A DNA stretch of 64,000 bases from Streptomyces sp. NBC_00513 (lineage in GTDB: Bacteria; Actinomycetota; Actinomycetes; Streptomycetales; Streptomycetaceae), in the NCBI RefSeq assembly GCF_041431415.1, contig NZ_CP107845.1:5952001-6016000 (forward strand). The letters are read 5' to 3'. Positions 1 to 64,000 of the stretch are shown here, piece by piece. The notes beneath the pieces are model-generated. The model searched no databases, was not told the origin of the DNA, and saw only the letters and a list, made by a program, of their open reading frames with translations. The position numbers were made by a program, and so were the translations under genes. Position 1 is the stretch's first letter. The number at the start of each line of letters is the position of its first letter.

Positions 1-2013
1 CGCGTACGCGTGGTCCCTCGGCCCCGGTTCCGGGTCCAGGCTCCGCAGGTCCAGTGCCGTCCGGACCCAGCCGGGACCGGCCGTGCCCGCCCGCAGGTTC
101 CGGGCCAGCTCCAACAGCAGCAGCGACGGCCGCAGCGGCTCGGGCAGCTCCGCCCGGAACTGCTCCAGCAGTCTCGGCGCGAGCTCCTCCGCCGCCGCGT
201 CGTCCGCCGGCGCCCGCACCGCGGCCCGCGCCAGCGTCCCGCAGGTGCCGGCCTCGACGTGCGGCGCGGCCCCGGTCGTCGACAGCAGCAGCGATGCCTC
301 GGCCGCGCTCGGCGGCTCCCCTTCCCACACCAGCCGCATCGCCGTCCGCAGCACCAACGGGTCGGCGTGGACGGTGGATCCGCTCCGTTCCACCAGGGCG
401 GACAGGGCCGCGACCCGGTCCGGCACCGAGGCCAGCACCTCGGGGGCCGCCGCGCACATGTGCAGGTACCGCACCGGGTCCGCCGCCCGCAGCCGCAACC
501 CGGTCCGGGTGAACACCCGCACCCCCGCCGCCGGATCGCCCACCACGAAGGCGTTCAGCCGGTTGAGGAGCAGGTGCCGCAGCGCGGGCAGCTCCGTCAG
601 TGCGGCCCGCGCATCCTCCCCGTACGCCCGTTGCGGATCGGCGAGCAGGGCCAGCGCCAGCCCGCGCGCCACCTCGGGCACCAGCTCGGTGGCGTCCACC
701 CCGATCGCGGCGGCCACCCGTAACAGTCCGGCCCGCTCGCCCGGTTCGCGCTCCGGGTCGGCCAGTGCCGCCCGCAGTTCCGGTCCGAGTTCCGTCGCGA
801 GCCGGCCACGCGTGGCCGCGCCCAGCGCGCCGACCGGCGGCGGGGGACCGGCGCCGCGGACCGCCTCGGTCAGGGCCAGGGCGACCAGCGACTCGTACGC
901 GGCGGGTCGGCCCCAGGCGGCCGGCGCCGCCGGCAGTCGTCCGCGGGCGGCGGCCTCGGCGGGCGACCGGTCCCGGGCCGGGCGCGTCAGTGCCTCGGTC
1001 AGCGCGTGCAGGCGTCCCTCGTCCAGCGCCGCCCCGTGCTCCGCCGCCCACTCGGTCGCCGCCGTCCTGCCCGCGGAGTCCAGGGTGATCCCGGCGGCCA
1101 GGGCCAGCGCCGCCAGCGGGCCCGCGTCGTAGGGCCGGCCCGGTGGCAACGGGCGTACCTCCGCCAACAGTGCCTGACGGCCCGCCGACCACACCCGTGC
1201 CGCGGTGTCGGCCCACACGTCCCCCGAACCGGTGCCCGGCTCCGCATCCGTGCCGAGTGCGCGCGTGGCGTCGTACAGCCGGTACCGGTGGTCCTGCCCG
1301 CCCAGGCCGGCGGCGTCCTCGGGCAGCACGCCGATGATCCGCTGCCGGGCGAGCAGGGGCCGCCGGGTGTACGTGGTGAAGGTCAGCCACTGTCCCCGCT
1401 GATGCGGCAGCACGCTGCACGCCAGCATGATCCAACGGGCGACGGCCGTGCTGTCCCGCTCCACCGGCACCACCCGCGGGGCCGCCGGGTCCTCCGCGAG
1501 CCGCCGTACGTCGGCGAAGAAGCCGGCGAGCCAGGGCCCGCGCGCGGCGACGAACTCCGCCAGCCCGGCCGCGTCGTGGCGGCCCGGCGCGGGAACCCGC
1601 TCCAGCGGCGCGGGCGGGCCGCCCGGCGGGGTGTCCGAGGCCCACTGCGACGAACCCCAGGAGGTGATCGGCAGCGCGCCCTTCGTGGGGCCGGAATCGG
1701 CGGGTTGTGGCAGGTGCACCGCGTGCGTGTGGAAGTTGCCCCACCGGCCGTCGTGGTCCGCGCCCGTGTACACCGAGCGGGCCAACAGTCGGCTGCCGTC
1801 CGACAGCACGCTCAGGCTCAACGACTCGGGGAAGGAGGCCAGTTGCTCGGCCGTCGGATGGTCGGGCGCGTCCCGGGGCGGCTCGTACCCGATCAACCGC
1901 CTGGCTTCGCGCAACAGGGATACGGGCGCTCCCGGACTGACCGCGGTGAAGCGGAAGCCGGAGCCGTCGGGCCCGGGCGGGGCGCAGGTGTAGTGGAGCT
2001 GTACGAGCTTCAC
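1..2013 (-). CDS. GTPase-associated protein 1 (GAP1-like), partial
   Basis: The frame is open from the GTG at 2013 to the window edge, at least 671 codons, so the C-terminus is missing. A GGAGG sits seven bases before the GTG. The N-terminus (KLVQLHYTCAPPGPDGSGFRF, then a DHDGRWGNFHTHAVHLP stretch and SSQWAS) is what I recall of the GAP1-N2 domain, found beside TRAFAC-type GTPases in predicted NTP-dependent conflict systems of multicellular actinobacteria. The middle and C-terminal parts are Ala/Leu/Arg-rich and probably helical. Its GTPase partner would be expected downstream on this strand, outside the window. The family name is from recognition; the role is inferred from the published context of the family. 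Confidence 0.72.
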   Translation of the reverse strand, partial: MKLVQLHYTCAPPGPDGSGFRFTAVSPGAPVSLLREARRLIGYEPPRDAPDHPTAEQLASFPESLSLSVLSDGSRLLARSVYTGADHDGRWGNFHTHAVHLPQPADSGPTKGALPITSWGSSQWASDTPPGGPPAPLERVPAPGRHDAAGLAEFVAARGPWLAGFFADVRRLAEDPAAPRVVPVERDSTAVARWIMLACSVLPHQRGQWLTFTTYTRRPLLARQRIIGVLPEDAAGLGGQDHRYRLYDATRALGTDAEPGTGSGDVWADTAARVWSAGRQALLAEVRPLPPGRPYDAGPLAALALAAGITLDSAGRTAATEWAAEHGAALDEGRLHALTEALTRPARDRSPAEAAARGRLPAAPAAWGRPAAYESLVALALTEAVRGAGPPPPVGALGAATRGRLATELGPELRAALADPEREPGERAGLLRVAAAIGVDATELVPEVARGLALALLADPQRAYGEDARAALTELPALRHLLLNRLNAFVVGDPAAGVRVFTRTGLRLRAADPVRYLHMCAAAPEVLASVPDRVAALSALVERSGSTVHADPLVLRTAMRLVWEGEPPSAAEASLLLSTTGAAPHVEAGTCGTLARAAVRAPADDAAAEELAPRLLEQFRAELPEPLRPSLLLLELARNLRAGTAGPGWVRTALDLRSLDPEPGPRDHAYA

Positions 2014-2469
2014 GCGCCCGCCTCCGAGCCGGCCGGCGGGCCCGCCGGGGCGGTCGAACCACCCGGGGGCCGCGCTCCGTCCGACCGGTGGGTGCGCACC
2101 GGGCCGCGGATCGGGCGCGGGCCGCCGGGCGGGGTCGGTAATGCGTTCAGGTGTCGTAAGTCCGGGCCCTGTCGCGCGGCGAGCGGTTCCCCGTACCGTG
2201 CCACCAGGGGAGCCGGTGGGAGGCCGAGCAGGGTGTGGGAGGGCCCGAGGGCATGCCAGAACTCGGTCCCCGCCATCAGTCCGCGTCCCCCCGTGCAGTG
2301 TGTGGAGGTCATTTCAGCAGATGTACGGCTGCTTCGGGAGCTTTCCGCAGGGCTTTCCGTTCGCCGGCTGTACGGCGCAAGGTCAGACAGGGATCTCCAT
2401 CCGGTACCCCGGGACCGCTGTTCTTGGGGCGCCCCTCGCCTTCCCCTCACCCCCAGAGGACCTCACCCC
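2014..2469. other. intergenic region between GAP1-like gene and phospholipase C
   Basis: These 456 bases separate two divergently transcribed genes. Open frames here have no convincing start, codon bias or recognisable product. The last part carries the ribosome binding site of the phospholipase gene (AGAGGA near 2455). It must contain promoters for both genes, but I see no clear -35/-10 pair. Confidence 0.5.
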
Positions 2470-4530
2470 ATGGCTGAACTCAACCGTCGCAGGTTCCTGC
2501 AGATCGCGGGCGGTACGGCCGCCGCCACGATGCTGAACGAGAGCATCGCCCGCGCCGCCGCCATCCCGGCGCAGGGCAGCACCGGAACGATCCGGGACAT
2601 CGAGCACATCGTCGTCCTCATGCAGGAGAACCGTTCCTTCGACCAGTACTTCGGTTCGATGAAGGGCGTCAGGGGCTTCGGCGACCCGCGCCCCGTCCTC
2701 CAGGACAACGGAAAGTCGGTCTTCCACCAGTCCAACGGGACGAAGGACATCCTCCCCTTCAACCCGCAGGTGGACGACCTGGGCATGCAGTTCGTCGAGG
2801 GCCTCAACCACGACTGGGCCGGCGGCCACGCGGCGTACAACAACGGCAAGTACGACAAGTGGGTCCCGGCCAAGACGGCCACGACCATGTCGTACATGAC
2901 GCGGAACGACATTCCGTTCCACTACGCCCTCGCCGACGCGTTCACCGTCTGCGACGCCTACCACTGCTCCTTCATCGGAGCCACCGACCCGAACCGCTAC
3001 TACCTGTGGTCGGGCCACACGGGCAACGACGGCACCGGCGGCGGACCGGTCCTCGGCAACCAGGAGGCCGGCTACGGCTGGAGGACCTACCCCGAGCGGC
3101 TGGAGGCGGCCGGGGTCTCCTGGAAGATCTACCAGGACGTCGGCGACGGCCTGAACGCCGCGGGCCACTGGGGCTGGATCGGCGATGCCTTCCGCGGCAA
3201 CTACGGCGACAACTCGCTGCTGTACTTCAACTCCTACCGCAACGCCCAACCCGGCAGCGCCCTGTACGAGAAGGCCCGCACCGGCACCGACGCCAGGGCC
3301 GGCGAAGGGTACTTCGACCGGCTGCGCGCCGACGTCGTGAACGGCACCCTGCCCCAGGTCTCCTGGATCGCCGCGCCCGAGGCCTTCAGCGAGCACCCGA
3401 ACTGGCCGGTCAACTTCGGCGCCTGGTACATCTCGCAGGTGCTCGACGCGCTGACCGCGAACCCGGCGGTGTGGGCGAAGACGGCCTTCTTCATCACCTA
3501 CGACGAGAACGACGGCTTCTTCGACCACGTGGTGCCCCCGTACCCGCCCACCTCGGCCGCCTGGGGCCTGTCCACGGCGGACGTCACGAAGGACCTGTAC
3601 GCGGGCGGCGGGGGCTATGCCGCCGGTCCCTACGGGCTGGGCCCCCGCGTCCCGATGATCGTCGTCTCCCCGTGGAGCAAGGGCGGCTACGTCTGCTCCG
3701 AGACCTTCGACCACACCTCGGTGATCCGCTTCATGGAGCAGCGCTTCGGCGTCCGGGAACCCAACATCTCGCCGTGGCGCCGCGCCGTCTGCGGCGACCT
3801 GACCTCGGCCTTCGACTTCGGCAGGGCCGACGCGTCCCCCGCGTCCCTGCCCTCCACGGCCGGCTACCTCCCGCCGGACCACGACGCGCACCCGTCCTAC
3901 CACCCCGTACCGCCGGCCACCGGCGCCCTGCCGAAGCAGGAGGCGGGCTCCAAGCCGACGCGCGCGCTGGGCTACCAGCCGTACGTGGACGGCAAGGCCA
4001 CCGTCTCGACGGGCAAGTTCACCCTGACCTTCGCCTCAGGACCCACCCTGGGGGCCCACTTCCACAGCACCTCCGGCAACCGCACGGACGGGCCCTGGCC
4101 CTACACGGTCGAGGCGGGCAAGACCCTCTCGGACACCTGGAGCACCAGCGCCTCCACCGGGAACCAGGTCAACCTCACGGTCTGGGGGCCGAACGGCTTC
4201 CTGCGCACCTGGAAGGGTCCCGCCAAGAAGGCCGGCCCCGAGGTCACGGCCCGCCACGACGCGACCGCCGGCAACCTCGTGCTGACCCTCGCCAACGCGG
4301 GCACGGCGGCCGTGAACCTCACCGTGACCAACACCTACGGTGGCGCTCCGCAGACCTTCAAGGTCAACCCCGGCGCGACGGTGACCCACCCGGTCGACCT
4401 GCGCGCCACGGGCCGCTGGTACGACGTGAAGGTCGTCTCGGACGCCGACGCGGGCTTCCTGCGCCGCTTCGCGGGCCACGTCGAGACGGGAGCCCCGGGC
4501 GTCTCCGACCCGGCGATCAAGACCGTGTGA
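2470..4530 (+). CDS. plcC: phosphocholine-specific phospholipase C, Tat-exported
   Basis: The 686-residue length and sequence fit the bacterial phosphocholine-type phospholipase C family, which hydrolyses phosphatidylcholine or sphingomyelin outside the cell. The N-terminus has a twin-arginine signal (NRRRFLQIAGG near residues 5-15) followed by an Ala-rich stretch. The phosphoesterase domain begins with IEHIVVLMQENRSFDQYFG (residues 45-62), where the Glu-Asn pair is the family's metal/active-site signature. Further motifs include TYDENDGFFDHVVPP and FDHTSVIRFMEQRFG. The last ~220 residues are two beta-rich C-terminal repeats of the type found in these enzymes. The start was placed at 2470 because AGAGGA precedes it and the Tat motif begins directly after. 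It appears to be a single-gene transcript. Confidence 0.93.
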   Translation: MAELNRRRFLQIAGGTAAATMLNESIARAAAIPAQGSTGTIRDIEHIVVLMQENRSFDQYFGSMKGVRGFGDPRPVLQDNGKSVFHQSNGTKDILPFNPQVDDLGMQFVEGLNHDWAGGHAAYNNGKYDKWVPAKTATTMSYMTRNDIPFHYALADAFTVCDAYHCSFIGATDPNRYYLWSGHTGNDGTGGGPVLGNQEAGYGWRTYPERLEAAGVSWKIYQDVGDGLNAAGHWGWIGDAFRGNYGDNSLLYFNSYRNAQPGSALYEKARTGTDARAGEGYFDRLRADVVNGTLPQVSWIAAPEAFSEHPNWPVNFGAWYISQVLDALTANPAVWAKTAFFITYDENDGFFDHVVPPYPPTSAAWGLSTADVTKDLYAGGGGYAAGPYGLGPRVPMIVVSPWSKGGYVCSETFDHTSVIRFMEQRFGVREPNISPWRRAVCGDLTSAFDFGRADASPASLPSTAGYLPPDHDAHPSYHPVPPATGALPKQEAGSKPTRALGYQPYVDGKATVSTGKFTLTFASGPTLGAHFHSTSGNRTDGPWPYTVEAGKTLSDTWSTSASTGNQVNLTVWGPNGFLRTWKGPAKKAGPEVTARHDATAGNLVLTLANAGTAAVNLTVTNTYGGAPQTFKVNPGATVTHPVDLRATGRWYDVKVVSDADAGFLRRFAGHVETGAPGVSDPAIKTV

Positions 4531-4694
4531 CGCGCTCGCCCGCCGCGCGCGGCCGTCGCCGCCCCGGGACCGGAAGGCCTCGGGGCCGGTGGCCGCGCAC
4601 CGTGCGGGATGTCGACTTCACGGTGTGATGGTAGGCCCGGTGGGCAGAACGTAGGGCGTCGACGTCCTCACGTTCCGTCACCGAGGGAGAACGC

Positions 4695-5450
4695 ATGGCC
4701 ATCGCCCACCGCAGGATCGGCACCGGACCCGTCCGCGCGATCGTGTTGCACGACTGGTTCGGCACGTCCGCCAACTGGGGTTCGGTACTGGACCACTTGG
4801 ACCCGCGGGAGTTCAGCTACGCCTTCCTCGACTACCGCGGCTACGGCGACCGCCGCGACGTCGTCGGCCGGTACGACCTCGCCGAGATCGCCGACGACGT
4901 CCTCGAACTGGCCGACCAGCTCGGCTGGGACACCTTCTCGCTCCTCGGCCACTCCATGGGCGGCAAGGCCGCCCAGCAGGTGCTGGTCCGGGCGTCCGAG
5001 CGGATCGAGAGGCTGATCGGCGTCAATCCGGTCCCGGCCGGCCCCTACCCGATGGACGACGCCACCCACGCGCTCTTCCACGGCGCCGCCGCGAACGAGG
5101 ACAACCGGCGCGCCATCCTCGACCTGGTGACCGGCAACCGCCCGACCCGTCACTGGATCGACCGGATGGCCGCCCACTCGATGGCCGTCTCCCTGCCCGA
5201 GGCCTTCGCCGCCTACCTCGCGAGCTGGGAGTCCCTCGACCTGTCCGCGGCGGTCAAGGGCAACACCGTGCCGGTGCTGGTCCTCGTCGGGGAGTACGAC
5301 CCGGCACTGGGCGTCGAGGTGATGCGCGCCACCTGGCAGGCCTGGTACCCGCACTGTCGGATCCAACCGCTCCCCGGCGCCGGCCACTACCCGCCGCACG
5401 AGACACCGGTCGCGTTCACCGCGGCGATCGAGGCCTTCCTGCGCGGCTGA
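4695..5450 (+). CDS. alpha/beta hydrolase
   Basis: This is a 251-residue alpha/beta-hydrolase-fold enzyme. The nucleophile elbow GHSMGGK puts the catalytic Ser at 87, the acid is Asp202 in LVGEYDPAL, and the His is 231 in GAGHYPP. The oxyanion region is VLHDWFGTSANW (residues 17-28). The start ATG is preceded by GAGGGAGAACGC. It lies 164 bases after the phospholipase gene on the same strand and is closed by a strong hairpin at 5488-5526. Esterase, lactonase or haloperoxidase-like activity cannot be told apart from sequence alone. Confidence 0.9.
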   Translation: MAIAHRRIGTGPVRAIVLHDWFGTSANWGSVLDHLDPREFSYAFLDYRGYGDRRDVVGRYDLAEIADDVLELADQLGWDTFSLLGHSMGGKAAQQVLVRASERIERLIGVNPVPAGPYPMDDATHALFHGAAANEDNRRAILDLVTGNRPTRHWIDRMAAHSMAVSLPEAFAAYLASWESLDLSAAVKGNTVPVLVLVGEYDPALGVEVMRATWQAWYPHCRIQPLPGAGHYPPHETPVAFTAAIEAFLRG

Positions 5451-5487
5451 GGGAGGGCGGTCGGCGGCCGTCCCCGACCCGGAAACG

Positions 5488-5526
5488 CCCGTGAGGGGTA
5501 CGAGGAAACCTCGTACCCCTCACGGG
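5488..5526. terminator. perfect 18-bp hairpin, bidirectional terminator
   Basis: Two perfectly complementary 18-base arms (5488-5505 and 5509-5526) flank a three-base AAA loop. It sits between the hydrolase gene on the plus strand and tRNA-His on the minus strand, so it can stop transcription from both sides. There is no long T-run, which is usual for Streptomyces terminators. Confidence 0.85.
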
Positions 5527-5535
5527 ATCCAACAG

Positions 5536-5608
5536 GGTGAGTGACGGGACTTGAACCCGCGGCCACCTGGACCACAACCAGGTGCTCTACCAACTGAGCT
5601 ACACCCAC
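5536..5608 (-). tRNA. tRNA-His (anticodon GTG)
   Basis: Read on the minus strand, the sequence folds into a full cloverleaf. It has a 7-bp acceptor (GTGGGTG with CACTCAC, one G-T pair), a D arm with GCTC/GAGC, an anticodon stem CCTGG/CCAGG around loop TTGTGGT, and a T arm with TTCAAGT. The anticodon GTG reads histidine codons. The base before position 1 (5609) is G and the discriminator is C, giving the G-1:C73 pair that identifies tRNA-His. No CCA is encoded. Confidence 0.97.
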
Positions 5609-5779
5609 CACGAAGGGCGGCGGACCACCCGTTCGATGTGCAAGCACAGCATAGCCGATCAGAGGGGTGCTCCCGCGACGCCATATTCCGGGCCGCCGCC
5701 CGCCGGCCGGCCCCGCCCCGGCGGGTTTCGTGCGGCGCGGCCCCTGCCGCCGGCGCGGGCCGCACGGCAGGATCCCCGT

Positions 5780-6916
5780 ATGGACCTCGACCCGCTCCTC
5801 GCCGACACCGAGCCCTTCACCGCCGCCGACTACGCCGCCCGGATGGCCGCCGCCGCGCGGGCCGCCGCCGAGGCGGGGCTGGCCGGGCTGCTGATCGCCC
5901 CCGGGCCCGACCTCACCCACCTCACCGGGTACCGGCCCGTCGACACCGAGCGGCTGACCCTGCTCGTGCTCGCCGCCGACCGGGAACCGGTGCTCGTCGT
6001 GCCCGCCCTGGAGGCCCCCGACGCCGCGAAGGCACCCGGCGCGGGAGCCCTGACCCTGCGCGACTGGGCCGACGGGAAGAACCCGTACGACGCCACCGCA
6101 CCCCTGCTCGACGCGACGGGCCGTTTCGGCGTGAGCGACAACACCTGGGCCCTGCACCTGCTCGGCCTCCAACGCGAGTTGCCCGGGACCGCCTACGCCC
6201 CGCTCACCGACGCCCTGCCGATGCTCCGCGCCGTGAAGGACCGGCGGGAACTGGCCCGGCTGGCGGCGGCCGGGGCGGCGGCCGACGCCGCGTACGCGCA
6301 GATCCTGCACGTCCCCTTCGCCGACCGCAGGGAGAGCGACGTGGCCGCCGACCTGGCCGCGCTGCTGCGCGTGCACGGCCACTCGCAGGTGGACTTCACC
6401 GTCGTCGGCTCCGGCCCGAACGGCGCCAACCCGCACCACGAGGCCGGCGACCGCGTCATCCGGCACGGGGACATGGTCGTCCTCGATTTCGGCGGCCTCC
6501 TGCACGGATACGGCTCCGACATCTCCCGCACCGTGCACGTCGGCGAGCCCACCGCCGAGGAGCGGCGGGTCCACGACGTCGTCCGGGAGGCGCAGCGGGC
6601 GGGCGTGGCGGCGGTCCGGCCCGGTATCGCCTGCCAGGACGTGGACCGGGCGGCCCGCGCGGTGATCACCGAGTTCGGCTACGGGGACCGTTTCATCCAC
6701 CGCACCGGCCACGGCATCGGCGTCACCACCCACGAACCGCCGTACATGATCGAGGGCGAGGAGCAGCCGCTGCTGCCCGGCATGTGCTTCTCCGTCGAGC
6801 CGGGCGTCTACCTGCCCGGCCGCTTCGGCGTCCGCATCGAGGACATCGTGACGGTGACCGACGACGGCGTCCGCCGCCTCAACAACGCCCCGCGCGAGAT
6901 GGCGATCGTCGAGTAG
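5780..6916 (+). CDS. M24 family Xaa-Pro aminopeptidase/dipeptidase
   Basis: The 378-residue protein has an N-terminal creatinase-like domain (residues ~15-150) and a C-terminal pita-bread metallopeptidase domain. All five metal ligands are present: Asp236 (VVLDFGG), Asp247 (YGSDISRT), His311 (RTGHGIG), Glu340 (SVEPGVYL) and Glu354 (VRIEDIV). It should release an N-terminal residue before proline or cleave Xaa-Pro dipeptides in the cytoplasm. The ATG at 5780 was chosen because a longer frame would cross the tRNA gene. There is no Shine-Dalgarno; CAGGAT lies exactly six bases upstream, which fits a leaderless mRNA. Confidence 0.93.
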   Translation: MDLDPLLADTEPFTAADYAARMAAAARAAAEAGLAGLLIAPGPDLTHLTGYRPVDTERLTLLVLAADREPVLVVPALEAPDAAKAPGAGALTLRDWADGKNPYDATAPLLDATGRFGVSDNTWALHLLGLQRELPGTAYAPLTDALPMLRAVKDRRELARLAAAGAAADAAYAQILHVPFADRRESDVAADLAALLRVHGHSQVDFTVVGSGPNGANPHHEAGDRVIRHGDMVVLDFGGLLHGYGSDISRTVHVGEPTAEERRVHDVVREAQRAGVAAVRPGIACQDVDRAARAVITEFGYGDRFIHRTGHGIGVTTHEPPYMIEGEEQPLLPGMCFSVEPGVYLPGRFGVRIEDIVTVTDDGVRRLNNAPREMAIVE

Positions 6917-6941
6917 TCGGCCGCCGCTTCGACGACAGGGC

Positions 6942-8693
6942 CTACGGGCCCAGCACCACCGCCGACTCGCCCGGCACGTGGATCCGGCCGTCGGGACCCG
7001 GGTGGTCGACGGGCTCCCAGGCGGCCAGCACCCGCACCCCGTTGCGGCCCAGCGCGATGGTCACCGGCTCCCGCGAGAAGTTCACCGCCACCCGGACCTC
7101 ACCGCGCCGGAACGTCACCCAGCGGCGCTCCTCGTCGTGGGCGACCCGCACCGCCGCGAGGTCCGGGTCGCGCAGGTCCGGATGGGTGCGGCGCAGTGCG
7201 ATCAGGGTCCGGTACCAGTCCAACAGGCGGGCGTGCGCGGGCTGTTCGGGCTCCTCCCAGTTCAGGCAGGACCGGTCGCGGGTCGCCGGGTCCTGCGGGT
7301 CCGGGATCTCCTCGGCCTTCCAGCCGTGCGCCGCGAACTCCCGCCGCCGGCCCGTCCGCACGGCCTCCGCGAGCTCCGGGTCGGGGTGGTCGGTGAAGTA
7401 CTGCCACGGCGTGCCCGCGCCCCACTCCTCGCCCATGAACAGCATCGGGACGAAGGGGCCGGTCAGCGCCACCGTCGCGGCGCAGGCCAGCAGGCCCGGT
7501 GACAGGGAGGCCGACAGTCGGTCGCCCAGCGCCCGGTTGCCGATCTGGTCGTGGGTCTGGGTGTAGCCCAGGAAGCGGTGCGCCGGGGTACGGCGGCGGT
7601 CCACGGGCCGGCCGTGCGTGCGGCCCCGGAAGGAGGACCACGTGCCGTCGTGGAAGAAGGCCCGCGTCAGCGTCTTGGCGAGGGCGCCGATCGGGGCCTC
7701 GGCGAAGTCGGCGTAGTACCCCTGGGACTCGCCGGTCAGCGTGCAGTGCAGGGCGTGGTGGAAGTCGTCGTTCCACTGGGCGTGCAGCCCCAGGCCGCCG
7801 ACGGACCGCCTGGTCGTGACGCGCGGGTCGCACTGGTCGGTCTCGGCGATCAGGAACAGCGGGCGGGCGGTCTCCGCCGCCAGTTCGTCCACCGCCGCCG
7901 CCAGCTCCTCCAGGAAGGTGAGGGCCCGACCGTCGGCCAGCGCGTGCACGGCGTCGAGGCGCAGGCCGTCGATCCGGTAGTCCCGCAGCCAGGCCAGGGC
8001 ACTGCCGATGAAGTACGCGCGGACCTCGTCGGAACCGGGCGCGTCCAGGTTCACCGCCGCGCCCCAGGGCGTGTGGTGGGACTCCGTGAAGTACGGGCCG
8101 AAGACGGGGAGGTGGTTCCCGGAGGGCCCGAGGTGGTTGTGGACCACGTCCAGGACCACGCCCAGCCCGGCGGTGTGCGCCGCGTCCACGAACCGGGCCA
8201 GACCCGCCGGGCCGCCGTACGGCTCGTGCACCGCCCAGGGGGCCACCCCGTCGTACCCCCAGCCGTGCCGGCCCGGGAACGGGCACACCGGCATCAGCTC
8301 GACGTGCGTGACGCCGAGCCCCACCAGGTACGGCAGGCGCCCCGCGGCGGCGTCGAAGGTGCCCTCCGGGGTGAACGTCCCGACGTGCAGCTCGTACAGG
8401 ACCGCGTCCTGGAGCGGGACACGGGGCGCCGGCGCGCCCGGGTGCAGCGCGGCGACGTCGACGACCGCGCTGTGGCCGTCCGGACCGTGGGGCAGCCGGC
8501 GCCCGCGCGGGTCCGGGCGCACCACCGGATCGTCACCCAGCAGGAACCCGTACTCGTCCCCGTCGGCGGCCGGCGCGTCGACCACCCACCAACCGTCCCG
8601 GCCCGTTTCCGGGTCGGGTGTCATCTCGTAGGCGGTGTCGTTCAGTCGCATGGCGACCCGACCTGTCAGCGGTGCCCACACCTCGAACTGCAC
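6942..8693 (-). CDS. treZ: malto-oligosyltrehalose trehalohydrolase
   Basis: The 583-residue GH13 enzyme releases trehalose from maltooligosyl-trehalose, the second step of the TreY-TreZ pathway. An N-terminal CBM48-like domain (FEVWAPLTGRVAMRLND) precedes the barrel. The catalytic residues are Asp247 (GLRLDAVHAL), Glu284 (LIAETDQCDPR) and Asp382 (TQTHDQIGNR). The GTG start follows AGGGGA at a spacing of six. treY and glgX lie on the same strand at 14499 and 18153, so the three pathway enzymes are neighbours but not one compact operon. Confidence 0.96.
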   Translation of the reverse strand: MQFEVWAPLTGRVAMRLNDTAYEMTPDPETGRDGWWVVDAPAADGDEYGFLLGDDPVVRPDPRGRRLPHGPDGHSAVVDVAALHPGAPAPRVPLQDAVLYELHVGTFTPEGTFDAAAGRLPYLVGLGVTHVELMPVCPFPGRHGWGYDGVAPWAVHEPYGGPAGLARFVDAAHTAGLGVVLDVVHNHLGPSGNHLPVFGPYFTESHHTPWGAAVNLDAPGSDEVRAYFIGSALAWLRDYRIDGLRLDAVHALADGRALTFLEELAAAVDELAAETARPLFLIAETDQCDPRVTTRRSVGGLGLHAQWNDDFHHALHCTLTGESQGYYADFAEAPIGALAKTLTRAFFHDGTWSSFRGRTHGRPVDRRRTPAHRFLGYTQTHDQIGNRALGDRLSASLSPGLLACAATVALTGPFVPMLFMGEEWGAGTPWQYFTDHPDPELAEAVRTGRRREFAAHGWKAEEIPDPQDPATRDRSCLNWEEPEQPAHARLLDWYRTLIALRRTHPDLRDPDLAAVRVAHDEERRWVTFRRGEVRVAVNFSREPVTIALGRNGVRVLAAWEPVDHPGPDGRIHVPGESAVVLGP

Positions 8694-8803
8694 GGACGGT
8701 CCCCTCGTCTCCGGCGGTACCCAGCCTGCGTCTCGCGCCCATCATCCCGGCCCCGGCGGGGGAGTTCTGGACACTTCGTCCCCGACGGGCCGACAATCAC
8801 CCT

Positions 8804-9367
8804 GTGACGTCGAGTTTCGAGTACCCCGGCTTCCCCGCGCCCCGCCTCTCCGACGCCGAGCGCGACCAGGCGCTGGGCCGGCTCAGAGAGGGCGCGGCCC
8901 TGGGAAAGCTGTCCCATGACACCTTCCTGCGACGCATGGAGCTGGCCCTGGTGGCCCGCCGCGCCGAGGACCTCGCGGTGCTCACCGCCGACCTCCAGAG
9001 CCGGCGTGCCACCGAAAGCTCCTGGACCCGTCGGCTGTTCGGCTGGGTGGGCCGGGCCTCGGCGGTGAGCGTCGGCGTCCGCAAGGCCTGGTATGCCGAG
9101 CGGCTGCCCAAGCTGCTGCTGCCGCACCCGAGCGCCCTGCCCCTCGCGATCGGACGCGACCCCGGCAACGGGCTGCGACTCACCCACGAGACGGTGTCCC
9201 GGGCGCACGCCGAGCTGAGCCTGCGCGACGGCCTGTGGGTGCTCAAGGACCTCGGCTCCGCCAACGGCACCACCGTCAACGGCCGCCGGGTGACGGGCTC
9301 GGCCGTGGTCCGGGAGGGCGACGAGATCGGCTTCGGCCGGATGACCTTCCGGCTCTCCCTCGACTGA
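8804..9367 (+). CDS. DUF1707 and FHA domain protein
   Basis: This 187-residue cytoplasmic protein has a DUF1707 segment at residues ~13-60 (LSDAERDQALGRLREGAALG) and a C-terminal FHA domain at ~105-185. The phosphothreonine-binding signatures of the FHA are intact: IGRDPGNGLRL, TVSRAHAEL and LGSANGTTVNG. FHA domains bind substrates of Ser/Thr kinases, so it likely takes part in phosphorylation-dependent assembly, partner unknown. The GTG start has no Shine-Dalgarno; GACAAT stands six bases upstream, again suggesting a leaderless transcript. It is divergent from treZ. Confidence 0.9.
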   Translation: MTSSFEYPGFPAPRLSDAERDQALGRLREGAALGKLSHDTFLRRMELALVARRAEDLAVLTADLQSRRATESSWTRRLFGWVGRASAVSVGVRKAWYAERLPKLLLPHPSALPLAIGRDPGNGLRLTHETVSRAHAELSLRDGLWVLKDLGSANGTTVNGRRVTGSAVVREGDEIGFGRMTFRLSLD

Positions 9368-9412
9368 GCGGTTCGGACGGGGGGCGGAGCGGCGGGGCCG
9401 GGTCAAGCGGGG

Positions 9413-9613
9413 TCAGCGCTGGTGCCTGGCGAGCACCACCAAGCCGGCGAACCCGTTGCGGGTCAAGGACAGGTGCGAGCCGCCCGGGTTCTTGCTGTCG
9501 CGAACCAGTACGGCACCGAGAACGCCGGCGAGCGCGTCGGCGACTTCCACGCAAGCGCCGCCGTTGTCGCTGTAGCTGGACTTGAACCAACGGGGGGTCT
9601 CGGTCTCGGTCAC
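9413..9613 (-). CDS. DUF397 domain protein
   Basis: The 66-residue protein shows the DUF397 hallmark WFKSSYSDNGGACVEVAD followed by VRDSKNPGGSHLSL. Such proteins (BldB and WhiJ-partner families) act with XRE/DUF5753 regulators in Streptomyces development and antibiotic control. Its GTG start overlaps the TGA of the upstream regulator gene by four bases (9610-9613), so the two are translationally coupled and probably form a functional pair. Confidence 0.93.
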   Translation of the reverse strand: MTETETPRWFKSSYSDNGGACVEVADALAGVLGAVLVRDSKNPGGSHLSLTRNGFAGLVVLARHQR

Positions 9614-10446
9614 GACATGCCCTCTCGTATCTGCCTGATCATGGCCACGGAGTCCGGTTGCGACAATGCGTGGGCCTGCAACTGATAGTAGGTACTCAGT
9701 ATGGGCGCCACGAACTTGCCGTCACGCTCCAAGTGCCCTCGGGTGGCGGACTCCGCATAGGCCACGATCGAGCGGTCGGCCATGGTCAGAATGTAGAGCG
9801 GCAGGTTGAAGGCGCGCCGTACCCCCATGCTGAACGGAGCCAGTTGGAACACGGTGTCCGGCTGCTCGGCGAACTCGATCAGCCGTGAAAGCTGTGTGTC
9901 CCACTCGGCAACCGTGCCGATCGGTCGACGGACGCAGCTTTCGTCCAACACGGCCATGACGAGTGGCGCCGGCGTACGACGTAGCGCGTCCTGACGTTCG
10001 GCGACGACGGTGACCCGCTCGTGTGCTTGCTCCGCAGTGATGGTGCCGCGCCTGACTGCGCTCTGGGCCAGGGCTTGCGCGTATGCCTCGGTCTGAAGCA
10101 GCCCCGGAATGATGCCGGTTTCGAAGTAGCGGACTTCTGCCGCACGTCCTTCAGACAGCACGTACTCGGGGAAGCCTTCAAGTAGTGATCCGCTCTTGAT
10201 GCGGAACACGTCGTTGGCCAGGGTCTCCCCTGTTCCCATGAGTTCCAGCGCGCGGTCGGCGCGTTGCGCGAACTTGACAGTTGGCGCGCGGTTCGCGTTC
10301 TCAACACCGGAAATATGCGATGCCGAATATTCCATTCGTTCGCTGAGGTCATCGAGCGTCCATCCACGTGCCTCACGCAAGCTGCGTAAACGTGCGCCAA
10401 AGGCGGCGCGAGGACTGGCGTCGGGAGTCAACTCATTCCTGTTCAC
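9610..10446 (-). CDS. XRE-family HTH regulator with DUF5753
   Basis: This 278-residue regulator has an N-terminal XRE helix-turn-helix at residues ~15-70 (LRSLREARGWTLDDLSERM, SASHISGVENANRAP). A DUF5753 domain fills ~90-270 (YFETGIIPGLLQTEAYA, then FQLAPFSMGVRRAFNLPLYIL). This architecture is the WhiJ/AbaA-type regulator family, usually paired with a DUF397 protein as here. DUF5753 probably senses a partner or ligand. The gene is divergent from a three-gene cassette starting at 10553, which is the likely regulatory target together with its own promoter. The GC content is visibly lower than in the flanking genes. Confidence 0.93.
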   Translation of the reverse strand: MNRNELTPDASPRAAFGARLRSLREARGWTLDDLSERMEYSASHISGVENANRAPTVKFAQRADRALELMGTGETLANDVFRIKSGSLLEGFPEYVLSEGRAAEVRYFETGIIPGLLQTEAYAQALAQSAVRRGTITAEQAHERVTVVAERQDALRRTPAPLVMAVLDESCVRRPIGTVAEWDTQLSRLIEFAEQPDTVFQLAPFSMGVRRAFNLPLYILTMADRSIVAYAESATRGHLERDGKFVAPILSTYYQLQAHALSQPDSVAMIRQIREGMS

Positions 10447-10552
10447 GGGTGCCTCATGAACTTTCAGTCAGAGCCTGGACAGTTGATAGATCCCAGACTC
10501 TAGGTCACGCTGAAGCCTCTTGGTAGTGGAACGACTACAGAGAGGAGTGGCG

Positions 10553-10762
10553 GTGCCCGAGAACGTAGAGCCGGCGTCGCCGGAACCGTGCCCGCGCGCC
10601 GTGGTGGTCATGGGGGACGCGTTGGCGGAGTTGGCTGCCGCCATCGAGCGCGACGAACCGCGTCCGGACTGGGGTGACATGCCCCTCATCCATTGCTGTC
10701 CCGAGGCGCTCGCGCTGGCCACCGCGGTGATGCGCAGGCGCGCGAGGGAGCGCGACCGGTGA
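10553..10762 (+). CDS. small hypothetical protein, first gene of a three-gene cassette
   Basis: A 69-residue product is predicted from GTG 10553, preceded by GAGAGGAG at a good distance; an upstream in-frame TTG at 10520 has no such site. The protein is acidic in the middle (AELAAAIERDEPRPDWGDMPL), contains a Cys-Cys pair (IHCCPEA) and ends in a basic helix (MRRRARERDR). I do not recognise a family. It is divergent from the XRE/DUF397 pair and its stop overlaps the next start by four bases. Confidence 0.65.
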   Translation: MPENVEPASPEPCPRAVVVMGDALAELAAAIERDEPRPDWGDMPLIHCCPEALALATAVMRRRARERDR

Positions 10763-10887
10763 CCGATGACAATGAGCACCGGGACCACGCGCGAAGGACC
10801 AGGAGGGGTGCGCTCGCCGTCACCCTCGGGGCCGTCGCGTGGATTGCCGCCGTGGCGTTCATCGTCGCTCGGGGGTGGGGCGCGTGA
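10759..10887 (+). CDS. small single-pass membrane protein
   Basis: The GTG at 10759 overlaps the previous stop (GTGA) and the frame encodes 42 residues. A charged N-terminus (residues 2-18, rich in Asp, His and Arg) is followed by one hydrophobic helix, LAVTLGAVAWIAAVAFIVA, and a short tail. This would place it in the membrane with its N-terminus inside. Tight coupling on both sides supports a real gene despite its size. No function can be assigned. Confidence 0.6.
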   Translation: MTDDNEHRDHARRTRRGALAVTLGAVAWIAAVAFIVARGWGA

Positions 10888-11315
10888 CGCCCGGGCGGTA
10901 CGTGTGCGACGCGCGCATCCACGTGCGCGTTCCGGGGCTGCTGATGCTCCTGCTTCGGATCGGCGTCGATGACGACACCGTCCGAGACGTGGCGTCGAAC
11001 AGCGGTGATCTGCGGTGCACGTTGGAGACGCACGGAGGTCCCCATGCCGAGATCCTGTGCGAGAACGAAGAGGGGTCGGCCCTCTGGGCCCGCTGGACGG
11101 ACCAAGGTCCGCTCGACGAACTGATGTGGCTGCCGGACTGCCCGGCCAGTGATGACACCCCCGGCGGGACCGGCGACGGTTGTTGCCAGTTCCTCGGCCA
11201 CCAGGGGGGCCACACCTGGGAAGTCACCGACCCGGAGCTGGAGAGGTGTCGGGCGGCCGTCATGTCCAGGCTCGACGCGATGACGTTCGGCGACGGGTGG
11301 CCACTCGTCCCCTGA
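10884..11315 (+). CDS. hypothetical Cys/His-rich protein, third gene of cassette
   Basis: The GTG at 10884 again overlaps the preceding stop by four bases. The 143-residue product has an N-terminal VPGLLMLLLRIGVDDD stretch and scattered cysteines, including a DGCCQFLGHQGGHTWEV region that could bind a metal or form disulfides. I do not recognise the family. Successive GTGA overlaps indicate that the three proteins are made together, possibly in fixed ratio. Confidence 0.65.
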   Translation: MTPGRYVCDARIHVRVPGLLMLLLRIGVDDDTVRDVASNSGDLRCTLETHGGPHAEILCENEEGSALWARWTDQGPLDELMWLPDCPASDDTPGGTGDGCCQFLGHQGGHTWEVTDPELERCRAAVMSRLDAMTFGDGWPLVP

Positions 11316-11410
11316 CCGGGTCCGGTCCGCGGGCCGCCACGGCCCGCCCGGCCATCGGGCGTGCTTCATCCCCTGTGCGCGAAGCGGTGGAAGGCATCCG
11401 ACTGGGGGGT

Positions 11411-11911
11411 CTACGCCTGTCCGCGGTGCCGCTTCGCGTAGGACCAGGTCACCGCGGTCATCAGGGCCGGGATGGCGAACAGGGGGGCGAAGATGAAGGC
11501 CCATACGGTCTGTGCCGTGTCACTCGTCATGTACGTCTGACTCTCGACGGTGAAGGCGACCACGAGTTGCCACAGCGCCACCAGGACCAGGACCACCGAG
11601 GCGGTCCAGGCCACTGCGGTCATGGCCCGGGGGCGCAGCGGCCGCCACCGCTCGCTGACGAGTAACAGCGGGAACAGGGCGGCCAGTTCGGCAAGGACGG
11701 AGAGGCCGACGACGTAGGCGATGCCCCAGCCCGGTATGTCGAAGACATCGCGCAGTACCTGTTCGCTGTAGCCCACGTAGACACCGGATGCCATGGCGAT
11801 GCGCCACAGGCCGGAGGGGACCGCGCACAGGGCGATGGCGTGGGCGGCGCGACGAGCCCAAACCGGGGCGGGAGCAGCGACGGGGAGGAGGGGAGCGGGT
11901 GCTGTGTTCAT
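11411..11911 (-). CDS. multi-pass membrane protein of unknown function
   Basis: The predicted 166-residue protein has about four hydrophobic helices, near IALCAVPSGLWRIAMASG, IAYVVGLSVLAELAALFPLLL, TAVAWTASVVLVLVALWQLVV and VWAFIFAPLFAIPALMTAV. It therefore sits in the cytoplasmic membrane. The start is uncertain: ATG at 11911, ATG at 11920 or GTG at 11935 are all in frame and none has a clear Shine-Dalgarno. No motif suggests transport or enzymatic activity. Confidence 0.75.
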   Translation of the reverse strand: MNTAPAPLLPVAAPAPVWARRAAHAIALCAVPSGLWRIAMASGVYVGYSEQVLRDVFDIPGWGIAYVVGLSVLAELAALFPLLLVSERWRPLRPRAMTAVAWTASVVLVLVALWQLVVAFTVESQTYMTSDTAQTVWAFIFAPLFAIPALMTAVTWSYAKRHRGQA

Positions 11912-12218
11912 GACGTACATGCTGGTTCTGGACACGGCAGCCGCGCGTCAACCGCCACGGCGGATCATGTACGCCCAACGGAGGATCGCGCGACCGCCGG
12001 AGAAGACCTGAGGAGGACTCGACACGGCGCACCCGGGGACCGCGCGGACGGCATGGTCACGTCGTCATCGACCGTATGGCCGCGGAGCCGGCCGTCCGCG
12101 CTGCCACGTCCTTCGCCTTCGGCACTCCGTCCGGTGTGACGCGGGAGCCCGAGGACGTTGCGAGCGTGACCCTCGGGCCCGTGCCGGGTGAACCGGGTCG
12201 GCGGCCCGGTGCGGCCCG

Positions 12219-13490
12219 CTACCGGTTGACCGCCGTGAGCCGTTCGTAGGTGGCCAGCACCGTGCGGGCCTGGTGTTCCACCTGCGTGGCCACCGGGATC
12301 CAGCGCGCCTGGAAACGGGCCGCGAACTCCTCGCACCACCCCGTCACCAGGCGGTCCAGCCCCTGCGCCGCCGGATGCCCCTGCGCCCGCAGCACGCGCA
12401 GCAGCATCGCGGCGGCGCGCAGCGACAGTCGCCGCCCGAACGCGTCGATGCTGCCGATGTGCGCGGTGGTGGCCTCGGCGGGGGCCCCGGGGCCGGTCCA
12501 CTCGACGGTGATCCGGGGGATCAGGGCGAGTGTCCAGTCCACCGCCCGCAGCAGCGGCGCGGCGTCCGGGTCCGCCGTGTACACCCCCTCGCGTACGGCG
12601 GCCACCCGGTCGGCGTCCCCGCTGAGCCGCCCGGCCAGCATGCGCAGCGCGCGCCGCGGGTCGGGGTGCGGGGCCGGGTCGTCCACCAGGTCGGAGGCCC
12701 ACATGGGCACTTCGACGATCGCGGTGGTACCCGCGTACCGGTGGGCGTGGTACCAGGTGCTCAGCCGGGTGTCCTCCGGGTGGAAGGCCCCGGCCGCCTC
12801 GGTGCCCGGTTCGGGCATCACGAAGATGCCGGGCCCGGGGGAGGGCCACCCGGTGGCGTCGGAGGCACCCGTCTCCACCGGGATCCGCAGCTCGGCCGCC
12901 GACTTGGTGAAGGGCTCCGAGAGTCCGGGTATGTCCCGTGTGAGCTGGACCCAGGAGCCGCCCAGGTCGGTGCCGTGCAGGGAGATCTGGAGTACGGGGC
13001 GCAGTTCGTCGATGAGCGCGGTCAGGGCCAGGGTCTCGGGCGGCAGTCGGTCCGGGGGAAGTAAGGACGGTGCCCACTCGGGCTGTTCGGGCCCGGGGGG
13101 TCGGAAGAAGTTCCGGTGGTAGTCGAGGAGGGAGTACGGGCGGGGAGTGAGGTGCAGGGCCGCCCCGTCGGGGTCCGCGCAGAGCAGGAAGTGCCAGCCG
13201 CAACCGGCCCGGGGGGCGAGGTCGCGGATGACGCGCCGGGCCAGGGAGAGGGCCGTCGGGCCGCCGACGGGTTCGTTGGCGTGCGCCCCGGCGACGACGA
13301 GGACGTTGCGGCCCGGTGCGCCCGCCCCGGCGGGCTCCCCGCCGACGGAGAGCAGCCACAGCGGCCGGCCGGCCCGGGAGGCGCCGACCTGGCGCAGTCG
13401 TACCAGGGCCGGATGCTCGTCCGCCAGGGCGCGTGCGGCCAGGGCGAGTTCGTGCGGAGTGGGGTAGCACATGTCTCGTAGGAGGGTCAC
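12219..13490 (-). CDS. M14 family zinc carboxypeptidase
   Basis: The 423-residue protein fits the M14 peptidase fold. Zinc ligands are visible as HANEPVG (His and Glu, residues ~90-95) and the later His in LQISLHGTDLGG. A substrate-binding DYHRNFF motif is present, and VEVPMW carries the probable catalytic Glu. There is no signal peptide, so it acts in the cytoplasm, perhaps on peptides or peptidoglycan fragments. An alternative start is ATG 13472 (MCYPTPHELALAAR). The 283 bases downstream towards the membrane protein gene contain no supported gene. Confidence 0.88.
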   Translation of the reverse strand: MTLLRDMCYPTPHELALAARALADEHPALVRLRQVGASRAGRPLWLLSVGGEPAGAGAPGRNVLVVAGAHANEPVGGPTALSLARRVIRDLAPRAGCGWHFLLCADPDGAALHLTPRPYSLLDYHRNFFRPPGPEQPEWAPSLLPPDRLPPETLALTALIDELRPVLQISLHGTDLGGSWVQLTRDIPGLSEPFTKSAAELRIPVETGASDATGWPSPGPGIFVMPEPGTEAAGAFHPEDTRLSTWYHAHRYAGTTAIVEVPMWASDLVDDPAPHPDPRRALRMLAGRLSGDADRVAAVREGVYTADPDAAPLLRAVDWTLALIPRITVEWTGPGAPAEATTAHIGSIDAFGRRLSLRAAAMLLRVLRAQGHPAAQGLDRLVTGWCEEFAARFQARWIPVATQVEHQARTVLATYERLTAVNR

Positions 13491-13603
13491 ATGTCATGCC
13501 ATGCCCGCCGCGCACGCCCCCTACTGCTCCGGGCGCCCCGCACTTCCCCGAATCCCGAGGAAAACCCCTGGCCAACGCCTCGTCCCCGGCATGCTCGCGT
13601 CGG

Positions 13604-14314
13604 TCAGTCCATTCCGACCAGGCAGTAGACGTACTCGTTGAGGGGGATCCCGTTGCGGGTGTAGCTGTAGGAGAAGGCGTACTCCGTCTTCGGGTTGTCG
13701 TTGCAGCGGTCCAGGTCGGAGGTCATCGGGATGCTCTCGATCACCCGGTAGTGCGCGTCGGACGCCGAGCAGGGGACCTCCCGGACCCCGGTGACCCGTT
13801 GGGCGGTCGTCGAGTCCGGCAGCGTCCCGTTGAGGCAGGTGCCCCGGTCGAACGGGCTCGGGGCGGCCTCCGACGGCGACGGCGTGGGGTCGGGTGCGGA
13901 CGTCCCCGTGGACGTGGTCGACGTGGGGAGGACCACGGGGGGCGGGGCCGGCGCGGGGGACCAGACGCTGATCGTGGGGGAGGGCGTCGGGGAGGTCTCG
14001 ACCCTGTCGTCGTCCCCGTTGTTCAGCAGGACCACGCCGACGATCACGGCGGCGAGGAGCCCGACCGCCACCAGGCATCCCTTCGCGCCCGACTTGCCCG
14101 GGGCCGCGGGTTGCCCCGGGGCCGCGCCGGCGACCTGGCCCACCCGGATGCGCAGCAGTACGTCGGTGTCGCCGACGCGGGCCCGGACGAGTTGGCCGTC
14201 CGTGCAGGAGGGGATCCGCAGGCGGGCGGGCCCCGACGCCAGGGCCACCGTGAGGATCACGCCGTGGGCGGCCTGCTGCGGGGTGATCGTGAGGGGGATC
14301 TCCTGAGGCGACAC
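13604..14314 (-). CDS. membrane protein with DnaJ-CTD-like N-domain and LppU-like C-domain
   Basis: The GTG at 14314 is preceded by GGGAG at six bases, giving 236 residues. Residues ~1-60 (ITPQQAAHGVILTVAL, LRIPSCTDGQLVRARVG) resemble the substrate-binding beta-sandwich of DnaJ, but there is no J domain. A transmembrane helix follows (CLVAVGLLAAVIVGVVLL), then a Pro/Thr/Ser-rich linker. The exterior domain has four cysteines (GTCLNG, VPCSASDAHYRV, RCNDN, VYCLVG) in the pattern of the LppU/SCO3897 family. The topology is N-inside, C-outside. Both domain calls come from pattern recognition, not a search. Confidence 0.8.
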   Translation of the reverse strand: MSPQEIPLTITPQQAAHGVILTVALASGPARLRIPSCTDGQLVRARVGDTDVLLRIRVGQVAGAAPGQPAAPGKSGAKGCLVAVGLLAAVIVGVVLLNNGDDDRVETSPTPSPTISVWSPAPAPPPVVLPTSTTSTGTSAPDPTPSPSEAAPSPFDRGTCLNGTLPDSTTAQRVTGVREVPCSASDAHYRVIESIPMTSDLDRCNDNPKTEYAFSYSYTRNGIPLNEYVYCLVGMD

Positions 14315-14458
14315 CGGCTGCTCCCAGAGTGGTGGTGGTGCGGACGCTGTCTGACGAACCCGAGAGATTCTGCCCACCCCGCACACGGTGACGCAGGCAT
14401 TCCGCGCGAAGTCCCCCCGAACGTACGTCCGTTGATCAGCAACCGCAGGGGCGCACGA

Positions 14459-14490
14459 CCTGCCCTCCCGGGGGCGCCCGGGAGGGCAGG
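14459..14490 (-). terminator. hairpin downstream of treY
   Basis: Fourteen-base perfect arms (14459-14472 and 14477-14490) with a four-base loop lie eight bases after the treY stop codon. The position and stability suit a transcription terminator for treY. Confidence 0.75.
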
Positions 14491-14498
14491 GGGCAGCG

Positions 14499-16778
14499 CT
14501 ACCCGGCCGACTCCGACCGGAGCAGCACCACCGCCGGCCGGTCCGCCAGCAGCACCGACAGGGCGACCTCGCCCTCGTGCGCGTCCCCGTACGGCAGGGA
14601 CGTCCAACGCCCCGCCGGCAGGGTCAGCGCGGTGTCGCGCCAGCCGCCCGCGCCCGCGAGCCGGTGCGAGAGCCGGGTGGCCACCGCGATCAGGCCGGTC
14701 GAGCGGACGAAGGCCACGCAGTGGTCCGCCGCCGGGCCCCGGGCGGCCAGCGGCGCGTACCCGGTGAACAGGTCGGGGCGGGAACGCCGCAGCCGCAGCA
14801 GCGCGGTGGTCAGGGCGAGCTTCTCCTGCGCCACGCCCCGCGGGGTCATGCCCGCGTCGAGCAGGGCCGCGGCCTCGCGCGGGTGGACGGCGGGACGCCG
14901 GTTGTCGGGGTCGACCAGGGCCCGGTACTCGCTCTCCTCGCCCTGGTACACCTCCGGAACCCCGGGCATCGCCAGGTGAAGCAGGGTCATCCCGAGGAGG
15001 TTGGCCCGGGCGGCCTCCCGCAGTTCCGGCGGGAGGTCCGCGGGGAGCGCGCCGGGCCGGGACGCCGCCTCGGTGATCCCCGCCTCGTACCTCTCGTCCG
15101 GTTCCGTCCAACTGGTGTGCAGCCCGGCCTCGCGGGCTCCCTTCAGCAGGGCCGCCGACAGGCGGGGCCCGCGTTCCGGGACCTCCCCGAGGCCCAGGGC
15201 GGTCTGCCGCGCCACCCACGCGGCCCGGGGGTCCGGGCCCCCGTCGCCCGGTCCGGCCATGTGCCCCGGAGCCTGCGAGAGGGTCGAGATCCGCGCCCGG
15301 ACGTCCGCGCTCCGCTTGGTGTCGTGGGTGGACAGCACCGTGCCCGAGGCGGGCCAGTCCCGTTCCAGGTCGGCGCAGTACGCGTGGAACCCGGCCACCG
15401 ACACCGCCGGCCGGCCGGGCTCCCCGCCGACCTCCGTGGCCGACAGCAGCGGGGCCCAGCGGTAGAAGGCCCGGTCCTCCAGCGACTTCGCCCGCAGGGC
15501 GGCCGAGGTCTGGGCGAAGCGGGCGGCGAAGGCGGGGTCCCGCGCCACCAGGTCCCGCACGCCGGCCACCGCGTGGGCCCCGGCCCGGGAGGCGGCCCGC
15601 TCCAGTGCCTGCGGCGGCATGTCCGGCTCGCCGGGGTACGGCCGGTACACCGGATACTCGATGAGCAACTCCCGTACCGCAGAGGCCAGATCGGGGCCCG
15701 CGAACCGCTGGAGCGTCGCCAGCTCGGCCGCCAGATGGCCGGTCAGCACCTCACGCGTCGCCGCCGCCGCGGTCTCCTCCCAGGAGGGCGCCCCGGTGGA
15801 CTCCCGGTACAGGCGCGCCAGTTCGTCGACGCCGGCCGGATCGGTGAAGACCCCGTCCAGCCGGTGCAGCGCGTCGTAGCCCGTGGTGCCGGCGACCGGC
15901 CAGCCGGGAGGCAGCCGCTCCTGGGGGGCCAGGATCTTCTCCACCACGATCCAGCACTCCTCGCCGACCTCCGCGCGCAGCCGCCGCAGGTACTCCCGCG
16001 GATCCGCCAGCCCGTCCACGTGGTCGATCCGCAGCCCCGAGACCACCCCGTCGCGGACCAGCTCCAGCACCTTGACGTGCGTGGCCGCGAAGACCTCCGG
16101 GTCCTCCACCCGAACCCCGATCAGATCCGAAATGGTGAAGAAACGGCGGTAGTTCAGGGCGGTCCGGGCCTCGCGCCAGCACGCCGGCCGGTACCACTGC
16201 GCGGCCAGGAGCTCCGTCGTCGCCAGTGCGGCCGTTCCCTCCCGCAGCGGGAACTCGTGCTCCCCGCAGCGCAGCACCCCGCCGACGACCTTCACCTCGC
16301 CCGGGTCGAGCGGTTCGGCGAGCACCGGCAGCAGCACCTGCCCGTCGCCCGCCTCCCAGTCGATGTCGAACCAGGCCGCGTACGAGGACTCCGGCCCCTC
16401 CCGCAGCACCTCCCACAGCGGCCGGTTCAGCCGCAGCGGCGACGGCACCGCCATGTGGTTCGGCACGATGTCGAGCACCACGCCCAGCCCGTGTTCCCGC
16501 GCGGTCGCGGCGAGGGCCCGCAGCCCCCGCTCCCCGCCGAGCTCGGCCCGCACCCGGGTGTGGTCGGTGACGTCGTACCCGTGCGTGGAACCGGGCACGG
16601 CCTCCAGCACCGGCGACAGGTGCAGGTGGGACACGCCGAGCGAGGCGAGGTACGGAACCACCGCCCCGGCCGCCGCGAACGGGAACGCGGGACACAGCTG
16701 GAGACGGTAGGTGGACGCCGGAGTGACGGATGTCGGAACATCGGTTTCCGCTTGGCTGCTCAAGTACTCCTGGGTCAT
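14499..16778 (-). CDS. treY: malto-oligosyltrehalose synthase
   Basis: The 759-residue GH13 enzyme isomerises the reducing-end alpha-1,4 bond of maltodextrins to alpha,alpha-1,1, making maltooligosyl-trehalose for TreZ. The N-terminus (STYRLQLCPAFPFAAA, HLHLSPVLEAVPGSTHGYD) is typical. Catalytic residues lie in GLRIDHVDGLADP (Asp), WIVVEKILAPQERLP (Glu) and STHDTKRSADVRAR (Asp). The start ATG 16778 was chosen over an upstream ATG at 16880 that would overlap the divergent transporter gene. Length is normal for the family. Confidence 0.96.
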   Translation of the reverse strand: MTQEYLSSQAETDVPTSVTPASTYRLQLCPAFPFAAAGAVVPYLASLGVSHLHLSPVLEAVPGSTHGYDVTDHTRVRAELGGERGLRALAATAREHGLGVVLDIVPNHMAVPSPLRLNRPLWEVLREGPESSYAAWFDIDWEAGDGQVLLPVLAEPLDPGEVKVVGGVLRCGEHEFPLREGTAALATTELLAAQWYRPACWREARTALNYRRFFTISDLIGVRVEDPEVFAATHVKVLELVRDGVVSGLRIDHVDGLADPREYLRRLRAEVGEECWIVVEKILAPQERLPPGWPVAGTTGYDALHRLDGVFTDPAGVDELARLYRESTGAPSWEETAAAATREVLTGHLAAELATLQRFAGPDLASAVRELLIEYPVYRPYPGEPDMPPQALERAASRAGAHAVAGVRDLVARDPAFAARFAQTSAALRAKSLEDRAFYRWAPLLSATEVGGEPGRPAVSVAGFHAYCADLERDWPASGTVLSTHDTKRSADVRARISTLSQAPGHMAGPGDGGPDPRAAWVARQTALGLGEVPERGPRLSAALLKGAREAGLHTSWTEPDERYEAGITEAASRPGALPADLPPELREAARANLLGMTLLHLAMPGVPEVYQGEESEYRALVDPDNRRPAVHPREAAALLDAGMTPRGVAQEKLALTTALLRLRRSRPDLFTGYAPLAARGPAADHCVAFVRSTGLIAVATRLSHRLAGAGGWRDTALTLPAGRWTSLPYGDAHEGEVALSVLLADRPAVVLLRSESAG

Positions 16779-16860
16779 GAGAACGTACGTACCCAGCCTG
16801 CGGGATTCCGTGCCATGACCCAATGCATCCGGGTGACTGCACCGGGTTAACGTTCCTCGG

Positions 16861-18152
16861 GTGTTTGGAACCGTCGACACCTATCGCAAAGTCATCGCCC
16901 TGACCGGGCCCCTCCTGCCGCTCGTCTCCTTCCTTGCCCGACTTCCCGTCGCGATGTGCCAGTTCGGCAGCGTGCTGCTGATCGCGGAGACCACCGGCTC
17001 CCTCGCCACCGCCGGGATCGTCGGGTTCGCCCTCTCCGCCGGACAGGTGGCCTTCGGGCCCGTCCTGGGCCGGCTCGCCGACCGCCGAGGGCAGCGTCCC
17101 GTCGTCCTGGGCGCCGTCGCCGTCAACGCGGTCGCCACCGGCGCCCTGGTCGCCGGGGCCCTCGGACACCTCGACACGGTTCCGCTCGCCTCGATCGCGG
17201 TGGTCGCCGGCGCCTCCATCCCGCTGATCGGGCCCCTCGCCCGCAGCCGCTCCGTGGCCCTGGCCCGCCGCGCCGAGGCCGACGAGAGCGTGGTGGGCGC
17301 CGTCCACTCGCTCGAAGGCACCCTGGACGAGGTGTCGTTCGTCATCGGACCGGCCCTCGTCGGCACGGCCACGCTCGTCGCGCACCCGGCCGCCGCCCTC
17401 GCGGGCGCCGCCTGCCTCGTCGCCGTCTTCGGCGGTGCCTACGCGCTCCACCCGACGGCCTCCGTCACCGCCGGTTCGCCCGCCCCGGACCGCCCCGAGG
17501 GCGGCCGGTCCCGGCCGCCGGGCGTCGTGTACTCGGTGAGGGCCTCCCTCGCTCTCCAGGGAGCCGTGTTCGGCGCCTGCCAGGCAGGGATCGCGGCCCT
17601 GACCCTGCGCCTGGGCGTCCCGGGACAGGCGGGCATCGTCTACGCCTGCATGGGCGTGGTCAGCGCCGTCGTGGGCCTGGCCATGGGCGCGCTGCCGGCC
17701 CGCTTCGGACTGCGGCTGCGCTGGAGGCTGGCCACCGCCGCGGGGCTGGCCTTCTCGGCGCCGCTGGTGTTCACCGACGGCCTGCTGCCGCTGTACGCGG
17801 TCGTCACCGTGCTCGGCGCCGCATGCGCACCGCACCTGATCACCGCGTTCGCGCTCACCGAGCGGCACGTGCAGCCCGCCCGGCTCGCCGAGGCGATGGC
17901 CTTCGCCGCCAGCTCGCTCGTCGCCGGCCAGGCCCTCGCGCTCGGGGTCAGCGGCCAACTCGCCGAGTGGTACGGGCCCGCGGGCCCCTTCGCGCTCGCC
18001 GTGGGCGCGGCGGCGCTGTGCCTCGTCCTGGCCCTGGCCACCCGGGTGCCCGCGGCCCGCCCGCACCCCGGGGTCGTCATCCCCGCACAGGCGACCGCGC
18101 CGCGGATCGGGGCGGCCGGCGAGAAGGGGCCGACCGCCGCCGGACGGACCTC

Positions 18153-18168
<16 letters not shown>
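16861..18168 (+). CDS. MFS transporter
   Basis: The 435-residue protein has about twelve hydrophobic helices and the MFS loop 2-3 signature (GRLADRRGQRP near residue 75). It belongs to the DHA-like or sugar-efflux-like MFS group; the substrate is unknown. The position between treY and glgX hints at a sugar-related role but does not prove it. The GTG start lacks a Shine-Dalgarno, and TAACGT stands seven bases upstream, so it may be leaderless. Its last 16 bases overlap the convergent glgX gene. Confidence 0.9.
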
Positions 18169-20267
<2,099 letters not shown>

Positions 20268-20552
20268 GGATAACGACTCTTCCCTCGATGTCGGTGGATG
20301 CCCCTGGCGATCCGGCGTACACCACGTCACTGCCAGATCTTCCCCGAAAGAGCGCCCCCAAGCGGGGACTTGGGATGCTCCTACCGGGTGACCCGGAGAG
20401 CTGATATGCGGGTCAGTGGACTGTGTGGGCATCGGATAATGGGTCAACGGGCAGCCGGTGTAAGGGCCATCGGGCTGCATCCGGCCGCGCGCGCGGAGTA
20501 CCCTTCCGTGATCACTGGAGACGGGCGTCCAGACGCAGAAGGCGGTGCACGG

Positions 20553-21812
20553 GTGAGCTCGGGAGGTCTGGAGCTGCCCCCTGGTGACAGCGGTCACGAG
20601 GGTGGCCCGGCGGACACCGCGGGGGGCGGGCCCGCGGGAGTGCCGGCCGGAGCGGTCTCGCTGGCCCCGCCGGAGACCGGAGGAACCCGGGCCGGAGCCG
20701 AACTGGACTGGAGCGCGGACGCCTGGAGCGAGGTCCGGACCCGGGCCCAGCGGGCGGGACGCGCGTACATCTGGCTGAACCTCATCGAACAGCGGCTGCG
20801 CTCGGTGGTCGGGGCGGTGCTGCGGCCGATCTACGAGCCGGCGCACGGCGGGGACGACTGGGTGGTCGCCGCCGCCGGGCCCGCCGGTCAGGAGTGGGTG
20901 CAGCGGGCGGTGGCCGTGCGCGAGGTCAGCCGGCGCAAGGGCTACCTCCTGGACTCGGCCGACGACAACGTCCTGAGCTTCCTGACGCTGCCGCAGTTGC
21001 GGGAGCTGATGGTCCAGCACTGGCCCTGCTTCGAACCGTACTTCGACGACCGGCGTGAGATCGAGCTGGCCCTCGACGAGCTGGAGGTCACCCGGAACGT
21101 CGTCTCCCGCAACCGGGCCCTGTCGCGGGCGGTGCTGGAGCAGGCCGAGCGGGCCTCGGCGCGACTGCTGGAGGTGCTCGGCGGCGGCTCGGGCTCCCCG
21201 TCGGCCGACCGGCTGCCGATCGACGCCGTCGAGGACCTGGTCGGGGACCGGTACGCGGACGTCATCTCGGTCCACCCGGACCGGGTGCGGCTCCAGCGGC
21301 AACTGCCGGCGGAGGACCTGTTCGGCGGGGCGCGCCGGCTCGACGCCATCGGCATAGGCCTCAACCTGCTGGTCCAGAACTTCTCCGGGCGAAGACTCGT
21401 ACGGCTCACCGAGGCGGGCTGCCGGGTCCGACTGCTCTTCCTGAACCCGGCCAGCAGCGCCGTCAAACGCCGCGAACGGGAACTGGGGCTGCGCAAGGGA
21501 GAGCTCAGCCGCTCGGTCGAGATGAACATCCTGCACGTGCGGCGGGTCCGGGCCGGCCTGCGCGACCCCTCGCGCTTCGACATCCACGTCTTCGACGAGA
21601 CCCCGCGCTTCACCGCGTACCTGGTGGAGGGCGAGTCCTCGGGGATCGCCGTGGTCCAGTCGTACCTGCGCCGGGCCCGCGGCATGGAGGCCCCCGTGCT
21701 CGTGCTGCGCGGGGGCGGGCGGGGCGTGCCCAAGGACGCCGACCACGGGCTGTTCACGACGTACCGGGAGGAATTCGAATCGGTGTGGGAGGACTCCCGG
21801 CCGGTGTCGTGA
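20553..21812 (+). CDS. SAV2148 family HEPN-domain protein
   Basis: The 419-residue protein matches what I recall of the SAV2148 family conserved in Streptomyces. After a disordered Gly/Pro-rich leader (~1-50) comes a helical domain (AYIWLNLIEQRLRSVVGAVLRPI, RRKGYLLDSADDNVLSF) assigned to the HEPN fold. A second domain has YADVISVHPDRVRLQRQLPAEDLF and VRLLFLNPASSAVKRRERELG, the latter reminiscent of SIR2/phospholipase-D-like nucleotide folds. HEPN proteins are often RNases; the usual Rx4-6H motif is not obvious here. An alternative start is GTG 20508. Confidence 0.82.
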   Translation: MSSGGLELPPGDSGHEGGPADTAGGGPAGVPAGAVSLAPPETGGTRAGAELDWSADAWSEVRTRAQRAGRAYIWLNLIEQRLRSVVGAVLRPIYEPAHGGDDWVVAAAGPAGQEWVQRAVAVREVSRRKGYLLDSADDNVLSFLTLPQLRELMVQHWPCFEPYFDDRREIELALDELEVTRNVVSRNRALSRAVLEQAERASARLLEVLGGGSGSPSADRLPIDAVEDLVGDRYADVISVHPDRVRLQRQLPAEDLFGGARRLDAIGIGLNLLVQNFSGRRLVRLTEAGCRVRLLFLNPASSAVKRRERELGLRKGELSRSVEMNILHVRRVRAGLRDPSRFDIHVFDETPRFTAYLVEGESSGIAVVQSYLRRARGMEAPVLVLRGGGRGVPKDADHGLFTTYREEFESVWEDSRPVS

Positions 21813-21917
21813 CCCGCGCGCCGCCGGACGACGGCCCGACCCGGCGACCGGGCTGTCAGTACCCCGTGGCAGGCTGAAAGTCATTGACCGGAAGTTCGTA
21901 CGGGGGAGGGGCGCGTC

Positions 21918-22076
21918 ATGGCGGCGTGGCACGGGGGAACGTTGGTCGGGCTCGACCTGGAGACGACCGGCACGGAACCGGGGGAGTCGCGGATCGTGAC
22001 CGCCGCGGCGGTCGAGGTGCGCGACGGCGAAGCGCGGAGCCGGCCGGCGACCCACGCCGGAACGAGGGCCGCGTGA
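21918..22076 (+). pseudogene. truncated DEDDh exonuclease paralog (52 codons)
   Basis: An ATG with a strong GGGGGAGGGG upstream opens a 52-codon frame. Its first ~38 residues (LVGLDLETTGTEPGESRIVT) align with the start of the complete exonuclease that follows, including the ExoI DLETTGT motif. Alignment stops after VEVRDGEARSR; the tail (PATHAGTRAA) is unrelated and the ExoII and ExoIII motifs are missing. The TGA overlaps the ATG of the next gene, so translation is coupled. It is best read as a remnant of a tandem duplicate whose body was deleted, or as a leader that now controls the next gene. Confidence 0.75.
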
Positions 22077-22789
22077 TGAGCTGGATCAGTGGACCGTTGG
22101 TGGCCTTCGACCTGGAGACCACGGGCACCGACGTCGAGACCGACCGCATCGTCACGGCGGCGGTCGTGCGGCTGGATTCGGCCGGGGCCGTATCGGCCGA
22201 GCGGACCTGGTTGCTGGATCCAGGGGTGGCGATACCGGAGCAGGCATCGGCGATCCACGGCATCTCGACGGAACACGCCCGCGAGCACGGGGTGCCGGCC
22301 GCTTCCGCCATAGAGGAGATCGCACAGGCCGTCGCCGAGGGGCTGCGGCTCGGCACGCCGCTGGTGGTGATGAACGCACGCTACGACCTGTCACTGCTTG
22401 ACCGTGAGTGTCGGCGGCACGAGGTCGAGTCGATCAGCGAGCGGCTGGGCAGTGTGCCTTCGCCCGTCATCGATCCGCTGGTGATCGACAAGCACGTCGA
22501 CAAGTACCGGAGGGGCAAGCGGGCCCTCCACGCACTGTGTGACCACTACGGGGTGTCGCTCGACGACGCGCACGACGCGAGGGCCGATGCCGTGGCCGCA
22601 GCCCGGGTGGTGCGACGCATGGGCGAGAAGCACCGGCCCGTCGCCGCGATGCCGTTGGCGGATCTGCATGACCTTCAGGTGCGCGCGGCGGCCGAGCAGT
22701 CGGTCTCCTTGCAGGCGTATCTGCGGCGTACCGCGGATCCGACGACGGTCGTCGAGCCGGCCTGGCCACTCATTCCCCGGAGACGATGA
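22076..22789 (+). CDS. 3'-5' exonuclease, DnaQ/DEDDh family
   Basis: The 237-residue protein has ExoI (VAFDLETTGTDVETDRIV), ExoII (VVMNARYDLSLLDRE) and ExoIII (DAHDARADAVAAARV) motifs, so the DEDDh metal site is complete. It resembles the stand-alone epsilon-like exonucleases of Streptomyces and probably trims DNA or RNA 3' ends in repair or turnover. Its start overlaps the stop of a truncated paralog. It converges on a broken S1-domain gene with only nine bases between. Confidence 0.93.
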   Translation: MSWISGPLVAFDLETTGTDVETDRIVTAAVVRLDSAGAVSAERTWLLDPGVAIPEQASAIHGISTEHAREHGVPAASAIEEIAQAVAEGLRLGTPLVVMNARYDLSLLDRECRRHEVESISERLGSVPSPVIDPLVIDKHVDKYRRGKRALHALCDHYGVSLDDAHDARADAVAAARVVRRMGEKHRPVAAMPLADLHDLQVRAAAEQSVSLQAYLRRTADPTTVVEPAWPLIPRRR

Positions 22790-22798
22790 CGGCGCCGC

Positions 22799-23691
22799 TC
22801 AGCGCTCTCCCGAGGCGAGCGCCTGTAGGTGGGAGAGAGTGATCCGGCGCCGTGGAACGTCGACGTCCATGATTTTCACGAGCAGGCCGTCTCCGACCCG
22901 AACCACGTCCTCGGGCCGGTCCACGTGACAAGGCCCAGTTCCGGTCAGTCGGCGTCGGCTCGGTCCGCCACCGGGCGCGCAGGACGCCGTCGCTGTCGGG
23001 CAGGACCGCGGTGAACAGCGGGTGGCGTTCGTCGAGGGTCAAGGACAGGGCCGTGGCGGCACGGGCGCCCGCCACCCGGGCGGCCAGTTCGCCGTACTCC
23101 GACTCGTCGACCGTCGTGCTGGAGATGACCCCGTTCTCGTCCTCCCACACGAACTCCACCGGACCCTCGTCGGGAAGCGAGGCGAGGACCGCGTCGACAT
23201 CGGCGGACAGGTCGGGCCAGACGGTCAACTGGGCACGCGGGGTGAGTCGGGCGCGTACCGCATCGATCGTGTCCTCGGTGAGGCGGTGCCAACGGGAGGC
23301 ATTGTGGAGGTACCCCTCCTCCAGCATCGCCGCGTGACCCATGGCGACGGACCAGCGCACACGCGCCCAGAAGTCCTCGTCGGCGGGCCGCTGCACACCG
23401 GGCTCGTCGAAGTCCGCGTCGTAGGGCGAGGCCTCCAGCCGCTCCGGACCCGGCGAGGCCGTGGCCGTCGATCGTCGGCTCCAGGCCGAAGCGGACAAGG
23501 AAGGAGATCTCCGGCTCGCGAACGGCCAGACGGTCGATGCCGGTGTCCTCGGCGAAGGCGGCAATCGCTTGCAGATAGGCGGCCTCGACCGGTCCGTGGT
23601 CGCTGATCGTGTCCTCGGCGCCGATGTAACCGCCGCGCTCGTCGCGATCGGCAGGGTCGTACTTGGTGATCCGGTGGACGAAGGACGGCAC
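22799..23691 (-). pseudogene. S1 RNA-binding domain protein, broken by two internal deletions
   Basis: Three pieces of one protein lie in order but in different frames. Piece 1 starts at GTG 23691 (GGGGAG upstream) with VPSFVHRITKYDP and ends near 23455 at IDGHGLAG. Piece 2 runs from PERLEASPYDADFDEPGVQ to ARWRTEPTPTDRNWA near 22935. Piece 3 (HVDRPEDVVRVGDGLLVKIM, then DVDVPRRRITLSHLQAL) is the end of an S1 OB-fold and stops at 22799. As I remember intact Streptomyces homologs, each junction lacks residues present there, including the first half of the S1 domain. That implies deletions rather than sequencing slips. Confidence 0.8.
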
Positions 23692-23873
23692 GCTGCTCCC
23701 CGTGGTTGTCGACGATGCCCGCTCGGCGGTCGATCTCGTGATCGGGAGCATGGGGCGGGTGGGCCGGCGCATCGCCGCCTTCGAGGATGGCGACCGGGAT
23801 CACCTTCCGCAAGCGGGACATCGTGCGCATCCGGCCGCGGCGGGGTGTGTGCGCCCGGTCGAACTCCCGCGGC

Positions 23874-24728
23874 TCAGAAGGGATGCCAGCGCGTCGCGGT
23901 GTCGCCGTCCCGCAGCGAGGCGACCCGACGGCGGAACTCCGCCAGCGCCTTCGGGTTGTCCGGCGCGTGCTGGGAGACCCACGCGCAACTCGCCGTCTCC
24001 CGGGCGCCGCGCAGGACCGCGCAGCCCTCCCACTCGCGCACGTCCCATCCGTACGCCGTCACGAACGCCTCGTACGAGGCGGTGGGCAGCCCGTAGCGGT
24101 CGCGGGACAGGGCCATCACCACCAGGTCGTGTTCGCGAAGGTCGCTCGACACGGTCTCCAGGTCCACCAGTACCGGCCCGTCCGGCCCCACGTGGACGTT
24201 GCGGGGCAGGGCGTCGCCGTGGATCGGGCCGAGGGGGAGGCGCGGGGTCAGCGCGGCGACCTCGCTCGCGTACGCGTCGCGGCGGGCCCTCAGGTACGCG
24301 GCGTCCGCCGGGTCGACGGCCCCGCCGGCGAACCTCAGCCAGCGTTCCACTCCGCCCAGCAGGTCGCGCGCCGGCAGGGTGAACGGCGGCGCGGGCAACG
24401 CGTGGATCAGGCGCAGCAGGGCCGCGAGGTCCTCGGGTCCCGCCGGTCGGACCGCGGCGGGCAATCGGTGCCACAGGGTCACGGGGTGCCCGGCCACCAG
24501 CCTGGCCGACGGCTCGGCGGCGCGCACGGCGGGGACTCCGGCCTGCGCGAGCCAGCCCGCCACGGCCAACTCGCGCTCGGCGCGCTCCAACAGCGCCGCC
24601 TCGCGGCCCACCTTGGCCACCAGGTCGTCGCCGACCGCGAAGACGGCGTTCTCGCCGAAGGTCAGCAGCTCGGCGCGGCCGGTGAGGCCCGCCGCTGTGA
24701 GTACGTCCCTGGCCCGCGCCTCGTCCAT
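23874..24728 (-). CDS. APH-fold phosphotransferase
   Basis: The 284-residue protein has the aminoglycoside phosphotransferase/choline kinase fold. It shows the Brenner motif LGPIHGDALPRNVHV (catalytic Asp), the metal-binding LVDLETVSSD, and an N-lobe with LVAKVGREAALLERAERE. The substrate could be an antibiotic or a small metabolite; sequence does not decide. No clear Shine-Dalgarno precedes the ATG. The 182 bases on its downstream side, before the broken S1 gene, contain no gene. Confidence 0.85.
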   Translation of the reverse strand: MDEARARDVLTAAGLTGRAELLTFGENAVFAVGDDLVAKVGREAALLERAERELAVAGWLAQAGVPAVRAAEPSARLVAGHPVTLWHRLPAAVRPAGPEDLAALLRLIHALPAPPFTLPARDLLGGVERWLRFAGGAVDPADAAYLRARRDAYASEVAALTPRLPLGPIHGDALPRNVHVGPDGPVLVDLETVSSDLREHDLVVMALSRDRYGLPTASYEAFVTAYGWDVREWEGCAVLRGARETASCAWVSQHAPDNPKALAEFRRRVASLRDGDTATRWHPF

Positions 24729-24842
24729 GCCTGCTGTCCGCCGTCTCTCCGGATCGTGGTGAATCCGCCAAGTCTGTCATCCCGGCGTAATCGGCCCGGC
24801 ACCCCGGGCGCGGCACCCCCGGGGGGCGGCGGGGAGAAACCG

Positions 24843-24871
24843 TTGCACGAGACGTCTCGTCTCGTTATGGT
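24843..24871 (+). promoter_or_regulatory. sigma70-type promoter with operator palindrome in the spacer
   Basis: A -35 TTGCAC (24843-24848) and a -10 TATGGT (24866-24871) are separated by exactly 17 bases, ahead of the glycosyltransferase ATG at 24878. A perfect 14-bp palindrome, ACGAGACGTCTCGT (24847-24860), overlaps the -35 and the spacer, ideal for a repressor dimer, probably TetR-type. Transcription from this -10 would start at or next to the ATG. Confidence 0.75.
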
Positions 24872-24877
24872 CGGAAC

Positions 24878-26104
24878 ATGACCCCAGTCAAGCCCGCGCA
24901 CATCGCCATGTTCTCCATCGCCGCGCACGGACACGTGAACCCGAGCATCGAGGTGATCCGGGAGCTCGTCGCCCGCGGCCACCGCGTCAGCTACGCCATT
25001 CCCGCCTCCTTCGCCGAGAAGGTCGCGGCGACCGGCGCCACCCCGGTGATCTGGGAATCCACCCTCCCCACCGAGGACAACCCCGAGGCCTGGGGCACCG
25101 AACTCATCGACAACATCGAGCCCTTCCTCGACGACGCCATCCAGGCGCTGCCCCGACTCGCCGCCGCCTTCGAAGGGGACGAGCCCGACCTCGTCATCCA
25201 CGACATCACCTCCTACCCGGCGATCGTCCTGGCCCGCCGCTGGGGCGTCCCCGACGTCTCCCTCTCCCCGAACCTGGTCGCCTGGACCGGCTACGAGGAG
25301 GAGGTCGCCGCACCCATGACCGCGCGACTGCGCGCCGGCGAACGCGGCAGGGCCTACTACGCCCGCTTTCGCGCCTGGCTCGACGAGAACGGCATCGCCG
25401 AGGACTCCGACCGTCTGATCGGCCGCCCCCGGCGCAGCATCGTGCTCATCCCCAAGGCGCTGCAACCGCACGCCGACCGGGTCGACGAGTCCGTGTACAC
25501 CTTCGTCGGCGCCTGCCAGGGCGACCGGGCCGCCGACCAGGGCACCTGGACCCGCCCCGCCGACGCCGCCGGGAAGAAGGTGCTCCTGGTCTCGCTCGGC
25601 TCCGCCTTCACGGACCGGCCCGACTTCTACCGGGCGTGCGTCGAGGCCTTCGGCGACCTGCCCGACTGGCACGTCGTCCTCCAGATCGGCAAGAAGACCG
25701 ACATCGCCGCACTCGGCGCCATCCCCGACCACATCGAGGTGCACCGCTGGGTGCCCCAACTCGACGTCCTGCGCCAGGCCGACGCCTTCATCACCCACGC
25801 GGGCGCCGGCGGCAGCCAGGAAGGCATGGCCACCGCCACCCCGATGGTCGCGGTCCCGCAGGCCGTGGACCAGTTCGGCAACGCCGACGTGCTCCAGGCG
25901 CTCGGCATCGCCCGCCACGTCCCCATGGAAGAGGCCGACGCCACGACCCTGCGCGAGGCGGTCCTCGCACTCGTCGCCGACCCCGAGGTCGCCGCCCGCG
26001 CCGAGGCCGTCCGCGCCGCGATGGCCGCGGAGGGCGGCACGCGCCGGGCCGCCGACCTCATCGAGGCCGAACTGTCCGACCCCCGCCCTATCGTTCGGGC
26101 ATGA
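24878..26104 (+). CDS. macrolide-type glycosyltransferase (OleD/MGT family)
   Basis: The 408-residue GT-B enzyme is strikingly close to OleD and MgtA, which inactivate macrolides by transferring a sugar from UDP-sugar. The N-domain has the catalytic-His motif [12 protein letters not shown], the C-domain has the donor-binding [20 protein letters not shown] and [13 protein letters not shown]. It can be expected to protect against macrolides or other hydroxylated natural products. There is no Shine-Dalgarno; the promoter lies directly against the start codon, so the mRNA is probably leaderless and repressor-controlled. Its stop overlaps the next gene. Confidence 0.93.
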
Positions 26105-26652
26105 CACCTCGGAAGTACGCCGCACTGCTGCGCGGCATCAACGTCGGCGGCCACAAGAAGGTCCCCATGGCCGAACTGCGCCAGGTCCTGGAGGGCCTCG
26201 GCCACCAAGACGTACGGACGTACCTGCAGAGCGGCAACGCCGTCTTCGGCAGCGCGGAACGGGACACCACGATTCTCGCCCGCGCGCTGGAGGCGGCCAT
26301 CGAGGCCCACTTCGGCTTCACGGTGCCCTGCCTGGTGGTCGACGGCGACCACCTGCGGGCCGTCGCCGACGCCTGCCCCTTCCCCGCCGCCGAGCTGGAG
26401 GGCAGGCAACTGCACGCCACCTTCTGCTCCGAGCAACCCGGCGAGGAGCGCTTCGCCGCCATCGACGCACCCGCCTTCCTCCCCGAGGAGTTCCGGGTCG
26501 GCGACCGGGTCGTCTACCTCCACACCCCGGACGGCCTCGGCCGATCGAAGCTGGCCGAGGTCCTGGCCAGGCCCGCCGTCGTGAAGGGGCTCGACGTGAC
26601 CACCCGGAACTGGAACACGGTCGTCAAGCTCGTCGAACTCACCCGGGACTGA
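26101..26652 (+). CDS. DUF1697 domain protein
   Basis: The 183-residue protein matches DUF1697 throughout ([56 protein letters not shown]). Its function is unknown; the fold is cytoplasmic and widely distributed. The ATG overlaps the stop of the glycosyltransferase (ATGA), so it can be made by coupling. TATCGT lies exactly six bases before the ATG, inside the last codons of the upstream gene, which suggests a second, leaderless transcript. Confidence 0.92.
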
Positions 26653-26701
26653 GCCGGAGCGGACCCGCCGCACGGCCGCCGGCCATGCGGCGCGCCACGC
26701 G

Positions 26702-27550
26702 CTACGCCACCAGGGCGTCCAGCAGGGCGAGTTCCCGCGGGGCGAGCGGGATCGTCGCCGCGGCCAGGTTCTCCGCGAGATGCGCGGGAGATCCGGTACC
26801 CGGCGTGGGGCACAGGTTCGGGGAGTGGTGCAGCAGCCAGGCCAGGGCGATCTGCCCCGGACCCGCCCCGTGCCCGCCCGCGACCGCGGTGACCGCGGCC
26901 GCGCTCTCGCGGGTCAGGGTCCCGCTGCCCAGCGGGTAGTAGGGCAGGAAGGCGACCCCGTGCGCCTCGCACAACGCCAGCACGTCGGTCGAGGAACGGT
27001 CCAGCAGGTTGTACGGGTTCTGCACCGACGCGATCGGCATCAGCTCCACCGCCGACGCCAACTGCGCCGCCGTCACCGTGTCCAGGCCGACGTGCCGGAT
27101 CTTGCCCTCGGCCTGCAACTGGGCCAGCAGGCCGAGCTGTTCCACCGCGGGGAGGGCCGGATCCAGGCGGTGCAACTGATACAGGTCGATCCGCTCCACC
27201 CGCAGCCGGCGCAGGCTCGCCTCGCACTGCTCCCGCAGCCGCTCCGGACGACCCGACACGTGCCAGAGGTCCGGACCGGTACGCACCACCCCGCCCTTGG
27301 TGGCGATCACCAGCCGCTCGTCGTACGGGTACAGGGCCTCCGCGATCAGCTCCTCCGCCAGATCGGGCCCGTAGTTGTCGGCCGTGTCGATCAGGGTCAC
27401 CCCGAGCTCCACGGCCGTGCGCAGCAGGGCCAGGGCCTCGGCCGGGTCCCCGCGCGGACCCCAGTAGCCGGGGCCGACCAGACCACCCGTACCGAGCCCG
27501 AGGCGGCGCACGGGCAGGTCCCCACCGAGTCTGAACATCGTGTCCGTCAT
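26702..27550 (-). CDS. aldo/keto reductase
   Basis: The 282-residue protein is an NADPH-dependent aldo/keto reductase of the short AKR type. The active-site residues are visible as LIDTADNYG (Asp and Tyr), VIATKGG (Lys) and LYQLHRLD (His), and the cofactor-binding region as AGGHGAGPGQIALAWLL. It reduces carbonyl groups; the substrate is not predictable. TACCGT sits six bases upstream of the ATG, so it is probably leaderless, and it is divergent from the reductase gene starting at 27595. Confidence 0.93.
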   Translation of the reverse strand: MTDTMFRLGGDLPVRRLGLGTGGLVGPGYWGPRGDPAEALALLRTAVELGVTLIDTADNYGPDLAEELIAEALYPYDERLVIATKGGVVRTGPDLWHVSGRPERLREQCEASLRRLRVERIDLYQLHRLDPALPAVEQLGLLAQLQAEGKIRHVGLDTVTAAQLASAVELMPIASVQNPYNLLDRSSTDVLALCEAHGVAFLPYYPLGSGTLTRESAAAVTAVAGGHGAGPGQIALAWLLHHSPNLCPTPGTGSPAHLAENLAAATIPLAPRELALLDALVA

Positions 27551-27556
27551 GGCCCG

Positions 27557-27588
27557 ACGGTAACCCGGGACGCCGGATGTGCCAGGCT
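27557..27588. promoter_or_regulatory. face-to-face leaderless promoters
   Basis: Only 44 bases separate two divergent start codons (27550 minus, 27595 plus). The minus -10 TACCGT occupies 27557-27562 and the plus -10 CAGGCT occupies 27583-27588, each exactly six bases from its start codon. The -35 regions must overlap each other or the opposing -10, so the two genes probably compete for or share control. Confidence 0.6.
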
Positions 27589-27594
27589 CTGCGG

Positions 27595-28596
27595 ATGCGT
27601 TACATCATCATCGGCGCCGGGGCGATCGGCGCGACCATCGGCGGCCGGCTCGCACGGACGGGCCGGGAGGTCGTCCTGTCCGCACGCGGCGCGCACGCCG
27701 AGGCGCTGCGGGCCGACGGGCTGCGGCTCACGACCACCGACGGGACGCAGGTGCACCGGCTGCCCGTCGTCACCGGCCCGGCGGAACTCGGCGAGCTGCG
27801 CCCGGACGACGTGCTGCTGCTGTCCGTGAAGACGCAGGACGCCGTCGCGGCACTGGACGCGTGGGGCGACGCGGAGGTCACGGGCGGCGGCACGGCCGCG
27901 CAGCGACTGCCCGTGCTGTGTCTGCAGAACGGCGTGGAGAGCGAACGACTGGCGCTGCGCCGCTTCGCCCGGGTGTACGGGGTGTGCGTCTGGCTGCCCG
28001 CGACCTTCCTGGAGCCGGGCGTGGTCTCCGCGCTGTGCGCGCCCCTGACCGGGATCCTGCACCTGGGCCGGGCGGCCGGCGGCAGCGACGCACGGATCCG
28101 GGCCGTCGCCGCCGACCTGGAGGAGTCCGGGTTCGAGGCGCCCGTCGTCGAGGACGTGACGCGGTGGAAGTACGCGAAGCTGCTCGGCAACCTCGGCAAC
28201 GCGATCCAGGCGACGACCGGCCCCGAACCGGATCCCGCGAAGGCGGCGTTGCTGCTCCGGGCGATCCGCGAGGCGAAGGCGGCCTTCGAGTCCGCCGGCA
28301 TCGCGTACGCGTCCGAGGCGGAGCAGACGGCGGCGCGCGCGGGGAAGGTGGACCAGCCGCCGGGGGTGCGGGGCGGGTCGTCCTGGCAGAGCCTGGCGCG
28401 CGGCACGGGATCGGTCGAGGCGGACTACCTCAACGGGGAGATCTCCCTGCTCGGCCGGCTGCACGGCGTGGCCACCCCGGTGAACGACACCCTGCGGCAC
28501 GCGGCGAACATCTTCGCCCGGGAGAACCTCCCGCCGGGCGCCATGTCCATCACGGACCTGACGGCCCTCGCCGACGAGGCGGCGGCCCGCGCCTGA
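27595..28596 (+). CDS. 2-dehydropantoate 2-reductase-like oxidoreductase
   Basis: The 333-residue protein begins with a Rossmann nucleotide-binding motif (YIIIGAGAIGATIGGRL). The C-terminal ApbA domain carries the conserved Lys in RWKYAKLLGNLGNAI. ApbA/PanE members reduce ketopantoate for pantothenate and CoA; some Streptomyces paralogs act on other 2-keto acids, so I leave the gene symbol open. The ATG at 27595 is favoured because the protein starts directly at the Rossmann strand and CAGGCT is six bases upstream. Confidence 0.88.
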   Translation: MRYIIIGAGAIGATIGGRLARTGREVVLSARGAHAEALRADGLRLTTTDGTQVHRLPVVTGPAELGELRPDDVLLLSVKTQDAVAALDAWGDAEVTGGGTAAQRLPVLCLQNGVESERLALRRFARVYGVCVWLPATFLEPGVVSALCAPLTGILHLGRAAGGSDARIRAVAADLEESGFEAPVVEDVTRWKYAKLLGNLGNAIQATTGPEPDPAKAALLLRAIREAKAAFESAGIAYASEAEQTAARAGKVDQPPGVRGGSSWQSLARGTGSVEADYLNGEISLLGRLHGVATPVNDTLRHAANIFARENLPPGAMSITDLTALADEAAARA

Positions 28597-28614
28597 CGGG
28601 GTGGGACCGGCCGC

Positions 28615-29376
28615 TCAGGCCGACAGCGCCGAGAGGCGGGCGGGAGCCAGGGCGGCCGCGTCGTAGCGGCGCAGCAGCAGCCGGGCCAACTCGGGGGCGG
28701 CGCCCAGGACATCGGCGAGCACGTCCGCGCCCGCGGCCTCGGCGCCCGCCGCGATCCGGTCCGGGAGCCGGCCGGGGGCGATGACGTACGGGGCCACGGC
28801 CACCCGCCGCACGCCCTCGGCGCGCAGCGCCCGCACCGCGTCCTCCGTACGGGGCAGTGCCGCGGAGGCGAACGCGGGCCGCACGGCGCACCAACCGGTG
28901 TGCCGCCACTCCCGCGCGATTTCAGCGATCACCGCGCTCGCCTCCGGGTCCGAGGAACCGGCGGACGCGAGCACCACACCGGTGCCGGCGCGATCCGCCG
29001 GGGTGAGGCCGGCTTCGAGGAGCCGGCGCTCCAGGGCCGCCGTCAGCAGGGGCGACGGCCCGAGTACGTCCGCGACCCGGACCGCGAGTCCCGGGAGGCG
29101 CACGCAGGCCTCCGACAACACGGCCGGGATGTCGGTCTTGGCGTGGAAGGCCCGGGTCAGCAGCAGTGGGAGGGCCACCACGTCCCGGACACCGGACGCG
29201 TACAGGGAGGACAGCACCTGGTCCACGCGGGGGGCGTTGAAGTCCAGGTACGCCGTCTCCACCCGCAGTCCGGGCCGTAGCGCCCGCGCACGCCGGGTGA
29301 GGGCGTGCACGGTCGCCGCGTGCCGCGGATCACGGCTGCCGTGGGCGATGACGAGGAGTGCGGGGGCGGCGTGCAC
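28615..29376 (-). CDS. sirohydrochlorin chelatase (CbiX/SirB type)
   Basis: The 253-residue protein has the class II chelatase signature at its start (LLVIAHGSRDPRHAATV) and a second metal-site region (LLLTRAFHAKTDIPAVL). The sequence looks like two similar halves, as in long CbiX/SirB proteins. It inserts Fe2+ into sirohydrochlorin, giving siroheme for the sulfite reductase at the head of the operon, though cobalt insertion is possible in this family. The GTG start lies five bases after the ssuC stop; it is the last gene of the sulfur operon. Confidence 0.9.
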   Translation of the reverse strand: MHAAPALLVIAHGSRDPRHAATVHALTRRARALRPGLRVETAYLDFNAPRVDQVLSSLYASGVRDVVALPLLLTRAFHAKTDIPAVLSEACVRLPGLAVRVADVLGPSPLLTAALERRLLEAGLTPADRAGTGVVLASAGSSDPEASAVIAEIAREWRHTGWCAVRPAFASAALPRTEDAVRALRAEGVRRVAVAPYVIAPGRLPDRIAAGAEAAGADVLADVLGAAPELARLLLRRYDAAALAPARLSALSA

Positions 29377-29381
29377 GGGAC

Positions 29382-30281
29382 TCAGCTCTTGACCAGCAGG
29401 CCGCGGCTGCGCAGCACGTACCGCTCGACGGGGCTGAAGATCAGCAGGTCGATCGCGATGCCGACGACCAGGATCAGGATGATCGCGAGGAACACGCCCG
29501 GCAGGTCGATGTTGTTGCGGCCGTTCTCCAACAGCTGGCCCAGCCCGAGGCCCAGGTCGGGCGAGCTGGCGATGATCTCGGCGGCCATCAGGGAACGCCA
29601 GGAGAAGGCCCAGCCCTGCTTGAGACCGGCCAGGTAGCCGGGCAGCGCGGCCGGCATGACGATGTGTCGGGCCCCACGCAGGCCGGTGGCCCCGAGGGTG
29701 CGGCCGGCCCGCAGGTACAGCGGCGGGACCTGGTCGATGCCGGACACGAGTCCGTTGGCGATCGAGGGGACCGCGCCGAGCAGGATCACGGTGTACATCA
29801 TGGCGTCGTTGAGGCCGAACCAGAGGACGGCCGGGGGCACCCAGGCGACCGAGGGCAGGGACTGGAGACCCTGGAGGATCGGGCCTATCGCGGCGCGGAC
29901 GAACTTCACCCGGGCGACGAGCAGGCCGAGCGGGGTGCCGATGGCCAGGGCCAGCAGGAAGCCGAGCAGACCACGGGAGACGCTGGTCCAGACGACCTCC
30001 AGCAGCGTGCCCTGGAGCCACATGGCGGACAGGCTGTCCCACACCGCGGACAGCGACGGCAGCTTCGTCTCGTCGGTGATCTTCGTCGCGACGAGGACCT
30101 GCCAGACGACGAGGACCAGACCTACGGCGATGACCGGCGGCAGGACCTTCTTGACGAGGACCTCGCCGATCGGGGTGCGGTGCGTCTGGACCGCGTCGAG
30201 GGCGTCCAGGCCGGCCTCCAGGCCCGCCAGATCGTCCGTGCCCTTGGCCGTGCCCTTGAGCTTGGTGTCAGTGCTGGCCAT
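29382..30281 (-). CDS. ssuC: sulfonate ABC transporter permease
   Basis: The 299-residue membrane protein has about six helices and the binding-protein-dependent transport signature (ASSPDLGLGLGQLLENGRN and the preceding EIIASSPDLG loop, which contacts the ATPase). It is the permease of an SsuABC/TauABC-type importer. The ATG at 30281 follows GGGGAGA and overlaps the end of the ATPase gene by 14 bases, whereas a start at 30299 would sit before that site. A long N-terminal cytoplasmic tail precedes the first helix. Confidence 0.92.
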   Translation of the reverse strand: MASTDTKLKGTAKGTDDLAGLEAGLDALDAVQTHRTPIGEVLVKKVLPPVIAVGLVLVVWQVLVATKITDETKLPSLSAVWDSLSAMWLQGTLLEVVWTSVSRGLLGFLLALAIGTPLGLLVARVKFVRAAIGPILQGLQSLPSVAWVPPAVLWFGLNDAMMYTVILLGAVPSIANGLVSGIDQVPPLYLRAGRTLGATGLRGARHIVMPAALPGYLAGLKQGWAFSWRSLMAAEIIASSPDLGLGLGQLLENGRNNIDLPGVFLAIILILVVGIAIDLLIFSPVERYVLRSRGLLVKS

Positions 30282-31059
30282 GGCGGCGGATCTCCCCACG
30301 CAGGTGTTCAGTGATCTCGACGGACAGCTCCGCGACGTCCGCGTCCTCGATGCGGCGCGGCTGCGGGATGCCCACGGTCCATTCCTTCGCGATCCGTCCG
30401 GGACGCGAGGAGAGCAGGACCACGCGCTGGGCGAGGCGGACGGCCTCGCGCACGTTGTGCGTGACGAACAGGACGGAGACGTTGGTCTCCTCCCAGATGC
30501 GGGTGAGTTCGCCGTGCAGGACGTCCCGGGTGATGGCGTCCAGGGCCGCGAACGGCTCGTCCATCAGCAGGAGTTCACTGTCCTGCGCCAGGGCCCGGGC
30601 GAGCGCCACGCGCTGGCGCATGCCGCCCGACAGTTCGTGGACGCGCTTGCCGTACGCGCCGCCGAGCCGCACCAGTTCCAGCAGCCGCTCGGCCTCCGGG
30701 CGGCGCTCCGTCTTCGCCACCCCGCGCAGACGCAGGGCGAGCTCGATGTTCTTGCCCGCCGTCAACCACGGGAAGAGCGCGTGCTCCTGGAACATCAGGG
30801 CCGGGCGGCCGGAGGTCTCGATGGTGCCCACGCTGGGCTTGTCGAGACCGGCGACGAGGTTGAGCAGGGTGGACTTGCCACACCCCGACGCCCCCAGGAT
30901 GGTGACGAACTCGCCGGGAGCGACATCGAGACTGATGTCGTCCAGGACGAGCTGCGATCCGGCCGGGCCGGAGAAGGACTTCGAAACGTGTTCGATGCGG
31001 GCGGCGTGCCCGTGCTCGGCCGCGGTGCCCTCGGCAGCCTTGGCAAGTGTGGTGGCCAT
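30268..31059 (-). CDS. ssuB: sulfonate ABC transporter ATP-binding protein
   Basis: The 263-residue ABC ATPase has Walker A (LGASGCGKSTLLNLV), the Q-loop (ALMFQEHALFPWL), signature (VHELSGGMRQRVALARAL) and Walker B with catalytic Glu (LLLMDEPFAALD), and the switch His (LFVTHNVREAV). It drives SsuC. The start is ATG 31059, because AGGAGG ends eight bases before it and overlaps the earlier GTG at 31068. Confidence 0.94.
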   Translation of the reverse strand: MATTLAKAAEGTAAEHGHAARIEHVSKSFSGPAGSQLVLDDISLDVAPGEFVTILGASGCGKSTLLNLVAGLDKPSVGTIETSGRPALMFQEHALFPWLTAGKNIELALRLRGVAKTERRPEAERLLELVRLGGAYGKRVHELSGGMRQRVALARALAQDSELLLMDEPFAALDAITRDVLHGELTRIWEETNVSVLFVTHNVREAVRLAQRVVLLSSRPGRIAKEWTVGIPQPRRIEDADVAELSVEITEHLRGEIRRHGQH

Positions 31060-31096
31060 GGTCGTCACCTCCTGGGGATTCTCTGCTGACCGGGGG

Positions 31097-32227
31097 TTAC
31101 TTGGCGCCGAGGCCGGCGTCGGAGACCTCGGGCTTGCCGGCGGTCTTGAGGACCTTGTTGAGGAGTTTCAGGTCGTAGATGCCGGTGAGGTCGGGTTCCT
31201 GGATGAGCTTGGCTTTGACGGCCCAGTCGGATTCGGTCTTGAGGGTGCCGGCGAGGGGGTCGTCGGTGACGAGGATGCTCGGCCAGGCGGGGTCGATGAC
31301 CTTGGCGTCGAGTGCCTTGCCGCTGAGGGTTTTGAGGGCGGCGTTGGCGGAGGCTTTGGCCTTGTCGGGGTTGGTGTTGATCCAGTCGTTGGTCTTGACG
31401 GTGCCGGTCAGGACGGCTTCGACGACGTCGGGGTGCTCTTTGAGGAACTTCTGGGACACGATGATGTTGGTGATGACGAACTTCTTGTCGGGCCAGAGGT
31501 CGGTTTCGTCGAGGAGGACCTTGGCGCCTTCGGAGACGAGTTTGGAGGCGGTGGGTTCGGGGACCCAGGCGCCGTCGATGGAGCCTTGTTTGTAGGCGTC
31601 GGGGGTGACCTTGTTGTCGGTGCGGACGACGGAGACGTCGCCCTTGCCGGATTCGGGGTCGACGTTCCAGCCCTTGGTGCCGATCCAGTTGAGGAAGGCG
31701 ACGTCTTGGGTGTTGCCCTTTTGGGGGGTGGCGATCTTCTTGCCCTTGATGTCGTCGAGGGTTTTGATCTTGTCGGGGTTGACGACGAGCTTGACGCCGC
31801 CGGAGGCGGAGCCGGAGATGATGCGCAGGTTGGTGCTCTTGGATTTGACGTAGCCGTTGATGGAGGGGGAGGGGCCGATGAAGCCGATGTCGAGGGAGCC
31901 GCCGTTGAGGGCTTCGATTTCGGAGGGGCCGGCGTTGAAGGTCTGCGGCTTGATGGTGGTGGCGCCGAGTTCCTTGGCGATGAGGCCTTCGTGGATGCCG
32001 ACGAGGGCGGTGGCGTGGGTGAGGTTGGGGAAGTAGCCGATGCGGACCTCGGGGGCGGAGAGCTTCTTGCCCTCGGCGCCGGCGGGTGCGGGCTTGTCGG
32101 CGGACTTGCCCTTCTCGGCGTCCGAGCCGTAACCGCAGGAGGCGAGCGCGCCGATCAACAGCGGCAGGGCGGCGGCGACGACAACGCCGCGGCGCGGGGT
32201 CTTACGGGCGGTACCGGTGGCAGGCAC
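31097..32227 (-). CDS. ssuA: sulfonate ABC transporter substrate-binding lipoprotein
   Basis: The 376-residue protein has an N-terminal signal with a lipobox (LIGALASCGYG), so it is a lipoprotein on the outer face of the membrane. The mature part fits NMT1/SsuA-type periplasmic binding proteins (EVRIGYFPNLTHATALVGIHE, SPSINGYVKSKSTNLRIISG). It binds aliphatic sulfonates or a similar sulfur source. The GTG at 32227 follows GAGAGGAAG at seven bases; the TTG at 32245 lies upstream of that site. About 200 bases with no supported gene separate it from cysN. Confidence 0.9.
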   Translation of the reverse strand: MPATGTARKTPRRGVVVAAALPLLIGALASCGYGSDAEKGKSADKPAPAGAEGKKLSAPEVRIGYFPNLTHATALVGIHEGLIAKELGATTIKPQTFNAGPSEIEALNGGSLDIGFIGPSPSINGYVKSKSTNLRIISGSASGGVKLVVNPDKIKTLDDIKGKKIATPQKGNTQDVAFLNWIGTKGWNVDPESGKGDVSVVRTDNKVTPDAYKQGSIDGAWVPEPTASKLVSEGAKVLLDETDLWPDKKFVITNIIVSQKFLKEHPDVVEAVLTGTVKTNDWINTNPDKAKASANAALKTLSGKALDAKVIDPAWPSILVTDDPLAGTLKTESDWAVKAKLIQEPDLTGIYDLKLLNKVLKTAGKPEVSDAGLGAK

Positions 32228-32428
32228 GGGAGAGCTTCCTCTCAAGGCGTCGATTCACGACGCACGTCTTCGTCTACGGAGCGGGGGCGACTCGTGGGGG
32301 GTGAGGGCGCGCGAGCGGTGCGCGTACGTCATCACGCACATCGCGCCACGCCTCCCTGGCCGCTGCCGAGGGAGCCGCTGCCGACGCGGCCGCCCTCCTT
32401 CGCGAACGTCGCGTAGATGTCGAGCACG

Positions 32429-33778
32429 TCAGAAATCCCACCCTTCCTCATCCGCCTGCACGGTGGTGTGGGCCTGGGAGGCGAAGGACTCGCCCGCCAT
32501 GCCCGCGGCCAGGGTGGTTCCGTCGGCCGGGTCGATCAGCAGGAAGGACCCGGTACGACGCGAGGCCGCGTACGCGTCGAGCGCCAGCGGCTCGGCCGTG
32601 CGCACCACGACGCGGCCGATGTCGTTCGCGACGAGCTGCCCCGGGTTCGGGTGCTGGGACAGGTCGTCCAGGGTGAGCCGCGAGGGGATCTCCTTGACGA
32701 TCGCCTTCACCGTGCGCGTCGTGTGCTTGAGCAGCACCCGGGCGCCCACGGCCAGCGGCTGGTCGGCCACGTGGCAGACCGTCGCCTCGACGTCCTGGGT
32801 CGTGGCCGGCGCGCTCGCGGACGGCGCGATCAGGTCGCCGCGCGAGATGTCGATGTCGTCCCGCAGCCGCAGCGTCACCGACTGAGGCGCCCAGGCGATG
32901 TCCACGCTCTCGCCGAGCGCGTCGATCCCCTCGATCACCGAGGTGCGGCCCGACGGCAGGACCGTGACGGCCTCGCCGACACGCAGCACGCCGGAGGCGA
33001 TCTGACCCGCGTAGCCGCGGTAGTCGGGGTGCTCCGCCGACTGGGGGCGGATCACGTACTGCACGGGGAAGCGGGCCGGGCAGGCGGTCAGGTCGTGGCT
33101 GACCGGGACCGTCTCCAGGTGCTCCAGCACGGTCGGGCCGCCGTACCAGTCCATGTTCGCGGAGGGCTCCACCACGTTGTCGCCGGCCAGCGCCGAGATC
33201 GGGATGGCGGTGATCTCCGGGACGCCCAGGTCGGAGGCGTACGCGGTGAACTCCTCGGCGATCCTCGCGAAGGCCTTCTCCTCGTAGCCCACCAGGTCCA
33301 TCTTGTTGACGGCCAGGACCACGTGCGGGACCCGCAGCAGGGCCGCGACGGCCGCGTGCCGCCGGGTCTGCTCGATCACGCCGTTGCGGGCGTCGACCAG
33401 GACGACCGCGAGGTCGGCGGTGGAGGCACCGGTGACCATGTTCCGGGTGTACTGCACGTGCCCGGGGGTGTCCGCGAGGATGAACCGGCGCCGGGTCGTC
33501 GCGAAGTAGCGGTACGCCACGTCGATCGTGATGCCCTGCTCCCGCTCGGCCCGCAGGCCGTCGGTCAGCAGCGCGAGGTCGGGGGTGTCCTGGCCGCGCT
33601 GGGCGGAGACGGCCTCGACGGCCTCCAGCTGGTCGGTCAGGATCGACTTGGAGTCGTGCAACAGCCGCCCGACCAGGGTGGACTTGCCGTCGTCGACGGA
33701 ACCGGCGGTCGCGAAGCGCAGCAGCGTGGTCGCTGAAGGGTCGACGAAGCCGGCGACCTGCTCGGTGGTGGAGGTCAT
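32429..33778 (-). CDS. cysN: sulfate adenylyltransferase subunit 1
   Basis: The 449-residue GTPase subunit of ATP sulfurylase couples GTP hydrolysis to adenosine-phosphosulfate formation by CysD. The GTPase motifs are G1 (GSVDDGKSTLVGRLL, residues 26-40), G3 (LADTPGHVQYTRNM) and G4 (LAVNKMDLVGY), followed by EF-Tu-like beta-barrel domains. There is no fused APS kinase, which is encoded separately by cysC. It starts two bases after the cysD stop. Confidence 0.97.
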   Translation of the reverse strand: MTSTTEQVAGFVDPSATTLLRFATAGSVDDGKSTLVGRLLHDSKSILTDQLEAVEAVSAQRGQDTPDLALLTDGLRAEREQGITIDVAYRYFATTRRRFILADTPGHVQYTRNMVTGASTADLAVVLVDARNGVIEQTRRHAAVAALLRVPHVVLAVNKMDLVGYEEKAFARIAEEFTAYASDLGVPEITAIPISALAGDNVVEPSANMDWYGGPTVLEHLETVPVSHDLTACPARFPVQYVIRPQSAEHPDYRGYAGQIASGVLRVGEAVTVLPSGRTSVIEGIDALGESVDIAWAPQSVTLRLRDDIDISRGDLIAPSASAPATTQDVEATVCHVADQPLAVGARVLLKHTTRTVKAIVKEIPSRLTLDDLSQHPNPGQLVANDIGRVVVRTAEPLALDAYAASRRTGSFLLIDPADGTTLAAGMAGESFASQAHTTVQADEEGWDF

Positions 33779-33780
33779 GT

Positions 33781-34719
33781 CTAGAAGTACCCTTCGCGCT
33801 TGCGGTCTTCCATCGCGGCCTCGGACATCTTGTCGTCGGCGCGGGTCGCGCCCCGCTCGGTGAGCCGGGAGGCGGCGATCTCGGTGATCACGGCGTCCAG
33901 CGTGGTGGCGTCGGAGTCGACGGCACCCGTGCAGGACATGTCACCGACGGTCCGGTAGCGGATGAGACGCGTCTCGGTGGACTCGTCCCGCTTCGGGCCG
34001 CCCCATTCGCCGGCCGTCAACCACATGCCGTTGCGCCGGAACACCTCGCGCTCGTGGGCGAAGTAGATCTCCGGGAGCTCGATGCCCTCGCGGGCGATGT
34101 ACTGCCACACGTCCAGCTCGGTCCAGTTGGAGAGCGGGAAGACGCGCACGTGCTCGCCGGGGGCGTGGCGGCCGTTGTAGAGCTGCCACAGTTCGGGCCG
34201 CTGGCGGCGCGGGTCCCACTGGGAGAACTCGTCGCGCAGGGAGAACACCCGCTCCTTGGCGCGGGCCTTCTCCTCGTCACGGCGGCCACCGCCGAAGACC
34301 GCGTCGAACCTCAGCCGCTGGATCGCCTCCGTGAGGGGGACGGTCTGCAGCGGGTTGCGGACGCCGTCCGGGCGCTCGCGGAGCTTGCCCGCGTCGATGT
34401 ACTCCTGGACGGAGGCCACGTGCAGGCGCAGGTTGTGCTTCTCCACGGCCCGGTCGCGGTACGCGAGGACCTCGGGGAAGTTGTGGCCGGTGTCCACGTG
34501 CAGCAGCGTGAAGGGGACCGGCGCCGGGGCGAAGGCCTTCAGCGCCAGGTGCAGCATGACGATGGAGTCCTTGCCGCCGGAGAACAGCACCACCGGCTTC
34601 TCGAACTCGCCCGCCACCTCGCGGAAGATGTGCACGGCCTCCGATTCGAGGGCGTCGAGGTGCGACAGCGCGTAGGGCGCGTCCGTCCCTTCGTGGACGT
34701 GTGCGACGGTGGCCGTCAT
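33781..34719 (-). CDS. cysD: sulfate adenylyltransferase subunit 2
   Basis: The 312-residue catalytic subunit of ATP sulfurylase belongs to the PP-loop pyrophosphatase family. The PP-loop is VVLFSGGKDSIVMLHLAL (residues ~43-60), and the LHVDTGHNFPEVLAYRD and VFGGGRRDEEKARAKER motifs are typical. It forms APS from ATP and sulfate with CysN. Its ATG overlaps the cysC stop by four bases. Confidence 0.97.
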   Translation of the reverse strand: MTATVAHVHEGTDAPYALSHLDALESEAVHIFREVAGEFEKPVVLFSGGKDSIVMLHLALKAFAPAPVPFTLLHVDTGHNFPEVLAYRDRAVEKHNLRLHVASVQEYIDAGKLRERPDGVRNPLQTVPLTEAIQRLRFDAVFGGGRRDEEKARAKERVFSLRDEFSQWDPRRQRPELWQLYNGRHAPGEHVRVFPLSNWTELDVWQYIAREGIELPEIYFAHEREVFRRNGMWLTAGEWGGPKRDESTETRLIRYRTVGDMSCTGAVDSDATTLDAVITEIAASRLTERGATRADDKMSEAAMEDRKREGYF

Positions 34720-35261
34720 GCCAGACCCCTCTCGGTGAGCAGCGCGTGCAGGGCCGAGGCCGACTCGTGCACGGACTGCGTGTGCGACTCGATGCGGAGG
34801 TCCGGGGACTCCGGCGCCTCGTACGGGTCGTCGACGCCGGTCAGACCGGATATCTCGCCCGCCGCCTGCTTGGCGTACAGGCCCTTCACGTCGCGCTCGG
34901 AGCAGACCTCGACCGGGGTGGCCACATGGACCTCCAGGTACGTGGTGCCCTCGGCGGCGTGCCGCTTGCGGACGGCCTCCCGGCTGTCCGCGAACGGCGC
35001 GATCACCGGCACGAGCGCCTTGACGCCGTTGCTCGCGAGGAGTTCGGCGACGAAGCCGATGCGCTGCACGTTGGTGTGCCGGTCCTCGCGGCCGAAGCCG
35101 AGGCCGGCGGAGAGGAACTCGCGGATCTCGTCACCGTCGAGGACCTCCACCCGGTGGCCGTCGGCGCGCAGCCGCTCGGCCAGCGCGTAGGCGATCGTGG
35201 TCTTGCCCGCGCTCGGCAGCCCGGTCAGCCACACGGTGGCGCCCTGGTCGCTCACGCTCAT
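34716..35261 (-). CDS. cysC: adenylyl-sulfate kinase
   Basis: The 181-residue kinase phosphorylates APS to PAPS. It shows the P-loop WLTGLPSAGKTTIA, the LDGDEIREFLSAGLGF substrate region, and IAPFADSREAVRKRH. ATG 35261 was chosen because GGAG stands nine bases upstream; an earlier ATG at 35306 overlaps the cysH stop (TGATG) and would add 15 residues. Since the CysH here looks like an APS reductase, the PAPS made by CysC may serve sulfotransferases instead of reduction. Confidence 0.94.
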   Translation of the reverse strand: MSVSDQGATVWLTGLPSAGKTTIAYALAERLRADGHRVEVLDGDEIREFLSAGLGFGREDRHTNVQRIGFVAELLASNGVKALVPVIAPFADSREAVRKRHAAEGTTYLEVHVATPVEVCSERDVKGLYAKQAAGEISGLTGVDDPYEAPESPDLRIESHTQSVHESASALHALLTERGLA

Positions 35262-35305
35262 CGTTCTCGTCTCCGTCGGTTCTTCGTTCGCTTGGCGGTC
35301 GGTCA

Positions 35306-36007
35306 TCAGCCGTGCAGCCCACACTCGGTCTTGGCGCGCCCGGCCCACCGGCCGGCCCTGGCGTCCTCGCCCTCGACCACCCGGCGGGTGCAGGGGGCGC
35401 AGCCGACGGAGGCGTAACCGTCCGTCAGCAGCGGGTTGGTGAGCACGCCGTGCTCGGTGACGTACGCGTCCACGTCGTCCTGCGTCCAGCGGGCGATCGG
35501 CGAGACCTTCACCTTGCGGCGCTTCTCGTCCCAGCCGACGACCGGGGTGTTCGCCCGGGTCGGGGACTCGTCGCGGCGCAGACCCGTCGCCCAGGCCTCG
35601 TACGCGACCAGGCCCTCTTCGAGGGGCTTGACCTTGCGCAGCGCGCAGCACAGGTCGGGGTCCCGGTCGTGCAGCCGGGGGCCGTGCTCGGCGTCCTGTT
35701 CGGCCACCGTGCGCCGCGGGGTGAGGGTGATGACGTTGACGTCCATCACGGCCTCGACCGCGTCCCGGGTGCCGATGGTCTCCTCGAAGTGGTAGCCCGT
35801 GTCGAGGAAGACCACGTCCAGGCCGGGGGAGACCCGGGAGGCGAGGTGGGCCACGACGGCGTCCTCCATGGAGGAGGTCACCGCGAACTTCTCGCCGAAG
35901 GTCTCGGTGGCCCAGCGCAGGATCTCCAGCGCGGAGGCGTCCTCCAGGTCACGGCCCGCCTGCTCGGCCAGCGCCTTGAGGTCGCGCGTCTCCTGAACGG
36001 TCGTCAT
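35306..36007 (-). CDS. cysH: adenylylsulfate (APS) reductase, Fe-S type
   Basis: The 233-residue enzyme reduces activated sulfate to sulfite in the cytoplasm. It has the PP-loop-like TSSMEDAVVAHLAS region, FLDTGYHFEET, and the catalytic C-terminal ECGLH. Two cysteine pairs, DLCCALRK and VGCAPCTRR, form the CC/CxxC set that binds a [4Fe-4S] cluster. In characterised enzymes that set marks use of APS instead of PAPS. The ATG overlaps the stop of the small zinc-ribbon gene upstream (ATGA). Confidence 0.94.
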   Translation of the reverse strand: MTTVQETRDLKALAEQAGRDLEDASALEILRWATETFGEKFAVTSSMEDAVVAHLASRVSPGLDVVFLDTGYHFEETIGTRDAVEAVMDVNVITLTPRRTVAEQDAEHGPRLHDRDPDLCCALRKVKPLEEGLVAYEAWATGLRRDESPTRANTPVVGWDEKRRKVKVSPIARWTQDDVDAYVTEHGVLTNPLLTDGYASVGCAPCTRRVVEGEDARAGRWAGRAKTECGLHG

Positions 36008-36183
36008 GTCTCTTCGCCTCCACCGGAGTTGGACTGAACGCCTCGGGACAGCAGCCCGAGGTACTTCAGCTGGAAGGCTCGGTTGCAGGCCCTGCATTCC
36101 CAGGCGCCGTGACCGCTCTCGTTGGGGAACAGGTCCTCGTCGCCGCAGTACGGGCAGTAGAAGGGGGCCGCTCGCTCGCTCAC
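36004..36183 (-). CDS. 59-residue zinc-ribbon protein of the sulfur operon
   Basis: A GTG at 36183 overlaps the sulfite reductase stop (GTGA), and the stop at 36004 overlaps the cysH start (ATGA). The product has two CxxC knuckles, Cys10/Cys13 (YCPYCGDE) and Cys30/Cys33 (WECRACNRAF), and should fold as a zinc ribbon or bind iron. The conserved place between cysI and cysH in Streptomyces, as I recall it, suggests a role in electron transfer, cluster delivery or redox sensing for the two reductases. The function is not established. Confidence 0.85.
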   Translation of the reverse strand: MSERAAPFYCPYCGDEDLFPNESGHGAWECRACNRAFQLKYLGLLSRGVQSNSGGGEET

Positions 36184-37892
36184 GACAGGGCCTCGTCACT
36201 CGCTCGGGTCACCCAGGCGGCGAAGCGCTCGCCCTCCTCGCGCTGCTCCTGGAAGCGCGTGACGACCCGCTCGACGTAGTCGGGCAGACCGGCCGCGGTG
36301 ACCTTCAGACCGCGGACCTTGCGGCCGAAGCCGGCCTCCAGGCCGAGCGCGCCACCGAGGTGGACCTGGTAGCCCTCGACCTGGTTGCCGTCGTCGTCCA
36401 GGACCAGTTGGCCCTTGAGACCGATGTCCGCGACCTGGATGCGGGCGCAGGCGTTCGGGCAGCCGTTGATGTTGATGGTCAGCGGTTCGGCGAAGTCAGG
36501 CAGGCGCCGCTCCAGCTCGTCGATCAGCGAGGCGCCGCGCGCCTTGGTCTCGACGATGGCGAGCTTGCAGAACTCGATGCCGGTGCAGGCCATGGTGCCG
36601 CGGCGGAAGGGGGAGGGCTTGACCCGCAGGTCCAGTGCCTCCAGGGCGGCCACGACCGAGTCGACCTGGTCGGGCTCGATGTCGAGGACGATCATCTTCT
36701 GCTCGGCGGTGGTGCGCAGCCGGTCGGAGCCGTGCTGCCGGGCCACGTCCGCGATCTTGGTCAGGGTGGCCCCGTCCACGCGTCCCACGCGGGGCGCGAA
36801 ACCGACGTAGAAATGGCCGTCCTTCTGCTCGTGCACGCCGACGTGGTCGCGCCACTCGCCCGAGGGCTGCTCGGGGGCGGGGCCGTCCGTCAGCTCGCGC
36901 TTCAGGTACTCGTCCTCCAGTACCTGGCGGAACCGGGCCGGGCCCCAGTCGGCGACGAGGAACTTCAGGCGGGCGCGGTTGCGCAGCCGGCGGTAGCCGT
37001 AGTCGCGGAAGATCGAGATGACGCCCTCGTAGACGTCCGGGACCTCGTCGAGCGAGACCCAGGTGCCCAGGCGCACACCCAGCTTGGGGTTGGTGGAGAG
37101 GCCACCGCCGACCCACACGTCGAAACCGGGGCCGTGCTCGGGGTGGTTCACGCCGACGAAGGCGATGTCGTTGATCTCGTGCGCCACGTCGAGCAGCGGC
37201 GAGCCGGAGATCGCGGACTTGAACTTGCGGGGCAGGTTGGAGAAGTCCGGGTTGCCGACGATCCGGCGGTAGATCTCGTCGATCGCGGGGCTGCCGTCGA
37301 TGATCTCGTCCCGGGCGATGCCGGCGACGGGAGAACCGAGGATCACGCGGGGCGTGTCACCGCAGGCCTCGGTGGTCGAGAGGCCGACGGCCTCCAGGCG
37401 GCGCCAGATCTCCGGGACGTCCTCGATCCGGATCCAGTGGTACTGCACGTTCTGACGGTCCGTGAGGTCGGCGGTGCCGCGGGCGAACTCCTCGGAGATC
37501 TCGCCGATGACGCGCAACTGCTCGGTGGTCAGCCGGCCGCCGTCGATGCGGACGCGCAGCATGAAGTACTTGTCGTCCAGCTCCTCCGGCTCCAGGATCG
37601 CGGTCTTGCCGCCGTCGATCCCGGGCTTGCGCTGGGTGTAGAGGCCCCACCAGCGCATGCGGCCGCGCAGGTCGTTGGGGTCGATCGAGTCGAAGCCCGC
37701 CTTGGAGTAGATCGTCTCAATGCGTGTCCGCACATTGAGACCGTCGTCGTCCTTCTTGAACTGCTCGTTGCCGTTGAGGGGCGTGTGGTGTCCGACGGCC
37801 CACTGACCCTCGCCGCGGTGACGGCCGGTCTTGCGGCGCGCGGCTGCGGCCGCGGGGGCTGCGGCTGCGGGCGTTTCGGGGGTGGCGGCCAT
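36180..37892 (-). CDS. cysI: ferredoxin-type sulfite reductase (siroheme, 4Fe-4S)
   Basis: The 570-residue enzyme reduces sulfite to sulfide. The repeated ferredoxin-like half domains are clear, and the cluster and siroheme ligands lie in TMACTGIEFCKLA and NINGCPNACARIQ. DLTDRQNVQYHWIRIEDVP and the SPLLDVAHEINDIAFVG stretch are typical of the SirA/NirA group, which takes electrons from ferredoxin. ATG 37892 was chosen because AAGGA lies nine bases upstream; earlier residues are low-complexity. It is the first enzyme gene after a leader peptide. Confidence 0.95.
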   Translation of the reverse strand: MAATPETPAAAAPAAAAARRKTGRHRGEGQWAVGHHTPLNGNEQFKKDDDGLNVRTRIETIYSKAGFDSIDPNDLRGRMRWWGLYTQRKPGIDGGKTAILEPEELDDKYFMLRVRIDGGRLTTEQLRVIGEISEEFARGTADLTDRQNVQYHWIRIEDVPEIWRRLEAVGLSTTEACGDTPRVILGSPVAGIARDEIIDGSPAIDEIYRRIVGNPDFSNLPRKFKSAISGSPLLDVAHEINDIAFVGVNHPEHGPGFDVWVGGGLSTNPKLGVRLGTWVSLDEVPDVYEGVISIFRDYGYRRLRNRARLKFLVADWGPARFRQVLEDEYLKRELTDGPAPEQPSGEWRDHVGVHEQKDGHFYVGFAPRVGRVDGATLTKIADVARQHGSDRLRTTAEQKMIVLDIEPDQVDSVVAALEALDLRVKPSPFRRGTMACTGIEFCKLAIVETKARGASLIDELERRLPDFAEPLTININGCPNACARIQVADIGLKGQLVLDDDGNQVEGYQVHLGGALGLEAGFGRKVRGLKVTAAGLPDYVERVVTRFQEQREEGERFAAWVTRASDEALS

Positions 37893-38117
37893 GGCGGTAC
37901 GTCCTTCTCGGGCGGCTCGGGGCAGGGGCAGGGGGCGCGGCGGGGTGCGCCCCGACGGTGCGCCCGCCGCTGAGCGGGTGCGGCGCAGTGCCACTCCTCA
38001 CCGGGATTGCCGGTGGTCGGAGCGGTGTTCGGCCTTCAGGGGGCGGGCGGTCCTACGGATGGTCGACGGGTCCGCGGCGGCGGGGACGGCGTCGACGTGC
38101 GGCGGTGGCTGGTTCCG
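37893..38117 (-). promoter_or_regulatory. untranslated leader between leader peptide and cysI
   Basis: About 225 bases lie between the leader-peptide stop and the sulfite reductase start. Several GC-rich inverted segments occur, for example around 38065-38095, but I cannot define one terminator/antiterminator pair by eye. Its position makes it the likely site of attenuation or other leader-mediated control of the operon. Confidence 0.4.
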
Positions 38118-38201
38118 TCAGCGCGCCGGACAGATGGCGCTGGACATGCGGCCGAGGTCGACGTGCCGCCGACTCACCAAGGCAATTCCAGCTGCATCCA
38201 T
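38118..38201 (-). CDS. leader peptide of the sulfur assimilation operon
   Basis: A 27-codon frame from ATG 38201 contains LVSRRHVDLGRMSSAIC, the core that defines the putative leader peptides annotated ahead of sulfur genes in many Streptomyces. It ends PAR with a single Cys codon (TGT) close to the stop. There is no clear Shine-Dalgarno, so the message may start at or near the ATG. Conservation of the peptide sequence suggests the nascent chain itself matters, since one Cys codon is few for ordinary attenuation. The effector (cysteine or another sulfur metabolite) is inferred. Confidence 0.88.
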   Translation of the reverse strand: MDAAGIALVSRRHVDLGRMSSAICPAR

Positions 38202-38363
38202 GGCGGAAGCGTGGCACGGGCCGATTGGAGGAGTCCACTACTGTCCATCATGCGGACGAACTCGTCTCGGATCATGGGATGGCGTGATCCGGATCACCCC
38301 GGTCCGGCCATCACCGGGGGTCGGGTGGGACCGGGGCGGACCGGGGCGATCCCGGGGGGACTG

Positions 38364-38927
38364 TCAGGCGCCCGGCCAGGGGCCGGGGGTCGGGGTCTCC
38401 TCCTTGGACTCCGTCTCCGTCCTGAAGACCTTGAAGCCGCGCCGCTCGTAGTTGGCCATGGCCGTCGGCCCGTCCTGGCTGCACGTGTGGACCCAGACCC
38501 GTCGGGTCCCCTCGCGGCCCGGCCAGCGGTCGGCCAGCGACCAGGCGGCGGCCGCGCCCACCGACAGCAGGTGACCGCCGATGCGCCGGCCGCGGAAGTC
38601 CGGCAGCAGCCCGAAGTACATGATCTCCACGACACCGTCGTCCTGGGGGTCGAGCTCGCAGTACCCCGCCGGGGTGCCCCGGTCGTACGCGACCCACGTC
38701 TCCACGCCCGGCCGCCCCAACTGCTCCACCCACTGCGCGCGGGTCAGCGCGAGCCGGTCCGTCCAGTGGATGTCCCCGCCCACCGAGGCGTAGAGGAACC
38801 GGCTGAACTCGGGGGACGGCACCTCCGCCCGTGAGACGGTGATCTCGGGGCCGGGGACGGCCGCGGCGACCAGTTCCTCGGGCGAGGTCATTTCCAGGGA
38901 CCAGGTGGTGAGTGTGATGGTGCTCAT
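38364..38927 (-). CDS. GNAT family N-acetyltransferase
   Basis: The 187-residue protein shows the GNAT fold, with IMYFGLLPDFRGRRIGGHLL as the acetyl-CoA-binding motif A and a C-terminal VHTCSQDGPTAMANYERRGF segment. It should acetylate an amine; the acceptor is unknown. The ATG at 38927 lies five bases after the stop of the GAF regulator gene, with no separate ribosome binding site, so it is probably translated by coupling with it. Confidence 0.9.
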   Translation of the reverse strand: MSTITLTTWSLEMTSPEELVAAAVPGPEITVSRAEVPSPEFSRFLYASVGGDIHWTDRLALTRAQWVEQLGRPGVETWVAYDRGTPAGYCELDPQDDGVVEIMYFGLLPDFRGRRIGGHLLSVGAAAAWSLADRWPGREGTRRVWVHTCSQDGPTAMANYERRGFKVFRTETESKEETPTPGPWPGA

Positions 38928-38932
38928 GGACG

Positions 38933-40273
38933 TCAGGGAATCACATCGCCCGACCGGCTCCGGGGTGGCCCCCAGGGCCCCGCGGCGTCGAGCCGGGCCC
39001 TGATCACCGCAGGCGCCGTGGAGTGCGGCAGCAGGTCCCCGGGGCGCTCCGGGCGGATCAGCTCCACCTCCACGTCCCGCGCGAAACGGTACGGGCGGTG
39101 GGTCAGGACCCCCGCGAGCCGGCGCCGCACCCGGGACAGCTCCGCGCGGACGGTGACCGTACGGGTCGGGTCCCCGAACAGTTCGGCGGACAGTTGCGCC
39201 GCCGAGCGGCCGCCGGGGGACTCGGCCAGCAGGAACAGCAGCTCCGCGTGGCGCGGGCTCAGCTCCTGCGACCAGCTGCCCGCGGCCCCGTACACGGTCG
39301 CCGTCCAGGACCCGGCCCGGCTCAGGTCGAGGACCACCCGGCTCGCGGCCGTCGACGCGGGACCGGACGCGGTGATCCGCAGCAGCCAGCCGCCGGGCAG
39401 CGGCTCCGCCACGCATTCGCCGAGCTGCGGCAGCCACACGTGCCCCGGGCCGAGCCCCTTGGGCAGCGGGATCCGGTCGGCGGGCGCCAGTCCCGTCACG
39501 GCCGCCGTCCAGCCGTGCGGGTCGACGGCCACCGCCCTGCCGGTCAGGCGGGCCAGCAGCGGGGCCGCCACGGACCGCAGCCGCTCCAGGGACTCCAGGT
39601 GGCGGACCCGCAGCTCCCGCTCGGCGAGCCGGGCCACCGCGCCGACCCACGTCAGCGTGGCCGGGTGCATCGTGGCCAACGGCCCGCTGACGTCGACCAC
39701 GCCCAGCAGCCGCCCGTCGCGGGGGTCGCACACGGGAGCCCCGGCGCAGGTCCAGTCGTGGTGGGTGGAGACGAAGTGTTCCGCAGAGAACACCTGGATC
39801 GGCCTGCGGGCCACCAGGGTCGTGCCGACCCCGTTCGTGCCGACCACGGCCTCCGTCCAGTCGGCGCCCACCGCGAAGCCCAGCCGGTCCGCCTTCCGCA
39901 GGATCGAGGCGTGCCCCTCCCGCCACAGCAGCCGCCCGTCCGCGTCGGCGACGACCATGATGTGCAGGGACTCGTCCAGGGCGGGCAGCAGGCCCTCGCG
40001 GAGCACCGGCAGGACCTCCCGCAGGGGCGAGACCTGGCGTCGCTCCTCGGTCTCGGCGGCCGACAGCAGCCGCGAGCGCGCGTCCCGGTCCGGGTGCACC
40101 CCGCAGGCCAGCATCCGGCGCCAGGACTCGGCGATCTCCGGCCGGGGAGCGGCCGGGGGCCGGTCGCCGGCCAGCGCGGCCGCCCGCACCCCCTTGAGCA
40201 GACGCGCGGCCTGCCGCGCGTCCATGGCCGAGACGCGTGCCGCGTCGACCGCGCTGCCTGCGGTGTGGGTCAC
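38933..40273 (-). CDS. GAF-domain transcriptional regulator (AcoR-like)
   Basis: The 446-residue protein begins with an ESWRRMLACGVHPD segment common to AcoR-like regulators, followed by a GAF sensor domain (residues ~80-230: LHIMVVADADGRLLWREG, AVVGTNGVGTTLVARRPIQVF, GLVHSTHHDWTCAGAPV-like core). The C-terminal 110 residues form a helix-turn-helix domain (ELSPRHAELLFLLAESPGG, LSAELFGDPTRTVTVRAELS). The sigma54 AAA+ domain of true AcoR is absent, as usual in actinobacteria. The start GTG 40273 follows GGGGAGG at five bases. It forms an operon with the GNAT gene. Confidence 0.88.
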   Translation of the reverse strand: MTHTAGSAVDAARVSAMDARQAARLLKGVRAAALAGDRPPAAPRPEIAESWRRMLACGVHPDRDARSRLLSAAETEERRQVSPLREVLPVLREGLLPALDESLHIMVVADADGRLLWREGHASILRKADRLGFAVGADWTEAVVGTNGVGTTLVARRPIQVFSAEHFVSTHHDWTCAGAPVCDPRDGRLLGVVDVSGPLATMHPATLTWVGAVARLAERELRVRHLESLERLRSVAAPLLARLTGRAVAVDPHGWTAAVTGLAPADRIPLPKGLGPGHVWLPQLGECVAEPLPGGWLLRITASGPASTAASRVVLDLSRAGSWTATVYGAAGSWSQELSPRHAELLFLLAESPGGRSAAQLSAELFGDPTRTVTVRAELSRVRRRLAGVLTHRPYRFARDVEVELIRPERPGDLLPHSTAPAVIRARLDAAGPWGPPRSRSGDVIP

Positions 40274-40584
40274 CGGAACCTCCCCGTGCGGAACGGACGT
40301 GCGAGGGAAGCCGCCCGGCGGTCCGCGCCGCCGAACTCCCCGTGGCGCGCGCGGCGGGCGATCCCCGACTCGATGGGACGACTGGGGTGCAGCGTTGCAA
40401 CGGTATGCAACTCTCGCCAAGCCCCGGTCGCCCGACCGAAACTATCGGGACGTCGCCGAGCGGCGTGACAGCTCCTTCCTCGGGGCTTCTCGGATCCGGG
40501 GTGGTGCCGAGTCGGCGCGGCGCCATTCCCGGTCTTCCGGCCGACGGGCCCGGATCACGGCAGCGAGCGGTTTGGGGACCACTC
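40274..40584. other. intergenic region upstream of the GAF regulator
   Basis: No gene is supported in these 311 bases. They carry the 3' end region of the aidB-like gene and the promoter region of the GAF regulator, including an inverted repeat at 40394-40411. Confidence 0.6.
40394..40411. promoter_or_regulatory. putative operator GTTGCA-N6-TGCAAC
   Basis: GTTGCA (40394-40399) and TGCAAC (40406-40411) form an inverted repeat with a six-base centre. TGCAAC also occurs directly repeated at 40396 and 40406, ten bases apart, one helical turn. It lies about 120 bases upstream of the GAF regulator start and is a candidate autoregulatory site. Confidence 0.5.
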
Positions 40585-42228
40585 CTAGGTCGCGATCCGT
40601 GCCCGTGCCACGATCGAACCCAGATCCAGACTGTGCGGCAGCGTGCCGAACGCCGTGCCCCAGTCGCCGCCGAGCCGCGAGGCGCAGAACGCGTCCGCGA
40701 CCTCCGGCGGGGCCCACCGCACCAGCAGTGACCCCTGCAACACCAGTGCCATGCGCTCCACGACCCGGCGGGCCCGGGCCTCGATGCCCTCCAGGTCCGC
40801 GAGGTCGGTCAGCAGGTCCTTGACGGCGGCGTCCAGCCGGTGGTCGGCGCCCCGGGCCAGCCCGACCTCCCGCAGGAAGGCGTTCAGCGCCTGCGGTTCG
40901 CGTTGCAGTGCCCGCAGTACGTCCAGGGCCTGGACGTTGCCCGAGCCCTCCCAGATGGAGTTCAGCGGGGATTCGCGCAACAGTCGCGGCAGTCCGGACT
41001 CCTCGACGTAGCCGTTGCCCCCCAGACATTCGAGGGCCTCGGCGACCATCGGCGTACACCGCTTGGTCACCCAGTACTTCGCCGCGGGCACCGCGAGCCG
41101 CAGGAAGGCCTTCTCCTCGTCGGTGCCGGCGTCGTACGCGGCGGCGAGGCGCAGGGTGAGGACGGTGGCGGCCTCCGACTCCAGGGCCAGGTCGGCCAGC
41201 ACGTTGCGCATCAACGGCTGCTTGATGAGCGGTGCTCCGAAAGCAGAGCGGTGCTCCGTGTGGTGGAGGGCCTGGGTCAACGCCTGACGCATCAGCGAGG
41301 CCGAGCCGATCACGCAGTCCAGCCGGGTCGCCGCGACCATCTCGATGATGGTCCGCACCCCCCGGCCCTCCTCGCCCACCCGGCGGGCCCAGGTGCCGTC
41401 GAACTCGACCTCGCTCGACGCGTTCGACCTGTTCCCCAGCTTGTCCTTCAGCCGCTGGATCGCGAAGACGTTGCGGGTCCCGTCCGGCAGCACCCGCGGC
41501 ACCAGGAAGCAGGTGAGCCCGCCCGGCGCCTGCGCCAGCACCAGGAACCCGTCGCACATGGGAGCGGAACAGAACCATTTGTGCCCGGTCAGCAGGTACT
41601 CGCCGGAGGCGTCCAGCGGCACCGCCGCCGTCGTGTTCGCCCGTACGTCGCTGCCCCCCTGCTTCTCCGTCATCCCCATCCCGAAGAGCACGCCGCCCTT
41701 CTCCGCGGCCGGCCGCAGGCCCTGCTCGTACACGTGCGAGGTCAGCCGCGGCTCCCACTCGGCGGCCAGCTCCGGATCGGTGCGCAGCGCCGGCACCGCG
41801 GCGTGCGTCATCGACACCGGGCAGCCGTGCCCGGCCTCGGCCTGCGACCACAGGAAGAACCCGGCCGCCCGGCGCAGGTGCCCGGCCGGGCGTCCCCACG
41901 CGTCGGTCAGCCCGGAGGTCACCGCGTGCCCCAGCAGCCGGTGCCAGGCCGGGTGGAACTCCACCTCGTCGATGCGGTGCCCGTGCCGGTCGTGCGTGCG
42001 CAACTTCGGCGGGTTCTCGTTCGCCTGCGCACCCCAGTCCTGGGCCTGTCCCGAGCCCGCGGCCCGTCCGAGCGTGGTGAGCTCCTCCCGTACCTCGTCG
42101 CGCAGTTCGGGGGAGGCGTCGGCGAGGTGCCGCTCCACCCCCTCGGTGAGGGCCCGGTCGCCGGTGAACGCCTCGTAGCCCACAAGGGGCGGGGCCTGGT
42201 TGTTGACTGTGTGGGTGGTGGCTGCCAT
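40585..42228 (-). CDS. aidB: AidB-type acyl-CoA dehydrogenase family protein
   Basis: The 547-residue flavoprotein closely follows E. coli AidB along its length: HTVNNQAPPLVGYEAF at the N-terminus, GMGMTEKQGGSDVRANTT, GHKWFCSAPMCDGFLVLAQ, RLKDKLGNRSNASSEVEF and LLRESPLNSIWEGSGNVQ. AidB is an alkylation-response protein that binds DNA and FAD. ATG 42228 is supported by TACGGT exactly six bases upstream and no Shine-Dalgarno. It is divergent from the BrkB-family gene with only 17 bases between start codons. Confidence 0.93.
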   Translation of the reverse strand: MAATTHTVNNQAPPLVGYEAFTGDRALTEGVERHLADASPELRDEVREELTTLGRAAGSGQAQDWGAQANENPPKLRTHDRHGHRIDEVEFHPAWHRLLGHAVTSGLTDAWGRPAGHLRRAAGFFLWSQAEAGHGCPVSMTHAAVPALRTDPELAAEWEPRLTSHVYEQGLRPAAEKGGVLFGMGMTEKQGGSDVRANTTAAVPLDASGEYLLTGHKWFCSAPMCDGFLVLAQAPGGLTCFLVPRVLPDGTRNVFAIQRLKDKLGNRSNASSEVEFDGTWARRVGEEGRGVRTIIEMVAATRLDCVIGSASLMRQALTQALHHTEHRSAFGAPLIKQPLMRNVLADLALESEAATVLTLRLAAAYDAGTDEEKAFLRLAVPAAKYWVTKRCTPMVAEALECLGGNGYVEESGLPRLLRESPLNSIWEGSGNVQALDVLRALQREPQALNAFLREVGLARGADHRLDAAVKDLLTDLADLEGIEARARRVVERMALVLQGSLLVRWAPPEVADAFCASRLGGDWGTAFGTLPHSLDLGSIVARARIAT

Positions 42229-42233
42229 GCGGA

Positions 42234-42240
42234 TACCGTA
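42234..42240. promoter_or_regulatory. shared bidirectional -10 element
   Basis: The sequence TACCGTA reads TACCGT on the plus strand (42234-42239) and TACGGT on the minus strand (42240-42235). Each hexamer lies exactly six bases from the start codon it would serve (GTG 42246 plus, ATG 42228 minus). Each -35 region would fall inside the coding sequence of the opposite gene. I see no strong -35 in either direction. Confidence 0.6.
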
Positions 42241-42245
42241 AGGAC

Positions 42246-43361
42246 GTGCAGCCAGCAAAAGAAACACCCCAGCGGATCCCAGGGCGGCTCCACCGGGCCC
42301 GCGCCCTCTACCGCAACGTCTCCAAGCGCAAAATGGGCTGGCTGCTGCTCAAGGACACCGTCAACTCGTGCATCGAGTACCGGATCCTGGGTCTCGCGGC
42401 CGAGGCGGCGTTCTTCACCCTCCTCTCGCTCCCGCCGCTCTTCCTGGGCCTGCTGGGCCTGCTCGGCTACGTGGACGGCTGGACGGGCGGCACGTTCGTC
42501 GCCAGCATCGAGGAGAACATCCTGCGCGCGGTCGGCACGGTGCTCTCCGACCGGGGCGTCAACGACATCGCCAAACCCATGCTGGACGACGTGACCAGCC
42601 GCGGCCGACCGGACCTGATCTCCCTCGGTTTCGCCTTCGCCCTGTGGTCCGGTTCCCGGGCGGTCAACGTCTTCATCGACACCATCACCGTCATGTACGG
42701 CCTCGACGGTCAGCGCGGCATCGTCAAGACCCGACTGCTGGCCTTCCTGCTGTACGTCATCGCGCTGCTGATCGGTGCGGTCGTGCTGCCGCTGATGGTC
42801 GCCGGCCCGGACGCGGTGGTGAGCCTGCTGCCCTGGAGCACGGAGGTGATCGCGGTGCTCTACTGGCCCACGGTCACCCTTCTCTCCATCGCCTTCCTGA
42901 CCACGCTCTACCACGTGTCCGTGCCCGTGCGCTCGCCATGGATCGAGGACGTGCCGGGCGCCCTGGTGGCCCTGGCGATGTGGGTGCTCGGCTCGTTCCT
43001 GCTGCGGATCTACCTCACCAACACCGTGGAGGGGCCGACGATCTACGGTTCGCTGGCCGCGCCGGTCGCGATCCTGCTGTGGATCGGCATCTCGGCCTTC
43101 GCCGTGCTCGTCGGGGCCGCCGTCAACGCCGCCATCGACCGGGTCTGGCCGTCGGTGGCCACCGCCGCGGCCCGCGAGGCCAACGAGCGGGTACGGGAGG
43201 CGGAGGCGGCCCGGCTCATCGCCCGCGCCGCCGCCTGGCGGGCGCTGGCCGAGGGGGAGTCCGAGGACGACGAGGACGCGGGGATGCCCTCGGAGTTCCC
43301 CGAGCGCTGGTCGAGGTTCCTGCCGCCCGAGGACTACCACTCCCGGCTGCGCAAGCACTGA
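42246..43361 (+). CDS. YihY/BrkB family membrane protein
   Basis: The 371-residue integral membrane protein has about six helices and the YihY/BrkB hallmarks (LGLAAEAAFFTLLSLPPLFLG, ALWSGSRAVNVFIDTITVMYG, LTNTVEGPTIYGSLAAPVAI). The C-terminus (~residues 300-371) is cytoplasmic, acidic and helical. The family's function is not settled; the old RNase BN label is known to be wrong. TACCGT precedes the GTG by six bases, though an AAGGA in between could also act as a weak ribosome binding site. Confidence 0.92.
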   Translation: MQPAKETPQRIPGRLHRARALYRNVSKRKMGWLLLKDTVNSCIEYRILGLAAEAAFFTLLSLPPLFLGLLGLLGYVDGWTGGTFVASIEENILRAVGTVLSDRGVNDIAKPMLDDVTSRGRPDLISLGFAFALWSGSRAVNVFIDTITVMYGLDGQRGIVKTRLLAFLLYVIALLIGAVVLPLMVAGPDAVVSLLPWSTEVIAVLYWPTVTLLSIAFLTTLYHVSVPVRSPWIEDVPGALVALAMWVLGSFLLRIYLTNTVEGPTIYGSLAAPVAILLWIGISAFAVLVGAAVNAAIDRVWPSVATAAAREANERVREAEAARLIARAAAWRALAEGESEDDEDAGMPSEFPERWSRFLPPEDYHSRLRKH

Positions 43362-43434
43362 GGAGCCGTCCCGGCGGCGCGGACCCCGGGTTCCCGGCCG
43401 CGACCGGCGCCGGGCGCGGACGTAGCCTGGCCCC

Positions 43435-44148
43435 GTGTACGAGGAGCGACCTTCCCCGCTGGTGCCGGGCGCCGTGCTGTGGCGCTCCGACGGGCCCGGC
43501 GCCGTGGTGTTGCCCGACGGTTGCATGGACCTGCTGTGGACCGGCGGGCGGTTGCTGGTGGCCGGCCCGGACACCGGCCCGCACCCCGCCGGCGAGGTTC
43601 CGGGCGAGGACCTCGGCGGAACCCTCTGGGGGCTGCGGCTCGCCCCCGGCACGGCGCCCGCGCTCCTCGGCGTACCGGCGCACGAGCTGCGCGACCGGCG
43701 GGTGGACCTGGCCGGACTGTGGCCCGGCGCCGAGGTGCGCCGCCTCGCCGAGCGGACGGGCGCGTACCCGGACCCGCGCGACGGCCTGGACGAGCTGGCC
43801 CGGGCCCGCGCCGCCGCCGGCGGGCCGCCCGACCCGGTCGCCGTCGCGGTACGGGCCGGAGTGCGCAGCGGCCGGTCGGTGGCCGCCATCGCCCGGGACG
43901 TCGGGCTCGGGGAACGACAGCTGCACCGTCGCTCCCTCGACGCGTTCGGGTACGGCCCCCGCACCCTGGGGCGGGTCCTGCGGCTCCAACGGGCGCTGGC
44001 CCTGCTCCGCGCCGGGACCCCGCAGGCGGAGGTGGCGTACGCGGCGGGGTACGCCGACCAGGCCCACCTGGGCCGGGAGGTCCGCGCCCTGACCGGGCGC
44101 ACGCCCGGGGCCCACGCACCGCCCCCGGACCGGGCGCCGGGGGGCTGA
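43435..44148 (+). CDS. AraC-family transcriptional regulator
   Basis: The 237-residue protein has an N-terminal sensor region (VVLPDGCMDLLWTGGRLLVAGPD) and a C-terminal AraC DNA-binding domain (SVAAIARDVGLGERQLHRR, VAYAAGYADQAHLGREVRAL). The signal is unknown. The convergent VOC-family gene downstream is a possible target only by position. The GTG start has TAGCCT six bases upstream and no Shine-Dalgarno, so it is probably leaderless. Confidence 0.9.
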   Translation: MYEERPSPLVPGAVLWRSDGPGAVVLPDGCMDLLWTGGRLLVAGPDTGPHPAGEVPGEDLGGTLWGLRLAPGTAPALLGVPAHELRDRRVDLAGLWPGAEVRRLAERTGAYPDPRDGLDELARARAAAGGPPDPVAVAVRAGVRSGRSVAAIARDVGLGERQLHRRSLDAFGYGPRTLGRVLRLQRALALLRAGTPQAEVAYAAGYADQAHLGREVRALTGRTPGAHAPPPDRAPGG

Positions 44149-44210
44149 TCGGGGGATCGGCGCGGGCGGGCGGGTCGGGCCGGGGGAACGGGCGCGGGTC
44201 AGGCGCCGGA

Positions 44211-44621
44211 TCAGGCGCCGGGTCGCGGCTGCGCGGCGGGCGCGAACAGGGAGACGCCGGAGCCGTCCGGGTCCAGTACGACGGCGTAGCGCTGCCCCCA
44301 GAAGGCGTCCCAGGGCTTCAGGTGCCCGGGGTGTCCCGCCGCGGTCAGTTCGGCGTAGAGGGCGTCCACCTCGTCGGGGGAGTCGCACAGGAAGGCCAGG
44401 CCGACCCGGCCCTCGCCGGAGGGCCGGGTCCAGGACGGGTCGAAGGAGCGGATGACCTCCTCGGTGTCCCAGCCGATCCGCGTGCCGCCCGGCAGCACGG
44501 TCTCCACGTGCGGTTGGCCGTCCGCCTCGGGCGGGAGGTCCAGGCCCAGGCGGCGGTAGAAGGCGAGCGAGGCGGCCATGTCGGTGACGACGAGGCCGAT
44601 CATGTCGAGTCGGGGAGTCAT
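44211..44621 (-). CDS. VOC family (glyoxalase/bleomycin-resistance fold) protein
   Basis: The 136-residue protein has two beta-alpha-beta-beta-beta modules typical of the VOC fold (LDMIGLVVTDMAASLAFYRRL, YAVVLDPDGSGVSLF). It could be a metal-dependent lyase/dioxygenase or a drug-binding protein. The ATG 44621 was chosen because it begins the conserved domain; GACACT stands six bases upstream, consistent with a leaderless mRNA. Confidence 0.88.
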   Translation of the reverse strand: MTPRLDMIGLVVTDMAASLAFYRRLGLDLPPEADGQPHVETVLPGGTRIGWDTEEVIRSFDPSWTRPSGEGRVGLAFLCDSPDEVDALYAELTAAGHPGHLKPWDAFWGQRYAVVLDPDGSGVSLFAPAAQPRPGA

Positions 44622-44827
44622 GTGCCCAGTGTCGGGCGCGCGCCGATCGCGGGTCTTGAACGAATCGGACACGCACCGAATGGTTCCACCATCGCCCGGC
44701 ATCAAGAACGCGTAAAGACTGCCGGGAACCGGCAATGAACCCGAGGGCGTTGCTGCGGCAGGCTGGGGCTTGCCGGGGTGCTCGTACCGGCCCGGTGCCG
44801 GGGCACGGAAGCGGAAGGGGGCTACCG

Positions 44828-45424
44828 GTGGAAGAGTTCATCGCCGCCGCGTTCGGGTTCCCCGCCGTGGTGTTCACCTTCGCCCTCGGCGTGGTCGTCG
44901 CCTACTGGCTGCTCGTCCTGCTCGGCGCCGCCGAACACGACACCCTCGACACCGACTCCGGATCCGCCGCCCTGGGGACCGCCGGGGTCCCGTTCTCCGT
45001 CTCCGTCTCGATGTTCACCGCGTTCGCCTGGTTCACCGCCCTCGCCGGGACCGTGTACCTCGACCGGGCCGGCCTCGGCGGTGGAACCGCCGTCCCCGTC
45101 CTGCTCGCCGCGTTGATCGTGGCCAGGGTGGCCACCAGGATCTGCGTGGCACCGCTGCGCGGGTTCTTCCAACCCGACGAACCGCCGCCCTCGCGGCAGG
45201 ACTTCATCGGCCTCGTCTGCGTCATCCGCACGGGTCGGGTCGACGACCGGTTCGGCCAGGCCGAGGTGGCCGCCGCCGACGGCTCGACCGCGATCGTGCA
45301 GGTCCGCCAGACCGGGGACGATCCGCTCTCCCACGGGAGTACCGGCCTGCTCTACGCGTACGACGAACCCGGCGAGTTCTTCTGGGTCGCCCCGTACGAC
45401 AGCGCGCTCGACCCCCGCGCCTGA
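44828..45424 (+). CDS. YqiJ-like membrane protein with OB-fold domain
   Basis: The 198-residue protein has two to three N-terminal helices (AVVFTFALGVVVAYWLLVLLG, VSMFTAFAWFTALAGTVYL, VLLAALIVARVATRI). A cytoplasmic C-terminal OB-fold/NfeD-like domain follows (LVCVIRTGRVDDRFGQAEVAA, IVQVRQTGDDPL). NfeD/YqiJ proteins are standard partners of flotillins, and the flotillin gene follows after 45 bases. It probably anchors or regulates the flotillin scaffold. GTG 44828 is preceded by GAAGGGGG. Confidence 0.85.
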   Translation: MEEFIAAAFGFPAVVFTFALGVVVAYWLLVLLGAAEHDTLDTDSGSAALGTAGVPFSVSVSMFTAFAWFTALAGTVYLDRAGLGGGTAVPVLLAALIVARVATRICVAPLRGFFQPDEPPPSRQDFIGLVCVIRTGRVDDRFGQAEVAAADGSTAIVQVRQTGDDPLSHGSTGLLYAYDEPGEFFWVAPYDSALDPRA

Positions 45425-45469
45425 ACCTCACGGAACCTCCCTTACCGCTCCATCCGAAGGGGCCCCTGC

Positions 45470-47563
45470 ATGGATGCCATCTCCTTGGGCGTCGGCGTGC
45501 TCGTCGGCGTCATCCTCCTCGTCGTCTTCGTCCTGTTGTTCGTCCTCAGCCGGCTGTTCCGGAAGGTCGAACAGGGCAAGGCGCTGATCGTGTCGCGGAT
45601 GCGCAAGGTCGACGTGACCTTCACCGGGCAGGTCGTCCTGCCCGTCCTGCACAAGGCCGAGATCATGGACATCTCGGTGAAGACCATCGAGATCTCCCGA
45701 ACCGGGCGCGACGGCCTGATCTGCCAGGACAACATCCGCGCGGACATCCGCATCTCGTTCTTCGTACGCGTCAACAAGACCACCGAGGACGTCATCAAGG
45801 TCGCCCAGGCGATCGGCACCGCGCGGGCCAGCGACAAGGCCACCCTCCAGGAACTGTTCAACGCGAAGTTCTCCGAGGCGCTCAAGACCGTCGGAAAGCA
45901 ACTCGACTTCACCGACCTCTACACCAAGCGCGACGAGTTCCGGGACCGGATCATCGCCGTCATCGGCACCGACCTCAACGGCTACAGCCTGGAGGACGCG
46001 GCGATCGACTACCTGGAGCAGACCCCGCTCAGCCAGCTCGACGCGTCCAACATCCTCGACGCGCAGGGCATCCGGAAGATCACCGAGCTGACCGCCATCG
46101 AGCACGTGCGCACCAACGAGTTCCAGCGCACGGAGGAGAAGGAGATCACCCGGCAGAACGTCGACGCCCGCGAGGCCATCCTCGAACTCGAACGCCGCCA
46201 GGCCGACGCCGAGATCAAGCAGCGCCGCGAGATCGAGACCGTGCGAGCCAAGGAGGAGGCGGAGACCGCCAAGGTCGTCGAGGAGGAGCGGCTGCGCGCA
46301 CAGGGCGCCTTCCTGCGCACCGAGGAACAGCTCGGCGTCCAACGCGAGAACCAGGCCCGCGAGGTGGCCGTCGCGGCGAAGAACCGCGAGCGCGTCATCG
46401 CCGTGGAGAGCGAGCGCATCGAGAAGGACCGCCAGTTGGAGGTCATCGCCCGCGAGCGCGAGACCCAGCTGAGCCGGATCGCCGCCGACAAGGAGGTGGA
46501 GACCGAGAAGCGCGACATCGCCGAAGTCGTGCGCGAGCGCGTCGCGGTCGACCGCACGGTCGCCGAGCAGGAGGAGTCGATCAAGCGGCTCCGCATGGTC
46601 GAGGAGGCCGAGCGGACCCGGCAGGCCGTGGTCATCGCCGCCGAGGCGGAGGCCCAGGAGCGCCTGGTCAAGGACATCAAGGCGGCCGAGGCGGCCGAAG
46701 CCGCGGCCGTCCACCACGCCGCCGAACAGGTGACGTTGGCCGAGGCCCGGGTCAAGACGGCCGACCTCGACGCGCGGGCCAAACTGCGGCTCGCGGAGGG
46801 CGTGCAGGCCGAGGCCGCCGCGCCCGGGCTGGCCGCCGTACAGGTCCGCGAGAAGGAGGCTGACGCGATCGAGAAGTCGGGTCTCGCGGAGGCGCACGCC
46901 ACCGAGGCGCGGCTGCGGGCGCAGGCCGAGGGCACCAGGGCGCAGGCCCTGGCGGACGCCGAGGCCATCGGCGGGAAGCTGAAGGCGGAGGCCGCCGGCC
47001 TCACCGAGAAGGCCGCGGCGATGGCCGCTTTGGACGACGCCTCGCGGGGCCACGAGGAGTACCGGCTCCGCCTGCAGGCGGAGAAGGAGGTCCGGCTCGC
47101 CGGCCTGGACGTGCAGCGGCAGGTCGCCGAGGCCCAGGCCACGGTGGTCGCGGCCGGGTTGGAGAACGCCGACATCAACATCGTCGGCGGGGACTCGGTC
47201 TTCTTCGACCGGCTCGTCTCCTCGATCTCGATGGGAAAGGGCGTGGACGCCTTCGTCGAGAACTCGGCCACCGCGCGGACCCTCGCGAAGCCGTGGCTGG
47301 ACGGCTCGTCCGACTTCACCGCCGACCTGACCCGGATGCTCGGCAGCGTCGGTACGGCCGACGTGCGGGACCTGACGGTGTCCGCGCTGCTGATGAAACT
47401 GATGCGGGGCGGCGGCGCGAGCGCCGGACCACTGGCCGAACTGCTGTCCCAGGCGGAGCGGTTGGGCCTCTCGGACCTGCCGCTCACGGCCCTCGCGGGC
47501 GCCGCCGCCGGCGTCCCCGCCGCCCGGGCGAACGGCTCGGCCGCCGCCGGCCGGCAGGCGTAG
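45470..47563 (+). CDS. flotillin-family (YqiK-like) membrane scaffold protein
   Basis: The 697-residue protein has an N-terminal membrane helix (VGVLVGVILLVVFVLLFVLS), an SPFH/PHB domain (residues ~30-220), and a very long charged coiled coil (~220-570) rich in Glu, Ala and Arg. The C-terminal ~110 residues are Gly/Ala-rich. Flotillins oligomerise into rings or cages on the inner membrane face and organise microdomains. It sits between the YqiJ-like gene and a giant AAA+ ATPase gene on the same strand, so the three probably work together. Confidence 0.93.
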   Translation: MDAISLGVGVLVGVILLVVFVLLFVLSRLFRKVEQGKALIVSRMRKVDVTFTGQVVLPVLHKAEIMDISVKTIEISRTGRDGLICQDNIRADIRISFFVRVNKTTEDVIKVAQAIGTARASDKATLQELFNAKFSEALKTVGKQLDFTDLYTKRDEFRDRIIAVIGTDLNGYSLEDAAIDYLEQTPLSQLDASNILDAQGIRKITELTAIEHVRTNEFQRTEEKEITRQNVDAREAILELERRQADAEIKQRREIETVRAKEEAETAKVVEEERLRAQGAFLRTEEQLGVQRENQAREVAVAAKNRERVIAVESERIEKDRQLEVIARERETQLSRIAADKEVETEKRDIAEVVRERVAVDRTVAEQEESIKRLRMVEEAERTRQAVVIAAEAEAQERLVKDIKAAEAAEAAAVHHAAEQVTLAEARVKTADLDARAKLRLAEGVQAEAAAPGLAAVQVREKEADAIEKSGLAEAHATEARLRAQAEGTRAQALADAEAIGGKLKAEAAGLTEKAAAMAALDDASRGHEEYRLRLQAEKEVRLAGLDVQRQVAEAQATVVAAGLENADINIVGGDSVFFDRLVSSISMGKGVDAFVENSATARTLAKPWLDGSSDFTADLTRMLGSVGTADVRDLTVSALLMKLMRGGGASAGPLAELLSQAERLGLSDLPLTALAGAAAGVPAARANGSAAAGRQA

Positions 47564-47670
47564 GCACAACCCCGGCGGCCCCGGCCGCCGGTGACACACA
47601 CGGGGCCGCCGGCCGGTCGTGGCCGGCGGCCCCGGCCCCTCTCCCCTCGCGTCAGGAGTGAAGACGACCC

Positions 47671-50600
47671 ATGGGTACGGACATCGACGCCGGAACGTAC
47701 GAGGTCCTGCGCGACCGCCTCGGCGCGCGGGCCGCCGAGCTGGCCCGACGGGCCGAGGCACTCAACGCGCGGCGCGTCGAGGTGTTCGGCTCCACCGGGC
47801 TGACCCTCACCGGCACCGCCCCCGTGCACACCCCCGAACCCTGCGTGGCCCGCGACCTCGTCGCCGTCGGCGAGTGGCTGCTGCTCGGCCACGGCGTGCC
47901 CGTCGGGCACACCGGGGACGTCCGCCCCGGCGAGGTGTTCGGGCTGTACGACCGGGACCTGAACCCGGCGCCCGAGGACGCCGTCCCCGGCCTGCTCGAC
48001 GACCCCGGTTTCCTGCGCGAGTTCGCCGCCCTCTTCCGCTACTACCGGCAGGCCCGGCTGCTGCGGCTGCGCCACGTCGAGGGCGGGTTGCTGGCCGTCT
48101 TCCGGACCGGCGAGACGGCCGCCGACATCCGGGTGCTGCGCTGGCGGCTCGCCGGCGGCGGCGTCCGCTTCCTCGACGCGCGCGGCGAACGGGACCACGT
48201 ACGGCCCGCCCCGCACGACGTCGAGTGGACGGCCGCCACCCGCGAGGACCAGATCCTCGGCCGCCACCCGCACCTGTCCGTCGGCGGGGACCTGTACGTC
48301 TCCACGGTCGGCGGCCGGCTCACCGTCAAGACCGAGAACGACACCGAGACCGGCGAGGGCGTCTTCACCGAACCGGTCGCCGAGCCGCTCCAGGCCCTCG
48401 CCGACGCCGAGGTCGCGCACGCCCGGGTGGGGCCGCTGATCCTGCTGCGCGTGCGCCCCTACAAGGAGGACACCCGCCGCCACCTCGTCTTCAACACCGT
48501 CACACGGGAAGTCGTACGCCTCGACGGCATCGGCCGGGGCTGCCGACGACTGCCCGAGGACCAGGGCATCGTCTTCCCCGGCGGATACTGCCTGGCCGGC
48601 GGGGCCCACAAGACCTTCGACGTGGACACCGACGGTCTGACGTACGAGCGGACCGTGCGCTCGCCCAACGGCGAGGACGTGCTCCACGTCTTCGCCGGGG
48701 ACGAGGGCCGGACCCTGCTGATGCCGTACAACGTCATCCGCAAGGCCGCCGCGACCCCCATCCCCTGCCACGGCCACGCCCTCTTCGAGGACGGCACCCT
48801 CACGGTGCTGCGCGGTCCCGCCGACCGGGACGCGGGCGGCGCCACACGCGTCCACCCCGTCCAGGTGTGGCAGTCCCCGTACGTCTCCGACACCCACGCC
48901 GCCGCCCGCCCCGCCGGCACCGGACCGCTCGCCCGGATCGGCAACGCCGACCTGGTGCGCGCCATCGCGGACTGCCTCGAACTCGCCGGCGCCGTACGCG
49001 ACGTCGGCGAGCCGACCGCCGAACTGTACGAGTCCCTCACCGCGGCCTCCGTCCGCGCCGCCGACCAGTACCACTGGCTCGGCGACTCCGAAGTCGGCGA
49101 CCTGGCGGCCCCGTTGGGCGAGCTGCGGGACACCGCCGAACAGGTCCTCGTCGAGTTCGAGACCGTACGGAACCTGACCCGACAGGGCACCGAGGCCCTG
49201 GAGGAGGCCGCCGCCTCCCTGGCGGGCCTGGTCCGCCGGGTCCGCGGCTCCGCCCCGCGCACCGCGGGCGCCTGGGTGGAACAACTCACCGCGCTGCGCC
49301 GCGCCCAGGGCCGGCTGGTCTCGCTGACCGGGATGCGGTACGTCGACACCGGACGGATCGAGTCGCTGGCCGCCGAGGTGTCCGCCGACATCGACGCGGC
49401 CGGTCGCCGGGCGGTGGAGTTCCTGCGCGGCGAGGACGCGTTCACCGACTACCGGGCCGCGATCGACGCCCTGGCGGCGGAAGCGGCGACGATCACCGTC
49501 GCAGCCGAGGCCGAACCCCTCGCACGCCGGCTCGCCGAACACTCCGAGGGGCTCGGGACGGTCACCGACGTCGTCGCCGCCCTCGACATCGGCGACGCCA
49601 CCGTGCGCACCTCCATCCTGGAACGGATCGCGGACGTGCTGGGCGGCGCCAACCGGGCCCGCGCCGTCCTCGACGCGCGCCGCCGGGAGTTGGTCGGCGC
49701 GGAGGGGCGGGCCGAGTTCGCCGCCGAGTTCGCCCTGCTCGGCCAGGCCGTCACCGGCGCCCTCGCCGCCGCCGACACCCCGCCGGCGTGCGACGAACAA
49801 CTGGCGCGGCTGTTGCTGCGCGTCGAGGACCTCGAAGCCCGGTTCAGCGAGTCCGAGGAGTTCCTCGGCCGCCTCGAAGCCCGCCGCACCGAGGTCCACG
49901 ACGCTTTCTCGGCCCGCAAGCAGACCCTCCAGGACACCCGAGCCCGGCACGCCGAACGTCTCGCCGCCTCCGCGGGCCGCGTTCTCGACACCATCACCCG
50001 GCGGATCGCCGCGCTGGAGGACATCGACGCCGTCCACACCTACTTCGCCTCGGACCCGATGGTGGCCAAGGTCCGGCGCACCGCCGAGGAACTGCGCGCC
50101 CTTGACGACCGGGTCCGGGCCGAGGAACTCGACGGACGGCTGGGGGCCGCCCGCGAGGCGGCCGGCCGGTCCCTGCGTGACCGCACCGACCTCTACACCG
50201 AGGGCGGCTCCGTCATCCGGCTCGGGCAACACGCCTTCGCCGTCAACGCCCAGCCGCCCGAACTCGCCCTGGTGCCGCACGGGGACGGGATCGGCTTCGC
50301 CATCGCCGGCACCGACTACCGTTCCCCGGTCACCGACCCGGACTTCGCCGCGACCCGGCCCTTCTGGGAGCAGACGCTGCCCTCGGAGAACCCGGCCGTC
50401 TACCGCGCCGAGTACCTGGCCGTCCGGCTGTTGCGCGCGCACGGACCGGCCGCCCTCGCGGACGCGGACCTGCCCGCCCTCGTACGGGAGGCCGCCGACA
50501 CCGCGTACGACGAGGGGCACCAGCGCGGGGTCCACGACCACGACGCCACGCTGATCCTGGCGGCCCTGCTGCGGCTGCACACCTCGGCGGGGCTGCTGCG

Positions 50601-52515
50601 CCACCCGGCCGCGGACCGGGCCGCGGCGCAACTGTTCTGGGCGTACGGAGCCACCGAGGAGGCCCGGGCGACCTGGACCCGGCGGGCCCGGTCGATGGCG
50701 CGGGCCCGGGAGACCTTCGGCCCGACCCCGGCCATCGACGACTTCCGGGCGGAACTGACCGCCTCGATGGGGGAGTTCGGCGGACACGGGGGTGTCGCCG
50801 AATACCTCTTCGAGGAGCTGGCGGGCGGGGCGGGCTTCGTGGTCGCCCCGCCCGTACGGGCCCTGCTGGCCAAGTTCGCCGCGCTGGACGGGATCGCCGC
50901 CTACCGGGCCGATCTGGCCGCGCTCGGCGACGACCTGCCCGCCCGCCGCCAACTGGCCGAGAGCTGGCTGTCCGGGTTCGCCGCCTCGCGCGGGGAGACG
51001 CCCACACGCGGGGAGTTGGCGGAGGCCGTCGCCGTGGAACTGTGCGGCGCACTGCCGCACCGCGACCCCGGTGAGGGGTGCGCCACCACCGAGACGGTCA
51101 CCGGGCTGCTCGGCTCCCACCCGCGGGTGGGCGAGGGCGGACGCATCCTGCTCGACCTTCCGGAACTCCTTTCCAGGGTCGGCGAGTTCGAGAAATCGGT
51201 GGTGCCGTCCTTCCGTGCCTACCAGCAGCGGCGCACCGAACTCGTCGCCGCCGAACGGCAGCGGCTGCGGCTGGACGAGCACCGCCCCCGGGTGCTGTCC
51301 GGCTTCGTCCGCGGGCGTCTGGTCGACGAGGTGTACCTGCCGCTGATCGGGGACAACCTCGCCCGACAGATCGGCACCGTCGGCGCCGCCAAGCGCACCG
51401 ACCACAGCGGCCTGCTGCTGCTCGTGTCGCCCCCCGGCTACGGCAAGACCACGCTGGTGGAGTACGTCGCGGACCGGCTCGGCATGGTGCTGGTGAAGGT
51501 CAGCGGGCCGGCGCTGGGGCACGCGGTGACCTCGCTCGACCCCGCGCAGGCGCCCGACGCGAGTGCCCGCCGAGAGGTGGAGAAGATCAATTTCGCGCTG
51601 GCCTCGGGCAACAACACCCTGCTCCACCTCGACGACATCCAGCACACCTCGCCCGAACTGCTCCAGAAGTTCATCTCGCTCTGTGACGACACCCGCCGCG
51701 TCGAGGGGGTCCACGACGGGGTGGCGCGCACCTACGACCTGCGGGGCAAGCGGTTCGCGGTGTGCATGGCCGGCAACCCGTACACGGAGAGCGGGGAGCG
51801 GTTCAAGATCCCCGACATGCTCGCCAACCGCGCCGACGTCCGGAACCTGGGCGACGTACTGACCGGCAAGGAGGACGCCTTCGCCCTCAGCTTCGTCGAG
51901 AACGCCCTCACCTCGCACCCCGTCCTCGCACCCCTGGCCGCGCGGGGCCGGGCCGACCTCGACCTGTTCGTCCGGCTCGCCTCGGGGGACGCGGCGGCGC
52001 ACGCCGACCGCCTGGTCCACCCGTACGCCCCGGCGGAACGCGAGCGGATCGTGGCGGTACTGCGGCACCTGCTGGCCGCGCGGGACGTGGTCGTCACCGT
52101 CAACGCGGCCTACATCGCCTCGGCCGCCCGCACGGACGCCACCCGCACGGAACCCCCCTTCCGGCTCCAGGGCTCGTACCGCGACATGAACAAGATCGCG
52201 ACGAGGATCGATCCGGTGATGAACGCGGCCGAACTGTCCGCGCTGATCGACGACCACTACCGTGCGCAGGCGCAGACCCTGACCACGGGAGCCGAGGCCA
52301 ACCTGCTCAAACTCGCCGAGCTGCGGGGCCTGCTGACGGGCGATCAGGCAGAACGCTGGGTCGCGCTCAAGGCCTCGTACGTGCGCGAGCAGGCGCTCGG
52401 CGGCCCCGAGAGCGACCCGGTCACCCGGGCGGTCGCCGCCCTCGGCCTGCTGGCCGACCGCCTCACCGCGGTGGAGACGGCGATCCGGGGGAGGGCCGGG
52501 ACGGCCGGGAACTGA
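47671..52515 (+). CDS. giant MoxR-like AAA+ ATPase ('DNA repair ATPase' family)
   Basis: This 1614-residue protein is mostly uncharacterised sequence before one AAA+ domain near the C-terminus. Residues ~1-450 are beta-rich and repetitive in a propeller-like way (VFGLYDRDLNPAPEDAV, GRLTVKTENDTE). Residues ~450-830 are coiled-coil helices. The Walker A is PPGYGKTT with Lys1259, the Walker B LLHLDDIQ has Asp1321-Asp1322, and VCMAGNPYTESGERFKIPDM resembles the MoxR sensor region. The 'DNA repair' name is an annotation habit without evidence here. The flotillin gene upstream suggests a membrane-linked remodelling role instead. Confidence 0.88.
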   Translation: MGTDIDAGTYEVLRDRLGARAAELARRAEALNARRVEVFGSTGLTLTGTAPVHTPEPCVARDLVAVGEWLLLGHGVPVGHTGDVRPGEVFGLYDRDLNPAPEDAVPGLLDDPGFLREFAALFRYYRQARLLRLRHVEGGLLAVFRTGETAADIRVLRWRLAGGGVRFLDARGERDHVRPAPHDVEWTAATREDQILGRHPHLSVGGDLYVSTVGGRLTVKTENDTETGEGVFTEPVAEPLQALADAEVAHARVGPLILLRVRPYKEDTRRHLVFNTVTREVVRLDGIGRGCRRLPEDQGIVFPGGYCLAGGAHKTFDVDTDGLTYERTVRSPNGEDVLHVFAGDEGRTLLMPYNVIRKAAATPIPCHGHALFEDGTLTVLRGPADRDAGGATRVHPVQVWQSPYVSDTHAAARPAGTGPLARIGNADLVRAIADCLELAGAVRDVGEPTAELYESLTAASVRAADQYHWLGDSEVGDLAAPLGELRDTAEQVLVEFETVRNLTRQGTEALEEAAASLAGLVRRVRGSAPRTAGAWVEQLTALRRAQGRLVSLTGMRYVDTGRIESLAAEVSADIDAAGRRAVEFLRGEDAFTDYRAAIDALAAEAATITVAAEAEPLARRLAEHSEGLGTVTDVVAALDIGDATVRTSILERIADVLGGANRARAVLDARRRELVGAEGRAEFAAEFALLGQAVTGALAAADTPPACDEQLARLLLRVEDLEARFSESEEFLGRLEARRTEVHDAFSARKQTLQDTRARHAERLAASAGRVLDTITRRIAALEDIDAVHTYFASDPMVAKVRRTAEELRALDDRVRAEELDGRLGAAREAAGRSLRDRTDLYTEGGSVIRLGQHAFAVNAQPPELALVPHGDGIGFAIAGTDYRSPVTDPDFAATRPFWEQTLPSENPAVYRAEYLAVRLLRAHGPAALADADLPALVREAADTAYDEGHQRGVHDHDATLILAALLRLHTSAGLLRHPAADRAAAQLFWAYGATEEARATWTRRARSMARARETFGPTPAIDDFRAELTASMGEFGGHGGVAEYLFEELAGGAGFVVAPPVRALLAKFAALDGIAAYRADLAALGDDLPARRQLAESWLSGFAASRGETPTRGELAEAVAVELCGALPHRDPGEGCATTETVTGLLGSHPRVGEGGRILLDLPELLSRVGEFEKSVVPSFRAYQQRRTELVAAERQRLRLDEHRPRVLSGFVRGRLVDEVYLPLIGDNLARQIGTVGAAKRTDHSGLLLLVSPPGYGKTTLVEYVADRLGMVLVKVSGPALGHAVTSLDPAQAPDASARREVEKINFALASGNNTLLHLDDIQHTSPELLQKFISLCDDTRRVEGVHDGVARTYDLRGKRFAVCMAGNPYTESGERFKIPDMLANRADVRNLGDVLTGKEDAFALSFVENALTSHPVLAPLAARGRADLDLFVRLASGDAAAHADRLVHPYAPAERERIVAVLRHLLAARDVVVTVNAAYIASAARTDATRTEPPFRLQGSYRDMNKIATRIDPVMNAAELSALIDDHYRAQAQTLTTGAEANLLKLAELRGLLTGDQAERWVALKASYVREQALGGPESDPVTRAVAALGLLADRLTAVETAIRGRAGTAGN

Positions 52516-52614
52516 ACCGGCCGGAAAAAGAGTTGGCGCGGCCCCGAGGGGGCTTGTTACGGTGAGGCCGTTCCGCCGATCGGCGCGGAGCATCGGCTCG
52601 TGAAGGACCCGGAG

Positions 52615-52698
52615 GTGAGCTCGTTGATGACTGTCGTCGCGCAGGGCGCTGCCCGCACTCAGAAGATCATCAATGTCACCCCCGTGGTCTCCGGCTGA
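52615..52698 (+). CDS. putative short uORF ahead of rsgA
   Basis: A GTG at 52615 or ATG at 52627 opens a short frame (27 or 23 residues) ending at 52698 with the tail TQKIINVTPVVSG. Purine-rich GAAGGACCCGGAGG precedes the starts. It lies 64 bases before rsgA in the same direction. I recognise no family; it could be a leader peptide, or chance. Coding bias cannot be judged at this length. Confidence 0.35.
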   Translation: MSSLMTVVAQGAARTQKIINVTPVVSG

Positions 52699-52762
52699 CC
52701 TCACACCTTCTTCGCGCGCCGCCGAGCGCGCGCCGCCGGGGCCACCCTGTGAAGGGTTCCCC

Positions 52763-53869
52763 TTGTCTTTCTCCTCTTTCTCGCAGGCTCCGCTCGCGCA
52801 CGCCCTCACCCCCTTCGGTTGGGACGAGGCGTGGGCGTCCGAGTTCGCCCCGTACCTCGCGCAGGGCCTCGTGCCCGGCCGGGTCGTACGGGTCGACCGG
52901 GGCCAGTGCGACGTCATGACCGCGGACGGGATCGTCCGCGCCGACACCGCCTTCGTCACCCCGCACGACCCGCTGCGGGTCATCTGCACCGGCGACTGGG
53001 CCGCCGTCGAGGCGGCCGGCAACCCGCGGTACGTCAAGGCCTACCTGCCGCGCCGGACCGCCTTCGTGCGGTCCACCTCCTCGCAGCGCTCCGAAGGACA
53101 GATCCTCGCCGCCAACGTGGACCACGCCGTCATCGCGGTCTCGCTCGCCGCCGAACTCGACCTCGGGCGCATCGAACGCTTCCTGGCCCTGGCCTGGGAG
53201 TCGGGGGCGCAGCCGCTGGTCGTCCTGACCAAGGCGGACCTGGTCCCGGACCCGACCGCGCTGTCCTACCTGGTGGAGGACGTCGAGACCGCCGCGCCGG
53301 GCGTACAGGTGCTGACCGTCTCCTCCGTGACGGGCGAGGGCACGGACGTCCTCGCCGCGGTCGTCGCGGACGGTACGAGCGTGCTCCTCGGCACCTCCGG
53401 AGCCGGCAAGTCCACGCTCGCCAACACCCTGCTCGGCGTCGACGTCATGGAGGTGCAGGCAGCCCGCGAGGTCGACGGCAAGGGCCGCCACACGACGACC
53501 ACCCGCAACCTCCTCGCCCTCCCGGGCGGCGGCGTCCTGATCGACACCCCCGGTCTGCGCGGCGTGGGACTGTGGGACGCCGAGGTGGGCGTCGGGCAGG
53601 TCTTCTCCGAGATCGAGGAGTACGCGCGCGAGTGCCGCTTCCACGACTGCGGGCACGAGGCCGAGCCCGGGTGCGCGGTGCTGGCGGCGCTGGAGTCGGG
53701 AGAGCTGCCCGAACGACGGCTCGACAGCTACCGCAAGCTGCTGCGGGAGAACCAGCGGATCGTCGCCAAGACGGACGCGCGCCTGCGGTCCGAGATCCGC
53801 CGGGACTGGCGAATGAAGTCGGCGGAGGGCCGGGCCAACCACGCGGCCAAGCGGGGCGGACGGGTCTGA
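52763..53869 (+). CDS. rsgA: ribosome small subunit-dependent GTPase A
   Basis: The 368-residue protein is a circularly permuted GTPase that checks 30S subunit maturation. The order is an N-terminal OB-fold (~30-110), G4 (LTKADLV), G1 (LLGTSGAGKSTLANTLL) and G3 (DTPGLRGVG), then a C-terminal zinc knuckle (CRFHDCGHEAEPGC). The start chosen is TTG 52763, with GAAGGG six bases upstream and a product beginning SFSSFSQAPLAHALTPFGW; an in-frame upstream start would give an unconserved leader. Confidence 0.94.
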   Translation: MSFSSFSQAPLAHALTPFGWDEAWASEFAPYLAQGLVPGRVVRVDRGQCDVMTADGIVRADTAFVTPHDPLRVICTGDWAAVEAAGNPRYVKAYLPRRTAFVRSTSSQRSEGQILAANVDHAVIAVSLAAELDLGRIERFLALAWESGAQPLVVLTKADLVPDPTALSYLVEDVETAAPGVQVLTVSSVTGEGTDVLAAVVADGTSVLLGTSGAGKSTLANTLLGVDVMEVQAAREVDGKGRHTTTTRNLLALPGGGVLIDTPGLRGVGLWDAEVGVGQVFSEIEEYARECRFHDCGHEAEPGCAVLAALESGELPERRLDSYRKLLRENQRIVAKTDARLRSEIRRDWRMKSAEGRANHAAKRGGRV

Positions 53870-53892
53870 CCCGTCCGGCGGACGACCTCCGG

Positions 53893-53931
53893 CCCGAAGT
53901 GGGCCCCCGCCGAGCGGGGGCCCACTTCGGG
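53893..53931. terminator. perfect 18-bp hairpin, bidirectional terminator
   Basis: Arms 53893-53910 and 53914-53931 are perfectly complementary with a three-base loop. It lies between the convergent ends of rsgA and the DUF456 gene. The geometry (18-bp stem, three-base loop) is the same as that of the hairpin at 5488, though the sequences differ. Confidence 0.85.
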
Positions 53932-53974
53932 GACCGTCCCGCGGCTCCCGATCCCGTCGGACCCCGGACCGTGC

Positions 53975-54457
53975 CTACGACGCGAGGACCGCGCCCAGCC
54001 AGGCCGCCACCACCAGCAGGCACGCGAACAGCTCCACCAGCACGCTCGTACCCACCGCCCGCATCACCGCCCGGACCGAGGTCCAGGCCTCCCCGCGGGT
54101 GCCCAGCCGCAGGCGCTCGCACAGGTAGATCCCGCCCACGAACCCGGGGACCGCGCCCACCACGGGCAGCAGCACGAAACCCAGCAGCGCGCCCGAGCCC
54201 GCGAACACCGCCATCCGGGGGGTGACCCCCACGCCCCGCAGCCGCCGGGGCGGCAACTGCCACTTCACCACCTGCACCACCAACAGCAGGCCGGTCGTGG
54301 CGACGAGCAGGGCCCAGGCGAGCGAGGACCTCATGTGCAGCGCCCACCACAGCACCCCCGCCCAGACCAGCCAGGTTCCCGGGACGCCGGGGACCAACAC
54401 CCCGAGCACCCCGAGCAGCAGCACCAGCCCCACCAGGAGCAGCTGAGGCAGATCCAT
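53975..54457 (-). CDS. DUF456 membrane protein
   Basis: The 160-residue protein has about five hydrophobic stretches and the glycine-rich DUF456 features (VPGVPGTWLVWAGVLWW, AGSGALLGFVLLPVVGAVPG, GFVGGIYLCERLRLG). Its function is unknown. CAGGCT lies exactly six bases before the ATG and there is no Shine-Dalgarno, so it is probably a leaderless transcript. Confidence 0.9.
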   Translation of the reverse strand: MDLPQLLLVGLVLLLGVLGVLVPGVPGTWLVWAGVLWWALHMRSSLAWALLVATTGLLLVVQVVKWQLPPRRLRGVGVTPRMAVFAGSGALLGFVLLPVVGAVPGFVGGIYLCERLRLGTRGEAWTSVRAVMRAVGTSVLVELFACLLVVAAWLGAVLAS

Positions 54458-54481
54458 CTGCCCAGCCTGACCGACCAGGGG

Positions 54482-55462
54482 CTATCGAGCCACCCAGCCC
54501 CGCTCGTACGCGTGCCAACCCAGCTGGAGCCGCGTGGTGACCCCGGACATCTCCATCAGACCCTTGACCCGCCGCTGTACCGTCCGCAGCCCCAGCTCCA
54601 GATGCTTGGCCACGCTCGCGTCCGTCATGCCGGCCAGCAGCAGGGAAAGGATCTCCAGGTCGATGGTGTCGGGGCCGCCCCCCGACTCCTCCGGGGAACC
54701 GGTGGAACCCAGCCGCAGCGGCAGCGCCTCCCGCCACACCGCCTCGAAGAGGCCCATCAGGGACTCCAGCAGGCCCGACGCGTGCACCACCAGCGCCGCC
54801 GGTTCCGCGCCCCGCGCCGTCAACGGCACCATCGCCAGAGTACGGTCCGCGATCACGAGCTTCGTCGGGACCTGCCCCGTCACCCGGATCCGTTCGCCGC
54901 GCGCCAGGGCCGTCGACGCCTCCCGGATGCCGCTCGGCAGGGTCAGCACCTCCCGCTCGATGACCACCCGGTACTCCACGCCGCGCACGGAGGCCCGCTC
55001 CTCCGCCTCGTTGTCCATCCCCGTCATCACCTGGGGCCGCCCGCTCACCAGCGCGCACACCTCCTCCGCCGCGCCCAGCTGGAGCTGTACGAAGCGGTGC
55101 GCGACCGCGCTCGCCCCCGTCACCACCTCCACCAGGTCGTGGACCGCCGGCTCGGCGGCCTCCACCCGGTACTCCTGCGCCAGCAGCGCCGCCGCCAACT
55201 CCGCCTGCTCCAGCTCGTGCCGCTGCTGCGTGAGCAGCGCCCCCAGCGCCACCCCCGGAGGGGCCGCCACCCAGCGGCCGGGCCGGGCCGAGGACTGGGC
55301 CGCCAGGCCGTGCCGCTCCAGGTGCCGCAAGGCCCGCTCGGTCTGCGGCACGGGCAGCGTCAGCCGGTGGGCCAGGTCGGGCACCTCCGCGGCCCCCAAC
55401 GCCACCAGCGCGCGGTACGCCGACTCCTGTCCCTCGTCCAGGCCTATCGCACCCAGCAACAC
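54482..55462 (-). CDS. TrmB/LuxR-type HTH transcriptional regulator
   Basis: The ~326-residue protein has an N-terminal TrmB-like winged helix (LDEGQESAYRALVALGAAEV, VPQTERALRHLERHGL) and a middle domain that resembles the phospholipase-D-like sensor of such regulators. It ends with a LuxR-type HTH (ILSLLLAGMTDASVAKHL, LRTVQRRVKGLMEMSGVTT). GTG 55462 has GAGAAGGGG five bases upstream; ATGs at 55528 and 55531 are alternatives with poorer sites. It is divergent from the subtilase gene and may control it through the palindrome at 55602. Confidence 0.85.
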   Translation of the reverse strand: MLLGAIGLDEGQESAYRALVALGAAEVPDLAHRLTLPVPQTERALRHLERHGLAAQSSARPGRWVAAPPGVALGALLTQQRHELEQAELAAALLAQEYRVEAAEPAVHDLVEVVTGASAVAHRFVQLQLGAAEEVCALVSGRPQVMTGMDNEAEERASVRGVEYRVVIEREVLTLPSGIREASTALARGERIRVTGQVPTKLVIADRTLAMVPLTARGAEPAALVVHASGLLESLMGLFEAVWREALPLRLGSTGSPEESGGGPDTIDLEILSLLLAGMTDASVAKHLELGLRTVQRRVKGLMEMSGVTTRLQLGWHAYERGWVAR

Positions 55463-55601
55463 GTCCACCCCTTCTCTCGGCACCGTTCCTGGCGGGAAGC
55501 GGCCACGGCGCAAACCCGCCGCCGACATCATCGCCGTACCACCCGGCTCTCTGTAAAGGTGACGCCACCGCACCACCACCATTCGCCGGTCGACAGCCAC
55601 G

Positions 55602-55623
55602 CGCACGGCAACTTTGCCGTGCG
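55602..55623. promoter_or_regulatory. 22-bp perfect palindrome, probable operator
   Basis: Ten-base arms CGCACGGCAA (55602-55611) and TTGCCGTGCG (55614-55623) flank a two-base centre. The site lies in the divergent interval between the TrmB/LuxR-type regulator and the subtilase gene, 36 bases before the subtilase ATG. A stem-loop in RNA is the alternative reading, but a two-base loop is sterically poor, which favours a DNA-binding site. Confidence 0.65.
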
Positions 55624-55659
55624 ATGAGGCAGTTGGTCGGAATTCACCTGGGGAGAGCG

Positions 55660-58600
55660 ATGCGCCCGATATCGCGCACGGCGCTGGGAGCGGCCGTCGC
55701 GGCCGTCCTGGCCGCCACCGCCGTCGGCCCGTCCACGGCACAGCCGAGCGACGGAACGAAGGACAACAGACCGCTCGTGGGAAGCGAGGCGGCCGGCGCA
55801 CACCCCTCGACGCCCGTCACCGTCACCCTCGTCACGGGCGACCGGATCCTGGTGTCCACCGACGCCGCCGGCCGCGGCGCCGCCACCGCGATGCCCCGCG
55901 AGGACGGCTCGCAGCCCGTGGTCCAGACCCGCCGGAGCGGCAAGGACCTGTACGTCTACCCCGAGGGCGCGATCAAGGCGCTCGCGGCGGGCACGGTCGA
56001 CGAGGAACTCTTCAACGTCACCGGCCTGATCCGGCAGGGCTACGACGACGCGCACGCCAAGAAGCTGCCGCTCATCGCGGTCTACGACGGCTCCGTGAAC
56101 GTGGCGCGCTCCGCGCCCCCCGCACCGCGCGGCGCCGACCGCTCCCTGGTCCTGCCCTCCATCGGCGCGGTCGCCCTCACCGCCGACAAGCAGCAGGCCG
56201 CCGCCTTCTGGACGGACGTCATCCGCCCCGCGGCCGGCGACCGATCCCGCACGGCCGGCGGCCTGAAGAAGCTGTGGCTGGACGGCAAGGTCCGGGCGAA
56301 CCTGGAGCGGTCCACCAGACAGGTGAACGCGCCCGCCGCCTGGGCCGCCGGTTACGACGGCAAGGGCACCAAGGTGGCCGTCCTCGACACCGGCACCGAC
56401 CTGGACCACCCCGACCTCAAGGGCCGCGTCGCGGAGTCGAGGAACTTCACCGACTCCGACACCGACGCCGACCGGCAGGGCCACGGCACCCACACCATCT
56501 CCACCGTCGGCGGCTCCGGCGCGGCGAGCGGCGGAGCGAAGAAGGGCGTCGCCCCCGGCGCCGAACTCCTCAGCGGCAAGGTCCTCAACGACCAGGGGTA
56601 CGGCCTCGACTCCTGGATCATCGCCGGCATGCAGTGGGCCGTCGACAGCAAGGCCGACGTGGTCTCCATGAGCCTCGGCGACCCCTCGCAGACCGCATGC
56701 GACGACCCCATGAGCGCCGCCGCCGAGCAACTCGCCCGCACCTCCGGCACCCTCTTCGTGATCGCCGCCGGAAACGCGGGCCCCGGCAACAACACGGTGT
56801 CCTCTCCCGGTTGCGCCCCCAGTGTGCTGACCGTCGGCGCCGTCGACCGCGACGACACCACCGCCTCCTTCTCCAGCCGCGGTCCCGCCGGTCTCCCACA
56901 CACCCTCAAGCCGGAGATCGCCGCCCCCGGCGTCGGGATCTCCGCCGCCGCGATGGGCGGCCGCGGGGTGTACGCGTACCAGTCCATGTCCGGGACCTCG
57001 ATGGCCACCCCGCACGTCGCGGGCGCCGCGGCCATCGTCAGGCAGCGCCACCCGGACTGGACTCCGCGGCAGGTCAAGGCGGCCCTCGTCGGGTCCGCGA
57101 ACACGAAGGTGCCCGGTGACGTCCGCCAGACCGGCGGCGGCCGGCTCGACGTGAAGGCGGCGATCGACACCACCGTCACCTCGGCGCCGGCCGTGCAGGG
57201 CGGCAGGTACAACTGGCCGCAGGACCGGGGCGACCGCACGAGCGTGGACGTCCCGTACACCAACACGGGCACGAAGGCGGTCACGCTGTCCCTGGCCGTC
57301 GAGAAGGTCACCGGCAACGACGGCTCGACCGTCCGCTCCCGGGTCGCCCACCTCGACCGGCGCACCGTGACCGTCCCGGCCGGGGCCACCGTCAAGGTGC
57401 CGCTCGCCCTGGAGCCCGACGCGAGGCTGGAGCGCTCCCAGTACGGGGACGTCACCGGCCGGGTCGTCGCCACGGCGAACGGCGTACGCGTCTCCACCCC
57501 CTTCTCCCTGTACGTGCAGCCGCGGACGGTCACCCTGCGCGTCAAGCTGATCGACCGCGCCGGCAAGCCGGCCGGCGGGCCGTCCTCCCTGGACGTCATC
57601 GGCACCGACGACGCCAGTGGCGAGCGCCGCTTCAACGAGGGCGCCGCCGACCAGGTCTACCGGGTCCGACCGGGCTCGTACTTCCTCTCCGCGTTCGTCG
57701 GCACCCCCGACGCCGGCGTCGCGGAGAACCCGCTCGTCGACTCCCTCACCTACCTCGGCCGCCCGCAGGTCGAGGTCGTGAAGGACACGGTGATCGTGCT
57801 GGACGCCCGCGAGGCGGCCCGGCTGTCCATCGCCACCGACAAGCCCACCGAGGCCCGTTCCACCACCCTCGCCTTCTCCCGCTCCTGGGACGATGCCTGG
57901 CTGCACGCGGGCACCGCGCAGGGCGGCCGATCGATCCGCGGCTACTACGCCTCGGTCGAAGGGAAGGCCAAGGAGGGGCAGTTCGAGTTCGGCAGCTACT
58001 GGCGGGCCGCCGCGCCCCTGGTCTCCGAGCTGAAGGTGGCCGGCGGCCCCACGCTGCACCCGACCACCGCCTCCCTCGGCAGCGACAACCTCGACGGAAC
58101 CGGCTCCGCGCCCCTGGTGAACGCCGGCGACGGCACCCCCGAGGAACTGGCCGCGGTCTCCGCCAAGGGCGCGATCGTGCTGGTCAAGACCGTGGACGGA
58201 GCGCTCTACGAGGTCGCGGAACGCGCCAGGGCCGCCGGCGCCAAGGCCGTGCTCGCCCACCGTGACGCCCCCGGCCGCTGGATCGGCTTCACCGGCTACG
58301 CGGGCGGCTCCCTGCCGGCCCTGTCCATCGAGACGGGCGAGGCCAAGGCCCTGCTGGCCCGGCTCGACGCGGGCAGGGTCACGCTGAACTGGAAGGCCAC
58401 CGCGAAGAGCCCGTACCTCTACAACCTCGCCCAGATCGAGAAGGGCGAGGTGCGCGGCGAGCGCACCTACCGGGTGCGTGACCGCGACCTCGGCGCCGTG
58501 GAGTCCACCTACCACGCCATGGGCGTCGGCGCGGACTTCGTCGATCTGGTCGGCGCCTACCGGCCGTCGGGCAACGCCGTGTTCTTCGGCAGCCTGGAGA

Positions 58601-59433
58601 CCGTGGCCGTGCCCGGCAAGCGCACCGAGTACCACACCGCCGGCGACACCGCCTGGGACCACCTGCTCTCCAGCAGCTTCCCCTGGGGCGAGTTCATGAC
58701 CGACCGACAGCGCACCTACACCAAGGGCTCGAAGCGCACGGAGAGTTGGTACGACGGAGTGATCGGCCCGGTCGCCCCGCGCGACACCGCGGGCCGGCCG
58801 CTGCTCGCCGCCGAGCGTCAGGGCAACCTGATCGGCTTCGCCTCCGCCATGTGGGGCGACAGCGGGCACTACGCGCAGCCGGGCTCCTTCGGCGACGCCG
58901 GGGGACTGGTGCTCAAGCGCGACGGCGAGCAGATCGGGGACAGCGGGTACCCGTCCGGGGTCTTCGAGGTCCCGGCCGGCGAGGCCACGTACGAACTCAC
59001 CCAGCAGGTACAGAAGTTCGGCCAACCGGCCCGTACCTGGCAGCGCTCGCAGGAGATCCGGACCTCCTGGACCTTCCGATCGAAGGAGGACCCCGCGCAG
59101 TACTCGCAGGCCCTGCCGATCCTCTTTCCGGCCCTCTCGATCCCGGAGGACGGGGTGAAGACCCTCCCCGCGACGAACGGCCGGACGATCGGCCTGGGCG
59201 TCACCGGGCACGCGGGCTACACGCCGGGCGCGCTGAAGTCGGCGAAGCTGTCGTACTCCTACGACGGTGAGAACTGGACGCGGGCCGAGGTCGACGAGCA
59301 CCGCGGCACCTGGACCGCGCGCGTGGACCACGCGGGCGCCGCCGGCAAGCCGGTGTCGCTGAAGGTCGAACTGACGGACGCGAACGGCGCGTCCGTCACC
59401 CAGACGGTCGTGCGGGCCTACGACATTCGTTAG
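55660..59433 (+). CDS. secreted S8 subtilisin-family peptidase
   Basis: The 1257-residue exoenzyme has a Sec signal (residues 1-27, RTALGAAVAAVLAATAVGP) and a propeptide (~30-220). The subtilase domain carries Asp243 (VAVLDTGTDLDHPDL), His275 (QGHGTHTIS) and Ser447 (SMSGTSMATPHVAGAAA). The ~700-residue C-terminal part is beta-rich and includes a PA-like segment (AIVLVKTVDGALYEVAERAR). ATG 55660 was chosen over 55624 because GGGGAGAG is six to ten bases ahead and the signal peptide then starts normally. It likely degrades extracellular protein. Confidence 0.95.
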   Translation: MRPISRTALGAAVAAVLAATAVGPSTAQPSDGTKDNRPLVGSEAAGAHPSTPVTVTLVTGDRILVSTDAAGRGAATAMPREDGSQPVVQTRRSGKDLYVYPEGAIKALAAGTVDEELFNVTGLIRQGYDDAHAKKLPLIAVYDGSVNVARSAPPAPRGADRSLVLPSIGAVALTADKQQAAAFWTDVIRPAAGDRSRTAGGLKKLWLDGKVRANLERSTRQVNAPAAWAAGYDGKGTKVAVLDTGTDLDHPDLKGRVAESRNFTDSDTDADRQGHGTHTISTVGGSGAASGGAKKGVAPGAELLSGKVLNDQGYGLDSWIIAGMQWAVDSKADVVSMSLGDPSQTACDDPMSAAAEQLARTSGTLFVIAAGNAGPGNNTVSSPGCAPSVLTVGAVDRDDTTASFSSRGPAGLPHTLKPEIAAPGVGISAAAMGGRGVYAYQSMSGTSMATPHVAGAAAIVRQRHPDWTPRQVKAALVGSANTKVPGDVRQTGGGRLDVKAAIDTTVTSAPAVQGGRYNWPQDRGDRTSVDVPYTNTGTKAVTLSLAVEKVTGNDGSTVRSRVAHLDRRTVTVPAGATVKVPLALEPDARLERSQYGDVTGRVVATANGVRVSTPFSLYVQPRTVTLRVKLIDRAGKPAGGPSSLDVIGTDDASGERRFNEGAADQVYRVRPGSYFLSAFVGTPDAGVAENPLVDSLTYLGRPQVEVVKDTVIVLDAREAARLSIATDKPTEARSTTLAFSRSWDDAWLHAGTAQGGRSIRGYYASVEGKAKEGQFEFGSYWRAAAPLVSELKVAGGPTLHPTTASLGSDNLDGTGSAPLVNAGDGTPEELAAVSAKGAIVLVKTVDGALYEVAERARAAGAKAVLAHRDAPGRWIGFTGYAGGSLPALSIETGEAKALLARLDAGRVTLNWKATAKSPYLYNLAQIEKGEVRGERTYRVRDRDLGAVESTYHAMGVGADFVDLVGAYRPSGNAVFFGSLETVAVPGKRTEYHTAGDTAWDHLLSSSFPWGEFMTDRQRTYTKGSKRTESWYDGVIGPVAPRDTAGRPLLAAERQGNLIGFASAMWGDSGHYAQPGSFGDAGGLVLKRDGEQIGDSGYPSGVFEVPAGEATYELTQQVQKFGQPARTWQRSQEIRTSWTFRSKEDPAQYSQALPILFPALSIPEDGVKTLPATNGRTIGLGVTGHAGYTPGALKSAKLSYSYDGENWTRAEVDEHRGTWTARVDHAGAAGKPVSLKVELTDANGASVTQTVVRAYDIR

Positions 59434-59459
59434 CCCGTACGACTGAAGCGGAGAGGGTT

Positions 59460-59488
59460 CACCGGGCGGCGGCCCGGTGGGCCCTTTT
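59460..59488 (+). terminator. intrinsic terminator of the subtilase gene
   Basis: An eight-base GC stem (59460-59467 with 59472-59479) and a four-base loop are followed by GGCCC and a TTTT run. It lies 26 bases after the subtilase stop and before the leaderless PP2C gene. Confidence 0.75.
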
Positions 59489-59535
59489 CGTGTGTTCCGC
59501 GTTTTTCGCCGCCCCCGACGGCCGACAATGGAGGC

Positions 59536-61137
59536 ATGAGTCAGCGGGGTGCGGACGACTGGTGGCAGAAGCTCTACGAGGACCCGGACGCGGTACCCGA
59601 ACCCGATCCGGGCGACACGCTGGACCAGCGTTACCGCTCCGCGGTGGTCCTGGTCAAGGAGCCGGAGGCGGGCACGGGGGTGGGCGCGGGAGCGGGCAAG
59701 GAATCCGGTCCGGGACCGGTGGACGCGGGCGCACCGACCGGGCCGGCCGGCGCGGTACTGCCCGCCCAGCGGCGGGAGGCCGAGCCGGAGCGGGAGCCGG
59801 AAGGGGCCGGGTCCCGGGGCGGGGACACCCCGCCGCCACCGCCGCCCCCGCCACCCCGGCCCCCCGCGTACGTGCCCCCGCCCCCGCCTCCACCGCCCCC
59901 GGCGTACCCGCCGCCGCCCGCGACGCGGGACCCGCGGACGGCCGGCGCCACCGGCTACGCCCTGGGCGACGTGGTCGTCCCGCCCGCCGAGCCCGAACCG
60001 GCGTGGGCCCCGGAACCGGGCCACCCGGTGCGGTCGCCGGAGCCGCCCGAGCCGCCCGTCCGCGGCCGGGGGGCGCCCCGCGAGGAGGCACTCCCCGCCG
60101 CGCCCACCTCGGTGCCCGCACCCTTCCGGGAGGCTTCGCCGCAGGCCGGGACCGCACCCGGGACCGCACCCGGGACCGCACCCGGGACCGCACCCGCGCC
60201 GGAGCCGCCCCGGGAGGCGCGGCCGCCCCGGGGCGCCCCCGCCGAACGGCCCGAGGTGCGCCACCTCGGGGACCGGGCCCCCACCTACAACGCCGAACCG
60301 GGAGCACTGCCCCCGGCCGATCCCGCCGCGCTCGACACGCTGACGCCCGACACCGTGCTGGAGGGCGCCCGCCACGGCACGTACACCCTGCGCGCCGCGT
60401 CCGTGCGCGGGGACTCCGCCCGGTTCCGGGGCGAGGCCCGGCGGGACTCCCTGCTCACCGCCCGCTTCGGAGCCGGCGACGCCGGCCTGGTGCTGGTGGT
60501 GCTGGCCGGCGGCGACCGGGCCGCCCCCGGGGCCAAGGAGGCCGCCGCCGAACTGTGCCACGCGGTCGCGGCGGCCGTCGGGCGCAGCCACGAGCGGCTG
60601 TCCGACGACATCCGGGCCGGGCGCCGCGAAGCCCTGCGCTCCGGCCTCCAGAGGCTGACCGACCGGGGGTACGGGCGTCTGCGGGTCCGGGCCGCGGAAC
60701 TGGGTCACGCCGAGGAGTCCTACACGGCGGGGCTGCGCGGGGTCCTGCTGCCGGTGGACCCGGAGTGCCGCAACCGGGTGTGCTTCGGCGCGGGCGCGGG
60801 CGGCGTCTTCCGGCTCCGCGACGGCCGGTGGCAGGACCTGGAGCCGGGCCGGGCCCCGGCCCCGGGACGGACCGCACCGTCCGAGGCGCACCCCGAAGGG
60901 GGCGTGGGCAACGGGTTCCTGTTCCGCGCGTCCGTGGCCCGGCCGGGGGACACCCTGCTGCTCTGCTCCGGCGGACTCGCGGACCCGATGCGGGAGGAGG
61001 GTCTCCTCTCGGCCGAACTCGCCGCCCGCTGGTCCGAGGGGGAGCCGCCCGGCCTGGCCGCCTTCCTCGCGGACGCCCAGGTCCGCCTCAAGGGATACGC
61101 CGACGACCGGACGGCCGCCGCGGTCTGGGAGGCGTAA
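59536..61137 (+). CDS. degenerate PP2C-type phosphatase-domain protein
   Basis: The 533-residue protein has a ~270-residue Pro/Ala/Gly-rich N-terminus, including long proline runs and four GTAP repeats. A C-terminal PP2C-like domain follows (~residues 270-533). The metal-binding Asp positions are not conserved: the usual ADGMGG segment reads VVLAGGDRAAPG, and the usual CSDGL reads LLLCSGGLADPM. It is therefore probably a pseudophosphatase acting by binding. GACAAT lies six bases before the ATG; a GGAGG only two bases before the ATG is too close to act normally. Confidence 0.8.
   Translation: MSQRGADDWWQKLYEDPDAVPEPDPGDTLDQRYRSAVVLVKEPEAGTGVGAGAGKESGPGPVDAGAPTGPAGAVLPAQRREAEPEREPEGAGSRGGDTPPPPPPPPPRPPAYVPPPPPPPPPAYPPPPATRDPRTAGATGYALGDVVVPPAEPEPAWAPEPGHPVRSPEPPEPPVRGRGAPREEALPAAPTSVPAPFREASPQAGTAPGTAPGTAPGTAPAPEPPREARPPRGAPAERPEVRHLGDRAPTYNAEPGALPPADPAALDTLTPDTVLEGARHGTYTLRAASVRGDSARFRGEARRDSLLTARFGAGDAGLVLVVLAGGDRAAPGAKEAAAELCHAVAAAVGRSHERLSDDIRAGRREALRSGLQRLTDRGYGRLRVRAAELGHAEESYTAGLRGVLLPVDPECRNRVCFGAGAGGVFRLRDGRWQDLEPGRAPAPGRTAPSEAHPEGGVGNGFLFRASVARPGDTLLLCSGGLADPMREEGLLSAELAARWSEGEPPGLAAFLADAQVRLKGYADDRTAAAVWEA
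60148..60195 (+). repeat. four perfect 12-bp tandem repeats encoding GTAP
   Basis: The unit GGGACCGCACCC occurs four times without change inside the PP2C-like gene. It is in frame, so copy-number change would lengthen or shorten the linker by four residues (Gly-Thr-Ala-Pro) at a time. Confidence 0.95.
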
Positions 61138-61203
61138 CGGCGCGGAACGTGCGTGGATGGAAGGCGCACACGGCAGTGCCGATCCGGAAAGGGCGCCCCT
61201 TCC

Positions 61204-62946
61204 ATGGCCAAGCAGAACGTGGCGGAGCAGTTCGTCGACATCCTCGTGCGCGCGGGCGTGCAACGGATGTACGGAGTCGTCGGTGACAGTCTGAACCCGG
61301 TCGTCGACGCCATCCGCCGGACGGACGGCATCGAGTGGATCCAGGTACGACACGAGGAGACGGCCGCCTTCGCGGCCGGAGCCGAAGCCCAGATCACCGG
61401 CAGGCTGGCCGCCTGCGCCGGGTCCTGCGGCCCCGGCAACCTCCACCTGATCAACGGGCTCTACGACGCCCACCGTTCGATGGCCCCGGTGCTCGCCCTC
61501 GCCTCGCACATCCCCTCCGGCGAGATCGGCCTCGGCTTCTTCCAGGAGACCCACCCCGACCGGCTGTTCACCGAGTGCAGCCACTACAGCGAACTGATCT
61601 CCAACCCGCAGCAGATGCCCCGGGTGCTCCAGACCGCCATCCAGCACGCCATCGGCCGCAGCGGCGTCGGGGTGATCGCGCTCCCCGGGGACATCGCCTC
61701 CCTCCCCGCCCCGGAGAAGAGCGTCGAGCACGCCCTGATGACCGCGCGGCCGACCGTGCGGCCCGGCGACGGGGAGATTGAGAAGCTGGTCCGGCTGATC
61801 GACGAGGCCGACAAGGTGACGCTCTTCTGCGGCAGCGGCACGGCCGGCGCGCACGCCGAGGTCATGGAGTTCGCCGGCCGGGTCAAGGCCCCCGTCGGCC
61901 ACGCGCTGCGCGGCAAGGAATGGATCCAGTACGACAGCCCGTACGACGTCGGTATGAGCGGGCTGCTCGGCTACGGAGCGGCCTACGAGGCCACCCACGA
62001 GTGCGACCTGCTGATCCTGCTCGGCACGGACTTCCCCTACAACGCCTTTCTCCCCGACGACGTGAAGATCGTCCAGGTGGACATCCGCCCCGAACACCTC
62101 GGGCGGCGCTCCCAGCTGGACCTCGCCGTCTGGGGGGACGCGCGCGAGACCCTGCGGGCCCTGAACAGCCGGGTGAAGGTCAAGACCGACCGCCGTTTCC
62201 TCGACCGGATGCTCAAGAAGCACGCGGACGCGCTGGAGGGCGTCGTCAAGGCGTACACCCGGAAGGTGGAGAAGCACACCCCCATCCACCCCGAGTACGT
62301 CGCTGCGGTCCTCGACGAACTCGCCGACGAGGACGCGGTGTTCACCGTGGATACGGGCATGTGCAATGTGTGGGCCGCGCGCTATCTTTCCCCGAACGGC
62401 AAGCGGCGCATCATCGGCTCCTTCAGCCACGGCTCCATGGCCAACGCACTGCCCCAGGCCATCGGCGCACAGTTCACCGATCGCAACCGTCAAGTGGTCT
62501 CCATGTCGGGTGATGGCGGTTTCTCGATGCTGATGGGAGATTTCCTCACCCTCGTGCAGTACGACCTACCCGTCAAAGTGGTCCTCTTCAACAACTCCGC
62601 CCTCGGAATGGTGGAGTTGGAGATGTTGGTTTCCGGCCTGCCCTCGTACGGAACCACGAACCGCAATCCCGACTTCGCGGCCATCGCCCGCGCGGCCGGC
62701 GCCTTCGGGGTGCGGGTGGAGAAGCCCAAGCAGCTCACGAGTGCTTTGAAGGACGCGTTCCGGCACAAGGGACCCGCTTTGGTGGACGTGGTGACCGACC
62801 CCAACGCCCTGTCGATTCCGCCGAAGATCAGCGCCGACATGGTGACCGGTTTCGCACTTTCCGCCGGCAAGATCGTGCTGGACGGCGGAGTGGGCCGCAT
62901 GATCCAGATGGCTCGATCCAATCTCCGCAACGTACCGCGCCCGTAA
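61204..62946 (+). CDS. poxB: thiamine-diphosphate pyruvate dehydrogenase (quinone)/PoxB-type enzyme
   Basis: The 580-residue ThDP enzyme belongs to the pyruvate oxidase/PoxB group. The N-domain has the catalytic Glu in VRHEETAAFAAGAEAQITG; the C-domain has the ThDP/Mg motif SGDGGFSMLMGDFLTL ending in LFNN. It probably oxidises pyruvate to acetate and CO2, passing electrons to menaquinone through FAD. Acetolactate-synthase-like use is less likely. The ATG follows AAAGGG, which is part of an imperfect 18-bp inverted repeat at 61186-61203 that could shield the ribosome binding site. Confidence 0.9.
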   Translation: MAKQNVAEQFVDILVRAGVQRMYGVVGDSLNPVVDAIRRTDGIEWIQVRHEETAAFAAGAEAQITGRLAACAGSCGPGNLHLINGLYDAHRSMAPVLALASHIPSGEIGLGFFQETHPDRLFTECSHYSELISNPQQMPRVLQTAIQHAIGRSGVGVIALPGDIASLPAPEKSVEHALMTARPTVRPGDGEIEKLVRLIDEADKVTLFCGSGTAGAHAEVMEFAGRVKAPVGHALRGKEWIQYDSPYDVGMSGLLGYGAAYEATHECDLLILLGTDFPYNAFLPDDVKIVQVDIRPEHLGRRSQLDLAVWGDARETLRALNSRVKVKTDRRFLDRMLKKHADALEGVVKAYTRKVEKHTPIHPEYVAAVLDELADEDAVFTVDTGMCNVWAARYLSPNGKRRIIGSFSHGSMANALPQAIGAQFTDRNRQVVSMSGDGGFSMLMGDFLTLVQYDLPVKVVLFNNSALGMVELEMLVSGLPSYGTTNRNPDFAAIARAAGAFGVRVEKPKQLTSALKDAFRHKGPALVDVVTDPNALSIPPKISADMVTGFALSAGKIVLDGGVGRMIQMARSNLRNVPRP

Positions 62947-63030
62947 GCCCGAAGGAGTGCGGATTCCCCTGAGGGGCATGCATCCCGTAGGCCTGTTCGA
63001 GAGACATGGACACGGGGGAGGTACATCGCC

Positions 63031-63501
63031 GTGCGGGTGGGGGCGAAGATCGGAAAGCCGTGGAAGAGAGGGCGGCCGGAGCCGCGTGAACCGTCCGCCG
63101 AGGACGGGGGCGCGGCGGACACGTCGGGGATCACCCGCAGCGTGCGCCGGGCCGACCTCAAGGCAGTGGGCGAAATACGCCGTTCGTTACGGGAGTTGAT
63201 GCGCCACCGGTGCCGATCCGACGCCGCCGACGTGGCGGAGCTGCTCATCACCGAACTGGTGACCAATGCCCTGGTCCACACCGAACAGGGCGCGGAGGTG
63301 TCCGCGAGCCTGGCCGCCACCCGCTTGCGGGTCGAGGTCCGCGACTACGCCTCCCGCCGGCCCCGACCGCACGTACCGACCGCCGACGACGGTACGCACG
63401 GCAGAGGGCTGGTGCTGGTGCAGGAACTGGCCGACGAATGGGGCGTGGACACCCTGGCGCGCGGCGCCGGCAAGGTCGTCTGGTTCGAGCTGGAAGCGTG
63501 A
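63031..63501 (+). CDS. RsbW-like ATP-binding (HATPase) protein
   Basis: The 156-residue protein has the N box (ELLITELVTNALVHTEQG) and G boxes (VRDYASRRPRP, GTHGRGLVLVQELADEWGV) of the anti-sigma-factor kinase family. Streptomyces has dozens of these; they regulate sigma factors or signalling partners, usually by binding or phosphorylating anti-anti-sigma proteins. The GTG follows GGGGGAGG at nine bases. No sigma or STAS gene is in view nearby, so the partner is unknown. Confidence 0.9.
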   Translation: MRVGAKIGKPWKRGRPEPREPSAEDGGAADTSGITRSVRRADLKAVGEIRRSLRELMRHRCRSDAADVAELLITELVTNALVHTEQGAEVSASLAATRLRVEVRDYASRRPRPHVPTADDGTHGRGLVLVQELADEWGVDTLARGAGKVVWFELEA

Positions 63502-63552
63502 GAGCCGCTCCGGGTGCGCGGCGCTCGGAACGGCCCTCGGGGGTGCGGTGGA

Positions 63553-64000
63553 TCAGCCGAACTGCTGCTCCAGGTCCTTGAGTTTGCGCTCCAGGGAGTC
63601 GAGTCGTGGAATGGTCTGGGTGTCGTCCTCGGCGGTCAGGTCCACCGTCCGGGGGCCGGTCACCTCAAGGGAGTCCGTTCCGTTCACGGCCTGCAGGGAG
63701 GGCCGGCGGCGCAGGGGAAGCTGTCCCGCTTCCGGTATGGCCGGCTCCGCGCCGACCGGCGCGGAGCCCGTTCCGGGAGCCAGCCCCGGAACGTCCACCT
63801 GACGGGCGCGGGCCCGTCCGAACGCCCGGTTCTGCCGGCCCAACGCCTTGATGTGGGCGCGGTCCAGGCGGTGTTGCTCCCGCCTGCGGTGCCGGTCCTG
63901 CTCCTTCTCCTTCTTGTCCTCGCGCACCTCGTCCACCGCCTCGTCGAGGGTGCGTACGCCCTCCAGCAGCATCAGCGACCAGGCACCGAACGTCTCGCGG
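63553..64000 (-). CDS. hypothetical protein, partial at right edge
   Basis: The frame is open through the window end, so the N-terminus is missing; an internal ATG at 63972 is unlikely to be the start because RETFGAWSL in front of it looks coding. Visible parts are TFGAWSLMLLEGVRTLDEAVD, a highly charged Lys/Glu/Arg helix, and a C-terminal TIPRLDSLERKLKDLEQQFG coiled coil. I do not recognise a family. It converges on the RsbW-like gene. Confidence 0.65.
   Translation of the reverse strand, partial: RETFGAWSLMLLEGVRTLDEAVDEVREDKKEKEQDRHRRREQHRLDRAHIKALGRQNRAFGRARARQVDVPGLAPGTGSAPVGAEPAIPEAGQLPLRRRPSLQAVNGTDSLEVTGPRTVDLTAEDDTQTIPRLDSLERKLKDLEQQFG

Follow-up and report, generated by a model that had tools for sequence, protein, structure and literature searches.

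A symmetric heptamer as putative shared −10 element of the divergent AidB-like and BrkB-family genes in Streptomyces sp. NBC_00513

The 17-nt region between an AidB-like gene and a divergent BrkB-family gene is very probably a minimal bidirectional promoter, in which one TANNNTA would serve as the −10 in both directions and give two leaderless mRNAs. The evidence consists of the anatomy of the region, the strict conservation of four of its bases, and the one-sided −10 elements that are found after separation of the two genes.

Anatomy of the intergenic region

The AidB-like acyl-CoA dehydrogenase family gene lies at 40585..42228 on the minus strand of the window (the whole 64-kb stretch of DNA that was analysed), and the BrkB/YihY-family membrane protein gene (brkB, 371 aa) at 42246..43361 on the plus strand. 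The ATG of the former reads as CAT at 42226-42228 and the GTG of the latter is at 42246-42248, so the start codons are 17 bp apart as previously described. The longest minus-strand reading frame of the AidB-like gene begins at a GTG at 42267 (560 aa), and the ATG at 42228 gives 547 aa. The earlier naming of both genes was borne out by Pfam matches to AidB_N (PF18158; 9.6e-53, 178.9 bits vs a cut-off of 22.9) together with acyl-CoA dehydrogenase domains, and to Virul_fac_BrkB (PF03631; 3.8e-43, 148.5 bits vs 33.7). Since neither protein reaches its NCBIfam cut-off (521 vs 545 bits for the equivalog PRK11561, and 53.5 vs 73.15 bits for TIGR00765), the names were limited to AidB-like and BrkB-family, and a role of the AidB-like protein in the alkylation response is putative.

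The whole intergenic region (42229..42245) is divided as 5+7+5 nt around the symmetric heptamer TACCGTA at 42234..42240, the proposed shared −10 on both strands. It contains the hexamer TACCGT (42234..42239, plus strand) 6 nt before the GTG of brkB, and the hexamer TACGGT (42240..42235, minus strand) 6 nt before the ATG of the AidB-like gene, exactly as the earlier note had read it. Both hexamers satisfy the Streptomyces −10 consensus TANNNT, which in S. coelicolor was reported at 80.4% of 3,570 transcription start sites, with a −35 NTGACC at 58.6% (PMC4895711, in the part of that paper drawn on here). TANNNTA can be read both ways because T1, A2 and T6 are −12, −11 and −7 for brkB, and A7, T6 and A2 are the same positions for the AidB-like gene; thus, within the heptamer, the −7T of each direction pairs with the −11A of the other.

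The window contains a single TANNNTA; base composition by itself would predict 22.5, a figure that overestimates chance since TA is rare in the window. The probability of TA...TA at one fixed register is about 3.5e-4 from the window base composition. The patterns CATN5TANNNTAN5RTG and the wider CAYN5TANNNTAN5RTG each matched one place in the 8.6-Mb genome, between these genes. About 1.0 match to the former is expected genome-wide from base composition, and therefore the pattern alone proves little; the weight rests on the placement of the heptamer between two real divergent starts and on its conservation.

Predicted transcription starts and flanking sequences

A gene was taken as leaderless if its transcription start lies about 0-9 nt from the start codon, judged here from the −10-to-start spacing. 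By this spacing, the predicted starts are the G of the GTG at 42246 (plus) for brkB and the A of the ATG at 42228 (minus) for the AidB-like gene, 18 bp apart. If these starts are right, the plus direction has T at −18 (T at 42228), and in the minus direction the GTG start of brkB leaves no T at this position.

At the −35 place of brkB, GTGGGT (42211..42216, plus strand, 17-nt spacer) lies within the AidB-like coding sequence and matches NTGACC poorly, and TTCTTT at the −35 place of the AidB-like gene (42263..42258, minus strand) is not NTGACC-like. GTGGGT or GTGAGT was attractive by eye as the brkB −35, and was rejected since at least 4 of the 5 TGACC letters at spacers of 16-19 nt were found on the brkB side in 0/131 fused loci (defined below). 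On the aidB side of these fused promoters they were found in 6/131 (10.2 in shuffles). The lack of a recognisable −35 on both sides of the fused promoters counts against the shared −10. Two further candidates were set aside by eye: an operator TGGCTGC(N22)GCAGCCA (42219-42225/42248-42254), whose arms fall on the start and first codons and vary in relatives, and a brkB Shine-Dalgarno sequence AAGGA one base before the GTG, judged too near the start.

Conservation in fused relatives

Loci were called fused when the start codons of aidB and brkB were 17-19 nt apart, which gave 131 unique fused relatives among 236 unique loci. They come from Streptomyces and nine more genera of the family to which it belongs, and from two further families (52 loci assigned to Streptomyces by name, 51 further loci from that family, and 24 in f26 and 4 in f9). 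Among Streptomyces, S. violaceoruber (L064) is split, so a split locus is expected in its close relative S. coelicolor A3(2); a fused one is expected in S. griseus from its kinship with S. halstedii (L066). The comparison of relatives that the earlier note had proposed came out in its favour: TANNNTA was present in 131/131, the starts being separated by 17 nt in 82 loci, by 18 nt in 48 and by 19 nt in one. In 48/131 one side has 7 instead of 6 nt, so the leader on that side could be 0 or 1 nt. The start choice favoured codons with TANNNT upstream, which is a mild circularity in these counts; where both starts were also those expected from homology (95/131), TANNNTA was found in 95/95.

By parsimony on the AidB tree of fused loci (122 rows), T1, A2, T6 and A7 of the heptamer showed 0 changes, while all remaining positions of the 86 bp compared showed at least 2 each, and flanking and inner positions 2-37. 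The inner bases differ among fused loci, giving TACCGTA, TACGGTA, TAACGTA, TACGTTA, TACTTTA, TAACTTA and TAGCGTA. Across the 236 unique loci, loss of the heptamer, which had been named beforehand as evidence against a shared element, was seen only where the genes were separated or the locus had just one of them; each gene then usually retained a one-sided TANNNT, and this supports the shared −10.

Loci with separated or single genes

Relatives with the two directions apart serve as natural experiments, and in them each −10 has mostly turned one-sided. TANNNT was found at 6-7 nt from the start of brkB in 89/91 non-fused loci and of aidB in 58/72. The seventh base A, which belongs to the other direction, accompanied 14/90 of the non-fused brkB hexamers and 2/58 of the non-fused aidB hexamers. 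Beside the brkB hexamer it was kept in 5/58 split and 9/32 brkB-only loci, and the symmetry therefore sometimes survives separation. On the AidB tree with 8 independent pairs, symmetry followed architecture in 7.4 (mean) and went the opposite way in 0, a significant result (median p 0.0156); on the BrkB tree with 12 pairs the result was not significant, with 5.2 in the same direction, 0 opposite and 6.8 without difference (median p 0.0625).

The aidB hexamer was missing near the start in 13/58 split and 1/14 aidB-only loci. All but one of these 14 loci fall outside the two main families (f1, which includes the named Streptomyces, and f26), the remaining one being L018, a Streptomyces; within the main families non-fused aidB carries TANNNT in 54/55, with L018 as the exception. 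An NTGACC-like −35 (at least 4/5 letters) precedes split aidB in 20/45 (2.5 in shuffles). In four loci of f26 (L244, L245, L283 and L284), with brkB about 110 nt off or not found, the base used by brkB only has changed and the aidB hexamer is kept. L285 of the same family, with no brkB found in the locus, is a true exception, since its unlinked aidB hexamer has A7. The unlinked aidB hexamer of L226 also has A7, and this locus looks fused at a contig end. It was left out of the 131 fused loci, yet it was labelled fused in the AidB-tree pair test since its TACCGTA is followed by an ATG close to the end of the contig; an overlap of its contig with that of L206, sought for family f8, was not found.

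Alternative explanations

TACCGTA might instead be a regulator-binding palindrome, an operator, with the true promoters elsewhere. The palindrome TACSGTA, symmetric around its centre base, in 107/131 fused heptamers would fit this, but in the other 24/131 the inner bases break it and TANNNTA is still kept, so a strict operator palindrome was rejected. Moreover, what mostly remains at the same 6-7 nt in separated genes is a one-sided TANNNT and not a palindrome, and the four invariant bases coincide exactly with −12, −11 and −7 on both strands, which leaves an operator very unlikely. We consider it similarly improbable, at barely better odds than that, that the heptamer serves one gene, probably brkB, and that the other has a leader and a promoter inside its neighbour. 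The nearly constant brkB hexamer of non-fused loci and the 13/58 split aidB genes with no TANNNT near the start speak for such one-gene use; against it, A7 and the aidB-side hexamer occur without exception in the 131 fused loci, non-fused aidB in f1 and f26 nearly always keeps its TANNNT, often with a −35, and the four f26 loci named above, but not L285, lost the brkB-only base and kept the aidB hexamer.

That the arrangement arose by chance and was kept by shared ancestry, with both genes driven from distant promoters, is extremely unlikely. The single genomic match is about what base composition predicts, but the four positions have not changed on the very tree on which their neighbours changed 2-37 times, and the arrangement is present in three families. 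The claim of the earlier note that a 7-bp element acts as −10 of two divergent leaderless-type genes is thus strongly supported by the comparison, through TANNNTA in every fused locus and the own-direction TANNNT mostly kept when unlinked.

Proposed mechanism and comparison with known systems

In the shared −10 model, RNA polymerase, probably with the main sigma factor, would find a TANNNT −10 in TANNNTA on each strand and would bind in either of two orientations that exclude one another. Initiation would follow about 6-7 nt downstream of the −10, at or adjoining the start codon, to give leaderless mRNAs for both genes. The start sites, the leaderless translation, the sigma factor and the regulatory effect of competition or coupling are what we infer. 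Two mRNAs from one open complex, as originally imagined, is wrong; two alternative open complexes, one per polymerase orientation, are expected (PMC12825309, in the part used). That the two orientations exclude each other sterically does not in itself make the two directions antagonistic in regulation; at five tested E. coli bidirectional promoters, basal firing was too low for competition (PMC12825309, in the part used).

The element resembles the symmetric −10 bidirectional promoters of Warman, Grainger and colleagues, as the parts of PMC10268837 and PMC12825309 used here describe them, in its shared −10 with reciprocal −7T/−11A, in predicted starts 18 bp apart on opposite strands, and in a predicted −18T in one direction with no clear −35. 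In those promoters divergent transcription starts are 7-25 bp apart, most commonly 18 bp (PMC10268837, PMC12825309), and −18T relative to each start is the rule (PMC10268837). The predicted geometry, whose compactness was once called unusual, is the commonest one. What does appear unusual, and unlike those promoters as described there, is that start codons lie at both predicted transcription starts, so that the intergenic region is taken up by the promoter core, together with the deep conservation. The word 'leaderless' is absent from the main text of PMC12825309.

In S. coelicolor, 21.0% of primary transcription start sites are leaderless (PMC4895711). GUG is a known leaderless start codon, and in P. 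acnes it accounts for 29% of all leaderless starts (PMC3848588). The two genes resemble those in the sections of PMC4895711, PMC3848588 and PMC8914203 drawn on, with TANNNT spaced so that the predicted start meets the start codon, and differ from them in that two divergent leaderless-type genes would use the same hexamer bases. AidB and BrkB were not found named together in the literature searched, and nothing on their arrangement was found in the literature on bidirectional promoters, leaderless divergent pairs or dapD/dapE, which is no proof of absence.

A possible wider class

The aidB/brkB element looks like an old bidirectional promoter under strict selection. About 25 bp hold its core and, for each of the two genes, the predicted transcription start and the translation start; single-base changes can therefore part the two directions and test coupling by orientation competition. 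We tentatively suggest, as a possibility we do not favour, that actinomycetes have a recurrent class of zero-leader bidirectional modules (start codon, 5-6 nt, TANNNTA, 5-6 nt, start codon), which may be kept by selection because competition between polymerase orientations at a single −10 would link two genes in their output or noise. Its pairs would be AidB-like/BrkB, DapD/DapE (lysine/diaminopimelate synthesis) and two AI-2E-type transporters. The module offers a sequence rule for finding further such gene pairs, with dapD/dapE as first candidate: the same order of start codon, TANNNTA and start codon was found between these two genes elsewhere.

The proposed shared element and its two genes

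The start codons are an ATG at 42228 for the AidB-like gene (minus strand) and a GTG at 42246 for the BrkB-family gene (plus strand). The 17 nt separating the two start codons consist of TACCGTA (42234-42240) with 5 nt on either side, and each strand carries a TANNNT whose end lies six bases from the start codon of its gene. Reading of the sequence bore out the earlier note both on these coordinates and on the two opposed hexamers. The AidB-like protein contains the Pfam AidB_N and acyl-CoA dehydrogenase domains, and the BrkB-family protein, which is up to 99% identical to that of named Streptomyces loci, contains Virul_fac_BrkB (Pfam). Neither protein reached the NCBIfam cut-offs, and therefore the cautious names are used here. 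The heptamer has near-symmetric flanks in the form of an inverted repeat, TGGCTGC/GCAGCCA (42219-42225 and 42248-42254), which reaches into the first codons of the two genes and varies among relatives. An AraC-type regulator gene (HTH_18 with DUF6597) lies downstream of brkB at 43435-44148 on the plus strand.

TANNNTA occurred once in the 64-kb window, compared with 22.5 occurrences expected from base composition alone, an overestimate, given the rarity of TA in the window. A whole-genome search with CAY-N5-TANNNTA-N5-RTG found no second site in the 8.6-Mb genome.

Conservation in fused relatives

Eighty named Streptomyces loci, a set biased towards near relatives, were gathered via BrkB, and the collection was extended with loci from the wider genus, family and class. 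Removal of duplicates reduced 286 loci to 236, comprising 131 fused loci (start codons 17-19 nt apart), 58 split loci (both genes present but further apart), 33 with only brkB in the locus and 14 with only aidB. The fused loci came from named Streptomyces (52), others of the same family (51) and two further families, f26 (24) and f9 (4). The earlier note had asked whether symmetry and spacing are kept in related genomes. The symmetry was, TANNNTA being present in 131/131 fused loci; the 17-nt gap was kept in 82, with 18 nt in 48 and 19 nt in one. The script used to pick starts favoured start codons preceded by TANNNT, and hence a stricter subset was examined, in which both starts were also those expected from homology (95 of the 131); all 95 carried TANNNTA. 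The brkB start was ATG in 24 fused loci, the same number as the fused loci of f26, for which ATG was listed on both sides.

Changes were scored over an 86-bp window on a FastTree phylogeny of AidB from fused loci (122 rows; all trees were built with FastTree). Heptamer positions 1, 2, 6 and 7 showed zero changes, positions 3, 4 and 5 showed 4, 14 and 2, respectively, and positions outside the heptamer 3 to 37 each. The four invariant positions, T, A, T and A at 100% in all 131 fused loci, correspond to -12, -11 and -7 of TANNNT on both strands. Since the inner bases vary (TAACGTA, TACGTTA, TACTTTA, TAACTTA and TAGCGTA, among others), a strict palindrome is not the kept feature; what conservation holds is a predicted two-way -10.

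The fused state was read in 10 of the 17 genus codes of the host family (g1, g2, g6-g9, g12, g13, g16 and g17) and is therefore probably old in this family; it is also present in two other families. In g3 the two genes lie far apart, and no aidB accompanies brkB in the loci examined from g5, g14 and g15 (L189, L197-L199).

Separated genes

In a large split Streptomyces group (e.g., L043, L064 and L070) the genes are still divergent and mostly 85-166 nt apart, with a gap of 2,020 nt in L069 and no aidB in the locus of L037, L044, L071 and L077. In this group the hexamer of brkB is TACCGT or TACCTT, positioned six nt from its GTG, and with the T that follows it the minus-strand reading is lost. 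A separate hexamer (TAGGTT, TACTTT, TACGTT or TAAGTT) precedes the aidB ATG by six or seven nt. Elsewhere, L128-L131 are one-sided at aidB and still symmetric at brkB, and L190-L196, with the genes far apart, have two one-sided hexamers. Four f26 loci (L244, L245, L283 and L284) kept the aidB hexamer, and the T serving brkB alone was changed.

TANNNT was found 6-7 nt before 89/91 non-fused brkB and 58/72 non-fused aidB starts, and the extra A for the opposite direction in 14/90 brkB and 2/58 aidB hexamers. No TANNNT was found near the aidB start in 13/58 split and 1/14 aidB-only loci; of these, only L018 belongs to one of the two main families. In independent pairs on the tree, aidB symmetry tracked architecture in 7.4 of 8 (opposite 0, median p 0.0156). 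For brkB it did so in 5.2 of 12 (opposite 0, no difference 6.8, median p 0.0625), which is only suggestive of a link. The symmetric heptamer persists in L018, L128-L131, L023, L187, L188, L197-L199, L208, L210 and L219, where aidB is separated or absent from the locus. L285, with no brkB found in its locus, keeps it on the aidB side.

L018, a close Streptomyces relative, has 264 nt between the genes; its brkB keeps TACCGTA, and its aidB is without TANNNT 5-8 nt from the start. Oddities were seen in three AidB genes: an internal TGA (G119 C443), a match in two pieces (G290 C22) and a match only over residues 2-368 (G339 C4).

The -35 region and proposed mechanism

S. coelicolor promoter motifs are given as NTGACC (-35) and TANNNT (-10) in PMC4895711. 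Matches to at least 4 of the 5 TGACC letters at N16-19 were compared with shuffled expectation. They were frequent at split aidB (20/45 vs 2.5) and also found at aidB-only loci (4/13 vs 0.8) and split brkB (10/58 vs 3.2). The brkB-only loci gave 1/32 vs 1.8, fused aidB 6/131 vs 10.2 and fused brkB 0/131 vs 6.6. As read from sequence, separated aidB often carries a -35. Because the counts at fused loci are below shuffled, the fused promoter, if working, seems to rely on the shared -10 and to need little -35.

The best explanation of the site is a minimal bidirectional promoter. Polymerase would bind the same seven bases in either of two orientations, and transcription would begin at the start codon or the base next to it; from the -10 to start spacing, we infer leaderless transcription and translation of both genes. 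The single open complex of the earlier note should accordingly be replaced by two alternative ones, as polymerase would bind in either orientation. PMC10268837 and PMC12825309 describe a bidirectional class in which a symmetric -10 is shared, the divergent start sites are most commonly 18 bp apart and a T at -18 is helpful. The spacing between the predicted starts at this locus (42228 and 42246) is exactly 18 bp, and brkB would have a T at -18, provided by the A of the aidB ATG. For five such promoters in E. coli, PMC12825309 reports that basal firing was insufficient for competition and that competition could arise once one direction was activated.

Occurrence of the module in the class

Of 296 genomes searched in the class, 42 contained CAT-N5-TACSGTA-N5-RTG, with 59 matches that we counted as 44 distinct places; the reversed pattern, used as a control, gave 15 matches in 13 genomes. 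Sixteen places, again by our own count, were aidB/brkB, and two (L301 and L302) were brkB with an apparent decayed aidB, a 39-aa ORF. Six (L308, L310, L311 and L313-L315), from two other families (f34 and f41), look like divergent dapD/dapE with CAT-N5-TACCGTA-N5-GTG between the genes; both genes were above the NCBIfam cut-offs for dapD/dapE in L308 and L310 and were assigned by N-termini in the other four. Two places in family f11 (L291 and L292) look like one AI-2E-type transporter pair, with two divergent ORFs of ~340-400 aa flanking the TACSGTA module, and both L291 proteins match AI-2E transporter (Pfam). The remaining 18 places are near control level. Taken together, these places suggest a recurrent module, with dapD/dapE as a second conserved case. 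In L301 and L302, near position 1500, a 291-aa ORF at the place of brkB faces the 39-aa ORF, which looks like a decayed aidB N-terminus, and the symmetric heptamer is intact.
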